64,000 nucleotides of DNA from Rhodoferax sp. (GTDB lineage: Bacteria; Pseudomonadota; Gammaproteobacteria; Burkholderiales; Burkholderiaceae_C), in contig JARXAM010000027.1 in assembly GCA_029865845.1 (NCBI GenBank), positions 84,956 through 148,955 of the forward strand, given 5' to 3'. Position numbers and translations under genes: made by a program. Below, piece by piece: positions 1 to 64,000 of this stretch. The first letter of the stretch is position 1; the number at the start of each line of letters is the position of its first letter. The notes under the pieces were generated by a model. It searched no databases, was not told the DNA's origin, and saw only the letters and a list, made by a program, of their open reading frames with translations.

Positions 1-1852
1 CACCCTGTAGCTGCGCCATTTGCACCGGCTTGCTCACAAAGTCGTTAACACCGGCTGCCAGTGCCTGCTCCTTGGCATCGTTCATCACATCTGCCGTCAG
101 CACGATGATGGGCACGCTGCCCATGGCCCCCGGCATGGAACGCAAGATGCGGGTGGCGGTCAGCCCGTCCATGATGGGCATGTGCACATCCATCAGCACC
201 AAATCAAAAACGCCGGACCGCGCAGCATCCACCGCCAGTTGGCCGTTCTCGCAAAACGTGGACACGCAGCCCATCTTGTCCAGCAATATGGCCACAAACT
301 TGCGGTTGACCGGATGGTCCTCGGCCACCAATACGCGCAAGCCCTGCAGCGCCTGCTCTGGCGGGGTTCCGGGTGGCGCCGGGGCGCGCAGCATTGCGGG
401 TGGCAGCGGGGTGAGGCCGGGCGCGTGGGCGCAGTGTTCGGAGCCCGCAGGGGGGTCGTACACCGTAAACGGCACTTGCAAGGTAAACACCGAACCCTTG
501 CCGGGGGTGCTGGTTACATCAACGTGGCCGCCCATCATGCGGGCCAGGTTTTGTGAAATCTCCAGGCCCAGTCCGGTCCCGCCAAATTTGCGGGCGAGCC
601 CGCCATCCACCTGGTAAAAGCGCTGAAAAAGCTTGGACAGCACCTCGTGGTCCATGCCAATGCCGGTGTCTTCCAGCACGAAGGCATAGGTCGGGCGGTC
701 ATCGCCGGTGGCCACGGGCGATACGGTCAGCGTGACTTTGCCCTGCTCGGTGAACTTGAGCGCGTTGTTGAACAGGTTGAACAAAATTTGCTTGAGTCGC
801 GTGGCATCTGCATGTACCCAGGGCGGCAAATCGCCATGTACCGCGACAGAAAACTGCAACTTTTTTTCTACCGCCAAGGGCTGCATCAGGGCGTTGACTT
901 CTTGTAGCAAGGCCGACAGTTGCACGGGGGCGGGGGCCAGCGCCATCTTGCCGGACTCCAGAGCCGACACATCCAAAATGTCGTTGAGCAGTGACAGCAA
1001 ATGCGTGGCCGAGCCCTTGGCGGTCCTGATGTAGTCCATTTGCGCACTGGTCAGCGGTGAGCTTTCCAGCAGGCTCATCATGCCCAACATGCCATTGAAG
1101 GGCGTGCGCAATTCGTGGCTCATGTTGGCCAGAAACTGGCTCTTGCCCCGGTTGGCCGCCTCCGCCCTGAAGTGCGCCTCGCGCAACTTGTGAGTCAGGT
1201 CTTCCAGTGCCTGCCGCTCTTTTTCTTGCCAGCGTTGGCGCAGTGCCAGGGCCCCCGATGCCAGCAGCAGAAAAACAAGTTGCGCCGCAATCAGCCGAAT
1301 GATGTGGTTGTTTTGTTGCAGCATGGTGCGGGCCTGCCGCTCCAGCAAGGCCGCCACCTCCGAGTTGGCTGCCACGCTCAATGCTTGCACCTCCACCCCG
1401 ATGGCGTTGAGTTCGGTGAGCAGTACCGCCAAATCAGACTTCTTCAACTGGGGTGACGCCATGACCGCATCCGTCTGTGCGATCAGCGTGTCCATGTGTG
1501 GCAACAGGGTTTGGTACTCGGCCTTGTGCGCAATCAACTCGGTGGTGGGGTTGTCGCGCATCAGGGTCATGCGACTCAGAAACAGATCGTAGCGCAGCGT
1601 CAGGGTGTCTTGGTCTGGTGCTCCGGGTCGAATCACGCTGGCTTCCACGGCTTGGCGGAAGCGCAAAAACTCCCGCTCAAACTGAAACACCAAGGCGGTG
1701 ATCGAATCGGCCCGCAGGTCATTGGCGGCTTCGATCGCTCGTTTTTGGGTGAGTTGCAGGGCCAACAACACTGCCATGGCCAGGGCCAGCACCCCTGTCC
1801 CGACCGCCAGCCACAAAAGATAGCGTTTGTTTTTGCTGAATCCAGTCACCAT
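1..1852 (-). CDS. Hybrid sensor histidine kinase/response regulator (C-terminus beyond the window)
   Basis: Membrane-bound sensor kinase that should autophosphorylate on His and pass the phosphate to its own receiver domain. The frame is open on the minus strand from an ATG at 1852 to the left edge, so it is missing from the ORF track. Visible in order: an N-terminal membrane segment, a helical sensor region, a second membrane segment near residue 180, a HisKA H-box [11 protein letters not shown] (about residue 244), an HATPase domain ([27 protein letters not shown]), and a receiver domain with [10 protein letters not shown], a phospho-acceptor in LMDVHMP (about residue 555) and the conserved lysine in SKPV. 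The start lies 6 bp after the stop of the small exported protein upstream, so the two are probably co-transcribed and may form a sensing pair. The signal sensed is unknown. Confidence 0.93.
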
Positions 1853-1858
1853 GCCACG

Positions 1859-2365
1859 TTACTCGACGGCCATCGACTTCAGCTGCCAGGCGGAGCGTTC
1901 GTAATACACGTTGGAGCGCAGTTCAGGCTTGGAATCAAAGGGATACACGATAAACAGGGGGCCTTTGGTCCGAACCGGAATGGTTTGGTCATTCATCTGG
2001 TGCGCCACGATCACATCAAAACTCTTGGCATCTTCTAGGGGAATGCTGGTCTGGTAATCATTCAAGGCAGCCGCCTTGAGCGTGGTGCCACTGGCCTTGG
2101 CGGCGGCAAGCACATCACGCAACAACGGCCCTTTGAACTTGATGGGGTTTTTGTCCCACGGGGTTTTGGTGGTGAAGGTTTGCTGTGGCAGCCGCTCTAA
2201 CATGGAGAGGTCAAACGCTGCACCCGTGGAGCTGTTTTTTTCACCTACCTTGCCGGTAATGGTCAAAATGACCTTGCCCTTGGCGGGCTCCAGCGCATGG
2301 GCGCACGGCAGGGTGGCGATCCACACACACACTGCTGCAATAAGGGGGCGTAGGGCGATAGTCAT
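1859..2365 (-). CDS. Small exported protein with sulfite-oxidase/molybdopterin-like fold
   Basis: I chose the ATG at 2365 rather than the ORF-track start because it gives a clean signal peptide (MTIALRPLIAA... ending CAHA) for export to the periplasm. The mature part, about 145 residues, resembles the molybdopterin-dependent oxidoreductase (SUOX-like) fold: an LTITGKVG opening strand, a GPLLRDVLAAA helix, LNDYQTSIPLED, and GPLFIVYPFD near the end. The only cysteines lie in the signal peptide, so the mature protein lacks the Cys that ligates Mo in catalytic family members. An enzymatic role is therefore doubtful. It is followed after 6 bp by the hybrid kinase gene, which suggests a periplasmic ligand-binding or accessory partner. 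Fold assignment is moderately sure; function is unknown. Confidence 0.75.
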   Translation of the reverse strand: MTIALRPLIAAVCVWIATLPCAHALEPAKGKVILTITGKVGEKNSSTGAAFDLSMLERLPQQTFTTKTPWDKNPIKFKGPLLRDVLAAAKASGTTLKAAALNDYQTSIPLEDAKSFDVIVAHQMNDQTIPVRTKGPLFIVYPFDSKPELRSNVYYERSAWQLKSMAVE

Positions 2366-2805
2366 GCTGAAACTCAGGGTGTGAAAAAGCACAGCGAGTG
2401 TAGTCCACTGCTAGCAATTTTTTCAAATTTGCGACAGGTTGCACCGCGTTATGTGCACGATATGGTCAGCATGCGTGTGCCGCACCCTCAAAGGGGTGGA
2501 TCACGCTATGCCTGCTACCGCATCGCCCAAAACTGTGGCCAACGCAAGCCAGAGATTGCGTTCGACCAAACCACCTCGCTGTCCAAACCCGCAAGGCTGA
2601 GCGGATTGGGCAGCGCGTGCTAGAAGTGGAGTGTGTTCAGGCGCGCCGCAAGCTCCACACGCGCTACAGGCCCATTTGGCGCAAAAAACCATCGCGCTGG
2701 ATTCTTGGCCGTCCGGCTTTCTGTGAAAGCTTGCTTTCATACTTGTGCCTTTAATTAAAGATTGCATTAATGTGATTGGGCTGCATGAAAGTCATCTTTT
2801 GCACC
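2366..2805. other. Intergenic stretch with no supported gene
   Basis: About 440 bases between the exported protein and the Fic gene. Short ORFs exist on both strands (for example 2501-2767 minus) but none has a recognisable domain, a good ribosome-binding site or convincing composition. It marks the switch from core to accessory DNA and could hold gene remnants. I see no repeat or RNA gene in it. Confidence 0.5.
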
Positions 2806-3951
2806 ATGCGCAAAGCCGGTACCTACGCAATCTCCAACACTCTGGGCGAGTCTGTGCAGGCGTTTGTGCCCAACGCGCTGCCGCCAGCCAAGCCTGTGTT
2901 GGCACCTGAGTGCTATGTAGAGGCCAACCGTGCCGCTGAGCTGGCGCTGGCCCGCTTATCAGGAGTGGCGGGGCTGGTGCCGTCAGTGGATTGGTTGCTC
3001 TACAGCGCTATTCGCAAAGAGGCGCTGCTGACCTCGCAGATTGAGGGCACCCGAGCCACTCTGGCAGACCTGTTTGACGAAGAAGCGGGCTTTGCGGTGA
3101 GCAACACCGATGATGTGGAAGAAGTCACCAACTACCTGCGTGCCTTCAAGATGGTGCAATCGCAACTGCGTGACCCGACTGGACTCCCTTTGAGCGTGCG
3201 TTTGATGTGCGATGCCCACCGCCTGCTGCTGGATGGCGCCCGAGGCAGTGGCAAGCAGCCGGGTGAACTGCGCCGCTCGCAAAACTGGATTGGCGGCACG
3301 CGGCCCGGCAATGCGGTGTTTGTACCGCCGCCGCCTGAGCGGGTGCCTGCGTTGCTGGCCGATCTGGAGCGCTTCATCCATGACGCTGCGCAGCCCTTGC
3401 CGCCGTTGGTAAAGACGGCGCTGATTCATTTGCAGTTTGAGACGATCCACCCGTTCTTGGATGGCAATGGCCGTATTGGGCGCCTGCTGATTGCCGCGCT
3501 GCTGGAGCACTGGCGCTTGCTGCCCGAGCCATTGATGTACCTCAGCGGCTACTTGAAACAGCACCAGACAGAGTATTACCGCCGCCTGTTCAACGTGCGC
3601 ACTGAGGGCGACTGGGAGGGCTGGGTGGCGTTTTTCCTTGAAGGCGTAGCAACGGCAGCGCAAGACGCCGAACGCAACATCGTGGCCATCGCCACACTGC
3701 TGGCCACCGACCGCCGCAGTTTGCTGGCTGCGCCCAAAGCCGGGCCCAGCAGCTACCGTTTGTTTGAAATGCTGCCCACGATGCCGCGCTTCACGATTGA
3801 CCAAGTGCGCCAGAGGCTGGCCACCAGCTTCCCCACCGCTACTGCGGCGGTGAAGGTGCTGGAGGATTTGGGCATCGTGGTTGAGGTGACGGGGCAGAAG
3901 AAGAACCGAAGCTACAGCTACGCTGCGTACATTGCGCTGCTGGCTGGATGA
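2806..3951 (+). CDS. Fic family protein (AMPylation-type transferase) with inhibitory helix
   Basis: Fic enzymes transfer AMP or a related nucleotide moiety onto hydroxyl side chains of target proteins. The full catalytic motif HPFLDGNGRIGR is present at about residues 215-226. The N-terminal segment holds TSQIEG (about 76-81), which fits the (S/T)xxxE(G/N) inhibitory motif, so the protein should be self-inhibited (class II). It opens with the Fic_N-like stretch AFVPNALPP. The last 80 residues look like a winged helix (FTIDQVRQRLATSFPTATAAVKVLEDLG), common in this DNA-binding subgroup. Length (381 aa) is normal. The start is uncertain: ATG 2806 fits family N-termini, ATG 2785 is possible, and neither has a strong Shine-Dalgarno. 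It stands alone at the edge of an accessory region. The target is unknown. Confidence 0.9.
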   Translation: MRKAGTYAISNTLGESVQAFVPNALPPAKPVLAPECYVEANRAAELALARLSGVAGLVPSVDWLLYSAIRKEALLTSQIEGTRATLADLFDEEAGFAVSNTDDVEEVTNYLRAFKMVQSQLRDPTGLPLSVRLMCDAHRLLLDGARGSGKQPGELRRSQNWIGGTRPGNAVFVPPPPERVPALLADLERFIHDAAQPLPPLVKTALIHLQFETIHPFLDGNGRIGRLLIAALLEHWRLLPEPLMYLSGYLKQHQTEYYRRLFNVRTEGDWEGWVAFFLEGVATAAQDAERNIVAIATLLATDRRSLLAAPKAGPSSYRLFEMLPTMPRFTIDQVRQRLATSFPTATAAVKVLEDLGIVVEVTGQKKNRSYSYAAYIALLAG

Positions 3952-3978
3952 ATGGCAACACAGTGAGCATACATATGC

Positions 3979-3995
3979 GGTCACAAATAATGACC
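3979..3995. promoter_or_regulatory. Inverted repeat GGTCA-N7-TGACC upstream of the helicase
   Basis: A 5+5 bp inverted repeat with a 7-bp spacer lies about 105 bp before the helicase start, in an AT-richer stretch that also has two CATATGC boxes. It could be an operator for the restriction locus. No cognate regulator is visible. Confidence 0.25.
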
Positions 3996-4098
3996 TCAAA
4001 CTAAGTGGCGTTGACCTAGCTGCATATGCTGACCGAGCGAAGCCGCTCCCATACCCTGCGATACAGTAGGGCATAAGAGATTCGAGGGGAGGTTTGGT

Positions 4099-6970
4099 AT
4101 GGCAGATTCTGCTGAAAGCAAAGTCCAGGTAGCGCACACCACTGCGCACCACGCAAAGTACTTTGCATGGGAGCTCACGCGCCGTCGCGCGGCATCCGAA
4201 GAAGACCGCCTGGCGCAGTCGCTTTTCGATGCCAGTGTTGACCTTAACCCCCATCAAATTGACGCAGCACTGTTTGCGCTCAACAACCCGCTCAGCAAAG
4301 GTGTAGTTCTTGCCGACGAGGTGGGGCTGGGCAAAACCATTGAAGCCGCGCTCGTCTTGTGCCAACTCTGGGCAGAGCGCAGGCGTCGATTGCTGGTGAT
4401 TTGCCCCGCCGCTCTACGCAAGCAATGGGCTCAGGAGCTTGCCGACAAGTTCAACCTGCCTGCTGAAGTGCTCGTGGTACCGCCTTCGTGAAGGCGGCAT
4501 CTACGACCCGCTGGACCGTGACGTCATCAGCGTCATGTCCATCCATTTCGCTGCCCGCATGGAAACTCAGTTGGCAGTGGTTCCGTGGGATGTGGTTGTC
4601 ATTGATGAAGCCCACAAGCTGCGCAATGCCCACCGCAAAAGTCATGAAACCGGGCAGGCGCTCAAGCGCGCGTTGGCAGGCCGCAAGAAGCTGCTGCTGA
4701 CCGCCACGCCCTTGCAGAACTCCTTGATGGAGCTGTACGGCCTCACCTCGCTCATTGACGAGGAAATCTTCGGAGACGAGCGCAGCTTTCGCTCGCAGTA
4801 CAGCAGCATCGATGGCGACATCCAATCCTTGCGTCGCCGTCTGCAGCCCTTCATCAAACGCACCCTGCGCCGTGACGTATTGGAGTACGTGCCGTACACC
4901 CAGCGCCATGCCCTCACCACACCGTTTTCGCCGTCAGAGGAGGAAGTCCGGTTTTACGAGCTGATCTCCGCCTACCTGCAGCGCGACTTCAGCTATGGCT
5001 TCCCTAGCCGGCAAAAACACCTGGTCGGGCTCATCTTGCGCAAGCTGCTGGCTTCGTCCACCGAAGCCGTGGTGGCCACGCTGGACGCCATTCGCACCCG
5101 TCTGCAGCGCTTGCTGGATAAGCAGACCATCGACGAAGAGTGGATTCAGCAACTGATTGAAGACGAAGACCTCGACGAAGACTTGCTGGAGGAGGACGAC
5201 CCGGTTGCACCCCATGCCGACGGCGCACCGCCGGTGGACTATGCCCTGGTGCGCGAGGAGCTGGCCGAGCTGGATGAATACCTGCGCTTGGCCCGCAACA
5301 TCCGTGAAGACCAGAAGTCTCATGCGCTGTTGTCTGCGTTGCAGCAGGGCTTTGAACGCATGGGTGCCATGGGTGCAGCCCGCAAGGCCGTCATCTTCAC
5401 GGAGTCCCGCCGCACGCAAGACTATCTGGCCCGCTACCTTGAAGCCCATGGCTATGTGGGAAAAGTCACCATTTTCAGCGGTGGCAACCAAGGCCCCGCG
5501 TCCACCGGCATCTACCAGCGCTGGCTGGCCCAATACACCGGCAGCGACCGCGTTACCGGTTCCCCGGCCATTGACCGGCGCACCGCGCTCATCGACCACT
5601 TCCGACAAGAGTCCGAAATCCTCATCGCTACCGAAGCTGCGGCCGAGGGCGTCAACTTGCAGTTCTGCTCTCTCGTCGTCAACTACGACCTGCCCTGGAA
5701 CCCGCAGCGGGTGGAGCAACGCATCGGCCGCTGCCACCGCTACGGCCAGCGGTTCGATGTGGTGGTTATCAACTTCCTGAACCAGCGTAACGCGGCCGAC
5801 CAGCGCGTGCTGGAGCTGCTGCAAGACAAGTTCCACCTGTTCGACGGCGTGTTCGGCGCGTCTGACCAAGTGCTGGGCCAGATCGAAAGCGGCATGGACT
5901 TTGAAAAGCGCATCGCCGAGATTTACGACCGGTGCCGCGCGCCTGCAGATATCGACGCCGCCTTTGCCCAACTGCGCACCGAGTTGGACGCCGACATTCA
6001 GGCCCGAATGCAAGAGACCGAAAAGCTCTTGTTGGAGCACTTCGACGCCGACATCCACGACCTGCTGCGCAGCCACAAAGAGCGCGCCGAAAGCCAGCTC
6101 GACCGCATCACCCGGTTTTTCTGGTGGCTCACCCAGTACGTGCTGGCAGGTCTTGCCCGGTTCGACACCGTCAAGCTGGGCTTTGAACTGCAAGTGCCCC
6201 CCGTTGTACAGGCACCCACCGGCGCCTACCAGCTCATCCGCAAAGGCGAGCCCCCACCTGAGCACGCCCGCGTCTACCGACTCACGCACCCGCTGGGTCA
6301 GTACGTGCTCGACACCGGGCGCAACTTGCAAGCGCCCCTGCAGAGCCTGACCTTTCACTACGGCAGCCACAAGCCCCGCATCAGCATGGTGGAGCGCCTG
6401 GTTGGGCAAAGCGGCTGGATGCAGCTCAGCCTGCTGGAGCTCGACAGCTTTCAGCACGAAGAGCACCTGGTGTTCACCGCGATTACCGACACCGGGGAAG
6501 TACTGGACCAAGAAAGCTGCGAGAAGCTTTTCTACCTGCTGGCCACCACCACCGACCTGCAAACCAGCCCACCTATGGAGCTTCAGGCCAACACCCAGCG
6601 CCAGCTGGAAGCCACCCTCAGCCGCGCGCTGGAGCTCAACGACCAGTTCTTCCAGCAAGAGCGCGACAAGCTCGAAGCCTGGGCCGACGACCGCATTGCA
6701 TCGGCCGAGCAGGCCCTCAAAGACACCAAGCTCAAGCTCAAAGGCCTCAAGCGCCAGGCCCGCATGGCGCTCAGCATGGAAGAATCCCAGCGCCTGCAGC
6801 AAGACATCCGCAAGGCCGAAACCGAGCAGCGCCGCCAGCGGCAAGAAATTTTTTCTGTGGAAGACGAGATCGAAGCCCGGCGCGACGCGCTCATTGCGGC
6901 CCTGCAAAAGCGCCTGCACCGTGCCAGCCGCAACCAGAGCCTCTTTGTGGTGCGCTGGAGCGTGGTGTGA
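4099..6970 (+). pseudogene. SNF2/DEAD-box helicase of a restriction-type locus, frameshifted near residue 127
   Basis: A superfamily 2 helicase of roughly 955 residues, split between two frames. The first part (4099-4491) has a good Shine-Dalgarno (GGGGAGG) and carries the Walker A ADEVGLGKTIEA and motif Ia LLVICPAALRKQW. Reading stops at TGA 4489. The rest continues in another frame from about 4478 to 6970 with VVIDEAHKLRN (Walker B), LLTATPLQNS, the helicase C motif RVEQRIGRCHRYGQ, and a long charged coiled coil near the C-terminus (about 6640-6900). The junction (EVLVVP / WYRLREGG) matches the expected family sequence on both sides apart from a small gap or shift. Relatives stand beside type III-like methyltransferases in restriction or defence loci, as here. 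The shift may be real decay or a sequencing error. Confidence 0.8.
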
Positions 6971-7002
6971 CGTGTCGCAAAAACCCGAAAATGGCGACAC
7001 GT
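6970..7002 (+). promoter_or_regulatory. Hairpin ACGTGTCGC...GCGACACGT between helicase and methyltransferase
   Basis: A perfect 9-bp inverted repeat with an A-rich 15-base loop begins on the last base of the helicase stop codon. There is no following T-run, so it is more likely an mRNA structure or operator than an intrinsic terminator. Confidence 0.4.
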
Positions 7003-7104
7003 TGTCGTCTCATGTCGCTGCTGCGTACAGGTTCTGCACACCACGTTAGCCACGCCATACTTGGGCCACACCCCGCAAACCCCTTATCGCACCTATAAGA
7101 AGCC

Positions 7105-7773
7105 ATGACCAACACCACCAACCTCACCGAACTTGGCCATAGCCCCGACGCATTGGCCCAGCGCCAGACCGACCTGCTGGCCCTTCTGCGCCAGACCGCC
7201 CCCGAAGTGTTGAGCGACAACCAGCTCAACCTCGAAAAACTCAAAGAACTTCTGGGCCAAGAGCGCATTGCACCGACAGAGCATTACGAATTGAACTGGG
7301 CCGGCAAGGCCGCTGCCCGGCGTGAAATCCAAAAAACCAGCAGCCATACCCTGCGGCCTGACGCCAACAACCCGGCCCACGCTCAGCACATGCTCATTGA
7401 AGGCGAAAACCTAGAAGTGCTGCGTGTGCTGCAAAAAAGCTACTACGGCAAGGTGAAGATGATCTACATCGACCCGCCGTACAACACAGGCAACGACAGC
7501 TTTGTGTACCCGGACGACTATTCAGAAACGCTGGACGAATACCAAAAGCGCACGGGTGAGAAAAGTGCTGAAGGGTATTTGAATAAGCAAAGCCTTTGGA
7601 AGAAAAACAGCAAAGAGAGCGGTCAGTACCACAGCGCCTGGCTAAGCATGATGTACCCGCGCTTGTATTTGGCGCGGAATTTGTTGCGGGATGATGGGGT
7701 TATTTTTATTTGGCGGATTCAAGCACGAAGTGCAACTTTGATGAACCAAGGAAAGGAGGCTGAGGATGTTTAG
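7105..7773 (+). pseudogene. Type III-like adenine DNA methyltransferase (Mod), truncated by IS30
   Basis: The N-terminal third of a site-specific adenine-N6 methyltransferase. The catalytic motif IV DPPYNTGNDSF and the downstream HSAWLSMMYPRLYLARNLLRDDG segment are typical of the type III Mod/beta class. At VIFIW the reading frame runs into the IS30 left end at 7711 and stops at 7773, so the true gene content is 7105-7710. Full-length Mod proteins exceed 500-600 residues. The S-adenosylmethionine-binding FxGxG region and target-recognition domain are absent here and are not found beyond the IS. No Res subunit is visible downstream, so the modification-restriction system is inactive as sequenced. 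Confidence 0.85.
7711..7736 (+). repeat. IS30 left inverted repeat
   Basis: Left terminal repeat. It matches the reverse complement of the right end at 23 of 26 positions. The differences are at the outermost base and two internal positions. Confidence 0.8.
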
Positions 7774-7811
7774 CATTCAAGGCTTCTAGACCTGCAAGTC
7801 GAAGTTGCCAA

Positions 7812-8765
7812 TTGAGCTACAAACACCTCAGCCAAATTGAAAGATACCAGATTCACAGCCTCATGAATGCCGGACACAACAGCACACAGATTGCGGATTT
7901 ACTGGGTCGCAGCAAATCCACGATCAGTCGCGAGTTACGCCGCAATGCGGGTAGTCGTGGATACCGGCCTAAACAGGCCTGTGAGTTGTCGCGTGAACGC
8001 GCCCAAGGCAGCCGCAATGCCGCTGTGGTGGCCCCTTGGGTGAAGCAGCAGGCCAATGCACTGCTTAACCTGCAATGGAGCCCCGAGCAGATCGCCGGCA
8101 AGCTGCCTGTGAGCCATGAGACGCTCTACCAGCATGTCTATGCGGACAAAGCCCAGGGTGGCAAGTTGTGGAAGAACCTGCGTTGCCAGAAGCAAAAGAG
8201 AAAGCGCTATGCCAGTGGGCGTGATCGCCGGGGTCAAATACCCAACCGCAGGCCCTTGAGCGAGCGCCCGGCGCACATTGAGGAGCGCAAGCAAATTGGC
8301 CATTGGGAGTGTGACACCGTCATTGGAGCGAACCACAAGCAAGCCATCGTGACGGTGGTGGAGCGCAAGAGCGGATATGCGGTCATTGCCAAGGTTTCAA
8401 ACAAGACAGCCGACCTGGTGGGAGACGCGATCATCCAAGCGCTCAAGCCCCTCCAAGCCAGGGTCAAAACTCTGACCTATGACAACGGCAAGGAGTTTTG
8501 CGGGCACGCCAAGATTGACGATGCGCTGGGCAGCACGAGCTATTTTGCCCGGCCTTTTGCAAGCTGGGAGCGTGGCTCCAATGAGAACTTCAATGGGCTG
8601 CTGCGGCAATATGTACCGAAGAAGCGGAAGATGGAAAATATCACCGATGAAGAAATTAGAATGATCGAAAACAGGTTGAATAACCGACCCCGTAAACGAT
8701 TGGGATTCAAGACGCCTTCAGAGGTGTTTCATCAATCGTTATCCCGTGTTGCACTTCGGGCTTGA
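7812..8765 (+). CDS. IS30 family transposase
   Basis: DDE transposase of 317 residues, normal for IS30. An N-terminal helix-turn-helix (STQIADLLGRSKSTISRELRR) binds the ends. The DDE triad is visible in GHWECDTVIG, TYDNGKEF and RGSNENFNGLLRQY. The TTG start at 7812 is the first that keeps the usual SYKHLSQIERYQI opening. The stop codon lies inside the right inverted repeat, as is common in compact elements. The gene looks intact, so the IS could still move. Confidence 0.95.
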   Translation: MSYKHLSQIERYQIHSLMNAGHNSTQIADLLGRSKSTISRELRRNAGSRGYRPKQACELSRERAQGSRNAAVVAPWVKQQANALLNLQWSPEQIAGKLPVSHETLYQHVYADKAQGGKLWKNLRCQKQKRKRYASGRDRRGQIPNRRPLSERPAHIEERKQIGHWECDTVIGANHKQAIVTVVERKSGYAVIAKVSNKTADLVGDAIIQALKPLQARVKTLTYDNGKEFCGHAKIDDALGSTSYFARPFASWERGSNENFNGLLRQYVPKKRKMENITDEEIRMIENRLNNRPRKRLGFKTPSEVFHQSLSRVALRA

Positions 8766-8773
8766 AGCCGCCC
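8748..8773 (-). repeat. IS30 right inverted repeat
   Basis: Right terminal repeat, overlapping the last codons and the TGA of the transposase. Confidence 0.8.
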
Positions 8774-8831
8774 ATTATTAAAATAATTGCGATTGATTTG
8801 AATATTTTTTTCACTTAGGGCAAGTGGATTC

Positions 8832-9605
8832 TCAGAAACCTTTGGTTCTTTGCGAGGTATCTATTACCAGCAGCAAAGGCATGTGATCACTGAAATTAAG
8901 CCAAGTGCTTGGATCACCTATTTCTACACGGGCTTGGTCCAATAGGTCACCAGACGTGAATACATAGTCAATGTGATAGGCCTTTTCTAAATTGCGATGG
9001 AGAAAGAAGGTCTGCATACTTTCCTGCCCATGAGCCTCACCGGTTTGTCTGTGATAAGTGCTTTGCAGCTCAATATCTCTTAATTCCTCAACGACGTCTG
9101 AATGGTTCCACCAACGATCTGGCATGTCCCAAATGCTGTTGCTATTGAGGTCGCCAAGCAAGATCGTTCTTTCTCGTCGGAGTTGGCCTCTGTGAATTTG
9201 CAGGTATTTCCAAAGTTGACCGATGTAACTGAAGACATCGGCTCCTTCAGCCTTTGTCCAAACACCCAGAAATTGGAAATCCTCGTTCAGAGTGAAGGGA
9301 AGGAACAGCTTGAGGTCAGGAGTTGACCAGCTTGTTGACGAGTTGCTGTTGATGACACCTAGTTGTTTGAATGTCCCAAACCAATCTTCTGCTTTCACGG
9401 TGTTGCCCTTTTTCGGGAAGACACCCAAACCCTTGTGCTTTGAAGTTCCCACCCACAAGTAGGAACCGGCCCAATCTCTGAAGGCATCAGTTGATTGAGC
9501 AGGGTCTTCGCACTCTTGAACTACGTAGACATCCGCATCCAGAGTGTCCAGTTCGTGTGTCTTCTTGCGAAGCGCCCCATTGCAATTCCAGGTGACAATT
9601 TTCAT
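8832..9605 (-). CDS. Endonuclease/exonuclease/phosphatase family protein
   Basis: A 257-aa member of the exonuclease III/DNase I-like phosphoesterase fold. The signature residues are in order: WNCN at the N-terminus, QECED (metal-binding Glu), GDLNSN (catalytic Asp/Asn), DYVF and SDHMPLL (catalytic His). There is no signal peptide, so it is cytoplasmic. The body differs from housekeeping XthA, and the gene is more AT-rich than its neighbours. It sits between an IS30 element and glnS, so I regard it as part of the accessory region. The substrate (DNA, RNA or a phosphoester) cannot be told from sequence. The family call is secure. Confidence 0.85.
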   Translation of the reverse strand: MKIVTWNCNGALRKKTHELDTLDADVYVVQECEDPAQSTDAFRDWAGSYLWVGTSKHKGLGVFPKKGNTVKAEDWFGTFKQLGVINSNSSTSWSTPDLKLFLPFTLNEDFQFLGVWTKAEGADVFSYIGQLWKYLQIHRGQLRRERTILLGDLNSNSIWDMPDRWWNHSDVVEELRDIELQSTYHRQTGEAHGQESMQTFFLHRNLEKAYHIDYVFTSGDLLDQARVEIGDPSTWLNFSDHMPLLLVIDTSQRTKGF

Positions 9606-9630
9606 GGGGCTTTATAGCGTCCGTTTAGGA

Positions 9631-11535
9631 TCACTTCCCCCAAGAATCCTTCAACCCCACCGCCAAGTTAAACACCGGCTTGTCCGCCTTGTGGTCCAAT
9701 CGGTCGGCCACAAAGTACCCATGCCGTTCAAACTGAAACTTTTGGTCGGGCTGTGCGTTGGCCAGTGATGGCTCCACGATGGCTGTCACCACATTCAGGC
9801 TGTTGGGGTTCAGGCTTTCCAGGAAGTCTTTGCCGCCCGCGTCGGGTTGGGCGTCGCTGAAAAGGCGGTCGTACATGCGCACTTCAGCGTGCACGCCGTC
9901 GGCCACGCCCACCCAGGTGATGGCGGCTTTCACCTTCACCAGGTCGGCGCCGGGGGTGCCGCTCTTGGTGTCGGGCACTACGGTGGCCAGCACTTCGGTA
10001 ATCACGCCATTGGCATCTTTGGTGCAGCCGGTGCACTCGATCACGTGGCCGCCCTTCAGGCGCACTTTGTTGCCGGGCAGCAATGTGCCATCCGCGCCTG
10101 GCCGGGGCGGATAAAGGCGCTTGTAGCCCTTGGGCGGCACTTCTTCAAAGTCTTCGCGCTCTATCCACACCTCTTTGCCGATGGTGAAGTGGCGCATGGC
10201 GGGCGCTTGGGTGCCCTCCGCGACGCCTGGTGTCGCATCATGGTTCTGGTGGGGCAGGGCGGGCATGCTGCACGCGTCCAGATACGCGTCGCCACCTTGT
10301 GCGGCAAACACCTCGCCCCAGTTGGTCAGCACCAGCTTCACGGGGTTCAGCACGGCCATGCCGCGGTGGGCGGTGTTTTCCAAGTCTTCGCGCAGGCAGC
10401 CTTCCAGGGTGCTGTAGTCGATCCAGCTATCGCTCTTGGTCACGCCAATACGCTCGGCAAACAGTTGGATGGCGGCGGGCGTGTAGCCACGGCGGCGCAG
10501 GCCCACGATGGTTGGCATGCGCGGGTCGTCCCAGCCGCTTACCTTGTGGTCGTACACCAGTTGGGCCAGCTTGCGCTTGCTAGTGATGACATAGGTGAGG
10601 TTCAGGCGGGCAAATTCGTATTGCTTGGGCGCGGGGGCTGCCAGCAGGCCGGTATCAATGAGGCGGTCCATCAGCCAGTCGTAAAACGGGCGCTGGTCTT
10701 CAAACTCCAGCGTGCAGATGCTGTGGGTGATTTGCTCCAGTGCGTCCTCAATCGGGTGCGCAAAGGTGTACATGGGGTAGATGCACCAGGCATCAAGCGT
10801 GTTGTGGTGCGTGGCGCGGCGGATGCGGTAGATAGCCGGGTCGCGCATATTGATGTTGGGGCTGGCCATGTCGATCTTGGCGCGTAGCACCATGGTGCCA
10901 TCTTCATGCTTGCCGTCGCGCATTTCGCGGAAGCGGGCCAGGTTTTCAGCAGGCGTACGGGTGCGGAATGGGCTGTCCACACCGGGCTTGCCGAAGTCGC
11001 CACGGTTCACGCGCATTTGCTCGGGCGTTTGCTCGTCCACATAGGCGTGGCCGGATTCAATCAGCGCCTCGGCGGCGCGGTACATAAAGTCAAAGTAGTC
11101 GCTGGCCTGGTAGGGCGCCACGCTGTAGTCGCCGTGGCTGCCGTTCCAGTCAAAGCCGAGCCACTTCACCGCGTCGATGATGCTGTTGACGTATTCGGTG
11201 TCTTCTTTTTCGGGGTTGGTGTCGTCAAAGCGCAGGTGGCACACGCCGCCGTAGTCGCGCGCCAGCCCGAAGTTGATGCAGATGCTCTTGGCGTGGCCCA
11301 CATGCAGGTAGCCGTTGGGCTCGGGCGGAAAGCGGGTGCGGATTTTGGCCGGGTCGGGCTCGCCTTTGGCGTGGTGCGCGGCGTCGCCGGGGGTGCCTGC
11401 CCAGCGGCGGCTGGCGTAGGTGCCTTGTTCGAGGTCTCGCTCGATAATCTGGCGCAAAAAGTTGCTGGGTTTGACGGTTTCGGTGTTCGCGGGCGCAGAG
11501 TCGGCGGGGTGTTGCGCGGGGGTAGGGGTGCTCAT
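9631..11535 (-). CDS. glnS: Glutaminyl-tRNA synthetase
   Basis: Class I aminoacyl-tRNA synthetase that charges tRNA-Gln with glutamine using ATP in the cytoplasm. The HIGH-type motif appears as PEPNGYLHVGHAKS and the KMSKS-equivalent as VITSKRKL. FRFPP-type and LRFDDTNPEKE segments place it in the GlnRS/GluRS catalytic core, and a C-terminal beta-barrel anticodon domain follows. At 634 residues it is longer than the E. coli enzyme (about 550). The extra length is in the N-terminal tail and an insertion near AGTPGDAAHHAKGEPD, a pattern seen in betaproteobacteria. It is a single gene, divergent from the cyclase gene downstream. Confidence 0.97.
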   Translation of the reverse strand: MSTPTPAQHPADSAPANTETVKPSNFLRQIIERDLEQGTYASRRWAGTPGDAAHHAKGEPDPAKIRTRFPPEPNGYLHVGHAKSICINFGLARDYGGVCHLRFDDTNPEKEDTEYVNSIIDAVKWLGFDWNGSHGDYSVAPYQASDYFDFMYRAAEALIESGHAYVDEQTPEQMRVNRGDFGKPGVDSPFRTRTPAENLARFREMRDGKHEDGTMVLRAKIDMASPNINMRDPAIYRIRRATHHNTLDAWCIYPMYTFAHPIEDALEQITHSICTLEFEDQRPFYDWLMDRLIDTGLLAAPAPKQYEFARLNLTYVITSKRKLAQLVYDHKVSGWDDPRMPTIVGLRRRGYTPAAIQLFAERIGVTKSDSWIDYSTLEGCLREDLENTAHRGMAVLNPVKLVLTNWGEVFAAQGGDAYLDACSMPALPHQNHDATPGVAEGTQAPAMRHFTIGKEVWIEREDFEEVPPKGYKRLYPPRPGADGTLLPGNKVRLKGGHVIECTGCTKDANGVITEVLATVVPDTKSGTPGADLVKVKAAITWVGVADGVHAEVRMYDRLFSDAQPDAGGKDFLESLNPNSLNVVTAIVEPSLANAQPDQKFQFERHGYFVADRLDHKADKPVFNLAVGLKDSWGK

Positions 11536-11615
11536 CCGGCGATTTTAGACGCCGCTTCTCACGCTTAGCCGCACGCTTTACACTGTGACGGCGGTCAACC
11601 TCAGTTTTCAGTTCC

Positions 11616-12542
11616 TTGTCTATCGTTGCACCCTCGCCATCTTCGCCAGACTACCTGCCCCACCTGCAGCGTCTGTACCACCAGTCGCCTCTGTTGGTGG
11701 GGCTGTTTGATACATCCGATGTGTTGTGTTACGCCAACCCTGCGTGGTGTGACACCTTTGGGTTGACCGACCACCTTCCCATATCGTGGACTGCGCTCAT
11801 GCGGCACTGCCACGCTACCAACCAGGGGGTGGCTATCCGCACCCCCAACCTCGAGGCGTGGCTCACCTCCACCCGTTCGCGCCGGGGCAAGCAGCCGTTT
11901 CGCAGCTTTGAGGGCGATATGTGCGATGGGCGTTGGTTCAATGTGACCGAAACCACCGATGAGCAGGGCTGGATGCTGTGCATAGCCTTTGACATCACCA
12001 CCCTGCGCGTGGGTGCGCGCAGCTTGCGCCAGGCGCGCGATGGGGCCTTGCGGGCCGCCCAGGTGGATGCACTCACGGGCATTAGCAACCGGCCGCATGT
12101 GCTGCAACAGCTCGACATGCGTTTGCAGGAACTGCGCGAGCGGCAGCAGCCGTGTGGTTTGGTCATGCTGGATTTGGACAAGTTCAAAAGCATCAACGAC
12201 ACCTACGGCCACAGCGCCGGCGACATGGTGCTGGTGCACTTTGCCCGCCTGGTAGAGGCCACGCTGCGCCGGGGCGATGGGTTTGGCCGCATAGGCGGCG
12301 AAGAGTTCATGCTCTTGCTTCCCAACATCACGCCGCACGCGCTGACGCACGCGGTCAGCCGTGTGCTGGAGCTGTTGCGCGCGGCGCGCCCACTGATCCA
12401 CGTGCCACACTTCAGCTACACCTGTTCGGCGGGTTTGGCCATGCTCGATTCAAGTGCTGAGGTTGCCGACAACATGCGCCGTGCCGACGATGCCCTGTAC
12501 CGGGCCAAGGCGGTAGGCCGGAACCGCCTGGAATGGGCCTGA
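11616..12542 (+). CDS. PAS-GGDEF diguanylate cyclase
   Basis: Makes the second messenger cyclic di-GMP from two GTP. The N-terminal 130 residues form a PAS-like sensor (LLVGLFDTSDVLCYANPAW). A short helical linker leads to the GGDEF domain, which starts at VDALTGISNR and has LDLDKFKSINDTYGH and the active site GRIGGEEF. RRGD lies exactly five residues before GGEEF and fits the RxxD inhibitory site, so the enzyme should be product-inhibited. No transmembrane segments are seen, so it is cytosolic. The start is TTG 11616, since the first internal ATG would remove the PAS domain. A bidirectional terminator follows. Confidence 0.92.
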   Translation: MSIVAPSPSSPDYLPHLQRLYHQSPLLVGLFDTSDVLCYANPAWCDTFGLTDHLPISWTALMRHCHATNQGVAIRTPNLEAWLTSTRSRRGKQPFRSFEGDMCDGRWFNVTETTDEQGWMLCIAFDITTLRVGARSLRQARDGALRAAQVDALTGISNRPHVLQQLDMRLQELRERQQPCGLVMLDLDKFKSINDTYGHSAGDMVLVHFARLVEATLRRGDGFGRIGGEEFMLLLPNITPHALTHAVSRVLELLRAARPLIHVPHFSYTCSAGLAMLDSSAEVADNMRRADDALYRAKAVGRNRLEWA

Positions 12543-12561
12543 TGGTTTGAGGGGCCAAAAA

Positions 12562-12589
12562 AAAAGCGCACTGCATGCAGTGCGCTTTT
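12562..12589. terminator. Bidirectional intrinsic terminator
   Basis: A perfect 28-bp palindrome AAAAGCGCACTGCA/TGCAGTGCGCTTTT, with T-runs on both strands, lies between the converging cyclase and substrate-binding protein genes. Confidence 0.9.
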
Positions 12590-12630
12590 GGGCCGGCTGG
12601 CAACTTGCGTTGCCAAGGCGCTGGCTGTGC

Positions 12631-13773
12631 TTAGCGGATCACGCTGAGTTTTTCCAGCTTGCCACCCTTGATGGTCTTCAGTGTCAAAGCACCCTTCAAG
12701 ATGTCGCCCTTGTTGTCAAAGGAGATGTTGCCGGTTACGCCTTTGTAGTCCTTGGTGGCTGCCAGCACGGGCAGGTACTTGGCGGGGTCAGAAGAACCAG
12801 CCTTGACCATGGCAGCTACCATGACCTTCACGCCGTCGTACACGTAGGGGGCGTACACCTGCACGTCAGCATTGAACTTGGCCTTGAACTTGGCGTCAAA
12901 CTCGTTGCGGGCTTTTTCGAAGGGGCTGCCCGCTTCGATACCACCGGCTTCTGCGCAGAACACTTGGTTGTCAGTCACTGCATCGCCAGCGAGCTTCACC
13001 AATTCGGTGGAGCAGATGCCGTCACCACCCAGGAACTTGGCCTTGATACCCAAGGACTTCATTTGACGCAGCATGGGGCCAGCAACAGCGTCCATACCGC
13101 CAAAGAACACCACATCAGCCTTCTTGCCCTTGATGGTGGTCAGGATGGCGGAGAAGTCGGTTGCCTTGTCGGTGGTGAACTCTTTGGCAACCAAGTTACC
13201 GCCAGCAGCCTTCACTGCCTTCGAAAACTCTTCTGCCACACCTTGGCCGTAGGCGGTACGGTCGTCGATCACGGCGATGGACTTGCCTTTAAGTTCCTTC
13301 ACAGCGTACTTGCCCAGGGTGCCGCCCAACTGAGCGTCGTCAGCCACCAAGCGGAAGGCGGTTTTGAAGCCTTGGCGTGTGTACTTGGGGTTGGTAGCGG
13401 AGGGAGAAATTTGGGGAATACCAGCTTCGGAGTAAATGCTGGAAGCAGGAATGGTGGTGCCGGAGTTCAAGTGACCGATCACGCCCGCCACTTTGGCGTC
13501 CGCCAGCTTTTGAGCCACTGCAGTGCCTTGCTTGGGGTCTGCTGCGTCGTCTTCAGTCACCAGTTTGATGGTGACTTTTTTGCCGCCAATGGTCACACCC
13601 GCAGCGTTGAGTTCTTCGACAGCGAGGATGGCGCCGTTTTCGTTGTCCTTGCCCAAGTGGGCGATCGCGCCACTGGTGGGGCCAACGTGAGCGATAGTGA
13701 CAACCGCGTTTTGTGCGAAAGCCAGGCCAGTGGACAGGGCGATGGCTGCGGCTGCAACAAGTTTCAACTTCAT
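12631..13773 (-). CDS. Branched-chain amino acid ABC transporter periplasmic binding protein
   Basis: A LivJ/LivK-type periplasmic binding protein that captures leucine/isoleucine/valine or related amino acids for an ABC importer. It has a signal peptide (MKLKLVAAAAIALSTGLAFA) and the type I periplasmic-binding fold: TIAHVGPTSGAIAHLGKD at the start, GHLNSGTTIPAS, SPSATNPKYT, and VIDDRTAYGQGVAEEF. The 380-aa length is typical. The transporter permeases and ATPases are not beside it, so the partner must be elsewhere. The ligand is not certain from sequence. Its long 5' region (13774-14018) has no other gene. Confidence 0.92.
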   Translation of the reverse strand: MKLKLVAAAAIALSTGLAFAQNAVVTIAHVGPTSGAIAHLGKDNENGAILAVEELNAAGVTIGGKKVTIKLVTEDDAADPKQGTAVAQKLADAKVAGVIGHLNSGTTIPASSIYSEAGIPQISPSATNPKYTRQGFKTAFRLVADDAQLGGTLGKYAVKELKGKSIAVIDDRTAYGQGVAEEFSKAVKAAGGNLVAKEFTTDKATDFSAILTTIKGKKADVVFFGGMDAVAGPMLRQMKSLGIKAKFLGGDGICSTELVKLAGDAVTDNQVFCAEAGGIEAGSPFEKARNEFDAKFKAKFNADVQVYAPYVYDGVKVMVAAMVKAGSSDPAKYLPVLAATKDYKGVTGNISFDNKGDILKGALTLKTIKGGKLEKLSVIR

Positions 13774-14018
13774 AAAAGCTCCAATAAAAAAGTGTGAGTA
13801 AGTGTCTCACCGGGCGAACATTACAGCAAGTCTTCAGGGGTAAACATCAGGCTTGTACCCATATGGTACTTGTATTCGAATGTCTAATGCACTATGAATT
13901 TGATTGCTCCCAAAAACGGGATTTTCGCTCGTGCATGGGTCACGCTTTGGTGCGTGCGGCGGGTCAGGTGCACATGGCAAGTGCACGCTTCATCCCTTGG
14001 GTTGCGTGGCGGCGGTGC

Positions 14019-14609
14019 TCAGGCTAACAAGGTGTGGGCAAAGGCTTGTATGGCGGCAACGTCTGCTTCCAGCACCGTAAATGGCAGGCCTTCGCTCACC
14101 AGCGTGGCGCGCAGCCCCCGGTCCACCTCGCGCGCCTGGTCTTCGTCTTGAAACCGGCCGGTGTGTACGTACTTTTTGTCTCCGCGTTCCACCAAAATGT
14201 TGATGTTGTTGTGCTGCCGGTACCACTCCAAAATTTGCGCCCGGGTTTTCCCGATATCGCAGATGTTGTCCGGGTAGTGCTCGTTGTAGTACAGGAGCTG
14301 GGGCAACGAGCATTCCGTGATCAAAAACTGCACCTGTCCATCGAGTAGGTTGAGCATCTCAAACTGTCGCTGGGCAATGAAGTACTGGTTTTTCAGCACT
14401 TCGAGGTTGCTTTGCCATACCAATGATTTGGCGTAGTCGGGAATGGTCTCCACGGTTTTGTGGTGCAGGTGCAAGAACAACACAATGGCCGCCGAAAACA
14501 GCGACTTGTCGCTGCCCGGCCCGCCAATGATGTTGATCACCCGGGTGGGGTACAGCCGCATTTTGTTGTCGGGCAGGCTGTTGGGCACGGTGGTGTAACG
14601 CAAGGTCAT
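14019..14609 (-). CDS. P-loop NTPase-like protein with atypical Walker A (GGPGSDKS)
   Basis: The ORF track starts far upstream. ATG 14609, preceded by AGGAG, is the better start and gives 196 residues. The protein opens with VINIIGGPGSDKSLFSAA, which aligns with a Walker A motif but has Asp in place of the invariant Gly before Lys. The following TVETIPDYAKSL resembles the NadR/AAA_28-type kinase domain, where ATP-binding proteins have VETIPEYAR-like segments, and FLITECSLPQLLYY looks like a Walker B-like strand. A nucleoside or NAD-metabolism kinase relationship is possible but unproven. It is followed by no co-directional partner closer than the LytTR regulator, 89 bp upstream. Function unknown. 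Confidence 0.7.
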   Translation of the reverse strand: MTLRYTTVPNSLPDNKMRLYPTRVINIIGGPGSDKSLFSAAIVLFLHLHHKTVETIPDYAKSLVWQSNLEVLKNQYFIAQRQFEMLNLLDGQVQFLITECSLPQLLYYNEHYPDNICDIGKTRAQILEWYRQHNNINILVERGDKKYVHTGRFQDEDQAREVDRGLRATLVSEGLPFTVLEADVAAIQAFAHTLLA

Positions 14610-14698
14610 GGCGGGCTCCTGTGGGTTCGTGGCACCCCCTGTTGTACCAGCAATAGCCCCCATTGCGAAAGGGGTTGGGCCGGTCCGTGGGGCAGTGC

Positions 14699-15559
14699 TT
14701 ACATGGCCTTGAAACGCGGTGCGTACAGACGGCTGATGGCCAGGGTTTCGGGTCGGTTGTGCAGGGTCAGGCTCATGCGCCCGGTGTCGTCGCGTGTCAC
14801 GCTGTGAATGGCGGTGGCGCGCACCACGGTGCCCCGGTGAATTTGCCAAAAAACGCCAGGGTCTAGTTGGGTCAGCAGGTCTTTGAGCGCTGTGCGCAAC
14901 AGGTATTCGTGGCCCTCGGTGAGCACCCGCACGTATTTGTCGGCCGCGTCAAAGTACAGCACATCGCCAATAGGCACCATGCGGATCTGTCCCGCAAACC
15001 CCACCTGTAGTACCTGCAAGGGGGCGGCGGTGTGTTGGTGCGGGGCTTGCGCGGCCAGCAGGCCACGCAGTTGGTGCAAGGCGGTGTCCAGCGCCGTGTT
15101 GCCTCCGGCACTTGCACCTGCCGCCATAGCCTCCACGGTGTGGCTGGCCTGCACCGTTGGGCTGGCGTCCAGTACGTTGCGCTGCAATTTCTGGACGGTT
15201 TTTTGCAGCCTCGCTGTTTGCACCGGCTTGAGCAGGTAGTCCACCGCCTGGGCGTCAAAGGCCTGCACCGCGTATTCGTCATACGCCGTCACAAACACCA
15301 GGGCCGGAAACGGCTGTTGCGGCGCGTGCGCGGGGGGCCATTGGTCTGCCAGCTCTATCGCCGCATCCAGCCCGCTCATGCCCGGCATGCGGATATCCAA
15401 AAACAGCACCTGGGGTGCGAGCTCCAGGGCCGCGTGGATGGCGGATGTGCCGTCCCCCACCACACGCAGCACCTCCAGCGCGGGCCAGGCGCGCCTCAGC
15501 TCGTCGCGCAGTGCCTGCGCCAGCAGGGGCTCGTCTTCAGCAATCAGGGCCGTGGGCAT
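14699..15559 (-). CDS. LytTR family response regulator
   Basis: A DNA-binding response regulator. The receiver domain is at residues 1-125 (LIAEDEPLL, phospho-Asp in LFLDIRMPGMSG, conserved Lys in DYLLKPV). A linker rich in Ala/Gln leads to a C-terminal LytTR domain (VLYFDAADKYVRVLTEG, FWQIHRGTVVRATAI). The start at ATG 15559 overlaps the end of the sensor kinase gene by 16 bp, which shows translational coupling and that the two form one pair (AlgZ/AlgR or LytS/LytR style). Target genes are unknown. Members of this family control envelope, exopolysaccharide or carbon uptake genes. Confidence 0.95.
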   Translation of the reverse strand: MPTALIAEDEPLLAQALRDELRRAWPALEVLRVVGDGTSAIHAALELAPQVLFLDIRMPGMSGLDAAIELADQWPPAHAPQQPFPALVFVTAYDEYAVQAFDAQAVDYLLKPVQTARLQKTVQKLQRNVLDASPTVQASHTVEAMAAGASAGGNTALDTALHQLRGLLAAQAPHQHTAAPLQVLQVGFAGQIRMVPIGDVLYFDAADKYVRVLTEGHEYLLRTALKDLLTQLDPGVFWQIHRGTVVRATAIHSVTRDDTGRMSLTLHNRPETLAISRLYAPRFKAM

Positions 15560-16611
15560 GGTTGGGGGGCAAAGGTAATGCGGGCGCACACGCCACCGCC
15601 GGGGGCGGCTACAAGTTGCAAAGCCGCGCGGTCGCCAAACGCGCTGGCCAGCCGTTCGCGTATCTGTTGCAGCCCAAAACCCTGAACGGCCTGTGCGCCC
15701 GCGTGGGCTTGCCAGCGGCTTGGGTCTGCCCCCATGCCGGTGTCGTGCACCTCTAGCTGCAGCATGTCGTCAGCCAGCGCCGCTGCGATGCGGATGTGGC
15801 CGCCCTCCACTTTGGGCTCCAGCCCGTGCTGAATGCTGTTTTCCACCAGCGGTTGCAACAGCAGGGGGGGCACGGTCAGGTCGCGCAACGCAGGGGGAAG
15901 ATCTAGTTCGTAGCGCAGGCGCGGGCCCATGCGGATGGCCATCAGCTCTAGGTAGTCGCGCAAGCGGGCAAACTCATCGGCCAAGGTATGCCTGCCCCCT
16001 GGGGCTGTGCGCGATGCTTGCAGGGTGGTTCGCAGGTAGGCAATCAGGTGGTCCAGCATGGTTTGCGCCCGTGGCGGGTCCACGGCAATCAGTGCGCGCA
16101 AATTTGCCAAGGTGTTGAACAGCATGTGGGGCTCTAGCTGCGACTCCAAGAGCTTGAGCTGTGCCTCGCTGGCCTGGCGGCGCGCTACCTCCAGGTTTTG
16201 GCGCTCGGCGGCGAGTTGTTCGCGGCTTACAAATACCCAGCAAATGGTGCCGCCTGCCACCAGGCTCACAAACAGCATGCCCAAGGCCATGCGCGGCGCC
16301 TGCTTCCAGTACTGGAACGATGTGGTGCCCAAAATCAGGTCGGTGAGCAAATGCCCGGTGACATACCCAAGCACCACCGCTACCGGCACGATGTACAGCA
16401 GTCGGTGCACATGCACCTGCCAGTTATCCACAAAAAAGTGGTTGGCCCCTTCGATATACGCCCAAATGCTGATGCCGATGCAGTGCGAATACACCAGGTT
16501 CAAGCCCAGGGAATGTTTGTCAAACAGCGTGATGGCAATCGCAATCACGGTGTTGAGCACCAATACTTTCAGGCCGCGCAGAACCCGCGCGTGGGAGAAA
16601 TAGGATGGCAT
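15544..16611 (-). CDS. LytS/AlgZ-type sensor histidine kinase
   Basis: Membrane histidine kinase of 355 residues. Four transmembrane segments fill the first 140 residues, then a coiled linker leads into the HisK_5 motif LEPHMLFNTLANLRALI, where the His is the phosphorylation site, and an HATPase domain (PPLLLQPLVENSIQHGLEP, VHDTGMGADP, GFGLQQIRERL). It is the partner of the overlapping LytTR regulator. There is no periplasmic sensor domain, so the signal is probably sensed within the membrane. The first gene of the pair, it has its own promoter region of only about 20 bp after the 2TM gene, so it may be transcribed with it. Confidence 0.94.
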   Translation of the reverse strand: MPSYFSHARVLRGLKVLVLNTVIAIAITLFDKHSLGLNLVYSHCIGISIWAYIEGANHFFVDNWQVHVHRLLYIVPVAVVLGYVTGHLLTDLILGTTSFQYWKQAPRMALGMLFVSLVAGGTICWVFVSREQLAAERQNLEVARRQASEAQLKLLESQLEPHMLFNTLANLRALIAVDPPRAQTMLDHLIAYLRTTLQASRTAPGGRHTLADEFARLRDYLELMAIRMGPRLRYELDLPPALRDLTVPPLLLQPLVENSIQHGLEPKVEGGHIRIAAALADDMLQLEVHDTGMGADPSRWQAHAGAQAVQGFGLQQIRERLASAFGDRAALQLVAAPGGGVCARITFAPQPCPRP

Positions 16612-16632
16612 AGAGCCCGCAGTATGCCGCGC

Positions 16633-16929
16633 CTACCAGGGGTCGCGCAGGGTTTCGAGGCGCTGGCGCTCGCGCTGCACCAGGGTGCTAAAGAAGCTGG
16701 ACCGGAGCGGGCTTAGCACCACCACCACGCCATGTACCGCCAAGCCCAAGCCCCAACCGAGTGAGGAGAACACGGCCCAGTGGTGGCCGTGCAGGGTAGC
16801 CCACGTCGCCATAGCCCCATTCACGAGCACAAACACCAGGGCATGGATGTACCAGCCCATTTTGGCACCCGCGCGCTTGCGGGCCAGGCGGTCGAGTTCA
16901 GCGGGGGAGAGGTGGGTGAGTGCGTTCAT
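16633..16929 (-). CDS. Small 2TM-domain membrane protein
   Basis: A 98-aa protein with two hydrophobic helices (ALVFVLVNGAMATWATL and GWGLGLAVHGVVVVL) flanked by charged ends, matching the 2TM domain pattern. Its stop lies about 20 bp before the kinase gene, and a strong AGGAG precedes its ATG. 2TM domains are often found beside or fused to LytS-type kinases, so it may help this two-component system. The biochemical role is not known. Confidence 0.8.
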   Translation of the reverse strand: MNALTHLSPAELDRLARKRAGAKMGWYIHALVFVLVNGAMATWATLHGHHWAVFSSLGWGLGLAVHGVVVVLSPLRSSFFSTLVQRERQRLETLRDPW

Positions 16930-16956
16930 GGTGTGCTCCTTGCGCGCTACGGTGGT

Positions 16957-17370
16957 TTACAAAAGCCCCAGCCACTGGCCCCAGACCAGTTGACCCAGGT
17001 AGCGGCCGGGTAGCAAGGTGAAGGCACCCGCACCCAGGCAAGCGCTGACGTACAGGCTTTGCATGATCTTTTGATGGCGGCTGATGTCTTTCAAGTACAA
17101 AGCACGGAATGCCCCAAAAAGCCCCGCCAGCGTGAGCGGTACAAAGAGGTGGATCCAGGTGAAGCCCGCCCAGTTGGGCAGTTGGTAGTCACGAATGAAG
17201 ATGGCGCTGATCGCGGTGGCCAGCATCAGCGTCACCCAGGCATAGCCCGCTGCGCGGTGCAGTCGGGCGCGCTGCACACGGCCTTTGCGAGCCCACAGGG
17301 CGACCGGACCGAGGGCCACGGCGGACAGCGCGGCGGCCAAGTGAATGGCGATTAAAGGGGTGAGTTGCAT
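16957..17370 (-). CDS. DUF2306-like four-helix membrane protein
   Basis: With the start at ATG 17370 the protein has 137 residues and four predicted membrane helices (LIAIHLAAALSAVALG, AWVTLMLATAISAIFI, FTWIHLFVPLTLAGLFG, SLYVSACLGAGAFTLLPG). The HLAAALSA opening, the charged RLHRAAGYAW turn and the DISRHQKIMQSLYV segment are typical of DUF2306, a family of unknown function with conserved histidines that might bind metal or heme. It ends 28 bp before the 2TM gene and is probably co-transcribed with it. Confidence 0.75.
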   Translation of the reverse strand: MQLTPLIAIHLAAALSAVALGPVALWARKGRVQRARLHRAAGYAWVTLMLATAISAIFIRDYQLPNWAGFTWIHLFVPLTLAGLFGAFRALYLKDISRHQKIMQSLYVSACLGAGAFTLLPGRYLGQLVWGQWLGLL

Positions 17371-17556
17371 GGTTGAGGGGGCGTTGTTGTGGCGTGGCGT
17401 GACTGTGCCAGCGACACATTGCGCCGCCCACCGGTTTGCGACGGAATGCAGGGCGCACACCGTGAAACGCATTTGCGTAGCGCGAACGGCCGCTGCCAGG
17501 CGGGGACTCTGCCCGTGTGTCGCTGCTGTGCCTCACAGGCTTTCTAGAATCGGCGC

Positions 17557-18843
17557 ATGAACAAACAACGCATAGGAGTCGCTGCGGTCGTGGCAGCGCT
17601 GCTGGCCGGGGGCGGCTGGTGGTGGACGCAGCAGAGCAGCGCGGGCCGGGTGGAGTACCGCAGCGCCGTCATCACCCGTGGCAGCCTGCAGGCCACGGTG
17701 GCCGCCAGTGGTGCCGTGAGCCCGGTGGCACAGGTGAGCGTTGGCACCCAGGTGAGCGGCCAAATTCGTGAAGTACTGGTGGACTTCAACAGCGAAGTCA
17801 AAGCCGGCCAACTCATTGCCCAGATTGACCCCGAGACCTTTGAATACCGGGTGCGCAGCGCTCAGGCCGATGTGGATGCCGCCCGCGCCGCCGTGCTGAC
17901 CGCGCAGGCCAACGCACTGGCCGTGCAAACGCAGGTGTCGCGCGCGCAAGTAGATGTGGACGAAGCCCGCCGCGACTTCGACCGCAAGCAAAGCCTGGCC
18001 GATCAACAGTTCATCGCCACGAGTGAGGCCGACAAGGCCCGCGCCCTGGTGAATACCAGCCAGCAAGCCTTGAAGAGCGTGCAGGCCCAGGTGGGCGTGG
18101 CCCAGGCGCAGGTGATCACTGCGCAGGCCAATGTGGCCCAGCGCGAGGCGGCGCTGGCGCAGGCGCGTATCGACCTGGCGCGCACCCGCATCACCTCGCC
18201 GGTGAACGGCATCGTTATCAAGCGCACCATTGAGCGCGGCCAAACGGTGGCCAGCAGCCTGCAAGCGCCCGAGCTATTTGTGATTGCCCAAAACCTCTCC
18301 GACATGCAGGTGGAGGCCGCTATTGACGAAAGTGATGTGGGCCGCCTGCAAACCGGTCAGAAAGCCAGCTTTACGGTGGACGCCTTTCCTGGCCAAACTT
18401 TTGAGGGCCGCATCCGCCAGGTGCGCAAGGCAGCCACCAATGTGGCCAATGTGGTGACGTATGTGGCCATCATCGGCTTTAAGAACGAAGGCGGTCAGCT
18501 ACTGCCCGGCATGACGGCCAATGTGCGCGTCATCACCGACCAGCGCGACAACGCCCTCAAGGTGCCCAACGCCGCACTGCGCATGCGCATTGAAGGCCTA
18601 GACGCCCCCGCTGGCGGGCGTGGCCCGGGCCGGGGCCGCGTCTACACCCTGGGGGTGGATGGCAAGCCGCAGGCGGTGGCGGTGCGCATTGGTGTGTCAG
18701 ACGGCAGCAGCACCGAGTTGCTCGAAGGCAGCGACAACGGAGCGGCCTTGGCCGAGGGCACCGAGGTGATCACCGGCATCAAGACAGCGGCGTCTGCCAA
18801 GGCGGGCGGCACCGGTGGCAATGGCCCGCGCCCACTGTTTTGA
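17557..18843 (+). CDS. macA: MacA-like periplasmic adaptor (membrane fusion protein)
   Basis: Adaptor that links a MacB-type inner-membrane ABC exporter to an outer-membrane channel. A single N-terminal membrane anchor is followed by a biotinyl-lipoyl hairpin half (SVGTQVSGQIREVLVDFNSEVKAG), a long alpha-helical coiled hairpin of about 100 residues, the second lipoyl half (ITSPVNGIVIKRTIERGQTV), a beta-barrel domain, and a membrane-proximal domain. The C-terminus has a Gly-rich insert (APAGGRGPGRGR). It is the first gene of a three-gene operon with an ATPase and a permease. Substrate not evident: macrolide, peptide or siderophore relatives exist. Confidence 0.92.
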   Translation: MNKQRIGVAAVVAALLAGGGWWWTQQSSAGRVEYRSAVITRGSLQATVAASGAVSPVAQVSVGTQVSGQIREVLVDFNSEVKAGQLIAQIDPETFEYRVRSAQADVDAARAAVLTAQANALAVQTQVSRAQVDVDEARRDFDRKQSLADQQFIATSEADKARALVNTSQQALKSVQAQVGVAQAQVITAQANVAQREAALAQARIDLARTRITSPVNGIVIKRTIERGQTVASSLQAPELFVIAQNLSDMQVEAAIDESDVGRLQTGQKASFTVDAFPGQTFEGRIRQVRKAATNVANVVTYVAIIGFKNEGGQLLPGMTANVRVITDQRDNALKVPNAALRMRIEGLDAPAGGRGPGRGRVYTLGVDGKPQAVAVRIGVSDGSSTELLEGSDNGAALAEGTEVITGIKTAASAKAGGTGGNGPRPLF

Positions 18844-18853
18844 AGGGCCGCAC

Positions 18854-19647
18854 ATGCTGATTTCGGCCCGCGAGTTGAGCAAGACCTACGCCATGGGTGA
18901 CCAGACGGTGCACGCCCTGCGTGGCGTGTCGCTGGACATTGCCCAGGGCGAGATGGTGGCCATCATGGGCACCTCGGGCTCCGGCAAATCGACGCTGATG
19001 AATATTTTGGGCTGCCTGGACCAGCCCAGCAGCGGCAGCTACCGGTTGGCGGGCGAGGCAGTGCAGGGCATGGCCCCCGATGCACTGGCTTCCATCCGCA
19101 ACCGGCGCATAGGCTTTGTGTTTCAGCAGTTCAACCTGCTGGCCCGCACCAGCGCGTTGGAAAACGTGGAGCTGCCCCTGGTGTACGCCGGCATCAAGGC
19201 ACCGCAGCGCCACGCCCGGGCGCTGGAAGCCCTGCACCGCGTGGGCCTGGGCGAGCGCGTCCACCACACCCCGGCCGAGCTGTCGGGCGGTCAGCAGCAG
19301 CGCGTGGCCATTGCGCGTGCGCTGGTCAACCAGCCCCCGCTCTTGCTGGCCGACGAGCCCACCGGTGCGCTGGACTCACAGACCAGCGACGACATCATGC
19401 GGCTGCTGGCCGACCTCAACCACCAGGGCATTACCGTGGTGTTGGTCACCCACGAACCCGATATTGCCGCCTGGGCACGCCGCAAGCTGGTATTCAAAGA
19501 CGGCCGCATGGTGGAAGACACGGTTCAGGCGCAGGCAGAGGGAAGATCAACCGCCGCCGGGCCGCCCCAAAGCGTAATGGCCCCGGTTGCTGGCGACCCC
19601 TTGGGTCGTTGGGGCAGCGACCCGCAAACTAGCGGCGCGTGGGGACT

Positions 19648-19651
<4 letters not shown>
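18854..19651 (+). CDS. MacB-type ABC transporter ATPase subunit
   Basis: Cytoplasmic ATPase that powers the exporter. ATG 18854 follows the adaptor stop by 10 bp. Walker A GTSGSGKST, Q-loop FVFQQFNLL, signature LSGGQQQRVAIARAL, Walker B LLLADEPTGALD and the switch His in VTHEP are all intact. In E. coli MacB the ATPase and permease are fused. Here they are separate genes overlapping by 4 bp (ATGA). The C-terminal 40 residues after TVQAQ are Pro/Ala/Gly-rich and not conserved. Confidence 0.94.
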
Positions 19652-20883
<1,232 letters not shown>

Positions 20884-20981
20884 ACAGGCACGGGGCCGCA
20901 TCGCCCGACAGGGGGGCCCATGGCTGCTGGGTGTGGCATGGAATTGCATTGCATAGGTATTACGTTAAAGGGAGATGTGTT

Positions 20982-21815
20982 GTGGACAGTGTGTTGTTGA
21001 TCAAGGCCGCCATCATGGGGGTGGTGGAAGGGCTGACCGAGTTTTTGCCGATTTCGAGCACCGGCCATTTGATATTGGCGGGCGCGCTCCTCGGGTTTGA
21101 CGATGAAAAGGCCAAGGTGTTTGACATTGCCATTCAGACCGGTGCCATCCTGGCCGTGATCTTGGTGTACTGGCAAAAAATCCGTGACACGCTGGTGGCG
21201 CTGCCCACCGACAAGGCGGCCCAGCGTTTTGCGCTGAATGTGCTGGTGGGCTTTGTGCCTGCGGTGCTGCTGGGCCTACTGTTTGGCAAGGCCATCAAGG
21301 CCCACTTGTTCACCCCGGAGGTGGTGGCCACCACCTTCATCGTGGGCGGCTTCATCATTTTGTGGGCAGAGCGTCGCCAGAGCACGGGTGGCAATGCGGT
21401 GCGGGTGCACAGCGTGGATGACATGACCGTGCTCGACGCCCTCAAGGTAGGGCTGGTGCAGTGCCTGGCCATGGTGCCGGGCACCAGCCGCAGTGGGGCC
21501 ACCATCATTGGCGGCATGTTGCTGGGCCTGTCGCGCAAGGCGGCCACCGACTTTTCTTTCTTTTTGGCGATTCCCACCCTGATCGGCGCGGGGGCCTACA
21601 GCCTCTACAAAGAGCGCGCGCTGCTGTCCATGGCAGACCTGCCGATGTTTGCGGTGGGGCTGGTGTTTTCGTTCATCAGCGCGTGGCTGTGTGTGCGCTG
21701 GCTGCTGCAGTTCATCTCCACCCACAGCTTTGTGGGCTTTGCGTACTACCGCATCGTGTTTGGTTTGGTCGTCTTGGTCACCGCTTGGACGGGGTGGGTC
21801 GTCTGGGCTGCGTGA
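20982..21815 (+). CDS. uppP: Undecaprenyl-diphosphatase
   Basis: BacA/UppP dephosphorylates undecaprenyl diphosphate to the lipid carrier used for peptidoglycan and surface polysaccharides. The start GTG 20982 is backed by GGGAG eight bases upstream and gives 277 residues. Signature motifs: [20 protein letters not shown] near the N-terminus and [12 protein letters not shown] in the middle. About eight membrane helices are visible. The 3' end overlaps a convergent hydrolase gene by 70 bp. The carrier itself is made by uppS further along this window. Confidence 0.97.
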
Positions 21816-22612
21816 TCCATATTGCGAATGGCGGCCTCCAGCGCGGCGGCCACGACCAAGGGCTTTTCCATGGGGAACAGGTGGCTGCCATCGAGCATCA
21901 TGTGGCGGCCACGGGTCACTTTGTGGGTCAGGTCTAGGCCCGCCTGGCGCAGCTCGCGTGAGCGGGTTCCACCAATAAAGGTGACGGGGCATTGCAGTGC
22001 CGAGGGGGTGAGCACCTGGGCCAAATTGTCGGGCAGGGTGTTGTAGAGCGCGGTTTCGACCTCGCGGTCAAACGCCAACTGGCGATGCCCGTCTGCGTTT
22101 TCGGGAAAGCTGTGCACGTAGTCGTGCAGCACTTGGGGGTCCCACTGGGAAAACGCCTTCTTTTTCTGAAAGTGCTCCAGCGCGGCCTCTGCGCTGGGCC
22201 AGCTGATGCGGCGCTTGCGGCTGATGGTGCCGGGGGAAAACGCCCCCACCAGACGCACCGTTTTCGCCAACCCCACCATGCGGGAGCGCCAGCCTCCAAC
22301 CAGCGGCGAGTCCAGCAACACCACCCCTTTGGCCAGTGCGGGGTTTTGGGCGGCGGCCATCACGCTCAAGTACCCGCCTAGCGAATGGCCCACCAACCAC
22401 ACGGGCTCGCCCGCCGCGTCCACGGCGGTACGCGTGAAATGCACGAGTTGCTGCACGATGTGTGGCCAGTTGTCGCTGACGGGGTACAGGGGGTCGTGGC
22501 CTACCTTGTCAATGGCAAGCACCTGAAAGCCGCGCGCACGCAAGTTGTCAAACAACACCCGGTAGGTCGTGGCGGGGAATCCATTGGCGTGGGAGAAAAC
22601 GATGGTGGACAT
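21746..22612 (-). CDS. Alpha/beta hydrolase
   Basis: Serine hydrolase of 288 residues. It opens with [19 protein letters not shown] (oxyanion HxNG), has the nucleophile in GHSLGGY, and a candidate catalytic His in [13 protein letters not shown]. No signal peptide, so cytoplasmic. The C-terminal 25 residues are Thr/Gln-rich and are encoded opposite the end of uppP. It was probably the original gene downstream of sdaA, before the island entered. Substrate unknown. Confidence 0.9.
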
Positions 22613-22665
22613 GCAGCCATCCTAATGCAGCCCGCGTGGGACTGCATAGCCCTGCCCATTAGTGC

Positions 22666-22752
22666 ATCAGCACTCCACGATATTCACCGCCAGTCCGCCA
22701 CGGGCGGTTTCTTTGTATTTGGTTTTCATGTCGGCACCGGTTTCGCGCATGG
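22666..22752 (+). repeat. Direct repeat A: orphan copy of the sdaA 3' end
   Basis: 87 bp identical at 85 positions to 25960-26046. On the minus strand it encodes the last 28 codons of SdaA with its stop, but has no gene in front of it. The two mismatches are both third-position Gly codons (GGC GGA against GGT GGG). It marks the outer boundary of the island. Confidence 0.95.
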
Positions 22753-22802
22753 ATTTTTATCCGATACTTTGTGTCCACCCAGTTGCCAGTGGAACTTTAT
22801 TT

Positions 22803-23798
22803 ATGAATCAGCTTGATGTTCTGTACCAGCTTGAGAGGCTTCTAGCCAGCCCTCAGCCTATGGGGCGTGACGCACTAATGAGCAAGTTGGAGGTATCCAG
22901 GGCGACGCTCAAGCGCTATTTGGAAATCCTGCGCAACAGAATGAATGTACCTATCGAGTACGACAGGTGTACAAATACATATGCCATTCAACGCAACGTC
23001 GGCGCGAGCGGCTTCGCATTGGATCGCCAAGAGCTTCCCGGCGTCTGGTTCAGCCAACAGGAACTGATTGCTCTTTTGACCATGTCAAAGTTGATTGGCG
23101 AACTCGACGCCACGGGAATGCTTCACCGCCAACTGCGACCAATTTTGGAGCGGCTGGACAAAATGTTGGGCTGCACACCAATGCAATCCCAAGAGTTCCA
23201 GCGCCGCGTTCGCATTCTTGGGGTCGCTCGTCGAGAGGTTTCAAATCAGTTTTTTGAACGGGTTGGCCTCGGACTTACCCAACGCAATCAACTGCATGTC
23301 AGATATTTCACGCGCAGTCGGGGAGTAGAAACCAGTCGCATTCTTTCACCGCAGCGACTTGTCCATCATCGACACACGTGGTTCTTGGATGCTTGGTGCC
23401 ACGCGTCATGTTCGCTAAAGCGCTTTGCTTTGGATGCATTTCGCGAGGTGCAAGTCTTGAAAGATGCAGCCCACAATGTTCCCGTTAGCGAGGTGGAAAA
23501 AGCATTTGATGTTGGCTACGGTATCTACCATGGAGACAGAATTCGGTGGGCTACATTGGTGTTTACTGCACGTGCATCTGCCTGGGTCGCTTTGGAACAG
23601 TGGCATCCTGATCAAAAAGCGCGGCGACTGGCCTCTGGCTCGTTGGAGTTGAAGGTTCCTTATACCAACGATGAAGAGTTGCTGATGGATATACAGCGTC
23701 ACGGCGCTGATGTAAAGGTCAAGGCACCTGCCGCGCTCAGGAACAAATTACTGAACGGGTTGAAGCAGGCAGTGACGCAATACGAGAACGGCGAATGA
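22803..23798 (+). CDS. WYL-domain transcriptional regulator
   Basis: 331 residues from ATG 22803; the upstream part of the ORF track entry is just the reversed sdaA repeat. An N-terminal winged helix (MGRDALMSKLEVSRATLKRYLEIL) is followed by a WYL domain with ISR-SRILSPQRLVHH and HTWFLDAWC, and a C-terminal WCX-type extension (LASGSLELKVPYTNDEELLMDI). WYL regulators of this layout (BrxR, CapW) repress phage-defence loci and respond to a ligand such as single-stranded DNA or a nucleotide, as known from the family. It stands first in the island and in the same direction as the effector-like genes, so it probably controls them. Confidence 0.9.
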   Translation: MNQLDVLYQLERLLASPQPMGRDALMSKLEVSRATLKRYLEILRNRMNVPIEYDRCTNTYAIQRNVGASGFALDRQELPGVWFSQQELIALLTMSKLIGELDATGMLHRQLRPILERLDKMLGCTPMQSQEFQRRVRILGVARREVSNQFFERVGLGLTQRNQLHVRYFTRSRGVETSRILSPQRLVHHRHTWFLDAWCHASCSLKRFALDAFREVQVLKDAAHNVPVSEVEKAFDVGYGIYHGDRIRWATLVFTARASAWVALEQWHPDQKARRLASGSLELKVPYTNDEELLMDIQRHGADVKVKAPAALRNKLLNGLKQAVTQYENGE

Positions 23799-23805
23799 CT
23801 TCCGC

Positions 23806-23824
23806 AGGCTCATTTGGTGAGCCT
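23806..23824. promoter_or_regulatory. Inverted repeat AGGCTCA-TTTGG-TGAGCCT
   Basis: A perfect 7-bp inverted repeat with a 5-base spacer, just after the WYL stop and about 50 bp before the next start codon. It could be the operator bound by the WYL dimer, or an RNA hairpin. There is no T-run, so a terminator is unlikely. Confidence 0.4.
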
Positions 23825-23874
23825 CTGTTCAACCATACTAGCGGACGGTGATTTGGACAGACTAAGGAGTATTT

Positions 23875-24264
23875 ATGCTGCGACAGGATTGGGGATTCGA
23901 CTACACGGCTGCAAACTTGGCGGAAGCCGCCGCGCAAAAGAAGGCGTTTCATCAAGAACGCTTTGATTGGTGGAAGAATAAGCGCGACGAGGTAATGAAC
24001 ACCATTCGAACTGAGGGACTGGAGATCGATGAAAAGATTGCCCTTGAGTACAGGAGTCCAAAGTCCCGTGATTGGGATCGAAGTTCGCAAGTGATGGTGC
24101 GTAACGATCTGCAAAAGGATCTCAATGAATGTGTAGAAAAACTCAGTCATCACACCTCATTTATCCAACAATATGTTGGTTGGCAACAGGTGCTAGCGGC
24201 GAATCCCGAGTCTCGGGTTAAGTTGGATATTGATGATTGGTTGTTCTTCTTCAGTCGCAATTAA
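23875..24264 (+). CDS. Unrecognised 129-aa island protein
   Basis: I do not recognise this protein. It has an excellent Shine-Dalgarno (AAGGAG, five bases before ATG), so it is surely translated. It is soluble, helical and highly charged, rich in Asp/Arg/Lys/Trp, with no signal peptide, membrane segment, Cys pair or nucleotide-binding motif. The conserved-looking stretches are RFDWWKNKRDEVMNTI, RSSQVMVRNDLQKDLN and the acidic end LDIDDWLFFFSRN. It lies between the WYL regulator and the UDG-like gene, 36 bp before the latter. It could be an adaptor, antitoxin or sensor in the cassette. Confidence 0.75.
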   Translation: MLRQDWGFDYTAANLAEAAAQKKAFHQERFDWWKNKRDEVMNTIRTEGLEIDEKIALEYRSPKSRDWDRSSQVMVRNDLQKDLNECVEKLSHHTSFIQQYVGWQQVLAANPESRVKLDIDDWLFFFSRN

Positions 24265-24300
24265 AAGCCTTTGTTTATATCTGGAAATTGAGGGGTTGGT

Positions 24301-24969
24301 GTGGATAAGTTATCAATGCTTCATATGTTGGGGAAAAAGAGGAGAGTGTCTGCATTAGGAGATTATAGAAATATTGGGTTTTATCATGACGGCGCATATG
24401 ATTGTGATTGGGTGTCTCCATACACAAAATCAGCTTGCAATATAAATGCAGACGTCATGGTCGTACTTCAGGATTGGGCTTCGGACTCAGACTTAAGCAA
24501 AACACTGGATCCTGATGTCGTGGAATATGGACTGACGCCTAATGCACCTACAAATACAAATTTAAAAAACTTGCTTTGGACGCATTTAAAGCTAGAGCTT
24601 AAGGATGTTTTTGTGACCAATATGTTTCCTTTCGTCAAGCTCGGGGCAATGAGTGATTCAATTCCAATAGGGGCTATGTTGCGTGCCGCGCGCGATTATT
24701 GTCAGCCACAAATTGATATCGTAAGGCCCGCGCTTGTGATTTGCACCGGTATTGCGGTGTTCAATGTTCTTCGTAGGATCCATAAGTTTCCTAGAGTGAA
24801 GAATGCGGACGAAGGCATCAAGAGTCCATTTGTTGTGGGCGCGACAACATATTATTGTCAGTCGCACCCCGGTATGCTTGGCAAAAACAACAGGCAGCGT
24901 CATGGCAGGCGTGACCAAGTTGCTAAAGATTGGGAAACAATGGCGAAGGTATTGAAAGGCCAATCGTGA
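24301..24969 (+). CDS. Uracil-DNA glycosylase superfamily-like protein
   Basis: 222 residues from GTG 24301, preceded by GAGGGG. The fold signals are those of the UDG superfamily: an early strand and loop VMVVLQDWASD in the motif I position (GQDPY or GEAPG in true enzymes), PTNTNLKNLL, the strand DVFVTNMFPFVK, VRPALVICTGIAVFNVL, and a late CQSHPG in the motif II position (HPS). The catalytic loops are divergent, so base removal is unproven. The gene is AT-rich against its neighbours. Its TGA overlaps the GTG of the sirtuin gene, so the two are translationally coupled. A nucleic-acid base-sensing or excision role is an inference. Confidence 0.7.
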   Translation: MDKLSMLHMLGKKRRVSALGDYRNIGFYHDGAYDCDWVSPYTKSACNINADVMVVLQDWASDSDLSKTLDPDVVEYGLTPNAPTNTNLKNLLWTHLKLELKDVFVTNMFPFVKLGAMSDSIPIGAMLRAARDYCQPQIDIVRPALVICTGIAVFNVLRRIHKFPRVKNADEGIKSPFVVGATTYYCQSHPGMLGKNNRQRHGRRDQVAKDWETMAKVLKGQS

Positions 24970-25802
24970 CTTTGAAGCAAGCCGCAGAAATTGTCTCTTC
25001 TGCCGATGCGCTTTTCATCTGCGCTGGTGCGGGGATGGGGGTTGATTCTGGACTTCCAGACTTCCGAGGCAATGAGGGATTTTGGAAGGCATATCCAGCA
25101 TTAAAGAGTGTAAACCTGCGTTTTGCGGAAGTTGCGAGCCCTTTCACTTTTGCGGAAGATCCAGTGTTGGCTTGGGGCTTTTATGGACACAGGTTGCAGC
25201 TATACAGGAATACCCAACCGCATCAAGGGTTTGCAATACTAAAGAAGTGGGCAAAAGCGAAGTCACTTGAATGGCGTGTATTCACCAGCAATGTGGACGG
25301 GCAATTTCAAAAAGCAGGGTTTGACGAGTCAAATATTTACGAGTGCCATGGTTCCATACACCATCTTCAGTGTATGGATGGATGTTCAAACCATATTTGG
25401 GATGCGGAATCGTTTAAGCCCATAGTGAATGAATCTACTTGTCGGCTGATTTCCGCATTGCCTAAGTGTCCGCAATGTGACGGTTTGGCCCGACCCAACG
25501 TCATGATGTTTGGTGACGGTGGTTGGCAAAGTCACCGTAGCCAATCTCAAGAAGATCGCTTGGAAAACTGGCTTTCCAGATTGGCCGACCAAAGCGCGCG
25601 TTTGGCGGTGGTTGAAGTTGGCGCGGGAACATCCATTCCATCTGTCCGTACATTTAGTCATTCGTTGATTCGTCGCTATGGCGCGCGCCTTGTACGAATA
25701 AATTTGCGTGAGCCTCAGGTTCCCAATCTTGATCATGTCGGCTTGGAGATGGCCGCATTGAGTGCATTGAAAGAAATAGATTCCTACATAAATAGGTTCT
25801 AG
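24966..25802 (+). CDS. Sir2 family NAD-dependent deacetylase-like protein
   Basis: 278 residues from GTG 24966, which overlaps the stop of the UDG-like gene (GTGA) and has AAAGG in front. The NAD-binding and catalytic motifs are intact: GAGMGVDSGLPDFRG (about 21-35), TSNVDGQF (about 107), the catalytic His in ECHGS (about 128), and RPNVMMFGD. A zinc tetrad is present (Cys 136, 140, 168, 171). This makes it a true sirtuin in form: NAD-dependent deacylation or ADP-ribosylation of protein. It differs from the zinc-free SIR2 NADases of Thoeris or DSR systems. The FWKAYP and LAWGFYGHRL segments place it in a bacterial subfamily found near accessory genes. Target unknown. Confidence 0.92.
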   Translation: MTLKQAAEIVSSADALFICAGAGMGVDSGLPDFRGNEGFWKAYPALKSVNLRFAEVASPFTFAEDPVLAWGFYGHRLQLYRNTQPHQGFAILKKWAKAKSLEWRVFTSNVDGQFQKAGFDESNIYECHGSIHHLQCMDGCSNHIWDAESFKPIVNESTCRLISALPKCPQCDGLARPNVMMFGDGGWQSHRSQSQEDRLENWLSRLADQSARLAVVEVGAGTSIPSVRTFSHSLIRRYGARLVRINLREPQVPNLDHVGLEMAALSALKEIDSYINRF

Positions 25803-25803
25803 T

Positions 25804-25941
25804 ATGTCAATTGCACGATTGTTTACGCTTCCACCAGCAGTGCTTTTGCATATCAATTTGCACGGGTTGGGTGTACTCATTGGATTGTTTTTGTGCTACC
25901 GAGCATACCGACGCAAATCCTTAACGAGTACCAAAAAGTGA
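25804..25941 (+). CDS. 45-aa single-pass membrane peptide at the end of the island operon
   Basis: Too short for the ORF track. ATG 25804 starts one base after the sirtuin TAG, so it should be read by coupled translation. The peptide begins MSIARLFTLPPAVLLH, has one hydrophobic span (HGLGVLIGLFLCYRAY) and ends in a basic tail (RRKSLTSTKK). It stops 18 bp before the right repeat, entirely inside the island. Such peptides can act as membrane-depolarising effectors or as anchors for a partner. No family recognised. It might also be a chance ORF, but the one-base spacing and amphipathic layout argue for a gene. Confidence 0.55.
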   Translation: MSIARLFTLPPAVLLHINLHGLGVLIGLFLCYRAYRRKSLTSTKK

Positions 25942-25959
25942 CTTTGAAACCAGGCGCAG

Positions 25960-26046
25960 ATCAGCACTCCACGATATTCACCGCCAGCCCACCACGGGCG
26001 GTTTCTTTGTATTTGGTTTTCATGTCGGCACCGGTTTCGCGCATGG
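25960..26046 (+). repeat. Direct repeat B: 3' end of the intact sdaA
   Basis: The right boundary of the island. It contains the final 28 codons and stop (TGA on the minus strand at 25961-25963) of the functional sdaA gene. See repeat A for the comparison. Confidence 0.95.
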
Positions 26047-27349
26047 TCTTGATGACCTTGTCCAGGCTCACCATGTGGCTGCCGTCGCCACGCAGGGCCA
26101 TGCGGGCGGCGTTGATGGCTTTGACCGACGCAATGGCGTTGCGCTCTATGCAGGGTATTTGCACCAGCCCACCCACCGGGTCGCAGGTCAGGCCCAGGTG
26201 GTGTTCCATGCCGATCTCTGCGGCGTTTTCCACCTGCTCGGGGGTGCCGCCCATCACCGCGCACAGGCCAGCGGCTGCCATGCTGCACGCTACGCCCACC
26301 TCGCCTTGGCAGCCCACCTCGGCACCGCTGATGGAGGCGTTTTCTTTGTAGAGGATGCCGATGGCGGCTGCGGTGAGCAAAAAGTCCGTCACGCCTGCGT
26401 CACTGGCCCCAGGCAAGAAGCGGCTGTAGTAGTGCAGCACAGCGGGGATGATGCCGGCCGCGCCGTTGGTCGGTGCGGTGACCACGCGTCCGCCTGCGGC
26501 GTTTTCTTCGTTCACGGCCAGGGCATAGAGGTTGACCCAGTCCATCACCTGCAAAGGGTCTTTGAGCGCGGCTTCGGGGTTGCGGGTGAGCGCGGCATAC
26601 AGGCTGGGCGCACGGCGCTTGACTTTGAAGCCGCCGGGCAAAATGCCCTCGGTACGGCAGCCGCGCTGCACACAGTCTTGCATGACATGCCAGATGCGCA
26701 AAAGGCCGGTGTCGATGTCGGCATCGCTGCGCCAGTGCTGCTCGTTACGCCGCATCACCTGGGCGATGCTTAGGCCTTCGCGGTGGGCGACTTGCAGCAA
26801 GGCATCGCCGCTGGTGAAGGGCAAGGGCAGCACGGTGGCATCTGGGGCAATGACCTTTTGGCGGCTTCCATCGGCGGCCACGTGGTCGCTCACGATAAAG
26901 CCGCCCCCCACCGAGTAATACACGCGGTTGGACAGCTCTTGCCCTGCGGCGTCCAGTGCGACCAGGCGCATGCCGTTGGCATGAAACGGCAGCGGCGCTC
27001 GCATGAACAGCAGGTCTTCCTTTTCGTTGTACGCAATGGCGTGTGCCCCTGCCAGCACGATGCGTTGCGTGCTGCGGATAGCTGCCAACGTGGGGGCGAT
27101 GTGGTCGACCTCGACGGTGTCTGGCTCCAAGCCCGAAAGCCCCAACAGCACTGCCACATCGCTGGCGTGGCCCTTGCCTGTGGCCCCCAAAGATCCATGC
27201 AGCCAGCAGCGCACCGTGGCAGTGTGGGATAGCAATTTGTCGGCTTCCAGCCGTGCCACAAAGAGCCGTGCGGCGCGCATGGGGCCCACGGTGTGCGAGC
27301 TGCTGGGGCCGATGCCGATTTTGAAGAGGTCAAAGACAGAAATGGCCAT
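25961..27349 (-). CDS. sdaA: L-serine ammonia-lyase, single-chain type
   Basis: Iron-sulfur enzyme that deaminates L-serine to pyruvate and ammonia. Fused beta and alpha domains, 462 residues: [16 protein letters not shown] at the N-terminus, [19 protein letters not shown] and [23 protein letters not shown] with the cluster cysteines. The C-terminal end ([10 protein letters not shown]) includes the tail cysteine that enters the active site in this family. The last 28 codons are the repeat brought by the island, so the enzyme is intact but with an imported tail. It is the last gene of the gcvT-gcvH-gcvP-chaA-sdaA run, joining glycine cleavage to serine breakdown. Confidence 0.97.
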
Positions 27350-27471
27350 GGTGAGCGGTCCCGGCGGTTAGGGGCAAAAAGTGTACGTCAGCATGACGCG
27401 GGTGTGCGTGGGGCGGTGTCGCACAGGTGCGCTGCAGGCAGCTCTAGGGTGGCGCGGCCTGTGCCCCCGGT

Positions 27472-28554
27472 TCACGGCACCACGGTTGTAAACAAGTAGG
27501 TGGCTAGCAGCACGAGGTGCACCGTGCCTTGCAGCACCGTGGTGCGCCCGGTGCTCAGGGACAAGCTGGTGACAAACAGCGAGAGCAGCAGCAAGACGGT
27601 GGACTTCAAGTCCAGGCCCAGGGTGAGCGTCCAGCCCGTGCCTAGCGACACGACAGCCACAGCGGGAATGGTCAGCCCGATACTGGCCAATGCCGAGCCC
27701 AATGCCAGGTTCAGGCTGGTTTGCAGGCGGTTGGCTTGTGCCGCACGCACGGCGGCCATGCCTTCGGGCAAAAGCACGACGGCCGCAATGATGATGCCCA
27801 CCACGGCCTTGGGGGCCCCCGCGTTGGCTACCAGTGTTTCAATGGTGGGCGCCAATGCTTTGGCGAGGAGCACGACGGCGCCCAGCGCCAAACACATCAA
27901 ACAGGCGCTTAGTGCTGCGACCCGCCGCCCCGGCGGGCGCGCGTGCGTCTGCTCGTCGGCGTGTGCGGGCAAAAAGTAATCGCGGTGGCGCACGGTTTGC
28001 ACCAGCACGAAGGTGCCGTAAAGCACCAGGGACACCAGCGCTACAAATGCGAGCTGGCTGGCGCTGTACACGGGCCCGGGAATGCTGGTGGTGTAGTTGG
28101 GCAGCACGAGGGTGAGCACTGCGATTGCGGCCAGGGTCGTGAGCGATGCGCTTACGCCTAACTGGCCAAACGTCTGCTCCCGGTGCTTGCTGCCGCCTGC
28201 GAGCAGGCACACACCGACGATGCCGTTGAGGATGAGCATCACCGCCGCGAACACCGTATCGCGGGCCAGTGCCGTGGTGGCAGGCCCGCCTGCCAGCATC
28301 AAGGACACGATGAGCGCCACTTCAATGACTGTGATGGCAACGGCCAACACCAGCGTGCCATACGGTTCGCCGACTTGGTGGGCGACTACCTCGGCGTGAT
28401 GCACCGCCGCCAGTACAGCCCCTACCAATCCGATGGCCAGCAGACATAGCCACGCCGTACCGGCCCCATTCGTCCATTGGCCCACGAGCAGGACCCACCC
28501 CAGCAGCGGCCAGGCGATGGACCACCGTGGCAACGAGGCAAAGGGTGTGCGCAT
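27472..28554 (-). CDS. chaA: Calcium/sodium:proton antiporter ChaA-like
   Basis: Inner-membrane cation:proton exchanger of the CaCA family. ATG 28554 gives 360 residues with about eleven membrane helices. The two alpha repeats carry the signature acids: GTLVLAVAITVIEVALIVS and GIIIAAVVLLPEGMAAVRAA. In E. coli ChaA moves Na, K or Ca outward against protons. It lies 52 bp after gcvP and 122 bp before sdaA on the same strand, so it may be transcribed with them. A link between cation exchange and glycine metabolism is not obvious. Confidence 0.9.
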   Translation of the reverse strand: MRTPFASLPRWSIAWPLLGWVLLVGQWTNGAGTAWLCLLAIGLVGAVLAAVHHAEVVAHQVGEPYGTLVLAVAITVIEVALIVSLMLAGGPATTALARDTVFAAVMLILNGIVGVCLLAGGSKHREQTFGQLGVSASLTTLAAIAVLTLVLPNYTTSIPGPVYSASQLAFVALVSLVLYGTFVLVQTVRHRDYFLPAHADEQTHARPPGRRVAALSACLMCLALGAVVLLAKALAPTIETLVANAGAPKAVVGIIIAAVVLLPEGMAAVRAAQANRLQTSLNLALGSALASIGLTIPAVAVVSLGTGWTLTLGLDLKSTVLLLLSLFVTSLSLSTGRTTVLQGTVHLVLLATYLFTTVVP

Positions 28555-28606
28555 GCGGGGCTTTCGTTCGGGGGGGTGGATGGCAGTGTATCGAGGTCGT
28601 GCGGCT

Positions 28607-31531
28607 TTATGCAGCGGCGTAGTCGCCCACCGGCACACAACTGCAAAACAGGTTGCGGTCGCCATACACGTTGTCCACCCGGCCTACGGTGGGCCAATAC
28701 TTGGCCGCCTTGAGGGTGGCTACCGGGAAGGCACCCACCTCGCGGCTGTAGGGGCGGTCCCACGCGGCGCCAATCACACTGGCAGCGGTGTGGGGAGCAT
28801 GCTTCAAGGGGTTGTTGTCCTGTGGCCAGACACCGCCCTCGATTTGCGCGATTTCGCCACGGATGGCAATCATCGCGTCAATGAAGCGGTCCAGCTCGGC
28901 GAGCGTCTCGCTCTCGGTGGGTTCCACCATCAAGGTGTTGGGCACGGGGAAGGACAGCGTGGGCGCGTGAAAGCCGTAGTCCATCAGGCGCTTGGCCACG
29001 TCCTCGGCCATCACGCCGCAGGTTTCCTTGAAGTGGCGCAAGTCCAAAATGCATTCATGCGCTACATGCCCGTTGGCCGATGCGTACAGCGTGGGGTAGT
29101 GGTCGGCCAGGCGGGCGCTGATGTAGTTGGCGCTCAAGATGGCTACCTCGGTGGCTTGCTGCAGGCCGTCCGGGCCCATCATGCGGCAGTACATCCAGCT
29201 GATGGGCAGCACGGCTGCGTTGCCCAGCGGTGCGGCTGAAATGGCCCCTGTGCCGGACACACCGCCGGTGGCATGGCCGGGGAGGTAGGGCACCAGGTCT
29301 TCCACCACGCACACGGGACCCACACCGGGGCCGCCACCGCCGTGGGGAATGCAAAAGGTTTTGTGCAGGTTCAGGTGGCTCACGTCGCCGCCAAATTCGC
29401 CGGGTGCCGCCGTGCCCACTAGCGCGTTCATGTTGGCGCCGTCCACATACACCCGGCCACCGTGGCTGTGCACCAGTGCGCACAGCTCTTTGACGGTGGT
29501 TTCAAACACGCCGTGCGTGCTGGGGTAGGTGATCATGATGGCCGCGAGGTTGGCGCTGTGCTGCTCGCACTTGGCTCTCAAATCCGCCATGTCCACATTG
29601 CCGCGCTCGTCGCATTTGGTCACCACCACCGTCATGCCCACCATCATGGCGCTGGCGGGGTTGGTGCCATGCGCGCTGCTGGGAATCAGGCAGATGTTGC
29701 GGTGGCCCTGGCCCCGCGCCTCGTGGTAGGCCTTGATGACCAACAAGCCGGCGTATTCGCCCTGGCTGCCTGCATTGGGCTGCAGGCTGATGCCCGCGTA
29801 GCCGGTGGCCGCGCACAGCCAGGCGCGCAGTTGGGCGTCTAGTGCGGCGTAGCCCTCGCGCTGGTCGGCCGGGGCAAAGGGGTGGATGTTGGCGAACTCG
29901 GGCCAGGTGATGGGGATCATCTCGCTGGTGGCGTTGAGCTTCATGGTGCAGGAGCCCAGCGGGATCATGCTGCGGTCCAGCGCCAGGTCTTTGTCGCTGA
30001 GTGCGCGGATGTAGCGCAGCATGCCGGTCTCAGAGTGGTGGGTATTGAACACCGGGTGGGTCAAAAACGTGCTGGTGCGGCGCAGGGCAGCGGGGATGCG
30101 CACATCGGTAGCGGGTTCCAGTGCGTCCACGCTGGGAGGGGTCTGGCCCGGCTGCACGAAGAGGCTCCACAGGAGCGCAATGTCGTCGCGGGTGGTGGTT
30201 TCGTCGAGCGATATGCAGAGGTACTCGTCCCATGCAATTCGGATGTTGGCCCCAGCAGCGACTGCGCGTGCCGCGATGGCGTTGGTGGCGTCTTGGGTGT
30301 GCAGGCACACGGTGTCGAAAGCCTGCTCATGGGTGAGCACCACGCCCATCTGTTGCAGACCTTCGGCCAGGATTGCCGTGAGCTTGGCAACTCGCTGTGC
30401 AATGCGCTTGAGGCCTTCGGGCCCGTGGTACACGGCGTACATGCTGGCCACCACGGCGGGCAGCACCTGTGCGGTGCAGATGTTGGAGGTGGCTTTTTCG
30501 CGGCGTATGTGCTGCTCACGGGTTTGCAGGGCCAGGCGGTAAGCGGGGTTGCCATGGGTATCGATACTCACGCCCACCAGTCGGCCTGGCATGGAGCGTT
30601 TGTACTCGTCGCGGCAGGCCATGTAGGCGGCGTGCGGGCCGCCATTGCACAGGGGCATGCCAAAGCGCTGGGTGGTGCCCACCACAATGTCGGCCGCGCC
30701 TGTCGGGTCGCCCGCGCCCCATTCGCCGGGTGGCACCAGCAAGGTGAGGGCCAGCAGGTCGGCTGCCACGATGTAAGCGCCGCCCTTGCGGTGCACGGTT
30801 TTGACATCGTCGCCCTCTTCGCCCAGGCGGCCGCTGGTGGAGGGGTATTGCTCCAGCACGGCAAAGTAGTCGTCACCGGCAATCAAGGTGTCCCACTCTT
30901 CCTGGGAGTTGGCCAGCTTGACGCTGATGCCCAGGGGCGCTGCGCGGGTCTGGATGACTTCGATGGTTTGCGGGTGCGCGTCGCCTGCCACGATGAACAC
31001 GTTGCCTTTTGCCTTGACCGAGCGGCGGGCCAGGGTCATGGCCTCAGCGGCGGCCGTGGCTTCGTCCAGCATGGAGGCGTTGGCAATCGGCATGCCGGTG
31101 AGGTCGCAGACCATGGTCTGGAAGTTCACCAGCGCTTCCATGCGGCCCTGGCTGATTTCGGCCTGGTAGGGCGTGTAGGCGGTGTACCAGGCGGGGTTTT
31201 CCAGGATGTTGCGCAGGATGACGCCGGGGGTGTGGGTGCCGTAGTAGCCCTGGCCGATGAAGCTCTTGAGCACCTTGTTTTTGCCCGCAATGCTTTTGAG
31301 TTCTGCCAGCGCGGCGGCTTCGGTGATGGCTGCCGGAATGGCCATGGCGCTCTTGCGCGCAATGCTGGCGGGCACGATGCTGGCAATCAGATCGGCGCGC
31401 GACTTTTCGCCGATGGCCTGGAGCATCAGCGCTTCGTCGTCGGCAAAGATGCCAATGTGGCGCGCCTGGAATTCGCTAGCGTTTTCGAGTTGTGACAGGG
31501 TGGGCGTAGAGGTTGTGGCAGAAGTGGACAT
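28607..31531 (-). CDS. gcvP: Glycine dehydrogenase (decarboxylating), P protein
   Basis: PLP enzyme of the glycine cleavage system. It decarboxylates glycine and passes the aminomethyl group to the lipoyl arm of GcvH. The fused homodimer-type protein has 974 residues from ATG 31531. It begins [13 protein letters not shown], has the N-half [22 protein letters not shown], and the PLP lysine in [18 protein letters not shown]. It follows gcvH by about 100 bp in the riboswitch-controlled operon. Normal length, no defects. Confidence 0.98.
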
Positions 31532-31632
31532 GGCGGTGGCGTTCGGTGGTGGGCGGTTCACACAAACGGGTAGCCTGCTGGTTCAGGGCGGGCTCCCGGG
31601 GACTTTGCAGGCAGCGCCTGCAAAGCGGGCGT

Positions 31633-32004
31633 TTAAGCGTTGGCGGAAAACGCGGTGTAGCTGGTCTCGTCCATCAGGCCTTCGAGTTCGGCCGGGTTGG
31701 ACAGCTTGACTTTGAAGAACCAGCCTGCGCCCAACGGGTCGGTGTTGGCCAGCGAGGGGTCGTCGCGCAGGGCCTCGTTGACCTCGGTGATTTCACCGGT
31801 CACGGGCATGTACACGTCGGCCGCCGCCTTGACGGATTCGACTACACCGGCCACGGCCTTGGCATCAATGTGGGCACCCACGGCGGGCAGGTCCACAAAG
31901 ACCACGTCGCCCAGCGCATCTTGCGCGTGGTGGGTAATGCCGACGGTGGCGATGTCGCCTTCGATTTGGAGCCATTCGTGATCGGCTGTGTATTTAAAGG
32001 ACAT
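31633..32004 (-). CDS. gcvH: Glycine cleavage system H protein
   Basis: Small lipoyl carrier that shuttles the aminomethyl group between P, T and L proteins. 123 residues, with [21 protein letters not shown] and the lipoylated Lys in [17 protein letters not shown] clear AGGAGAA precedes ATG 32004. It lies between gcvT and gcvP, 120 bp after the former. Confidence 0.98.
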
Positions 32005-32125
32005 AACGTTCTCCTGAAACTAAAGATAAGGGTTTGCTGTGAGGGGTTGAACCACCGGAACTAGAACCTGCCAGACGCCACTGTAGCGGCTGAATGTGCT
32101 GTTTTCGGCCCCGTGGTGCCTTGGA

Positions 32126-33286
32126 TCAGCCGCGGTAGTAGTTCGTGGGTACAAAGGGCATGGCACTCACCACCATGGGTACCGGCTTGCCGCGCACGAT
32201 AGCCATCACTTGGGTGCCCAAAGCCGCCATTGACGCATCGACATAGCCCATGGCTACGCACTGGTTGATGGTGGGGCCGAGCAGCCCGCTGGTGACTTCG
32301 CCGATGGGGTTGCCCGCTCCGTCTTGCAGCTCGGTGTGTTCGCGCACTGGGATGCGCTCTTGCGCCACCAGGCCCACGCGCTTCTTGGTGCCCGTTGGCC
32401 CACTGGTACTGCTGGAGTCCGCAAGAGCGGCGAGGATGCGCGGCGCGCCCGGAAACGCGCCCGCGCGTGCGCCACCGGTGCGGCGCACCTTTTGGATAGC
32501 CCAGTTCAGGCTGGCTTCGACCGGGGTGGTGGTCGTGTCAATGTCGTTGCCATACAAGCACAAGCCCGCTTCCAGGCGTAGCGAGTTGCGGGCACCCAGG
32601 CCTATGGGCTGCACTTCGGGCTGCGCCAGCAGAGCGCGGGCCAAGGCTTCGGCATGATGGTTGTGAACCGAGATCTCAAAACCGTCTTCACCGGTGTAGC
32701 CGCTGCGAGTGAGGAATACGTCAATCTTTTGGGTGCCGGTATCCACTGTGAAGTCCCCACCGGTCATGAATACCAGTTTCTCCACGCCGGGCGCCAGGCG
32801 GGCCAGCGCCGTCACCGCTTGCGGGCCTTGCAGGGCCAGCAGCGCGTGGTCGGGCAGGGGGGTGACTTGGCAGCGATGTCCGATATGGGCTTGGATGTGG
32901 GCGATATCCCCCGCTTTGCAGGCACCGTTGACGATGACGAAGAGGTCGTCCTGCGCCTTTTTGAAAAACATCAGGTCGTCGATGATGGTGCCCTCTTCGG
33001 TGAGCAGCAGGCCGTAGCGCTGTTTGCCCACCGGCAGGTCGATCACGTCCACTGGCATCAGGCTCTCAAACGCAGCGCAGGCGTCGGGGCCGCCCAGGCG
33101 CAGTTGACCCATGTGGGACACGTCAAACAGACCAGCGGCCTTGCGGGTGTGGTGGTGTTCGGCCATCAGGCCTGCGGGGTATTGGACCGGCATGGAGTAA
33201 CCGGCAAACGGCACCATGCGGGCACCCAGTTCCCGGTGCAGGGCATGCAGGGGTGTGGTCAACAAAGAAGCGTCAGAAGCAGACAT
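32126..33286 (-). CDS. gcvT: Aminomethyltransferase, glycine cleavage T protein
   Basis: Transfers the methylene group to tetrahydrofolate, giving 5,10-methylene-THF and ammonia. The ATG at 33286 (MSASDASLL) gives 386 residues. The ORF-track start at 33535 would run through the riboswitch. Motifs: FAGYSMPVQYPAGLMAEH, FDVSHMGQ, SRSGYTGEDGFEI-type (LTRSGYTGEDGFEI). A Ser/Gly-rich insert near ALADSSSTSGPTGTKK is unusual but harmless. First gene of the gcv operon, directly behind the glycine riboswitch. Confidence 0.97.
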   Translation of the reverse strand: MSASDASLLTTPLHALHRELGARMVPFAGYSMPVQYPAGLMAEHHHTRKAAGLFDVSHMGQLRLGGPDACAAFESLMPVDVIDLPVGKQRYGLLLTEEGTIIDDLMFFKKAQDDLFVIVNGACKAGDIAHIQAHIGHRCQVTPLPDHALLALQGPQAVTALARLAPGVEKLVFMTGGDFTVDTGTQKIDVFLTRSGYTGEDGFEISVHNHHAEALARALLAQPEVQPIGLGARNSLRLEAGLCLYGNDIDTTTTPVEASLNWAIQKVRRTGGARAGAFPGAPRILAALADSSSTSGPTGTKKRVGLVAQERIPVREHTELQDGAGNPIGEVTSGLLGPTINQCVAMGYVDASMAALGTQVMAIVRGKPVPMVVSAMPFVPTNYYRG

Positions 33287-33378
33287 GGCGGTGATCCAAA
33301 CAGGCCCAGCGCTGGGCGCTGGAGGGGCAATCCAAACCCAAATGCACGCAAGTCTGCGCCCATTCGGTGCTGCCCCCG

Positions 33379-33620
33379 CTGTCCGCTTTACCTGAGAGAT
33401 TCGCCGGGACTGCATGCGCCGGGCACTTGCCCAACGCGCAGACTGCGGGTTGCTCCTTCGGTGGTTTGCAGGCCGCTGCGCGGTGCAAACTCTCTCCAGT
33501 GGGGTGTTGCTGGTGGCGCAAGCGGCTACCAGCATTTGTCAGTCCTTTTGCCTGAGCGTTCAGACCGCTGCAATCAGCCGTCCTGCGCCTTCGGCGGCCC
33601 CCTGAGGGGCGCTCTCCTGA
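33379..33620 (-). promoter_or_regulatory. Tandem glycine riboswitch
   Basis: Two glycine aptamers in series on the minus strand upstream of gcvT. The first (about 33620 to 33540) reads GGAGAGCGCC ... CCGAAGGCGCA ... CTCAGGCAAAAGGAC. The second (about 33499 to 33379) reads TGGAGAGAG ... CACCGAAGGAGCAA ... TCTCAGGTAAAGCGGACAG. These are the conserved cores of the gcvT class. Binding of glycine by the pair normally turns on the glycine cleavage genes, so excess glycine should switch on gcvTHP and perhaps chaA and sdaA. Confidence 0.95.
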
Positions 33621-33680
33621 ACAGGCCGAATTCTAAACCAGCAAAAGGGTGCCACGGGGCTGTACGGGTGGGCCTTGCGA

Positions 33681-34589
33681 CTACCGTGGCGCATGTGCCG
33701 GGTTGCTGGCAAACCAGTCCAGCACCTCGTGCCACAGCGGTTGGGCTTGGCGGCGGAAGTAGCCCATGTGGCCGATAGGCCCCAGGGCGTGGTCTGGCGG
33801 GCGGATATCCACCGTTTGCACGGTGGTGTTGCAGTATGCCGCCATGAAGGCGTCCCGTGAGGCCGGGAGCGCCCAGAGATCGTCGGTGGCGTTGGCTGCA
33901 ACGATGGGTGCCCGCACGCGCCCAAACAATCCGGCGATATGCGCCATACCGGGGTCGTCAAAAAAGTAGCGCGGGAACTTGCACCAGCGCTTCCAGTCGC
34001 GGTAGACCCCCAGGGGCAGGTCTTCGCCCATGCCGAGTTTGCTCCAGGCGAGATAGCCCTTGTACCGGGTGAGCGCGGGGCCCACCACATTCCACAGGCA
34101 CCACACTTTGATTTGCTCGGCGCGCGGCATCCAGCCGTGCCAGCCTGCGCCCGTGCCAAAGGTGTACAGCTTTGCGACCTTGTGGTGGTTGGGAAGCACG
34201 CCAAACGCATGGCCACCAAACGAGTGCCCGACCATGAACAGCGCAAGGTGTTCATCGGCCATGGCGTCCACGGCCGCGGCAACATCCTGAAAAGCCCAGT
34301 CCAGATAGTCCATTTGAAAGCCACGCAGGCCGCCGGATTTGGACAGCCCAATGCCCCGGTAATCGACCGTCAAGGTGTCGTAGCCCTGTTGCGCTGCGTA
34401 GTCCGCAAAATGACGGTAGAAGTGCTGTGGTACCCCCGTGGCTCCGGCGACCACGATGCGGCCTCGAACCTCTCCGCGGGCGCGGTATCGCAGCGCTTGC
34501 AAGTCAACGCCATCCAGCGTTTGGAGGGTGAGGGGCTGTGGCTGTGTAACGGGTTGTGGCTGGGGTGTGAGCTGCGGATGGGTTGTCAT
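33681..34589 (-). CDS. Alpha/beta hydrolase
   Basis: A 302-residue serine hydrolase. After a repetitive Pro/Gln/Thr tail (PQPQPVTQPQP) come VVAGATGVPQHFYRHFADY, the strand TVDYRGIGLS, the nucleophile in GHSFGGHAFG and a likely catalytic His in GHMGYF. The two aromatic-rich lid segments (YKGYLAWSKL, WKRWCKFPRYFF) suggest a hydrophobic substrate. It begins 11 bp after the TetR gene, forming a two-gene operon with it, so it is probably induced by the ligand of that regulator. Confidence 0.88.
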   Translation of the reverse strand: MTTHPQLTPQPQPVTQPQPLTLQTLDGVDLQALRYRARGEVRGRIVVAGATGVPQHFYRHFADYAAQQGYDTLTVDYRGIGLSKSGGLRGFQMDYLDWAFQDVAAAVDAMADEHLALFMVGHSFGGHAFGVLPNHHKVAKLYTFGTGAGWHGWMPRAEQIKVWCLWNVVGPALTRYKGYLAWSKLGMGEDLPLGVYRDWKRWCKFPRYFFDDPGMAHIAGLFGRVRAPIVAANATDDLWALPASRDAFMAAYCNTTVQTVDIRPPDHALGPIGHMGYFRRQAQPLWHEVLDWFASNPAHAPR

Positions 34590-34600
34590 GGGCCTAGGAG

Positions 34601-35215
34601 TTATGGCTGGGGTGACAGACTTTGGCGGACAAGGTCCACCAATGCTTCTGTGGTGTGTTGCATGGGGTCTACCCGGCCCGCGACGCGGGCCTGGATGAGT
34701 GCGCCCTCGTATGCAGACACCACCAATGCCGCGAGGTTGGCGCTGCGCGCCGGGGCTACTCCGGCGTTTTCCAGCGCCAAGGCGAGTTGCTGTCGCACGC
34801 GGGCAAAGCCGGTGGCCAGTGCCTGGCGGATGGCGATGTCTTCTGGTGTGGATTCAGATGCGATGGACGCTAATGGACAACCTTGCTGGTATCCGCTTGC
34901 AGACAGGACTTTTTGTGCAGACACCATCCAGGCTTGGAGCGCATCTGCGGGGTCTGCGTGGCGGTGCAGCAACTTTTGAAGTCCGTCGGAGATCTGGTGG
35001 ACGAACAGGTCAATCGCGGCAATGGCCAACTCCGATTTGCCACCGGGAAAGTGGTGGTACATCACGCCCTTGGGCGCACCGGCTTGCGCCAAGAGTTCGC
35101 TCAAGCCCACGCCATGAAAGCCAGTGCGCCGTAGCGCGTTGAGCATGGCAGTAACTAGCCGGTCCCGCGTGGGTGCGGCATTGTTGCTTGTGAGGGGTGT
35201 GTCAGAGCGCGGCAT
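34601..35215 (-). CDS. TetR family regulator, LmrA/YxaF-like
   Basis: 204 residues. The N-terminal helix-turn-helix is RTGFHGVGLSELLAQAGAPKGVMYHHFPGGKSEL, and the C-terminal ligand-binding domain has GCPLASIASE, typical of the LmrA/YxaF group. An operator that matches the group (TAGACC-N4-GGTCTA) lies 18 bp before the ATG, which implies autorepression. It controls at least the downstream hydrolase. Confidence 0.93.
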   Translation of the reverse strand: MPRSDTPLTSNNAAPTRDRLVTAMLNALRRTGFHGVGLSELLAQAGAPKGVMYHHFPGGKSELAIAAIDLFVHQISDGLQKLLHRHADPADALQAWMVSAQKVLSASGYQQGCPLASIASESTPEDIAIRQALATGFARVRQQLALALENAGVAPARSANLAALVVSAYEGALIQARVAGRVDPMQHTTEALVDLVRQSLSPQP

Positions 35216-35232
35216 GGATCGGCGAAAGTCTA

Positions 35233-35248
35233 TAGACCAGTCGGTCTA
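35233..35248. promoter_or_regulatory. TetR operator TAGACC-AGTC-GGTCTA
   Basis: A perfect 6+6 inverted repeat directly in front of the TetR start. It resembles the LmrA/YxaF box (AGACCAGTC...). It probably overlaps the promoter of the TetR-hydrolase operon. Confidence 0.75.
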
Positions 35249-35267
35249 GTTGTCAAGCATGTATGCC

Positions 35268-35296
35268 CAAAAAAAACGGGACACATAGGTCCCGTT
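35268..35296 (-). terminator. Intrinsic terminator of etfD
   Basis: On the minus strand AACGGGAC-CTATGT-GTCCCGTT is followed by a run of T, 19 bp after the oxidoreductase stop codon. Confidence 0.9.
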
Positions 35297-35314
35297 GGAG
35301 GTGTAGCGCATTGT

Positions 35315-37024
35315 TTACATGCCTGCGTAGTTGGGTCCGCCGCCACCTTCGGGTGTGACCCACACGATGTTTTGTGTCGGGTCTTTGATGTCGCAGGTTT
35401 TGCAGTGCACGCAGTTTTGCGCGTTGATTTGCAGGCGGTCGGTGTTGTCTTCGTTTTTGACGAATTCATACACCCCTGCGGGGCAGTAGCGCGCCTCGGG
35501 TCCAGCGTACTTGGCCAAGTTGATGGCGACAGGCACCGAGGCGTCCTTGAGCGTCAGGTGGGCCGGTTGTTGTTCTTCGTGGTTGGTGTTGCTGATGAAC
35601 ACGCTACTCAAGCGGTCGAAGGTCAGCTTGCCATCGGGCTTGGGGTAGACGATGGGCTCGCACTCTGCGGCAGGCTTCAGGTAGGCGTGGTCAGGCTTGT
35701 CGCGGCGCAGGGTCCAGGGGATGTGCCCGCGCAGCACGAATTGCTCGAAGGCGTTCATCAGCGTGGCGGTGGTCAGGCCGTACTTGAACCAGTTTTTGAA
35801 GTTGCGGTCCTTGTTCAGTTCGGCATGCAGCCAGCTTGCCTCGAACGCTTCGGGGTAGGCGTTCAGTTCGTCGTGCTGGCGGCCTGAAACCACCGCGTCG
35901 TAGGCGGCGTCTGCGGCCAGCATGCCGGTCTTGATGGCGGCGTGGCTGCCCTTGATGCGGCTCACGTTCAGGTAGCCCGCGTTGCAGCCGACCAGACAGC
36001 CGCCGGGGAATACGGTTTGGGGCAGGGCGTTGAGACCACTGGCGTTGATGGCCCGTGCGCCGTAAGACAGACGCTTGGCTGTTACCTGGCCTTGTTCGTT
36101 CTCAAAGTAGTAGCGTACGTTGGGATGCGTTTTCCACCGTTGAAACTCTTCAAACGGGCTGAGATACGGGTTGCTGTAGCCCAGGCCGGTAACGAAGCCC
36201 AAGGCCACCTTGTTTCCATCCAGGTGGTACAAAAATGCGCCACCGTAGGTGTCACTGTCCATGGGCCAACCGGCGGTGTGCATGACAAAGCCAGGCTTGT
36301 GGCGGCTGGGGTCAATCTCCCATAGTTCCTTGATACCGATACCAAAACTTTGCGGGTCGCGACCTTCATCGAGTTTGTACTGGGCAATGAGCTGTTTGCC
36401 CAGATGGCCTCGCGCACCCTCTGCGAACACGGTGTATTTGCCCAGCAATTCCATGCCGAGCTGGAAGCTTTCCATCGGCTCACCGTCTTTTCCTACACCC
36501 ATGTTGCCGGTGGCGACGCCCCGGACCGCAGGTATGCCGCCGTTTTCGGAGCCGTCCGTGTACAGCACTTGCGCCGCAGTGAATCCCGGAAATATCTCTA
36601 CGCCCAGGCTCTCGGCATGTTCTGCCAGCCATTTGGTGAGCGCGCCTAAGCTGATGATGTAGTTGCCTTCGTTGTGCGCGAACGGTGGCAGTACCATGTT
36701 GGGCACCCGAAAACCGGATTTTTCGCTGAGAAAAATGTAGGCGTCGTCAGTCACGGGCTGGTGCAAGGGGGCACCAAGAGCCTTCCAGTTCGGTATCAGT
36801 TCGGTGAGCGCTTTGGGGTCCATGATGGCGCCGGAGAGAATGTGGGCACCGGGTTCCGAGCCTTTTTCGAGCACAACGACCGATATGTCAGTGCCTTTCT
36901 CTGCGGCCAGTTGTTTGAGGCGTATGGCCGTTGCCAGGCCACCGGGGCCTGCGCCGACGACGACCACGTCGTATTCCATGGATTCACGGGGGCCGAATTG
37001 AGCCAGTATTTCCTGGTTTGTCAT
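35315..37024 (-). CDS. etfD: Electron transfer flavoprotein-ubiquinone oxidoreductase
   Basis: Membrane-associated FAD and 4Fe-4S enzyme that passes electrons from reduced ETF to ubiquinone during fatty acid and amino acid oxidation. FAD site VVVGAGPGGLATAIRLKQ at the N-terminus, the GGCLVGCNAGYLN segment, and the cluster ligands CPAG ... NCVHCKTCDIKDP at the C-terminus. 569 residues, normal for the family. No etfAB in the window. A palindromic GAACGATCGTTC about 95 bp upstream of the ATG suggests control by a TetR-type fatty-acid regulator. Confidence 0.97.
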   Translation of the reverse strand: MTNQEILAQFGPRESMEYDVVVVGAGPGGLATAIRLKQLAAEKGTDISVVVLEKGSEPGAHILSGAIMDPKALTELIPNWKALGAPLHQPVTDDAYIFLSEKSGFRVPNMVLPPFAHNEGNYIISLGALTKWLAEHAESLGVEIFPGFTAAQVLYTDGSENGGIPAVRGVATGNMGVGKDGEPMESFQLGMELLGKYTVFAEGARGHLGKQLIAQYKLDEGRDPQSFGIGIKELWEIDPSRHKPGFVMHTAGWPMDSDTYGGAFLYHLDGNKVALGFVTGLGYSNPYLSPFEEFQRWKTHPNVRYYFENEQGQVTAKRLSYGARAINASGLNALPQTVFPGGCLVGCNAGYLNVSRIKGSHAAIKTGMLAADAAYDAVVSGRQHDELNAYPEAFEASWLHAELNKDRNFKNWFKYGLTTATLMNAFEQFVLRGHIPWTLRRDKPDHAYLKPAAECEPIVYPKPDGKLTFDRLSSVFISNTNHEEQQPAHLTLKDASVPVAINLAKYAGPEARYCPAGVYEFVKNEDNTDRLQINAQNCVHCKTCDIKDPTQNIVWVTPEGGGGPNYAGM

Positions 37025-37118
37025 GGGGTCTCGCTTGATAATGGGGGCTTACAGACAGCGCTCGCATCGTGCTGCGTATGCGATCAAGAAGCGATTTTAT
37101 TCGCTGATTTTTAAAAAT

Positions 37119-37130
37119 GAACGATCGTTC
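37119..37130. promoter_or_regulatory. Palindrome GAACGATCGTTC upstream of etfD
   Basis: A perfect 12-bp palindrome flanked by A-tracts and T-tracts, in the leader of the ETF-QO gene. Its form fits an operator of a dimeric TetR-type regulator. The regulator is not encoded nearby. Confidence 0.6.
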
Positions 37131-37339
37131 TTTTTTAATTTGCGATGTCAGCCTCTATCGCCAACGTAGCCCATCTTGCCGGGTTAGTTGCGCCCTTCCC
37201 CCGAGCGTTGTGGGGGCGAACTTCGCGGGTGGTCAGCCCCACTGGACTTGTTGTTCGGCAACTTGATGGGCGGTGGAGCCCGATTACATAGTTGCTTGGC
37301 TACATTTTGTTGTGTTGTGGAAATTGGCGGCTTGCGACC
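37131..37339. other. Intergenic stretch with no gene seen
   Basis: Between the etfD operator and the tRNA-Val promoter I find no ORF with support, no repeat and no RNA-like fold. GC-rich, perhaps degenerate. Confidence 0.5.
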
Positions 37340-37348
37340 TGCTACAAT
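37340..37348 (+). promoter_or_regulatory. Extended -10 promoter of tRNA-Val
   Basis: TGCTACAAT, an extended -10 element 20 bp before the tRNA 5' end. No good -35 is seen. Confidence 0.6.
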
Positions 37349-37368
37349 CTCCCTTCTCGAATAAATGT

Positions 37369-37445
37369 AGGCGCATAGCTCAGCTGGTTAGAGCACCACC
37401 TTGACATGGTGGGGGTCGTTGGTTCGAGTCCAATTGCGCCTACCA
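37369..37445 (+). tRNA. tRNA-Val (GAC)
   Basis: A 77-base tRNA with encoded CCA. The acceptor stem AGGCGCA/TGCGCCT is perfect, D arm GCTC...GAGC, anticodon stem CCACC/GGTGG with loop TTGACAT giving anticodon GAC, and T arm GTTGG TTCGAGT CCAAT. It is a single gene between etfD and phaR. Confidence 0.97.
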
Positions 37446-37512
37446 AACTTCCCGAATATGTTTTTCACTAGGGTATTCCTAGGCAGTCCCTAGGCTACAC
37501 ATCTCTAGAATG

Positions 37513-37527
37513 TGCTGCAGTGCAACA
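37513..37527. promoter_or_regulatory. Candidate PhaR binding site TGCTGCAGTGCAACA
   Basis: A near-palindromic TGC/GCA box about 40 bp before phaR. Betaproteobacterial PhaR represses its own gene and phasin genes at sites containing such TGCTGCA-type boxes. The assignment is from memory of the motif style, not tested. Confidence 0.4.
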
Positions 37528-37564
37528 CTTACTCAGCCACTTCAATTGGTGCTGAGCACTCGCA

Positions 37565-38014
37565 ATGCAAAAAAATGCCCCCAATGATTCAAAACCCGCG
37601 CAGCGGGTAATCAAAAAATACCCCAATCGGCGTCTTTATGATACCGATACCTCCACGTACATCACGCTGGCGGAGATAAAGCAGTTGGTTATGGATAGCC
37701 AGGCATTTGCCGTGCTGGATGCCAAGACCGGGGATGACCTGACGCGCAGTATTCTCTTGCAGATTATTCTGGAAGAGGAAGCCAATGGTTCGCCTATGTT
37801 TACCACTCCCGTGCTGTCCAACATCATTCGGTTTTATGGGCATGCAATGCAAGGGATGATGGGCGGTTATCTGGAAAAAAACATGCAAGCCCTCATGGAT
37901 ATGCAGGCACCTTTGGTGCAAGGCGTGATGGGCAACGGCATGTTCCAACAGATGCAAGAACACATGCAAAAACAAACGGAGCAATTCCTCGGTACCTTTG
38001 GAATCAAGCGCTGA
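37565..38014 (+). CDS. phaR: Polyhydroxyalkanoate synthesis repressor
   Basis: A 149-residue DNA-binding protein that also binds polyhydroxybutyrate granules and releases phasin genes from repression when polymer forms. The PHB/PHA accumulation regulator domain is plain: RVIKKYPNRRLYDTDTSTYITL, followed by LLQIILEEEANGSPMFT, and a Met/Gln-rich C-terminal helix (MQGMMGGYLEKNMQALMDMQ). Monocistronic after tRNA-Val. It points to storage-polymer metabolism in this organism. Confidence 0.96.
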   Translation: MQKNAPNDSKPAQRVIKKYPNRRLYDTDTSTYITLAEIKQLVMDSQAFAVLDAKTGDDLTRSILLQIILEEEANGSPMFTTPVLSNIIRFYGHAMQGMMGGYLEKNMQALMDMQAPLVQGVMGNGMFQQMQEHMQKQTEQFLGTFGIKR

Positions 38015-38058
38015 GCGTTCCGCAAGGTCATCGGCGCCCGACTCTGTAACTTCGCACT

Positions 38059-39462
38059 ATGACTGATATTTTGACCCCCGCCCCCACCGCACAAGCGGCG
38101 CCTAAAGTGGGCTTCGTGAGCCTAGGCTGCCCGAAGGCGCTTACCGATTCCGAACTTATTCTGACCCAACTCAGTGCGGAGGGGTACCAAACTTCCAAGA
38201 CCTTCCAGGGCGCGGATTTGGTGATCGTCAATACCTGCGGTTTTATTGATGACGCTGTAAAGGAAAGCTTGGACACCATTGGTGAGGCGTTGGCGGAAAA
38301 TGGGCGTGTGATTGTGACGGGGTGCCTAGGGGCAAAAACCACCGATGGTGGCGAGAACATGGTGCGCCAGATGCACCCCAAAGTGCTTGCGGTCACCGGC
38401 CCCCATGCCACACAAGAAGTGATGGATGCCGTGCATCTGAACTTGCCCAAGCCGCACGATCCGTTTCTGGATTTGGTGCCGCAATCTTTTGGTGTTGCGG
38501 GCGTCAAACTCACGCCTCGCCACTATGCGTATTTGAAGATCAGCGAGGGATGCAACCACCGGTGCACCTTCTGCATCATTCCCAGCATGCGCGGTGACTT
38601 GGTATCCCGCCCCATCGGTGACGTGCTGACAGAAGCGCGTGCATTGTTTGAAGGCGGCGTGAAGGAATTGCTGGTCATCAGCCAAGATACGTCCGCCTAC
38701 GGTGTGGACGTGAAGTACCGCACGGGATTCTGGGATGGCAAGCCCGTCAAAACACGCATGCTTGAACTGGTGCAGGCGTTGGGTGATATTGCAGCGCCTT
38801 ACGGTGCGTGGGTACGGTTGCACTACGTGTATCCGTACCCTAGCGTTGACGACATTGTTCCCTTGATGGCAACCGGTCGTGTGCTACCGTACCTCGACGT
38901 TCCTTTACAACACAGCCATCCGGATGTGTTGCGCCGCATGAAGCGGCCCGCCAGCGGAGAGAAAAATCTGGAGCGCCTGCAGCAGTGGCGAGAAGCCTGT
39001 CCCGCGTTGGTGGTGCGCAGTACGTTTATCGCGGGTTTTCCTGGTGAAACAGAAGCTGAGTTCGAGCACTTACTCGACTTTGTTCGAGAGGCGCAAATTG
39101 ACCGCGCTGGTTGCTTTGCCTATAGCGCAGTGGATGGCGCCACCGCTAACGACTTGCCTGGCATGCTGCCTCTTGAAATTCGTGAAGCGCGCCGCGCCCG
39201 ATTCATGCAAGTGGCCGAAGAAGTTTCCGCTGCTCGATTGCAGCGTCGAGTAGGTTCGGTCATGCAAGTGTTGGTGGACTCTGCACCCGCCTTGGGGCGC
39301 AAGGGTGGGGTTGGCCGTAGTTACGCCGATGCCCCAGAGATTGACGGTGTGGTCCGACTGTTACCACCGGAAAAAATCAGCAAGACGTTGAAAGTGGGCG
39401 AGTTCACCAAGGCTCGCATTGTGAGCGCTCAAGGCCACGACTTGGTCGCGCTGCCCATTTGA
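38059..39462 (+). CDS. rimO: Ribosomal protein S12 methylthiotransferase
   Basis: Radical SAM enzyme that adds a methylthio group to an Asp of ribosomal protein S12. It has an N-terminal UPF0004 domain with three cluster cysteines (LGCPK, NTCGF, GCLGA), the radical SAM motif CNHRCTFC in the middle, and a C-terminal TRAM domain. 467 residues, normal. A hairpin CACGGATCG...CGATCCGTG (39485-39512) follows, without a T-run. Confidence 0.97.
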
Positions 39463-39551
39463 AATCGTGACTCGATCTCTCTGTCACGGATCGATGTGAT
39501 GCGCGATCCGTGGCGTGAATCAAGCAGGCAAATTACCTCAATCACACAGGC

Positions 39552-39579
39552 AAAAAAAAGCCGCTGAATTTACAGCGGC
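39552..39579 (-). terminator. Intrinsic terminator of tRNA-Leu
   Basis: On the minus strand GCCGCT-GTAAATTC-AGCGGC is followed by eight T, about 25 bp after the tRNA-Leu 3' end. Confidence 0.9.
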
Positions 39580-39604
39580 ATTTACCTAACTACATTACTA
39601 TTGT

Positions 39605-39689
<85 letters not shown>

Positions 39690-39706
39690 ATCTCAGGAAA
39701 GAGAGA

Positions 39707-39712
39707 AGTATA
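39707..39712 (-). promoter_or_regulatory. -10 box of the tRNA-Leu promoter
   Basis: TATACT on the minus strand, 17 bp before the tRNA 5' end, with a weak TGCCAT at -35. The promoter lies inside the leader and start region of rnr on the other strand. Confidence 0.5.
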
Positions 39713-39738
39713 TCAAACATTTAGAGAAGAATGGCAGT

Positions 39739-42000
39739 TTGCTGGAAGAAGTTGAAGGCACTGTGCAGGGTCATCGTGACGGGCATGGATTCGTTGCTCG
39801 TGACGATGGTGGGTCAGATATTTACTTGCCCCCGAATGAAATGCGGGCGGTGTTGCACAAGGACCGCGTCAAGGTTCGTGTGGTGCGAAACGACAGAAAA
39901 GGTCGCCCCGAAGGTCGGGTTACTGAAATTACTGAGCGATCCACTCAGCCCATTATCGGCAGGCTGTTGCAGGAGAGTGGGGTATGGCTTGTAGCGCCAG
40001 AAGATAAGCGGTATGGGCACGACGTCCTTATTCCAAAGGGGGCGGTCAGTGTGGCTAAGCCTGGCCAGGTTGTCGTGGTGGAGTTGATCGAGCCACCAGC
40101 ATTGTTTGGTCAGCCCGTCGGAAGAATTACCGAAGTACTGGGGGAAGTGGATGACCCGGGCATGGAGATCGAAATAGCTGTTCGCAAGTTCAGCGTGCCG
40201 CATCAGTTTTCTGATGCATGCCTTGCGCTTAGTAAGACCTTGCCAGAGCACGTACGTGCAGAGGACAAGTCCCACCGTGTGGACCTGACGGACCTGGCAT
40301 TGATCACTATCGATGGCGAGGACGCGCGGGATTTTGACGACGCCGTGTATTGTGAGCCTGCAGTGCAGGGGCGTGGCAAACAAGCGCACAAGGGGTGGCG
40401 ACTGTTGGTGGCGATTGCAGATGTGAGCCACTATGTGGAGACGGGCAATGCCATCGACGTAGATGCATATGACAGGGCGACGAGTGTATATTTCCCGCGC
40501 CGCGTCATTCCGATGCTTCCGGAGAAGCTCTCGAATGGTTTGTGCTCCTTAAACCCCGGGGTAGAGCGTTTGTGCATGGTCTGTGACATGTTTGTCACAG
40601 AAGAAGGGGAAGTTACCGCCTACCAGTTTTACCCGGCGGTGATGTGGAGTCACGCCCGACTGACGTACACGGAGGCGGCAGCAATTCTTGGGAATACCCG
40701 AGGGCCAGAGGCCACGAAGTACAAGGCTTTGGTTCCTCACTTGTTGAATCTGCATGGCGTCTATCGTTCCTTGTCGATGTCGCGCCATGCGAGGGGTGCT
40801 GTCGATTTCGAGACGACCGAGACACAGATAGTGTGCGATGTCAACGGTCGCATTGAGAAGATCGTGCCTCGCACCCGCAACACTGCCCATAGGCTTATCG
40901 AAGAGGCGATGTTGGCGGCAAATGTCTGTAGTGCGGACTTTATTGCCCAGAATAAACACCATGGACTGTTTCGAGTACACGAAGGTCCGACTCCAGAAAA
41001 GCAAGAGGTACTGCGGAATTTCTTGAAAGCCAGTGGTATCGGTTTGGGCATCAGCCAGAGGCCAACGCCCGGTGAGTTTCAAGCGATTGCCAACGCCACC
41101 AAGGAGCGGCCCGACGCGCAGCAGATTCACTCTATGTTGCTTCGCTCCATGTCGCAGGCGATTTACACGCCGGAGAACAGCGGGCATTTCGGCTTGGCAT
41201 TTGAGGCCTATACGCACTTCACCAGTCCTATCAGGCGATACCCCGATTTGCTGGTGCATCGGGTTATCAAAGCGATATTGGCGGACAAAAAGTACCAGTT
41301 GCCAGTGTTGCCAACGCCCGGCGAAGCGCACGCGAAGTTGGCACGACGACTGGAGAAAAATGCGGCCTCACGCCCGCCGGGTGCGAAACCTGCCAAACCC
41401 AGCCGTGACAGTGCGGCGTGGCAAGCGGCGGGTCTGCATTGCAGTGCCAATGAACGCCGCGCTGATGAGGCCAGCCGCGATGTAGAGGCTTGGCTGAAGT
41501 GCAAGTATGTTCGTGAGCACTTGGGCGAAGAGTACGCAGGCGTTGTTTCGTCCGTCGCAAGTTTTGGTTTGTTTGTAACTTTGGATGCCATGTATGTGGA
41601 GGGGCTGGTTCACATCACAGAGTTGGGAGGCGAGTTTTTCCGCTTCGATGAAGTTCGGCAAGAGCTGCGTGGAGAGCGCACCGGAATTCGGTTTGCTATT
41701 GGTACACGGGTCCGGATTCAGGTGAGTCGGGTCGATCTTGACGGGCGCAAGATTGATTTCAGGCTAGTGCATGAGGGACTCGGAGGTCCCGCCAAAGCGC
41801 TGCTCGAAAAGCCGCCACGACGCGAAGGCAAAGCACTCAGTGGGACCCGTGTGGACCGCATGGACTTGGAGCGAGTGTCGCCACGCGGCCGCAAGCCAAA
41901 ATCTGCCTCGGCAAGCGCCAAAGGCACGTCGCTGCGTGCGGCGCGTGAGAAAGGCAAGCCCGTCGCTTCCACCAAAAAGACCTCAAAATCGAGGCGATGA
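39739..42000 (+). CDS. rnr: Ribonuclease R
   Basis: Processive 3'-5' exoribonuclease that degrades structured RNA. Start chosen: TTG 39739 with AGAGAAG before it, since the longer frame covers the antisense of tRNA-Leu. This gives 753 residues: a cold-shock domain right at the N-terminus (VEGTVQGHRDGHGFV), a second CSD, the RNB catalytic domain with the Asp cluster TIDGEDARDFDDAVY and HFTSPIRRYPDL, an S1 domain (GVVSSVASFGLFVTL) and a Lys/Arg/Ser-rich tail. The N-terminal winged helix of the E. coli enzyme is missing, which may be normal in this family. A Pro/Lys-rich insert (ASRPPGAKPAKPSRD) sits before S1. Confidence 0.93.
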   Translation: MLEEVEGTVQGHRDGHGFVARDDGGSDIYLPPNEMRAVLHKDRVKVRVVRNDRKGRPEGRVTEITERSTQPIIGRLLQESGVWLVAPEDKRYGHDVLIPKGAVSVAKPGQVVVVELIEPPALFGQPVGRITEVLGEVDDPGMEIEIAVRKFSVPHQFSDACLALSKTLPEHVRAEDKSHRVDLTDLALITIDGEDARDFDDAVYCEPAVQGRGKQAHKGWRLLVAIADVSHYVETGNAIDVDAYDRATSVYFPRRVIPMLPEKLSNGLCSLNPGVERLCMVCDMFVTEEGEVTAYQFYPAVMWSHARLTYTEAAAILGNTRGPEATKYKALVPHLLNLHGVYRSLSMSRHARGAVDFETTETQIVCDVNGRIEKIVPRTRNTAHRLIEEAMLAANVCSADFIAQNKHHGLFRVHEGPTPEKQEVLRNFLKASGIGLGISQRPTPGEFQAIANATKERPDAQQIHSMLLRSMSQAIYTPENSGHFGLAFEAYTHFTSPIRRYPDLLVHRVIKAILADKKYQLPVLPTPGEAHAKLARRLEKNAASRPPGAKPAKPSRDSAAWQAAGLHCSANERRADEASRDVEAWLKCKYVREHLGEEYAGVVSSVASFGLFVTLDAMYVEGLVHITELGGEFFRFDEVRQELRGERTGIRFAIGTRVRIQVSRVDLDGRKIDFRLVHEGLGGPAKALLEKPPRREGKALSGTRVDRMDLERVSPRGRKPKSASASAKGTSLRAAREKGKPVASTKKTSKSRR

Positions 42001-42067
42001 GTCTGGCTGTGTAGGCGCGCCTTTCTCGAGGGGCTTGTTTCGCAAGGCAGACCGAATGACCCGTGTT

Positions 42068-43522
42068 TTACATGTGCTCAATCAACCGGCTGGCGGTCAA
42101 TGCGTGGGCCCGTGGCCACCCGTCGGCCAGCGCCCCGTGTTGGTAGCAGGCCTCGCATGCAGCCCGCCAGGCATCTGCGTGGTGGGCCCATGCGGCCGCC
42201 ATCATTCCCGAGAGTACGTCACCAGCGCCTGCAATTGCCAACTTCGCATTGCCGGTGACGTTGAGGTGTGGTGTTCTTGACGGTGCCGCGACAACGGTCC
42301 CGGACCCCTCGAGCACCACGGTGCAGTGGTATCGGTTCGCAAGTTGTTGGGCAGCATGCAGCCGGTCTGACTGAACGTCTTGCACCTTGCATCCCAAGAG
42401 TCTGGCAGCTTCGAGCGGATGCGGGGTCATGATGGTGGTGTGTGCGACTCGTTGCTTCACGAGGTCTTTAAGTGCGTCGCAAGCAGCTATCGCGTTGAGC
42501 GCGTCGGCATCCAACACCAGCTGCGTGGAGGCTGAAAGCCAGTGGGGGAGCATGTGGGACACCTCTTTTCCGCCTCCGCAACCAACGACGAGCGTCATTC
42601 CATGGACGTCAGCAGTGTCGACATTGCGCTGCATCAAGTCCGCTGGCAAATCGCCATCCGCATGCAATAACCGCTGTGGCGGGACTCCCAAGTAGACCCT
42701 GCCCGCCCCCCCGTGCAAGGCCGCACGCGCTGCCAAGATGGAGGCCCCTTGCATGGTTGCCATGCCGGCGATCACCATGACGTCGCCATAGTTGCCTTTG
42801 TTCGACGCGTGGCGCCTCGGTTGAACGGATGGTGCAGGATTCAACCATGCAACTGGCGGCATGGGTGCATGGGTACCGAGTGCGTTGAACCACACCGTGC
42901 CGCAAACGTCCCTGCCATGATGGGTAAAGAGTCCGGGCTTGAGGCCCAGCAATGTCAACGTATGGGTTGCCCGTACACAGGCTCCAGGAGTCGCACCGGT
43001 GTCCGCCATGAGTCCGCTGGGAACGTCCGCTGCAATGACGCATCCTTTTTTGGTATTGATGATGTCAATCCAATCGGAGTAGGTGTTTTGCGGGGCATCG
43101 TGCAAGCCAATACCAAGCATGGCATCGATGCACGCGTCCCAGTCCTCCGGCGGGTGGTGGCTCAGCGTTGCACCGGCGCTAGACAAACGTTGGACAGCAT
43201 GCGCCATGCCCACCGGCAGGAGTGTGGTTTCAAGGGGCGTACTAACGTGTACTCCCTTGCCCCATTGAAGTAGGTGCAGGGCGGCGTCCAAGCCAATCGC
43301 TGCAGTGCCCCCTGTACCCGCTGCTACCCAGATTCGCCGCGCGTGTGGGGCAACAGCCAGTGCGAGCTGTGCGAGCGCGAGTCCTGCCCGTTCCGTCAAG
43401 GTTTCGCGACCTGTGTCCAATGCAGTTATGGTTCCGAGTGCCAAGCATTGTGCGGCGTTGAGTAAAGGGTGGCACAGGCCGCTGTACACCCCGTGGGTCG
43501 ACAGTATTTTTTCAGAACTCAT
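42068..43522 (-). CDS. nnr: Bifunctional NAD(P)H-hydrate epimerase / ADP-dependent dehydratase
   Basis: Repairs damaged NADHX/NADPHX. ATG 43522 gives 484 residues. The N-terminal YjeF_N epimerase domain has AGTGGTAAIGLDAALHL in place of the usual GxGNNGGDG, so it is divergent. The C-terminal ribokinase-like dehydratase is well conserved (GNYGDVMVIAGM, LVLDADALNAIA, TPHPLEAARLLG, GNAKLAIAGAGDVLSGM). It overlaps the metallo-hydrolase gene by 11 bp and is the last gene of the operon. Confidence 0.93.
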   Translation of the reverse strand: MSSEKILSTHGVYSGLCHPLLNAAQCLALGTITALDTGRETLTERAGLALAQLALAVAPHARRIWVAAGTGGTAAIGLDAALHLLQWGKGVHVSTPLETTLLPVGMAHAVQRLSSAGATLSHHPPEDWDACIDAMLGIGLHDAPQNTYSDWIDIINTKKGCVIAADVPSGLMADTGATPGACVRATHTLTLLGLKPGLFTHHGRDVCGTVWFNALGTHAPMPPVAWLNPAPSVQPRRHASNKGNYGDVMVIAGMATMQGASILAARAALHGGAGRVYLGVPPQRLLHADGDLPADLMQRNVDTADVHGMTLVVGCGGGKEVSHMLPHWLSASTQLVLDADALNAIAACDALKDLVKQRVAHTTIMTPHPLEAARLLGCKVQDVQSDRLHAAQQLANRYHCTVVLEGSGTVVAAPSRTPHLNVTGNAKLAIAGAGDVLSGMMAAAWAHHADAWRAACEACYQHGALADGWPRAHALTASRLIEHM

Positions 43523-44399
43523 AGGTCTCGCCCTCTCGGGCGAGGCGAATGTCAACGCTTTCGGAGTCCGCGCTGCTCTGGCGTACGGCTTCACGGAATA
43601 CCGATTCCAGCGCGTCGTCACTGCGGGTGGGTTCATGGTGCGTGCAAAAAAGTGTTCTGGCTCCGGCAGCGCGTGCAGTGGCAATGCTGCTGGTAAATGT
43701 CCCATGTCCCCAGCCCTGTTTGCCCCGGTATTCTTCATCTGTGTAGGACGCGTCGGCAATGAGCACATCAACCCCCCGAATCGCGCTCAGTATTGCTTGG
43801 TTTCGTTCGTCGACAAGACTTTGGTAGTCCGCATAGTTGGCGTCGTCTGGCGCATAAATGTTGTAAGGAGGTTCGTGGTCGCCGGTAAAAAAAACGGACT
43901 TTCCGTTGCATTCGATCCGGTATCCCAAATTGACGACGGGGTGATTCAGTAAACAAGGGGTAACCGTTGCACTTCCGATCGTGAACGGTTGACGGGGCGT
44001 CACCGTCACGTACTCAATGCGGCCCCGCATCTCGTCTTCGCGCACCGGAAAATAGCTGTACTGCAACTGCACCGACATCACGTGCTCCACGCCCCTGCCG
44101 GTCACTGGATCGATGCCGCCGTGTAACCGCAACACGTTGCCTGCAATAAAGTTGGGAACAAAGAAGGGAAGTCCTTGGATATGGTCCCAGTGGCTGTGTG
44201 TGATGAGGATATTTGCCGTTACCGGCATTTCTGCAAGAAGTGTTTGTGACAAGGGAAAGAGGCCGGTGCCGGCATCCAGAATGATGAGCTCATTGTTGTC
44301 AGTCCTGACTTCGATGCAGGTGGTGTTGCCGCCATAGCGAGCCGTTTGTGGGCCTGGCGAGGCAATAGAGCCTCTAACACCCCAAAATGTGACTTTCAA
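43512..44399 (-). CDS. MBL-fold metallo-hydrolase
   Basis: A 295-residue metallo-beta-lactamase fold protein. The metal motif ITHSHWDHIQG, the following His in LLNHPV, Asp in FTGDHEPPYN and a C-terminal CTHHEP give a full dinuclear site. It opens with VTFWGVRGSIASPG, typical of the group of small-molecule phosphodiesterase-like MBL proteins that occur near signalling proteins. Substrate unknown. In an operon with an HDOD protein. Confidence 0.9.
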   Translation of the reverse strand: MKVTFWGVRGSIASPGPQTARYGGNTTCIEVRTDNNELIILDAGTGLFPLSQTLLAEMPVTANILITHSHWDHIQGLPFFVPNFIAGNVLRLHGGIDPVTGRGVEHVMSVQLQYSYFPVREDEMRGRIEYVTVTPRQPFTIGSATVTPCLLNHPVVNLGYRIECNGKSVFFTGDHEPPYNIYAPDDANYADYQSLVDERNQAILSAIRGVDVLIADASYTDEEYRGKQGWGHGTFTSSIATARAAGARTLFCTHHEPTRSDDALESVFREAVRQSSADSESVDIRLAREGETYEF

Positions 44400-44410
44400 G
44401 TTGACCCCCT

Positions 44411-45253
44411 TTAGGCACTGGCGAACATTTGGGCTTCTTCAAATAGCTGATCGAGGTCACCCAAGGATGCGATTGTTTCCGGTAGATCACCTCCCAAGCG
44501 CTTGCGCACGAGTTCGGGAAACGGATCAACACATGCGTTGCCTGCAAAACCATATTTCAGGTGTTTGCTGATTTGATTGGCTGCAAAGACACAGGCAATC
44601 ATGTCAGTGTCTTTGAGGTTGTCTGTACGTTGATGCCGGATGGTCTCTACCAACATTGGAGAAAATCTCCACTTCTCAACCAGCATTGCGCCTACTACCG
44701 CATGGTCGGTGCCTATGGTTTGCTGAAGTGCTTCATGCAAGGAGCTTGCGTTGGCCGCACTTAAGGCCAAGGCTGCTCTGAATTCTTGCGGCATGAACTG
44801 GGCAAAAACCATTTTTCCGAAATCGTGCAACAGCCCAGCGATGAAGCAGTCCATGGGGTCGGCATCCGCGAGTTTGTTTGCAAGTCGTTTTGCGATGTTC
44901 GCGGTGGACAGAGAGTGCAGCAGGTACTGCTGTACATCGAACCCAGCCGGGTTATCTTTGGGCAGCATGCCGACAGCGGCAATACCGAGTGCCAAGTTTT
45001 TGATCGTGTTGAACCCCAGATAGACCACTGCATGTCCGATTGACGTGACTTGGCGGGGCAGTCCGTAATACGCGGAGTTGATGACTTTGAGGATCTTGAC
45101 CGTGGCCACTGGATCTTTATCAATGACATCCACCAAGTCTTTGGGGGTGCTGTTGGGGTCGCGAGTGAGGTCGAGAATGCGTTGCACACTTTTGGGAAAA
45201 GCAGGCATTCCGTCGACAGCGAGTGCAAGTCTTTGAGAGAGATCCGGCGTCAT
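44411..45253 (-). CDS. HDOD domain protein
   Basis: 280 residues. The HDOD domain covers most of the protein: MPAFPKSVQRILDLTRDPN, DPVATVKILKVINSAYYGLPR, and FIAGLLHDFGKMVFAQ, where an HD pair remains. Such proteins take part in bacterial signalling, often with c-di-GMP or chemotaxis. Second gene of the operon, 16 bp after the dadA-like gene and 11 bp before the MBL gene. Confidence 0.93.
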   Translation of the reverse strand: MTPDLSQRLALAVDGMPAFPKSVQRILDLTRDPNSTPKDLVDVIDKDPVATVKILKVINSAYYGLPRQVTSIGHAVVYLGFNTIKNLALGIAAVGMLPKDNPAGFDVQQYLLHSLSTANIAKRLANKLADADPMDCFIAGLLHDFGKMVFAQFMPQEFRAALALSAANASSLHEALQQTIGTDHAVVGAMLVEKWRFSPMLVETIRHQRTDNLKDTDMIACVFAANQISKHLKYGFAGNACVDPFPELVRKRLGGDLPETIASLGDLDQLFEEAQMFASA

Positions 45254-45269
45254 GTACTTTTCTCAGCGA

Positions 45270-46559
45270 TTAATCGGTCGTTTGCGCGTCGAGCTCACTC
45301 TGCAGACGCAATGGGCTAATCAGGTGGTGCATGGGGCCTGTTGCCTGGCCTTCGAGTTGATCGCGCAGCAGGCGGGCGCTGGCACATGCGAATGTCCATC
45401 CGCCAGCACCGTGTGCGAGATTAAGCCACACCCCTTGCGCACCTGAAGGGCCTACCAATGGGTTACCGTCTGCGGTGAAAGTGCGACTCCCTCTCCAGAC
45501 TTGGGTGCCGCCGGCGTAGTTTGCGGCGCCTGGAAAACAAGCATCCAACGCATGAAACATCTTGCGTACCAGTCGATCGTCATGGCGCGCGTTGGGCGCT
45601 GGGTTGAGTTCTGCGCCACCGCAAATACGCAAACGCTTACCCAAGCGAGTGACGATGTAACCGGACTGGTGTAACTGGACGCCACTTGTTGGGGCATTCG
45701 CTGTATCCCGAATGCCCACGCTTAGGCCGTAACTCGCAATGTTGGCGGTGGCTGAATAAGCTGGTAATTCCAGCATGTCGCTGGGTGGTAGCGCTTCCGT
45801 GCAAAGGACTACATGGTCAAACGCATGGACATTGCCGTCACTTACCCGCACTTGGGGGAGGGCTCCCGGGGTGATGCCTGTGACCTGCTGACTAAAGTGG
45901 AAGTCAACCCCGAGTCGCTGCGCGGCTTGTCGAACCAAGGATGCGAACTGCCGACAGTTGAGTATTCTGTCGTCTTGAAAATGAATGGCTTTATGGAATG
46001 GAACTGACAACTCCAAGGCAGGCTCCACCGCTGCCAACTCGGCTTTATCGAGCAAACGGAAGTGGCCGCCCGCTCCCTCTAGGCATTGGAGTGCTAAAGC
46101 GTAGTGTTGGAGGTCGGATTCACGGGCGAGCAGCACGGTGTGCCCCGGGCTTTGTTCCACATCCCAATTGTGTTGGACCATCCACGCGTCACCAATTTCT
46201 TGCCCCAGTTTGGCCATTTGTTGGTGGAGCTGCATCTGGTGGTGACGCGTGTCGTGGGGTGAAGATGCGCTTCTCGCCCATAGCCAACGCAGATTGTCGG
46301 GCGCAGCCCAGCGTGAGGTGGAAAGTTGCTGGGTCAAGCGCGCGAGCTTCCCCAGTTGGTGCCCGACTGGGCAGGGCATGAGTAGAGGCAAAGTACAACT
46401 TGCGCTCAGAATGCCACCATTGGCAAAACTGGCCGCCTCGCAGGCAGTCCCATTTCTTTCGAACACGGTGACCACATGACCGGCGTTGGCAAAGTCAAAC
46501 GCAGACGCTATTCCCACGACCCCCGCCCCGATGATCGCAATGTTCATTTTCTCTTTCAT
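45270..46559 (-). CDS. dadA: D-amino acid dehydrogenase-like FAD oxidoreductase
   Basis: A DadA-type flavoenzyme that oxidises D-amino acids to 2-oxo acids at the membrane. FAD motif IAIIGAGVVGIASAFDFANAG, then ANGGILSAS and the C-terminal NLAHGAGGWTFACASARLLRDQL. 429 residues, or 425 if translation starts at the second ATG (46547), which fits the family better. First gene of a four-gene minus-strand operon. Substrate specificity within the family is not certain. Confidence 0.88.
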   Translation of the reverse strand: MKEKMNIAIIGAGVVGIASAFDFANAGHVVTVFERNGTACEAASFANGGILSASCTLPLLMPCPVGHQLGKLARLTQQLSTSRWAAPDNLRWLWARSASSPHDTRHHQMQLHQQMAKLGQEIGDAWMVQHNWDVEQSPGHTVLLARESDLQHYALALQCLEGAGGHFRLLDKAELAAVEPALELSVPFHKAIHFQDDRILNCRQFASLVRQAAQRLGVDFHFSQQVTGITPGALPQVRVSDGNVHAFDHVVLCTEALPPSDMLELPAYSATANIASYGLSVGIRDTANAPTSGVQLHQSGYIVTRLGKRLRICGGAELNPAPNARHDDRLVRKMFHALDACFPGAANYAGGTQVWRGSRTFTADGNPLVGPSGAQGVWLNLAHGAGGWTFACASARLLRDQLEGQATGPMHHLISPLRLQSELDAQTTD

Positions 46560-46667
46560 TATTTCTGAGTAATTCCCCCTATTTTTTCATAGCTTAGGGG
46601 CCCCTTCGCGGGTGTCGGTGACTCTATTGCATGCCACCAACGAACAGTCTTTGCCACGCCGGGTGCA

Positions 46668-46676
46668 TGCTACAAT
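46668..46676 (+). promoter_or_regulatory. Extended -10 promoter of rpsB
   Basis: TGCTACAAT, the same extended -10 as the tRNA-Val promoter, leaving a leader of about 125 bases before rpsB. That leader (46680-46805) may fold for S2 feedback control but no known S2-binding motif is certain. Confidence 0.6.
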
Positions 46677-46805
46677 CGACGGGCTTTGGCATTGTGAAAC
46701 GCAGTGCCAAGTATTCACAAACCACCCTCTCACAAGGTGTTTCCCGATGACTTTGTTTCGGGCGATCAGTGGGGTGGATTTCAGACCTAACCTTTGGAGT
46801 TAATC

Positions 46806-47558
46806 ATGGCAGTAACAATGCGCGAAATGCTGGAAGCTGGCGTCCACTTTGGTCACCAGACCCGTTTCTGGAATCCCAAGATGGCACCGTTCATCTTCGG
46901 TCATCGCAATAAAATCCACATCATTAACCTGGAGAAGTCGCTTCCGATGTTCCAGGAAGCGGCGAAGTTCGTGCGCCAGCTGTCTGCCAAGCGCGGCACC
47001 ATTTTGATGGTTGGCACCAAGCGTCAGGCACGCGAAATTGTGGCTGCTGAAGCGCAGCGTGCCGGTGTTCCCTTTGTGGATCAGCGTTGGTTGGGCGGCA
47101 TGTTGACGAACTTCAAGACAGTGAAGACGTCCATCAAGCGTTTGAAGGATATGAAAGTCCAACAAGAAGCCGGTTTGGACAGCATGAGCAAAAAAGAGCA
47201 GCTAATGTTCGCTCGTGAACTGGAAAAGCTTGAGAAAGATATCGGTGGCATCCAAGAGATGAACACTCTGCCCGATGCGATTTTTGTTATCGATGTCGGC
47301 TATCACAAGATCGCAATTGCTGAGGCGCGCAAGCTTGGCATTCCATTGATCGGTGTGGTTGACTCCAACCATTCCCCCGAGGGAATTGACTACGTGATTC
47401 CTGGCAACGACGACTCCTCGAAAGCGGTTACGTTGTATGCGCGCGGAATTGCAGATGCAATTTTGGAAGGGCGTGCCAACGCGGTAGATGATGTTGTCAA
47501 AGCTGTTGCGGCAGACAACGAAGATGAATTTGTGGAAGTGAGCGAAGCCGCCGCCTAA
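46806..47558 (+). CDS. rpsB: Ribosomal protein S2
   Basis: 30S subunit protein S2, 250 residues from ATG 46806 ([19 protein letters not shown]), with TTTGGAG before it. Characteristic [22 protein letters not shown] and [19 protein letters not shown]. It is first in the rpsB-tsf operon. A terminator-like hairpin lies behind it. Confidence 0.98.
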
Positions 47559-47572
47559 GGCTGTTTCGCCCG

Positions 47573-47601
47573 AAAAAGGGGGCTTATTGCCCCTTTTTTT
47601 T
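47573..47601 (+). terminator. Intrinsic terminator or attenuator between rpsB and tsf
   Basis: AAAAAGGGGGC-TTATT-GCCCC followed by eight T. It likely reduces tsf expression relative to rpsB, as known in other proteobacteria. Confidence 0.88.
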
Positions 47602-47638
47602 AGCCCATACCTCAACTATTGAAATTTGGAGAATACAA

Positions 47639-48562
47639 ATGGCAGCAATCACAGCGAGCATGGTGGCAGAACTGCGTGGCAAGACTGACGCGCCCATGAT
47701 GGAGTGCAAGAAGGCATTGACAGAGGCCGATGGCGACATGGCCAAAGCGGAAGAAATTTTGCGTGTCAAGTTGGGCAGCAAGGCTGGCAAAGCGGCAGCA
47801 CGAGTGACCGCAGAAGGCGTTGTGGCGAGCAGCATTGCGGGTGGCGTCGGTGCGCTCATCGAAGTCAATTGCGAAACCGACTTTGTGACCAAAAACGACA
47901 GCTTCTTGGCATTGGCCAATGCTGCTGCTGCTTTGGTTGCGGCCCACAATCCTGCTGACGTTTCTGCATTGGGTGCGTTGGCTTACGAACAGGATGGCTT
48001 CGGTCCGACCTTGGAAGACGTTCGCAAGGGCTTGATTGGCAAGATCGGCGAAAACATGACCTTCCGTCGCTTCCAGCGTTTTGACGGCAAGAGTGGTTTG
48101 GCCTCCTATTTGCATGGCACACGCATTGGCGTCGTCGTCGAGTTTGAGGGGGATGAGGCTGCGGCAAAGGACGTTGCGATGCATGTTGCGGCTATGAAGC
48201 CCGTGTCCTTGTCTGCGGACCAAGTGCCCGCTGAACTGGTAGAGCGCGAGCGTTCGGTGGCAGCTGCCAAGGCAGCGGAGGATGCTGCTGCAGCAACTGC
48301 GGCAGGCAAGCCCGTGCAATCTGCCGAAATTGTGGCCAAGCGCATCGAGGGCGGTGTACAAAAATTCCTGAAAGAAGTTTCTTTGTTCAATCAGCCTTTC
48401 GTGAAGAATGACAAGCAGACGGTTGAACAAATGCTGAAGGCGGCTTCTACAACTGTCAAAGGCTTCACCTTGTATGTGGTGGGCGAAGGCATTGAGAAGA
48501 AGGTTGACGATTTTGCAGCGGAAGTCGCCGCGCAAGTTGCAGCCGCGAAGCAATCAGCTTGA
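47639..48562 (+). CDS. tsf: Elongation factor Ts
   Basis: Guanine nucleotide exchange factor for EF-Tu. 307 residues with an N-terminal UBA-like part ([22 protein letters not shown]) containing the TDF/APMM contact motif, and [13 protein letters not shown] in the core. ATG 47639 with GGAG before it. Second gene of the rpsB operon, 37 bp before pyrH. Confidence 0.98.
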
Positions 48563-48599
48563 CCCGAGAAAATTGTTCTGTGTTGAACGGGAGTCGTCC

Positions 48600-49322
48600 A
48601 TGAATCAGTCCGAACCGGCCTACAAGAGAATACTGCTGAAGTTGTCTGGCGAGGCGTTGATGGGCGACGACCAATTTGGTATCAACAGGGCCACCATCGT
48701 TCGAATGGTGGATGAAATCGCAGAAGTAACCCGTTTGGGTGTACAGGTTGCAGTCGTCATTGGTGGGGGCAACATTTTTCGGGGTGTCGCAGGTGGGTCT
48801 GTGGGTATGGACCGAGCGACTGCGGACTACATGGGGATGTTGGCCACCGTGATGAACGCGCTTGCTTTGGGCGACACGATGAACAAAGCAGGCCTGACGG
48901 CGCGTGTGATGTCGGCGATCGGTATTGAGCAGGTGGTCGAGCCTTATGTGCGACCCAAAGCGCTCCAATACTTGGAGGAAGGTAAGGTAGTAATTTTTGC
49001 AGCCGGCACGGGAAATCCGTTTTTTACGACGGATACGGCTGCTGCACTTCGAGGCGCGGAGATTGGGGCTGAGATGGTGCTCAAGGCTACCAAGGTGGAC
49101 GGTGTGTATACCGCAGACCCCAAAAAAGACCCCGCGGCAACGCGCTACTCGGAGATCACCTTCGACGATGCAATGGCCCAAAATTTAGGCATCATGGACG
49201 CGGCTGCGTTTGCGCTGTGCCGAGATCAGAAGCTACCCATCAAGGTCTTTTCAATCTTCAAGCACGGTGCTTTGAAGCGTGTGGTGTTAGGTGAGGACGA
49301 AGGTACGTTGGTGCACGTGTGA
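48600..49322 (+). CDS. pyrH: UMP kinase
   Basis: Converts UMP to UDP in pyrimidine synthesis; hexameric and regulated by GTP and UTP. ATG 48600 gives 240 residues. It has [17 protein letters not shown] at the N-terminus, [12 protein letters not shown], and [21 protein letters not shown] lies before the start. In the conserved tsf-pyrH-frr run. Confidence 0.98.
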
Positions 49323-49358
49323 CCGCGTACTGACGGGGATTGAACAGGAGTAGTGACT

Positions 49359-49919
49359 ATGTCCATAGAAGAAATCAAACGAACAACAGATGGCAAGATG
49401 GACCAGTCCATTGCCGCTTTGAAAAACAATCTCACAAAGATTCGCACTGGTCGTGCCAATCCGGCACTTTTGGATACCGTGCACGTGGATTACTACGGTT
49501 CTATGGTCCCCTTGAGTCAGGTGGCCAACCTGTCGTTGATGGATGCGCGCACCATCAGCGTTCAACCCTGGGAAAAGAGTATGGCTCCCAAGATTGAGAA
49601 GGCCATCCGTGATTCCGATCTCGGACTGAACCCGTCCAGTTTTGGTGAGCTTATTCGTGTCCCAATGCCGGCCATGACGGAAGAGCGCCGTAAAGAACTC
49701 ACCAAGGTCGTTCGCAGCGAAGGTGAGGGTGCAAAGGTAGCCATCCGTAATCTGCGGCGCGATGCCAACGAATCGGTGAAGCGGCTGGTCAAGGACAAGC
49801 TTGCCTCCGAGGACGATCAAAAGCGTTGCGAGGCCGATGTGCAGAAAGTTACAGACAAGCACATTGCCGAAATTGATCGTTTGGTGGCGTCCAAGGAACA
49901 AGACATCATGGCCGTTTAA
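49359..49919 (+). CDS. frr: Ribosome recycling factor
   Basis: Splits post-termination ribosomes together with EF-G. 186 residues from ATG 49359, which follows AGGAG; the ORF-track start GTG is two codons too early. Typical [17 protein letters not shown]-like helix, [11 protein letters not shown], and [16 protein letters not shown]. Confidence 0.98.
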
Positions 49920-49928
49920 GGTTGCTCA

Positions 49929-50636
49929 ATGCCTGTTGATGACGTAGCGAACCCGCTCCACGTTGCCATTGTGATGGACGGGAACGGTCGATGGGCATCG
50001 AAGCGGTTTTTGCCTCGTTTGGCCGGGCATCGGCAGGGGCTGGAAGCCCTTAAGCGGTTGGTGAGGGCCTGTCCTTCACGCAACATTTCGGTACTCACTG
50101 TTTTTGCGTTTTCTTCCGAGAACTGGAGTCGCCCTGCTGAGGAAGTCTCAGGTCTTTTGGAGTTGTTGGCTGGCGCGCTGGCTAAGGAAGTGCGCACTCT
50201 TCAGCAAGAGGGTGTACGTCTGCGGTTTGTTGGTAGCCGCGTGGGGCTTTCCACAAAAGTTCAGCAGGGGCTTCATGAGGCAGAAGTTGTGACCGCTTCC
50301 AACCAGGGCCTGACCTTGAATGTATGCTTTAACTACGGGGGGCGATGGGACATCGCTCAGGCAGCTGCTTCGCTGGCCGCGCGTGGTGTGGATATCACGG
50401 AAGAGACCCTGACTGACGCAATGGCGCTTGCACCTTGCCAAGACCCAGATTTGGTCATCCGCACCGGTGGGGAATATCGTCTCAGTAACTTCCTGTTGTG
50501 GCAAGCCGCCTACGCGGAACTGGTTTTCAGTCCCAGTCTTTGGCCCGATTTCGGCGAAGAGGAACTCGATGTGGCACTTGTCGAGTTTCACGGTCGCGAA
50601 CGGCGTTTCGGTAAAACTTCACTACAAATCCGATAG
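49929..50636 (+). CDS. uppS: Undecaprenyl diphosphate synthase (cis-prenyltransferase)
   Basis: Adds isopentenyl diphosphate units to farnesyl diphosphate to make the C55 carrier. HVAIVMDGNGRWA with the catalytic Asp, GHRQGLEALKR, TVFAFSSENWSRP, RTGGEYRLSNFLLWQ and AYAELVFS are all present. 235 residues. Its Gly in RTGGEYR replaces the more usual Glu (RTGGEMR/QR). It is 9 bp after frr. Works with uppP in this window. Confidence 0.97.
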   Translation: MPVDDVANPLHVAIVMDGNGRWASKRFLPRLAGHRQGLEALKRLVRACPSRNISVLTVFAFSSENWSRPAEEVSGLLELLAGALAKEVRTLQQEGVRLRFVGSRVGLSTKVQQGLHEAEVVTASNQGLTLNVCFNYGGRWDIAQAAASLAARGVDITEETLTDAMALAPCQDPDLVIRTGGEYRLSNFLLWQAAYAELVFSPSLWPDFGEEELDVALVEFHGRERRFGKTSLQIR

Positions 50637-50665
50637 GCGCTTTGCGTACTCCGGGAAGGGTCTCT

Positions 50666-51511
50666 ATGCTAGGTTTGCGCGTCCTTACCGCTGTCGGAAT
50701 GCTTGCCGTACTGCTTCCTGCAGTGTTCTTTCCGGCCCCTTTGGCGTTCGCGGTCGTTGCGGCTGTGTTGGTTGCATGCGCCACCTGGGAGTGGTTTGTG
50801 CTCAACGGCGGCGGTCGCAGGCAAGCACTTGCGGCGGGTGTGGTGTCTTTGGTGGTCTGTGGGTTGCTTTGGAAGTTTGCTCCCTCCGCGGCCACGCATC
50901 AGAGCGTTTGGATTGCCAGTGCGGTACTTTGGGCCGCAGGTGTTTGCGCGCTGTTGTACGCGGGCGTCCCCGGCTGGAAGGCATTGCATCCCGTGATGCG
51001 GCAATGGGTTGGTTTCGTGATGCTGTGTGTCGCGTGGTTGGCGGTGGTGTTGGCACGCATGCGCGGGATAAATTTTCTGTTCTCTGTCATGGCGCTGGTG
51101 TGGGTGGCTGACATTGCCGCGTACTTTGTGGGGCGCGCGTTCGGAGGTGTGTTATTTACAAAAAAGCTAGCTCCAACGATCAGTCCTGGGAAGACACGGG
51201 AAGGCGCCTTGGGCGGGTTGACAGCGATCGTTCTCGTCGGATGGGTCTGGGTAGTGGCAGACGCGGCAATGGCACCGGATTCAGTGAGTATTTACACGGC
51301 GCTGGCGGGGCGGCACTGGCTGTGGATGGTGCTCGGAACCCTGTTGCTCGGGGTAATGAGCATTTGCGGTGATTTGTTGGAGTCCTTGGTGAAGCGAGCC
51401 GCTGGTGCCAAGGACAGCAGCCGCCTGTTGCCGGGGCATGGCGGTGTACTGGACCGGTTGGACGCGTTGTTGCCGGTGGTTCCGCTGGCTATGTTTATGC
51501 TGAGCTTGTGA
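50666..51511 (+). CDS. cdsA: Phosphatidate cytidylyltransferase (CDP-diglyceride synthase)
   Basis: Makes CDP-diacylglycerol for phospholipid synthesis at the inner membrane. ATG 50666 with GGAAGGG before it gives 281 residues and about eight membrane helices. The family signature is complete near the C-terminus: KRAAGAKDSSRLLPGHGGVLDRLDALL. The stop overlaps the GTG of dxr by 4 bp. Confidence 0.97.
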   Translation: MLGLRVLTAVGMLAVLLPAVFFPAPLAFAVVAAVLVACATWEWFVLNGGGRRQALAAGVVSLVVCGLLWKFAPSAATHQSVWIASAVLWAAGVCALLYAGVPGWKALHPVMRQWVGFVMLCVAWLAVVLARMRGINFLFSVMALVWVADIAAYFVGRAFGGVLFTKKLAPTISPGKTREGALGGLTAIVLVGWVWVVADAAMAPDSVSIYTALAGRHWLWMVLGTLLLGVMSICGDLLESLVKRAAGAKDSSRLLPGHGGVLDRLDALLPVVPLAMFMLSL

Positions 51512-52710
51512 GCGAGTCTGAAATGCAGCACATCACCGTTTTGGGATCCACCGGGTCGATCGGAACCAGTACCTTGGATGTACTTCGGCGCCATCCGGAA
51601 CGGTTTTCTGTTTTTGCGCTAACCGCGGCAAGTAGCGCGGACCTACTTTTTGCCCAATGTGTCGAGTTTTCTCCGCGCTTTGCCGTGATGGTTCACCCGC
51701 AGAGCGCACTGGAGTTGCAACAACGACTCCGGCGGGCCGGGGTGACCACCGAGGTGCTCAGTGGTACCGCAGCGCTGGATCAGGTCGCAGCCGATCCTGT
51801 GGTGGATGTCGTGATGGCAGCCATCGTGGGTGCGGCAGGTTTGTCATCGTGCATGGCGGCGGCATATGCAGGCAAGCGCCTGCTTTTGGCCAACAAAGAG
51901 GCGCTGGTGGTGGGGGGGCATGTGTTTATGGCCGCGGTGCATGCCGGTGGTGCAACACTGCTTCCCATCGACAGTGAACATTCGGCGGTATTTCAGTGTT
52001 TGCCGGATGATCGCTCGCATTGGTCATCCGTGATCGACAAGGTGATACTGACGGCGTCAGGTGGCCCATTCAGAACGTGGTCTGCGGTCGAGCTTGCGCA
52101 TGTGACCCCTGAGCAGGCCTGTGCGCATCCCAACTGGGTGATGGGGCGCAAGATATCGGTGGACTCTGCGACCATGATGAACAAAGCGCTCGAAGTCATA
52201 GAAGCCAAGTTTTTGTTTGATCTGCGGCCCCCGCAAATTGACGTCGTGATTCACCCGCAAAGCGTGGTGCATTCGATGGTGCAGTACGTGGATCATTCGG
52301 TAGTTGCGCAACTTGGCACGCCCGATATGCGCAGCCCCATCGCTTATGGCTTGGCGTGGCCTCAACGGATTGCATCGGGCGCTGCAGCCTTGGACTTTTC
52401 TTCGATGGCTTCGTTGACATTTGAGTCCATTCACCATGCCGAGCACCAAGCGCGCTTCCCTGGTTTGAAGCTCGCGTGGGAAACCCTTTTGGGCCAGCCA
52501 GGTGCCACCGTGGTGTTGAATGCAGCCAATGAGGTGGCTGTAGCTGCCTTTTTGGATCGTCGTATCCGCTTTGACCAGATTCACGCGGTGAACACCGAGG
52601 TGTTGGAAAAGACTGTTTTTGTATCGCCCTCGGACTTGCCATCGTTGATGGACTTGGATGCTCAGGCCCGTCAGGTCGCTGAGCAAAGTTGCGTCGCATT
52701 CCAACGTTGA
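51508..52710 (+). CDS. dxr: 1-deoxy-D-xylulose 5-phosphate reductoisomerase
   Basis: First committed enzyme of the MEP isoprenoid pathway, making 2-C-methylerythritol 4-phosphate with NADPH. ITVLGSTGSIGTSTLDVL (NADPH site), LLANKEALVVGG, LPIDSEHSAVFQCL, and TVDSATMMNK-like SVDSATMMNKALEVIEA. 400 residues from GTG 51508; ATG 51523 is possible. Supplies the IPP used by uppS. Confidence 0.97.
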   Translation: MSESEMQHITVLGSTGSIGTSTLDVLRRHPERFSVFALTAASSADLLFAQCVEFSPRFAVMVHPQSALELQQRLRRAGVTTEVLSGTAALDQVAADPVVDVVMAAIVGAAGLSSCMAAAYAGKRLLLANKEALVVGGHVFMAAVHAGGATLLPIDSEHSAVFQCLPDDRSHWSSVIDKVILTASGGPFRTWSAVELAHVTPEQACAHPNWVMGRKISVDSATMMNKALEVIEAKFLFDLRPPQIDVVIHPQSVVHSMVQYVDHSVVAQLGTPDMRSPIAYGLAWPQRIASGAAALDFSSMASLTFESIHHAEHQARFPGLKLAWETLLGQPGATVVLNAANEVAVAAFLDRRIRFDQIHAVNTEVLEKTVFVSPSDLPSLMDLDAQARQVAEQSCVAFQR

Positions 52711-52728
52711 TTGGAAAGGGAAGTTATC

Positions 52729-54087
52729 GTGCAAACCGTGTTGGCGTTTATTGTTGCCATAGGCGTTCTGGTTGCCGTGCACGAGTGGGGGCATTTTTAT
52801 GCAGCGCGTCTGTGTGGCGTGAAGGTGTTGCGGTTTTCTATTGGGTTTGGCCCAAGGCTGTGGGGGTGGACATCGCCGAGCACGGGTACAGATTTCATGG
52901 TCAGCGCGATACCGCTTGGGGGCTACGTCAAGATGTTGGATAGCCGGGAGGGGCCTGTAGGCACACAGGATTCTGCACATGCGTTCGACGCGCAGAGCGT
53001 GGGTCGGCGGGCATTTATCGTCGTTGCAGGACCGCTAGCCAATTTGTTACTCGCGATTGCGCTGTACGCATTGGTGAACTGGCAACCGGCCTTGCAAGCT
53101 GCGCCGGTATTGCCCACGCCGCTCGCCTCCTCACTGGCTGAAAAGGCGGGCTGGATTGGGGGTGAACGCATCGTGGCAGCGGGTGTGTCGCAAGACCAGT
53201 TGCAACCGGTGCAAACATTTGACGAGCTCCGCTGGTGGCTAACGACAGCCGCGATGGATCGCCAAAGGGTGTACCTGAAATTTCATGCCGCTGGCGGATT
53301 ACAAGGCGATGCAGCGGCGGTGCGCGCGCTTGACTTGGCAGTTCTTGAGGGGGCAGTGGCTGATGCAGGTCTTTTCCAGACCATCGGATGGACTGCACCT
53401 TTTTCTGAAGCGGTGTTGGGCGAGGTCAGCAGCGACGGACGCGCGCGCGCAGCGGGAGTGATGCCTGGCGACAAGGTGCTGTCGGTGGACGGTAAACACA
53501 TACCTGATGCAAGTCAGCTCCGGGCCTTGATTCGCCAGTCCCCGGATGCTGCGATGTCATGGCAGATTGCGCGTGGCGACCAGCTGATGACGATCACGGT
53601 CACCCCCAAAGCAGAGAAGCAGGGGGCGGAATGGCTAGGACGCGTGGGCGCCTATATTGGTGCCGTGCCTGAAACTGTGACCATCCAGTACGGTTTTGCC
53701 CAAGGGCTCACCCGGGCCATAACAAAGACGTGGGACATATGGCGCATGTCCGTCATCGCCATAGGTCAAATGGTGACAGGCCAAGTGTCTATCAGTAACC
53801 TGAATGGCCCGCTGCTGATTGCAGACTATGCCGGTAAGTCTGCCGCCATGGGGATCTTGCAGTTTTTGAGCTTTCTTGCCCTCATCAGCGTCAGCCTCGG
53901 CGTTCTCAACTTGCTGCCCTTGCCGGTGTTGGACGGGGGGCACCTGATGTATTATCTTTACGAGGGGCTCATGGGTCGTCCGCTGTCTGAGAGGTGGTGG
54001 GCTTTCCTTCAACGAGCGGGTGTCGCGTTATTGCTAGTCGTGATGTCCATTGCCTTCTACAACGACATTTTGCACTTCCTGGGCTAA
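52729..54087 (+). CDS. rseP: RIP metalloprotease RseP
   Basis: Site-2 intramembrane protease that cleaves the anti-sigma factor RseA in the sigma-E envelope stress response. GTG 52729, preceded by AGGGAAG, gives 452 residues. Zinc motif HEWGHFYAAR in the first membrane helix, FSIGFGP, two PDZ-type domains, and NLLPLPVLDGGHLMYY with the third zinc ligand. It precedes bamA, whose product folds outer-membrane proteins. Confidence 0.97.
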   Translation: MQTVLAFIVAIGVLVAVHEWGHFYAARLCGVKVLRFSIGFGPRLWGWTSPSTGTDFMVSAIPLGGYVKMLDSREGPVGTQDSAHAFDAQSVGRRAFIVVAGPLANLLLAIALYALVNWQPALQAAPVLPTPLASSLAEKAGWIGGERIVAAGVSQDQLQPVQTFDELRWWLTTAAMDRQRVYLKFHAAGGLQGDAAAVRALDLAVLEGAVADAGLFQTIGWTAPFSEAVLGEVSSDGRARAAGVMPGDKVLSVDGKHIPDASQLRALIRQSPDAAMSWQIARGDQLMTITVTPKAEKQGAEWLGRVGAYIGAVPETVTIQYGFAQGLTRAITKTWDIWRMSVIAIGQMVTGQVSISNLNGPLLIADYAGKSAAMGILQFLSFLALISVSLGVLNLLPLPVLDGGHLMYYLYEGLMGRPLSERWWAFLQRAGVALLLVVMSIAFYNDILHFLG

Positions 54088-54125
54088 CCCTCCAGGTGCC
54101 CACAACCAATCCCCGGAGTTTCCAA

Positions 54126-56432
54126 TTGCGTACCTTGAACAGTCTTCGTCGAAGCGTGGTTTACGGCCTGTGCATAGCCTTTGGGGGCGCACTGATGCAA
54201 GCGGCGTGGGCCTTGGAGCCCTTTGTCGTGCGGGACATTCGAATTGAAGGCCTCCAGCGGGTGGAGGCGGGAACTGTGTTTGCGTCGATCCCGGTACGCG
54301 TGGGGGATAGTTTCACAGAGGAAAAAGCTTCGGCGTCTATTCGATCATTGTTTTCTTTGGGCCTCTTCAAAGACGTCCGAATCGACAACAAAGATGGCGT
54401 GATCGTTGTGATCGTCGAAGAGCGGCCCAACGTGGCAGAGGTCGATTTTTCTGGTAACCGCGAATTTGACAAGGATCTTCTTAAACGGGCCTTGCGGGAT
54501 ATCGGGCTGTCCGAAGGGCGCCCATTCGACAAGGCGTTGGTTGACCGCGCTGAGCAAGAACTGAAAACGCAATACATCAACAAAAGCCTGTATGGCATTG
54601 AAATCGTTACCACGGTCACCCCTATTGAGCGCAACCGGGTCAACGTCAGTTTCGCAATCACTGAAGGCGAAATTGCGAAAATCAGCGAGATAAATATTGT
54701 GGGCAACAAAGCCTTTACGGCTGACAAGTTGCGTGGGCTTTTCGACTCGGATACGGGCAATTGGCTGAGCTGGTACACCAAATCGAACCGCTACTCCCGG
54801 ACCAAGTTAAACGCGGATGTGGAGTCATTGCGGGCGTTTTACATGGCGCGAGGGTTTCTGGAGTTCAAAGTAGACGCATCCCAAGTCGCGATTTCGCCTG
54901 ACAAGAAAGATATTGCTATCACTGTGAGCGTGACGGAAGGCGAGCAGTTTGTGGTCTCAGAGATCAAGCTCGCAGGCAACTATCTCAACAAAGAACACGA
55001 GTTCCAGTCGCTCGTGACAATTAAGGCAGGTGAGCCCTACAACGCCAATGACGTGGCGCAAACAACAAAAGCGTTTACCGACTATTTCGCCAACTTTGGC
55101 TATGCCTTTGCCCGTGCCGAGGTACGCACAAGCGTGGATCGGGCTACAAATCGCGTGGCCATTACGTTGGTGGCGGACCCGTCCCGAAGGGTGTATGTGC
55201 GGCGAATCAATGTTGCAGGCAATGACCGCACCCGAGACGAAGTCATTCGTCGCGAATTCCGGCAACTTGAAGCTGCGTGGTACGACGGTGAGAAAATTCG
55301 CACCTCCCGCAATCGGGTGGACCGACTGGGTTACTTCACGAATGTGGGCATCGACACTCAGGAAGTAGCGGGTTCACCCGATCAGGTCGACCTCACCATA
55401 ACAGTGGCCGAGAAGCCCACCGGCAGCATCAGCTTGGGTGCGGGCATATCGAGCGCCGAAGGCTTGGGTTTGTCCTTCGGGTTTAAGCAGGACAACGCCT
55501 TTGGCTCGGGTAACTCATTGGGTATCGAGCTCAACACGAGCAAGGCCAACCGTACGCTGGTGCTGAGTACGACCAATCCCTATTTCACGGACGATGGCGT
55601 TTCGCGCTCGCTCGATTTGTACCAGCGCACTGCCCGCCCGTATGCGGACGTGGATAGTTATGCCATCGAAACCACCGGGGTTGGCGTCCGGTTTGGTGTG
55701 CCATTTTCAGACGCCGATACCGTGTATTTTGGAATAGGCTGGGACAAAACCCGCATTCTTCCTGGAACCTATCTGCCCACGGTGTATGACGACTACGCCA
55801 AGGAATACGGCTTTGAGGCCACTGCCTTGCCCGTGACCGTCGGCTGGTCGCGCGATACACGAGACAGCGCCTTGGTTCCTAGTACAGGTCGGGTTATTCG
55901 CACCAATGCGGAGTGGAGTGTCAGCGGCGATATGCGGTATGTGCGCGGAACTGCGCAGTTCCAACAGTTTTACCCCATTAGTCGCACCATCACGGCGGCG
56001 TTTAACTCGGAGCTGTCTTTGGGTGCCGCCACCGGTTCGAGCTCCTATCCGGTGTTTAAAAACTATTATTTGGGTGGCTTGGGTTCGGTGCGTGGCTTTG
56101 AGCAAGGCAGTTTGACGACCGCCGCGCAACGCGCAGCATCGCTTACCGCCACCGGGGGCGCGAAAAAGGTGGTGTTCAACGCCGAGGTGCTGTCGCCGTT
56201 TCCCGGCGGCGGCAGTGACCGGACCTTGCGCGCTTTTGCCTTCGTGGACGCGGGGGGGATCTATGCTCCGGATGAGTCGCTTCAGTTGGGTGATATGCGC
56301 GCGTCTTACGGCGTGGGTGTAAGCTGGATTTCTCCGGTGGGTCCTTTGCGTCTTGCCATAGCACGTCCCTTGTCCAAGTTTGACGCAGATAGAATGCAAA
56401 ATGTTCAATTTCAGATCGGAACTACTTTTTAA
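54126..56432 (+). CDS. bamA: Outer membrane protein assembly factor BamA
   Basis: Central outer-membrane protein of the BAM complex, which inserts beta-barrel proteins. TTG 54126, with CGGAG before it, begins a signal peptide (LRTLNSLRRSVVYGL...AWA). Five POTRA domains (first FVVRDIRIEGLQRVEAGTVF) are followed by a 16-stranded barrel with the VRGFEQGS loop motif (GSVRGFEQGSL) and a terminal Phe. 768 residues, normal length. The ORF-track start lies inside rseP and is wrong. Upstream of skp with zero gap. Confidence 0.97.
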   Translation: MRTLNSLRRSVVYGLCIAFGGALMQAAWALEPFVVRDIRIEGLQRVEAGTVFASIPVRVGDSFTEEKASASIRSLFSLGLFKDVRIDNKDGVIVVIVEERPNVAEVDFSGNREFDKDLLKRALRDIGLSEGRPFDKALVDRAEQELKTQYINKSLYGIEIVTTVTPIERNRVNVSFAITEGEIAKISEINIVGNKAFTADKLRGLFDSDTGNWLSWYTKSNRYSRTKLNADVESLRAFYMARGFLEFKVDASQVAISPDKKDIAITVSVTEGEQFVVSEIKLAGNYLNKEHEFQSLVTIKAGEPYNANDVAQTTKAFTDYFANFGYAFARAEVRTSVDRATNRVAITLVADPSRRVYVRRINVAGNDRTRDEVIRREFRQLEAAWYDGEKIRTSRNRVDRLGYFTNVGIDTQEVAGSPDQVDLTITVAEKPTGSISLGAGISSAEGLGLSFGFKQDNAFGSGNSLGIELNTSKANRTLVLSTTNPYFTDDGVSRSLDLYQRTARPYADVDSYAIETTGVGVRFGVPFSDADTVYFGIGWDKTRILPGTYLPTVYDDYAKEYGFEATALPVTVGWSRDTRDSALVPSTGRVIRTNAEWSVSGDMRYVRGTAQFQQFYPISRTITAAFNSELSLGAATGSSSYPVFKNYYLGGLGSVRGFEQGSLTTAAQRAASLTATGGAKKVVFNAEVLSPFPGGGSDRTLRAFAFVDAGGIYAPDESLQLGDMRASYGVGVSWISPVGPLRLAIARPLSKFDADRMQNVQFQIGTTF

Positions 56433-56942
56433 ATGAAAACTGCACGAGTACAAAAGTTGGTGGCATTGGCTTTCGCGTTTTTGTGTGCAAGCAGCTTCGC
56501 CCAAGAGTCCAAAGTGGGCTACATCAACACGCAGCGCATCACCACAGAGTCCGCTCCTGCGAAGGCCGCGCAGACCAAGTTGGAGCAAGAGTTTTCCAAG
56601 CGCCAAAAAGATTTAGCGGACTTGCAGCAGTCCCTTAAATCCATGAGCGAAAAGTTTGAACGTGACGCGCCAGCGATGACGGAGCAGCAACGCACGGCAC
56701 GCCAAAAGGAGTTTGCGGAGCAAAACCGAGACTTTCAGCGCAAGCAAAGAGAGTTCCAAGAAGACCTGAACGGTCGTCGTAACGAAGAACTTCAAAAAGT
56801 TCTGGATGTGGCAAACCGTGCTGTGAAACAAGTAGCCGAGAGTGAGAAATACGACATCGTGTTGCAAGAAGTGGTTTACAGCAGCACACGCCATGACATT
56901 ACCGAAAAGGTTTTGAAGATTCTCAACGCAGGTGCCAAGTAA
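56433..56942 (+). CDS. skp: Periplasmic chaperone Skp/OmpH
   Basis: Trimeric holding chaperone for unfolded outer-membrane proteins on their way to BamA. 169 residues with a signal peptide (VALAFAFLCASSFA), KVGYINTQRI, and two long charged helices (FSKRQKDLADLQQSLKSM, FQRKQREFQEDLNGRRNEELQ) forming the tentacles. It starts on the base after the bamA stop. Confidence 0.96.
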   Translation: MKTARVQKLVALAFAFLCASSFAQESKVGYINTQRITTESAPAKAAQTKLEQEFSKRQKDLADLQQSLKSMSEKFERDAPAMTEQQRTARQKEFAEQNRDFQRKQREFQEDLNGRRNEELQKVLDVANRAVKQVAESEKYDIVLQEVVYSSTRHDITEKVLKILNAGAK

Positions 56943-56945
56943 GCC

Positions 56946-57950
56946 TTGACGACACCGGTTGTTCGTGTGGACCCCCTTGCGCTCTCCGCGTTGGTTGAAC
57001 AACTGGGGGGCGAGCTGCTAGGGTCTGGTGATGTGTTGATTGCCGGGCTGGCTCCCTTGGAGTCTGCTACCAGTAAGGACATCAGTTTCCTTAGTAACCC
57101 CAAGTACCAGCAGCAACTGTCGCAGTCCTCTGCTGGCTGTGTCATTGTCGGTCCTTCTATGAAGGTGCTCGCAGCGGCCCGTGGGCCGTGCATCGTGACC
57201 CCCAATCCTTATCTTTACTTCGCCAGACTGACCCAACTGTGGCGCAGGCGTGTGGCGCGCGACGTATCCCGGATTCCAGTCATTCATCCCAGCGCCCTTG
57301 TTGACCCAGAGGCCCGCATTGCTTCGTCGGCTCGCATCGGGCCCCTGTGTGTTGTTGAAGCCGGTGCAACGGTAGGTGAAGGTACAGTATTGAAGTCCCG
57401 GGTGACCGTAGGCGAGGATTGTCATATCGGCGATCGATGCATCGTCCACTCCGGTGTTGTGATCGGTGCGGACGGCTTTGGTTTCGCGCCTGACGGTGGA
57501 CGCTGGGAGAAGATTGAACAGCTAGGTGCAGTCCGCATCGGCAATGATGTGGAGATCGGTGCCAACACATGCATCGACCGAGGCGCACTGAATGACACCA
57601 TCATTGAAGACGGCGTGAAGTTGGACAACCTGATCCAAATCGGCCACAACGTGCGCATTGGTGCAAACACTGCTATGGCAGGGTGTGTGGGTGTGGCTGG
57701 TTCTGCCACCATCGGACCGCACTGCACAGTGGGCGGCGGCGCCATCATTCTTGGCCATCTGACGCTGGCTGCTGGTGTGCACATCTCGGCTGCCACCGTG
57801 GTTAGCAAGTCGATTCACAAGCCAGGCAACTACACCGGCATCTTTCCTCTTGATGAAAATGCAAACTGGGAACGTAATGCTGCATCTTTGAAGCAGCTTC
57901 ACAGTTTGAGAGACCGAATTAAAACCCTAGAAAAAGAGAACAAGCCATGA
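56946..57950 (+). CDS. lpxD: UDP-3-O-(3-hydroxyacyl)glucosamine N-acyltransferase
   Basis: Third step of lipid A synthesis: adds the N-linked acyl chain. TTG start three bases after skp. 334 residues: an N-terminal uridine-binding domain ([13 protein letters not shown]) and a left-handed beta helix made of hexapeptide repeats ([30 protein letters not shown]), with [10 protein letters not shown] and the catalytic His in [11 protein letters not shown]. Its TGA overlaps the ATG of fabZ. Confidence 0.97.
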
Positions 57951-58387
57951 TGGATATCCACAAAATTTTGAAGCAACTGCCCCACCGTTACCCGTTCTTG
58001 TTAGTGGATCGTGTGTTGGAGTTGGACAAGGGCAAAACCATCAAGGCCCTGAAGAATGTCACGATCAACGAACCCTTCTTTGAGGGACATTTCCCGCACC
58101 GCCCAGTGATGCCTGGTGTGTTGATGTTGGAAGCTTTGGCCCAGGCGGCTGCCTTGTTGGCGTTCGATGCCTTGGATACTGCTCCCAATGACCAAATGGT
58201 GTATTACTTTGCTGGCATTGATGGGGCCCGCTTCAAACGACCTGTGGAACCCGGTGACCAACTTCTCCTGCATGTGGAAATGTTGCGCATGAAAGCTGGC
58301 ATCTTTAAGTTCAAGGCCAGTGCGACGGTGGGTAGCGAATTGGCTTGCGAAGCTGAGTTGACCTGCGCCATGCGCGCGATCAGCTAA
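57947..58387 (+). CDS. fabZ: 3-hydroxyacyl-[ACP] dehydratase FabZ
   Basis: Dehydrates 3-hydroxyacyl-ACP in fatty acid elongation. It competes with LpxA/LpxD for 3-hydroxyacyl-ACP, balancing phospholipid and lipid A. 146 residues, [13 protein letters not shown] and the hot-dog active site [20 protein letters not shown]. Overlaps lpxD by 4 bp (ATGA). Confidence 0.98.
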
Positions 58388-58397
58388 GGGGCCGGGT

Positions 58398-59192
58398 GTG
58401 TCAAACATACACCCTACCGCCATAGTGGCGTCTGGTGCCGAGCTAGATAGTTCGGTCACTGTTGGTCCCTACACCGTCATCGGTCCTCACGTGCGTATCG
58501 GTGCCGGAACTACCGTGGGGCCCCACTGCGTCATTGAGGGGCATACGACGATTGGTGAGGACAACCGCATCTTCCAGTTCAATTCGCTTGGCGCCATACC
58601 ACAAGACAAAAAGTATGCCGGTGAACCCTGTGAGCTGATCATTGGCGACCGCAACACCATTCGCGAGTTTTGCACTTTCAACATAGGTTCCCCCGGTGAC
58701 GCTGGAGTCACCAGGGTGGGCAGTGACAACTGGATCATGGCCTATGTTCACCTCGCGCACGACTGCTTGGTGGGCAACCATGTGATCTTTGCCAATAACT
58801 CTCAGCTCGCTGGCCACGTGCAAGTGGGCGATTGGGTCATCCTGGGTGGCTTTACGGTAGTGCACCAGTTTGTGCGCCTGGGCGCGCATAGCATGAGCGC
58901 CATGTGCTCACTTTTGTTTGCGGACCTTCCGCCGTTTGTGATGTGCCAAGGTCAGCCCGCCGCAGCCCGTTCCATGAACTTCGAGGGCCTACGCCGACGT
59001 GGTTGGACGCCCGAGCGTATCTCGGGCGTGAAGGCGATTCACAAGGCCTTGTACCGGGATGATCTCACCCTGGACCAGGCGAAAGAGCGTATCGCTGGTT
59101 TGGCGGTGGAGCGTCCCGAGACCGCCCCCGACGTGGCCATGATGCGCGACTTTTTAGCTGGCGTGTCCGCTCACCGCGGCATCGTGCGCTGA
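58398..59192 (+). CDS. lpxA: UDP-N-acetylglucosamine acyltransferase
   Basis: First step of lipid A synthesis, adding a 3-hydroxyacyl chain to UDP-GlcNAc. 264 residues from GTG 58398. Beta-helix hexapeptides ([26 protein letters not shown]), [25 protein letters not shown] with the catalytic His, and a C-terminal helical domain ([12 protein letters not shown]). Lies 10 bp after fabZ. Confidence 0.98.
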
Positions 59193-59206
59193 TCGTTACC
59201 GTTCGC

Positions 59207-60391
59207 GTGCTTTCTGTCGACACCAGTTCCCGCGCTACGGGCGCGTTGGCCATTGCGATGGTGGCGGGCGAAGCCTCGGGTGACTTGCTTGCCGGTTTGT
59301 TGCTTGCCGGCGTGCGCCAGCGCTGGCCCCAAGCGCGTGCTTACGGCATCGGCGGCCCGCAAATGGCGCAGCAAAACTTTCAAGCGTGGTGGCCACATCA
59401 CAAACTGGCGGTGCATGGCTTTAGCTGGGAGTTGTTGCGGCGCTATCGCGAAATTGTGGGCATTCGCGCAGCACTAGGCGACAGACTTTTGGCTGACAAG
59501 CCCGATGTGTTTATCGGTGTCGACGCGCCGGACTTCAACCTCGGCCTCGAAGCCCGTCTTAAGGCGCAGGGCGTGAAGACGGTGCATTTTGTGTGCCCCT
59601 CTATTTGGGCTTGGCGCCCGGAACGGGTGGATACACTGCGCCGCAGTACCGACCATGTACTGTGCATTTTTCCCTTTGAGCCGGAGTTGCTGGCATCGCA
59701 TGGGATTTCTGCGACTTATGTAGGCCATCCTTTGGCCCATGTCATTCCCATGGAGCCGGACAAGGTTGCAGCGCGTAGTGCGCTGGGCCTGTCGGACACG
59801 GACGAGGTGGTAGCCATTTTGCCGGGCAGCCGACAGTCCGAAATTCGGCACCTGGCTCCCCGGTTTTTTCGGGCTGCGGCGCTCATTCAATCTGCGCGGC
59901 CAGCCGTCAAATTCATTGTTCCCGCAGTACCTGGTTTGTTACCTGAAATCCAGGCCTTTGCCCGACGAAGCGGTATGGCAGAGCGTTTGCAGTTGCTGAG
60001 CGGCGCGTCCCATTCTGCGCTGGCTGCCTGTGATGTCACTCTCATCGCCAGTGGCACCGCGACCTTGGAAGCCGCTCTGTTCAAGCGGCCCATGGTCATT
60101 GGTTATCACATGTCGTGGTTTTCGTGGCAGATCATGCGTCGCAAGCGCCTGCAGCCATGGGTGGGTTTGCCCAACATTCTGTGCCGCGACTTTGTGGTGC
60201 CAGAGTTGCTGCAGGACGATGCCACACCGGACGCACTCGCAACCTGTGTATTGCAGTGGCTGGATGCCGCACGGCACGAGCCCGTCAAAATTGCGGCTCT
60301 TGAATCCACCTTCCGCGCGCTTCACGTTGATTTGCAGCGCGATACCGTTTCTCTCGCTACCAATGCCATCGAAAAAGTCCTCTGTCGCTAA
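59207..60391 (+). CDS. lpxB: Lipid A disaccharide synthase
   Basis: Glycosyltransferase (GT19) that joins UDP-diacylglucosamine and lipid X. 394 residues from GTG 59207. [61 protein letters not shown] and the [11 protein letters not shown] segment are standard. Its 3' end overlaps rnhB by 29 bp. Confidence 0.97.
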
Positions 60392-61001
60392 AAGTCCCGG
60401 GGCGGCCACAGTGCACCAGGTGGCTTTCAGTTGGGAAATCACGGGATTGACTGCCGGCGTCGATGAGGCGGGGCGCGGGCCTTTGGCCGGGCCGGTCGTG
60501 GCAGCGGCTGTCATCTTGGATGAACTGCGTCCCATTGCCGGCCTGGCCGACTCTAAAAAACTCAGCGCCTCGCGCCGCGATATGCTGTTTGATGAAATCC
60601 GCGCCAAGGCCCTGTGCTGTTCGGTAGCACAGGCGAGCGCCGAAGAAATTGACCAGCTCAACATCCTGCAAGCCACCATGCTGGCGATGCGCCGTGCGGT
60701 GGAGGGCTTGCGGCTCAAGCCAGCCAAAGTGCTTGTCGATGGAAACTGCTTGCCCGTACTGGACGTGTTGGGCGAGGCCATAGTCAAGGGCGATGCCACC
60801 GTGCCTGCCATATCGGCTGCTTCCATCTTGGCCAAGGTCACCCGCGATCGCTGGTGTTCTGAGTTGGATGCCCGATACCCCCAATACGGTTTTGCTGCCC
60901 ATAAGGGCTATGGCACTGCCGAGCACCTTGCCGCGTTACAGGCGCACGGTGCCTGTCCTGCGCATCGCAAAACCTTTGCGCCTGTGATGCGCGTACTGTG
61001 A
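60363..61001 (+). CDS. rnhB: Ribonuclease HII
   Basis: Cleaves the RNA strand of RNA-DNA hybrids and single ribonucleotides in DNA. ATG 60363 inside the lpxB end gives 212 residues. [21 protein letters not shown] with the first catalytic acids, [20 protein letters not shown] and a later Asp in [16 protein letters not shown]. The longer ORF-track start would run inside lpxB. Confidence 0.96.
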
Positions 61002-61008
61002 GGCATCT

Positions 61009-61785
61009 ATGAGCGAACCCCTGCGTATCGCATCGCGCGAAAACGCGCTCCTTAAAGAGCTGCGCAAGCTCAGTACCGACAACACCGCCTATCGCAAAGC
61101 GGGGCGATTCTGGATCGAGGGAGATCATCTGTGCAGTGCCGCGCTCGCACGTGGTGTAGCGCCAGCGGTGCTCGTACTAGCGGAGTCGTTTTATTCTGTG
61201 GTACCCGTTGCATACGCCCGGGCTGCGCGTAAGACGGTTGTCATTCCCGATGCGTTGTTCCGCGAGATTAGTGGGCTGGAGTCACCAGCCAGGGTCGGTT
61301 TTTTGGTCGACTTGCCGGGGGTGTGCACTCTTGAGCCGCTCGTCGCCACGGTGGTCTTGGACCGGGTGCAGGATGCTGGCAATGTGGGCTCCATTCTTCG
61401 CAGTGCAGGCGCATTTGGATTTCGGCAAGTGCTGGCGCTCAAGGGCACGGCTGCCCTCTGGAGCGCCAAAGTGCTGCGGGCAGGCATGGGGGCACATTTT
61501 GGCCTTCGGCTGCTGGAGGGTTTGGACTTGCAAGACCTAGATGCCTTGCGAGTGCCGCTGGTGGTAACAAGTTCGCATCAAGGTGAGCTGGTGCATACCC
61601 TCGATTTGCCGCAACCATGTGCGTGGGCCATGGGGCATGAAGGGCAGGGGGTGTCAGACGCGCTGATGTCCAGAGCCAATGCATTTGCGCGCATCGGTCA
61701 GCCTGGGGGGGAGGAGTCATTGAATGTGGCCGCTGCCGCTGCGATTTGTCTGCATGCCAGTAGTCTGAAGCTCACACAGCGGTGA
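61009..61785 (+). CDS. TrmH/SpoU family RNA 2'-O-methyltransferase
   Basis: A SPOUT-fold RNA methyltransferase using SAM. 258 residues: a small substrate-binding N-domain (RKAGRFWIEGDHL), then the knotted domain with LDRVQDAGNVGSILRSAGAFG, MGHEGQGVS and SLNVAAAAAICL, the three SpoU motifs. Target is rRNA or tRNA, not certain. 7 bp after rnhB, the end of the block. Confidence 0.93.
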   Translation: MSEPLRIASRENALLKELRKLSTDNTAYRKAGRFWIEGDHLCSAALARGVAPAVLVLAESFYSVVPVAYARAARKTVVIPDALFREISGLESPARVGFLVDLPGVCTLEPLVATVVLDRVQDAGNVGSILRSAGAFGFRQVLALKGTAALWSAKVLRAGMGAHFGLRLLEGLDLQDLDALRVPLVVTSSHQGELVHTLDLPQPCAWAMGHEGQGVSDALMSRANAFARIGQPGGEESLNVAAAAAICLHASSLKLTQR

Positions 61786-61803
61786 ACCAGGGGTGCCCTC
61801 AGC

Positions 61804-61809
61804 TATAAT
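61804..61809 (+). promoter_or_regulatory. -10 box of the carA promoter
   Basis: A consensus TATAAT about 155 bp before carA, with no strong -35. The leader could hold pyrimidine or arginine control, but no known motif is certain. Confidence 0.6.
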
Positions 61810-61962
61810 GGGAGGCTTTCCAGAAAACAGCCGTCCCAAGCGCATTTCAAGCAAAATTCCCTCATACATTTGCACCACTCAAGCAGCTCGCTTGACGTGG
61901 AATGCGCCAAGAGTTTGGCTTGAGCGCGTTTGGGCGTACCCGTAAATCATTCGGAGAAACCA

Positions 61963-63132
61963 GTGCTTTTGTCTCTCAAGGGAACCCACCCACCCGCCAT
62001 CCTGGCGCTCGCAGACGGCACGGTCTATATTGGCAATTCCATTGGAGCCGCAGGCTCTACCGTCGGTGAAGTCGTGTTCAACACGTCCATGACCGGCTAC
62101 CAGGAAATCCTCACGGATCCTAGCTACTGCCAGCAGATCGTTACCCTGACCTACCCCCACATCGGCAACTACGGTGTCAATCCCGAAGACGTGGAGTCCG
62201 ACAAAGTCTTTGCTGCCGGTTTGATCATCAAAGACCTGCCTTTGGTGGCCAGCAACTTCCGCAAAACCCAAACGCTGACAGAGTACCTGGTCGCTGAGGG
62301 TACTGTGGCGATTGCCAACATCGACACCCGTCAGCTGACCCGCCAATTGCGCACGCATGGCGCGCAAAACGGTTGCATCATGGCATTAGCTGCTGGCGAA
62401 ACGGTGACCAAGGAGGCCATTGAAAAGGCCGTGGCTGCAGCCAAGGGTGCACCCAACATGGCCGGCCTCGATTTGGCCAGGGTAGTTTCCAGCTCCAGCA
62501 GTTATGCGTGGACTGAAGCTGAATGGACCTTGGGCAAAGGCTATGGTCAGCAAACGGCTCCCAAGTTTCACGTGGTGGCCTACGACTTCGGTGTGAAGAA
62601 AAATATTCTGCGCATGTTGGCCGAGCGCGGGTGCAAGGTCACCGTGGTGCCTGCGCAAACCTCCGCGGCGGAGGTGCTCAAGCTGCAACCGAACGGCATC
62701 TTTTTGTCCAATGGCCCTGGCGACCCGGAGCCCTGCGATTACGCCATTGCTGCGGCCACAGCGCTGATCGAAAACGGTATACCGACGTTCGGCATTTGCC
62801 TGGGGCACCAGATCATGGCTTTGGCCAGTGGCGCCAAGACCTTCAAGATGAAATTTGGCCACCACGGTGCCAACCACCCGGTCAAAGACCTGGACAGTGG
62901 CCGTGTGTCTATCACCAGCCAGAACCACGGTTTTGCGGTGGATGAGAAGTCCCTGCCTGCCAACCTGCGCCCCACGCACGTCAGCTTGTTTGACGGCACC
63001 TTGCAAGGACTGGAGCGCACCGACAAGCCCGCGTTCTGCTTCCAGGGTCACCCTGAGGCATCCCCTGGCCCGACCGACATTGGCTATCTGTTTGACCGCT
63101 TCATCGCATCGATGGAAAAGACGGCAGGCTAA
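61963..63132 (+). CDS. carA: Carbamoyl-phosphate synthase small subunit
   Basis: Glutamine amidotransferase subunit that feeds ammonia to CarB for carbamoyl phosphate, used in arginine and pyrimidine synthesis. GTG 61963, with GGAG before it, gives 389 residues. [15 protein letters not shown] and [17 protein letters not shown] in the N-half, [11 protein letters not shown], the nucleophile Cys in [10 protein letters not shown], and His/Glu in [10 protein letters not shown]. Confidence 0.97.
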
Positions 63133-63137
63133 GCGGC

Positions 63138-63800
63138 ATGAGCTTCTACGGTGTCACTGACCTCTGGACCTACGTGATAGGCGCTTTGGGCATCGTTTTG
63201 CTGCCCGGTCCGAACTCATTGTTCGTCCTGTCGGTGGCTACCGTACGCGGTGTCAAGGCCGGTTACCAAGGTGCCATGGGCGTGTTTGTGGGTGACAGCA
63301 TCTTGCTGCTGCTCACCGCTTTGGGAGCTGCAGGGTTGCTGCGTACTTATCCCGCCTTGTTCATGGTGGTGAAGTACGCGGGTGCTGCCTACCTGACCTG
63401 GGTAGGTGTCAACCTCGTGATCGCAGCCATCCGCAAATGGCGCATCGACACACCAGTTGCCGCCGAGGCTGCCGTGGCAGAAGCTGCAAGTAACCTGCAG
63501 CAGCCCTTCAAGCGGGCGCTGGTGATTAGCGTGCTTAACCCCAAAGCGATTTTGTTCTTGCTGTCCTTCTTTGTGCAGTTCATCGACCCTGGCTACGACA
63601 CCCCCGCTGTGCCATTCCTGATTCTGAGCGCCATCATCATGGTGTTCAGTGCGGTGTACCTGTCTGCCCTGATTTTTGCAGGCGCCCGTCTGGCCCAAGG
63701 TTTCAGTCGCCACAAGCGGCTGAGCGCCACCTTGTCCAGTGCCGTAGGCTGCCTGTTTGTCTGGTTCGGCGCGAAGTTGGCAACCGCCAGCCTGAACTGA
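63138..63800 (+). CDS. leuE: LysE/RhtB family exporter, LeuE-like
   Basis: Membrane exporter for leucine or related amino acids. 220 residues with six membrane helices. It matches LeuE in layout: YGVTDLWTYVIGALGIVLLPGPNSLFVLS, KAGYQGAMGVFVGDSILL, KRALVISVLNPKAILFLLSFFVQFIDP. Start 5 bp after carA, so co-transcribed. It separates carA from carB, which are usually adjacent. Confidence 0.9.
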   Translation: MSFYGVTDLWTYVIGALGIVLLPGPNSLFVLSVATVRGVKAGYQGAMGVFVGDSILLLLTALGAAGLLRTYPALFMVVKYAGAAYLTWVGVNLVIAAIRKWRIDTPVAAEAAVAEAASNLQQPFKRALVISVLNPKAILFLLSFFVQFIDPGYDTPAVPFLILSAIIMVFSAVYLSALIFAGARLAQGFSRHKRLSATLSSAVGCLFVWFGAKLATASLN

Positions 63801-63851
63801 ACCCGATTGATTTGATTAAAAAGTAAAAAGCCCCAAAGCTAAGAGTCCACC

Positions 63852-64000
63852 ATGCCAAAACGTACCGACATTCAAAGCATTCTCATCATCGGCGCCGGCC
63901 CCATCATCATTGGGCAGGCCTGTGAGTTCGACTACTCCGGCGTGCAAGCATGCAAGGCTTTGCGTGAAGAGGGCTACAAGGTCATCCTGATCAACAGCAA
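63852..64000 (+). CDS. carB: Carbamoyl-phosphate synthase large subunit (cut by right edge)
   Basis: The first 49 codons only: [20 protein letters not shown] then [21 protein letters not shown], the standard CarB N-terminus with the ATP-grasp pre-domain. It is too near the edge for the ORF track. It lies 51 bp after leuE in the carA-leuE-carB run. Confidence 0.95.

Follow-up and report, generated by a model that had tools for sequence, protein, structure and literature searches.

Does a small foreign island in the 64,000-nucleotide stretch of Rhodoferax sp. DNA analysed here (the window) carry a single anti-phage system, or a collection of genes that happen to lie together? Five ORFs, all on the plus strand, follow one another in the order WYL, 129-aa ORF, UDG-like, SIR2 and 45-aa ORF, and the original prediction had read them as a new five-gene defence cassette. 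The reading we prefer, put forward as a candidate at slightly short of an even chance, is a mobile control core, made of a WYL transcription factor and a sirtuin, with DNA-directed and probably anti-phage cargo.

The island (positions 22753–25959, no strand; 3.2 kb) has a GC content of 0.48, as against 0.586 for the whole window and ~0.60–0.66 for the flanks. It is bracketed by a direct repeat of 87 bp and 98% identity, which the original prediction lacked. The left copy (22666–22752), attachment-site-like, is the 3′ end of an sdaA-like gene, and the right copy (25960–26046) lies inside the 3′ end of that gene itself (25961–27349, minus strand; an ORF call). The repeat consists of the final 86 bases of the gene, stop codon counted, plus one base, and the two mismatches between the copies are synonymous, at third codon positions. 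We take the gene, named by eye, to encode L-serine dehydratase; relatives are found in 60 of 120 genomes of the family (E ≤ 1e-80). The repeat and the low GC content support a foreign, horizontally acquired origin of the four-gene island. A direct repeat of the target gene's 3′ end is a mark of integrase-delivered genomic islands; inspection of the island's ORFs and Pfam matches found no integrase. We suggest that the island, with one operon aboard, reached the sdaA-like 3′ end by site-specific or homologous recombination.

The sdaA-like 3′ end is not a family-wide insertion hotspot, as none of 20 relatives, searched over ~3.5–13 kb of downstream DNA each, has a downstream repeat. One of them (L156) has a single 22-base inverted match downstream, which does not reproduce the end of the gene. 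The hydrolase of the left flank had no match in the downstream DNA of these 20 relatives, so they show no clean empty site. A phage bearing the sdaA-like 3′ end was sought in the 'phages' database with no match, and a viral contig in which a phage ORF is joined to an sdaA end (L159) was taken for a chimeric assembly.

A composition-based gene caller (floor 45 aa) called the first four genes and not the 45-aa ORF. The UDG-like and SIR2 genes overlap by GTGA (24966–24969), and Shine-Dalgarno-like stretches, judged by eye, precede the starts of the 129-aa, UDG-like and SIR2 genes. The close spacing, the four-base overlap and the single direction suggest co-expression. A promoter scan found none, and a 7-bp perfect inverted repeat (23806–23824) was rejected as an operator because such repeats are not significantly more frequent than in shuffled sequence (2 in the island versus 0.8 in shuffles, maximum 4). 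The hydrophobic 45-aa ORF (25804–25941, plus strand) begins one base past the SIR2 stop, behind a weak Shine-Dalgarno-like stretch only (by eye). It matches no Pfam or other family and has no relative in the loci of the 25 UDG-like relatives or of the 129-aa relatives tested; it is probably not a gene. The predicted operon of five co-directional genes is thereby reduced to four real genes, and the proposed membrane-peptide effector is unsupported.

The part of the original prediction that linked the WYL factor to the sirtuin held up. The first gene (22803–23798, plus strand; 331 aa) encodes a protein with HTH, WYL and WCX domains (Pfam: WYL 4.4e-14, WCX 9.8e-12, HTH_11 25.1 bits, cut-off 25), and thus a WYL transcription factor. 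WYL genes lie near 7 of 37 sirtuin relatives and near none of 25 UDG-like relatives; among the 31 chromosomal sirtuin loci, 6 have a WYL gene where 0.17 would be expected. The two genes are mostly co-directional, and what separates them varies: an AAA ATPase gene in L008, two ORFs in L105 and nothing in L089. Moreover, among 43 genomes of one family, six, spread over three genera, encode a full-length fusion of WYL and SIR2, a single protein of ~617 aa, with identities of 61–100% and in several different neighbourhoods. The pairing within the island is not due to chance. Several observations count against our preferred reading: the WYL factor is of a common type (relatives at E ≤ 1e-30 in 140 of 399 genomes of the order), a WYL gene is missing from 30 of the 37 sirtuin loci, and the WYL label is scattered over the sirtuin tree, with 5 changes, a number equally low in 13 of 500 shuffles. 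A dedicated clade of WYL-linked sirtuins was accordingly rejected. Since the gene caller missed the sirtuin itself in 4 of the 37 loci (L011, L078, L089 and L105), the WYL count may be low.

In the literature searched, including passages of PMC4012209, PMC9503650, PMC9122126 and PMC10270631, we found no description of a protein that joins a sirtuin to a DNA-binding WYL sensor, and a term search of PMC9122601 gave no match for the combination. Whether as two genes or as one protein, WYL–SIR2 could act as a switch; the fusion could both bind DNA and deacylate, and would couple nucleic-acid sensing with NAD+-dependent deacylation in one molecule. BrxR and CapW, WYL regulators of defence loci, share the HTH-WYL-WCX architecture and the position as first gene of an island operon (PMC10270631). 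Unlike them, the island WYL factor is linked to a sirtuin, and in other genomes the WYL part is fused to SIR2. The ARG-centred ADP-ribose conflict systems, as described in PMC9503650, likewise combine a WYL protein, an NAD/ADP-ribose enzyme and a variable gene set; what their authors sought were systems lacking coupled ARTs or sirtuins. The sirtuin relative L008, which has macrodomain and phosphatase genes as well, shares further features with them. ARG, Nudix, macro and phosphatase domains had no Pfam match among the five island ORFs.

The sirtuin (24966–25802, plus strand; 278 aa, GTG start; Pfam SIR2 3.3e-24) is, by its motifs, a complete deacylase of the SIRT5/CobB type. In an alignment of 38 sequences H128, N109, D111, four cysteines and Y73 are kept in all and R76 in 37, so that it has the catalytic His, the NAD-site Asn and Asp, the four zinc cysteines and Y-x-x-R, the pocket signature of SIRT5/CobB-type deacylases. 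Its best PDB matches are deacylases. It differs from the CobB/SIRT5 type in belonging to an accessory subfamily (29 of 399 genomes of the order), sometimes WYL-linked or WYL-fused, and it scores far below the NCBIfam equivalog cut-offs. The notion of a known defence SIR2 did not survive: the protein had no match among the PADLOC defence models at E ≤ 1, DSR, ThsA and the other known defence SIR2 types included. SIR2 might instead deplete NAD+ or modify a target and be silenced by the WYL factor, which would make the island an abortive or toxin-like system; other SIR2 domains do act so in defence (PMC9503650). The missing PADLOC match, the complete deacylase motifs with invariant zinc cysteines and the deacylase structures closest to it make such a system very unlikely here.

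A metabolic operon for acyl- or lipoyl-protein modification, of the kind that holds class M sirtuins, is scarcely credible. It would account for the full-length, yet weaker, similarity to 5a3a (SirTM; 7.1e-14) and for the gcvP-, gcvH- and gcvT-like genes, identified by eye, at 28607–33217; these genes lie beyond the island and its repeats. A gcvH relative was found in none of 42 loci, so the lipoyl-linked operon that the original prediction had named as its undoing was not supported. The set of sirtuin neighbours comprised 102 proteins, hand-picked mostly from 140 listed (one, L011:5272–5904, came from the record's annotation). A macrodomain gene adjoining a sirtuin relative was identified in L008 only, where a MavL-type macrodomain gene and an annotated dual-specificity phosphatase gene lie nearby.

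The 129-aa gene (23875–24264, plus strand) encodes a predicted helical-hairpin protein whose relatives occur in phage recombination regions; the viral ones adjoin ERF or NinB-HNH recombination genes. It has no Pfam match, and a fold search with its model returned nothing significant (best E 0.24). Chains of UvsY, a recombination mediator, appeared at E 1.3–1.8 and were treated as noise, and a weak match in G358 (E 0.0037), antisense to a well-scored ORF, was discarded.

The whole gene set was seen in one genome only, which counts against our preferred reading. None of the 25 UDG-like loci holds the sirtuin, a WYL factor of this type, the 129-aa protein or the 45-aa peptide, and in none of the five loci with a credible 129-aa relative does this protein accompany another island gene. 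By this test, set beforehand, a conserved five-gene cassette is rejected. Gene order in a single genome can suggest a system; here comparison resolved it into a recurrent pair and exchangeable parts. The same absences, together with the finding that 11 of the 22 UDG-like relatives called by the gene caller lack a neighbour in the same direction within 100 bp, favour the strongest rival, chance accretion, by which a UDG-like gene and a phage recombination gene, each solitary, would have gathered with a WYL–SIR2 module at one cargo site, with common transcription and no common mechanism. This rival, which we consider possible and well short of probable, has against it the tight, overlapping, co-directional layout, the roles in DNA recombination or repair indicated for two of the four genes, and the non-random WYL–SIR2 pair.

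The UDG-like gene (24301–24969, plus strand; 222 aa, GTG start) matches Pfam UDG at 2.6e-5 (24.8 bits, cut-off 24.3), and the predicted UDG fold was borne out by its model, which has the family-4 UDG fold (Z 19.6, 184 residues, 2.8 Å) with the S. tokodaii family-4 UDG as best match. QDW, TN and H189 are invariant in 22 of 22 aligned sequences, and N107 aligns with the TN-motif Asn of family 4. Family-4 uracil-DNA glycosylases have an iron-sulphur cluster held by four conserved cysteines, and their motif 1 differs from QDW. The island protein shares their fold and TN motif without those cysteines: none is found among the (near-)invariant columns of the 22 sequences.

The surroundings of the UDG-like relatives are mixed. 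Full-length Dsr1 lies upstream of one UDG-like relative (L033) and a mad3-like gene upstream of another (L023), the neighbour tally holds other defence matches, and a relative on a viral contig (L190) has a phage-moron-like position. Against our preferred reading, many neighbours are ordinary metabolic genes, and 8 of 10 singly scanned ones had no PADLOC match (E ≤ 1e-10). The PADLOC and Pfam tallies are raw counts without a matched control set of random neighbours; 10 of 129 neighbours were dropped as short or as pieces of the UDG-like gene, which the caller missed in 3 of 25 loci. These phage and defence-gene contexts, the island location and the patchy distribution (3 of 399 genomes) render unlikely a host DNA-damage operon, not anti-phage, in which the WYL factor would sense single-stranded DNA, the glycosylase would repair uracil or oxidised bases and the sirtuin would tune repair proteins. 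Such an operon would fit the kept TN-motif Asn (role from PMC11078745) and the action of WYL factors in damage responses (PMC10693628 and PMC11804915).

An anti-phage role for the island, judged from its genes, is plausible. In the mobile-core reading, the WYL factor and the NAD+-dependent sirtuin would be the stable part, and the UDG-superfamily and 129-aa proteins the exchangeable DNA-directed cargo. The WYL protein would control the operon, its cue being perhaps single-stranded DNA, or else a nucleotide ligand whose level climbs when DNA comes under attack. In favour of this reading, the WYL factor SiwR is a binder of single-stranded DNA that reacts to genotoxic stress (PMC10693628). The UDG-like enzyme may strip modified bases, or bases resembling uracil, from phage DNA as it enters, leaving abasic sites, and the 129-aa protein may act on the intermediates, single-stranded or recombinational, that follow. 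The sirtuin might take acyl groups off the WYL factor or off some other protein bound to DNA, or supply O-acyl-ADP-ribose to the WYL sensor, and would thereby set the length of the response. A bolder version is doubtful: that WYL–SIR2 is generally a mobile NAD+-dependent switch with exchangeable anti-phage cargo, and that the Q-D-W UDG-like family, which lacks conserved cysteines, is a separate anti-phage base-excision clade directed at uracil-containing or hypermodified phage DNA. The family offers extra candidates for base-excision immunity, and testing them would be cheap.

The closest parallels are the anti-phage DNA glycosylases Brig1 and Brig3, compared here through their published descriptions (PMC11078745, PMC13160076). 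They have the UDG-superfamily fold in common with the modelled island protein, and the best structural match of Brig1 is likewise the S. tokodaii enzyme (Dali Z 9.2 reported, versus 19.6 here by another aligner). As with Brig genes, some UDG-like relatives adjoin defence genes. The pocket differs from that of Brig1, with Asn107 at the base-contact position in place of Glu147 (PMC11078745). Brig3, like the island gene, has an operon partner, which is BapA there (PMC13160076) and WYL, SIR2 and the 129-aa protein here.

We found that four supported genes, all in the same direction, occupy positions 22803-25941: a WYL regulator (22803-23798), a 129-aa protein (23875-24264), a UDG-superfamily protein (24301-24969) and a SIR2 sirtuin (24966-25802). 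The first three lie 76 and 36 bases apart, and the last two overlap at GTGA. Five co-directional genes had been claimed; the overlap of the UDG-like and SIR2 genes is real, but the fifth gene, a 45-aa hydrophobic ORF put forward as a membrane peptide (25804-25941), lacks support: it belongs to no family, the loci tested held no relative, its start context is weak, and a composition-based gene caller skipped it. An inverted repeat between the WYL and 129-aa genes (23806-23824; perfect 7-bp arms, 5-base spacer) is not beyond chance. The island (22753-25959) has a GC content of 0.48 versus 0.586 for the window, whose source genome is a draft (2.74 Mb, 76% complete). Absent from the original prediction is an 87-bp direct repeat flanking the island on both sides (22666-22752 and 25960-26046; 98% identical), which is the 3' end, stop codon included, of the adjoining sdaA-like gene (25961-27349, reverse strand); the copies differ at two positions, both synonymous. 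None of 20 family relatives carries the repeat downstream of the sdaA-like gene, and the island holds no integrase gene. In tyrosine-recombinase islands the element integrates into a gene's 3' end, bringing its own copy of that end; by analogy, the arrangement here is the one that such an integration would leave.

The predicted five-gene cassette is not conserved as a set. Scanning one genome per species across 84,980 species gave 25 loci with UDG-like relatives, and none had a WYL, 129-aa, sirtuin or 45-aa relative beside it (tblastn, E <= 1e-3, up to 8 kb each side, contig permitting). Among 399 genomes of the order, the window's own included in every count, the UDG-like gene occurs in 3, a 129-aa match in 4 (one of them discarded), the sirtuin in 29 and the WYL type in 140 (the last two at E <= 1e-30); in one other genome the UDG-like gene and the sirtuin both occur, on separate contigs. 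The island is neither a named system nor a conserved new five-gene system; it combines known kinds in a new way. Chance accretion of its genes is a reading we hold possible though less likely than not.

One finding merits follow-up: WYL and SIR2 form a mobile pair that also occurs naturally fused. A WYL gene was found in 7 of the 37 sirtuin-relative loci examined (6 plasmid, 31 chromosomal), and in 0 of 25 UDG-like loci. The WYL and SIR2 genes adjoin in the same direction in L089 and L095, are separated by one AAA ATPase gene in L008 and by two ORFs in L105, and form a single protein in L094 and L098; in L092 the two genes lie on opposite strands. Six of the chromosomal loci contained WYL, versus 0.17 expected from each genome's own WYL density. 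Since two of these six are related fusions, they represent about five independent events (P ~1e-6 for at least five, uncorrected for the clustering of accessory genes in islands). WYL was also the family matched by most members (five, two fusions included) among 102 scanned sirtuin-neighbour proteins. Among 43 genomes of its family, the ~617-aa fusion (L094:5314-7167, L098:5013-6881, L200-L203) is full length in six, which span three genera and share 61-100% identity; one further genome matches the SIR2 half only. The six fusions occupy several different neighbourhoods, one adjoined by what we take, by eye, to be serine-recombinase-like genes and another by a presumed SMC-like gene. Because such loci recur, the WYL-x-x-SIR2 order in the window is consistent with a recurring core that brackets exchangeable genes. 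Counting against such a core, no WYL gene was seen near the sirtuin in 30 of 37 loci, and the WYL label is scattered across the sirtuin tree.

Sirtuin residues H128, N109, D111, C136, C140, C168 and C171 are kept in all 38 sequences, as is Y73, with R76 kept in 37; Y-x-x-R forms the acyl pocket of SIRT5 and CobB. The sirtuin matched none of the PADLOC defence models. From its sequence, it is best read as a predicted active protein deacylase rather than an NAD-depleting effector, and toxin or metabolic readings of the island take only the small remainder of probability. L008, on a Sphaerotilus sulfidivorans plasmid, has a MavL-type macrodomain and an annotated dual-specificity phosphatase: the row WYL, AAA ATPase, SIR2, macrodomain, phosphatase (L008:2667-8542) lies downstream of an annotated brxD, and is possibly an ADP-ribose conflict operon. 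KptA gave one match in the neighbour tally, placed in L082 by motif search. Both contexts recall the NAD/ADP-ribose conflict networks for which the authors of PMC9503650 propose that WYL factors sense ADP-ribose moieties. The genome holding L082 (G255; also L077, L089 and L090) has six sirtuin-subfamily matches, one broken by two stops, and the KptA-like gene precedes one copy (L082). Elsewhere, two SIR2 relatives (L080:6588-7934, L103:5732-7033) have a ~170-aa N-terminal extension, SIR2 being the sole Pfam match in the one scanned (L080), and an FtsZ-family gene directly precedes a SIR2 relative on a Thiodictyon plasmid (L006:4691-6810).

The UDG fold that had been proposed is borne out: the closest solved fold to the AlphaFold2 model (22 sequences, pLDDT 93.7) is the family-4 UDG 4zbx (Z 19.6, 2.8 A, 184 residues). 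Q57-D58-W59, T106-N107 and H189 are invariant across the 22 sequences, N107 aligning to the family-4 TN motif, and no cysteine is conserved. The fold and TN match, together with the lack of a conserved cysteine, thus suggest a family near family 4 without its cluster. According to PMC11078745, base contact in the S. tokodaii enzyme is made by the TN-motif Asn, whereas Glu147 has that role in the anti-phage glycosylase Brig1; N107 occupies that position here, and the modelled protein is related to Brig1 in fold, a candidate member of its group at most. Around relatives of the UDG-like gene, the 119 neighbours compared with PADLOC gave matches to Dsr1, GajB, type I RM, DrmD and mad3, with a full-length Dsr1 gene (L033:337-5182; 2.5e-168) upstream of one relative in the same direction and a mad3-like gene upstream of another (L023), but many remaining neighbours are ordinary genes, and 8 of 10 neighbours scanned singly had no PADLOC match. 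A plain DNA-damage operon seems an unlikely reading of the island. On a viral contig (L190) the UDG-like gene is moron-like, standing divergent within a portal, protease and terminase run.

Two genomes, two viral contigs and a Bradyrhizobium plasmid carry relatives of the 129-aa protein (46-67% identity). One relative starts shortly after the end of an ERF recombinase gene (L191), another follows NinB and HNH genes (L192), and a third has type I CRISPR Cas genes in its vicinity (L073). Modelling of the 129-aa protein gave a helical hairpin at moderate confidence (pLDDT 79.6), for which a fold search gave no match; most probably it is an accessory protein of phage recombination. In the scheme we tentatively favour, at somewhat under an even chance as a whole, the operon would be controlled by the WYL factor, of a family including SiwR, which binds single-stranded DNA (PMC10693628); the glycosylase would leave foreign DNA with abasic sites, recombination intermediates would fall to the 129-aa protein, and the sirtuin may reset or tune the response via deacylation or its ADP-ribose product. 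The WYL-SIR2 association supports the first and last steps, and fold and context the middle two.

About 2.6 kb from the island lie what look by eye like gcvP, gcvH and gcvT (28607-33217), a coincidence to note given that GcvH-like proteins are substrates of class M sirtuins. One viral contig (L159:350-703), in which a phage ORF is joined to an sdaA-like gene's end, is probably a chimeric assembly.
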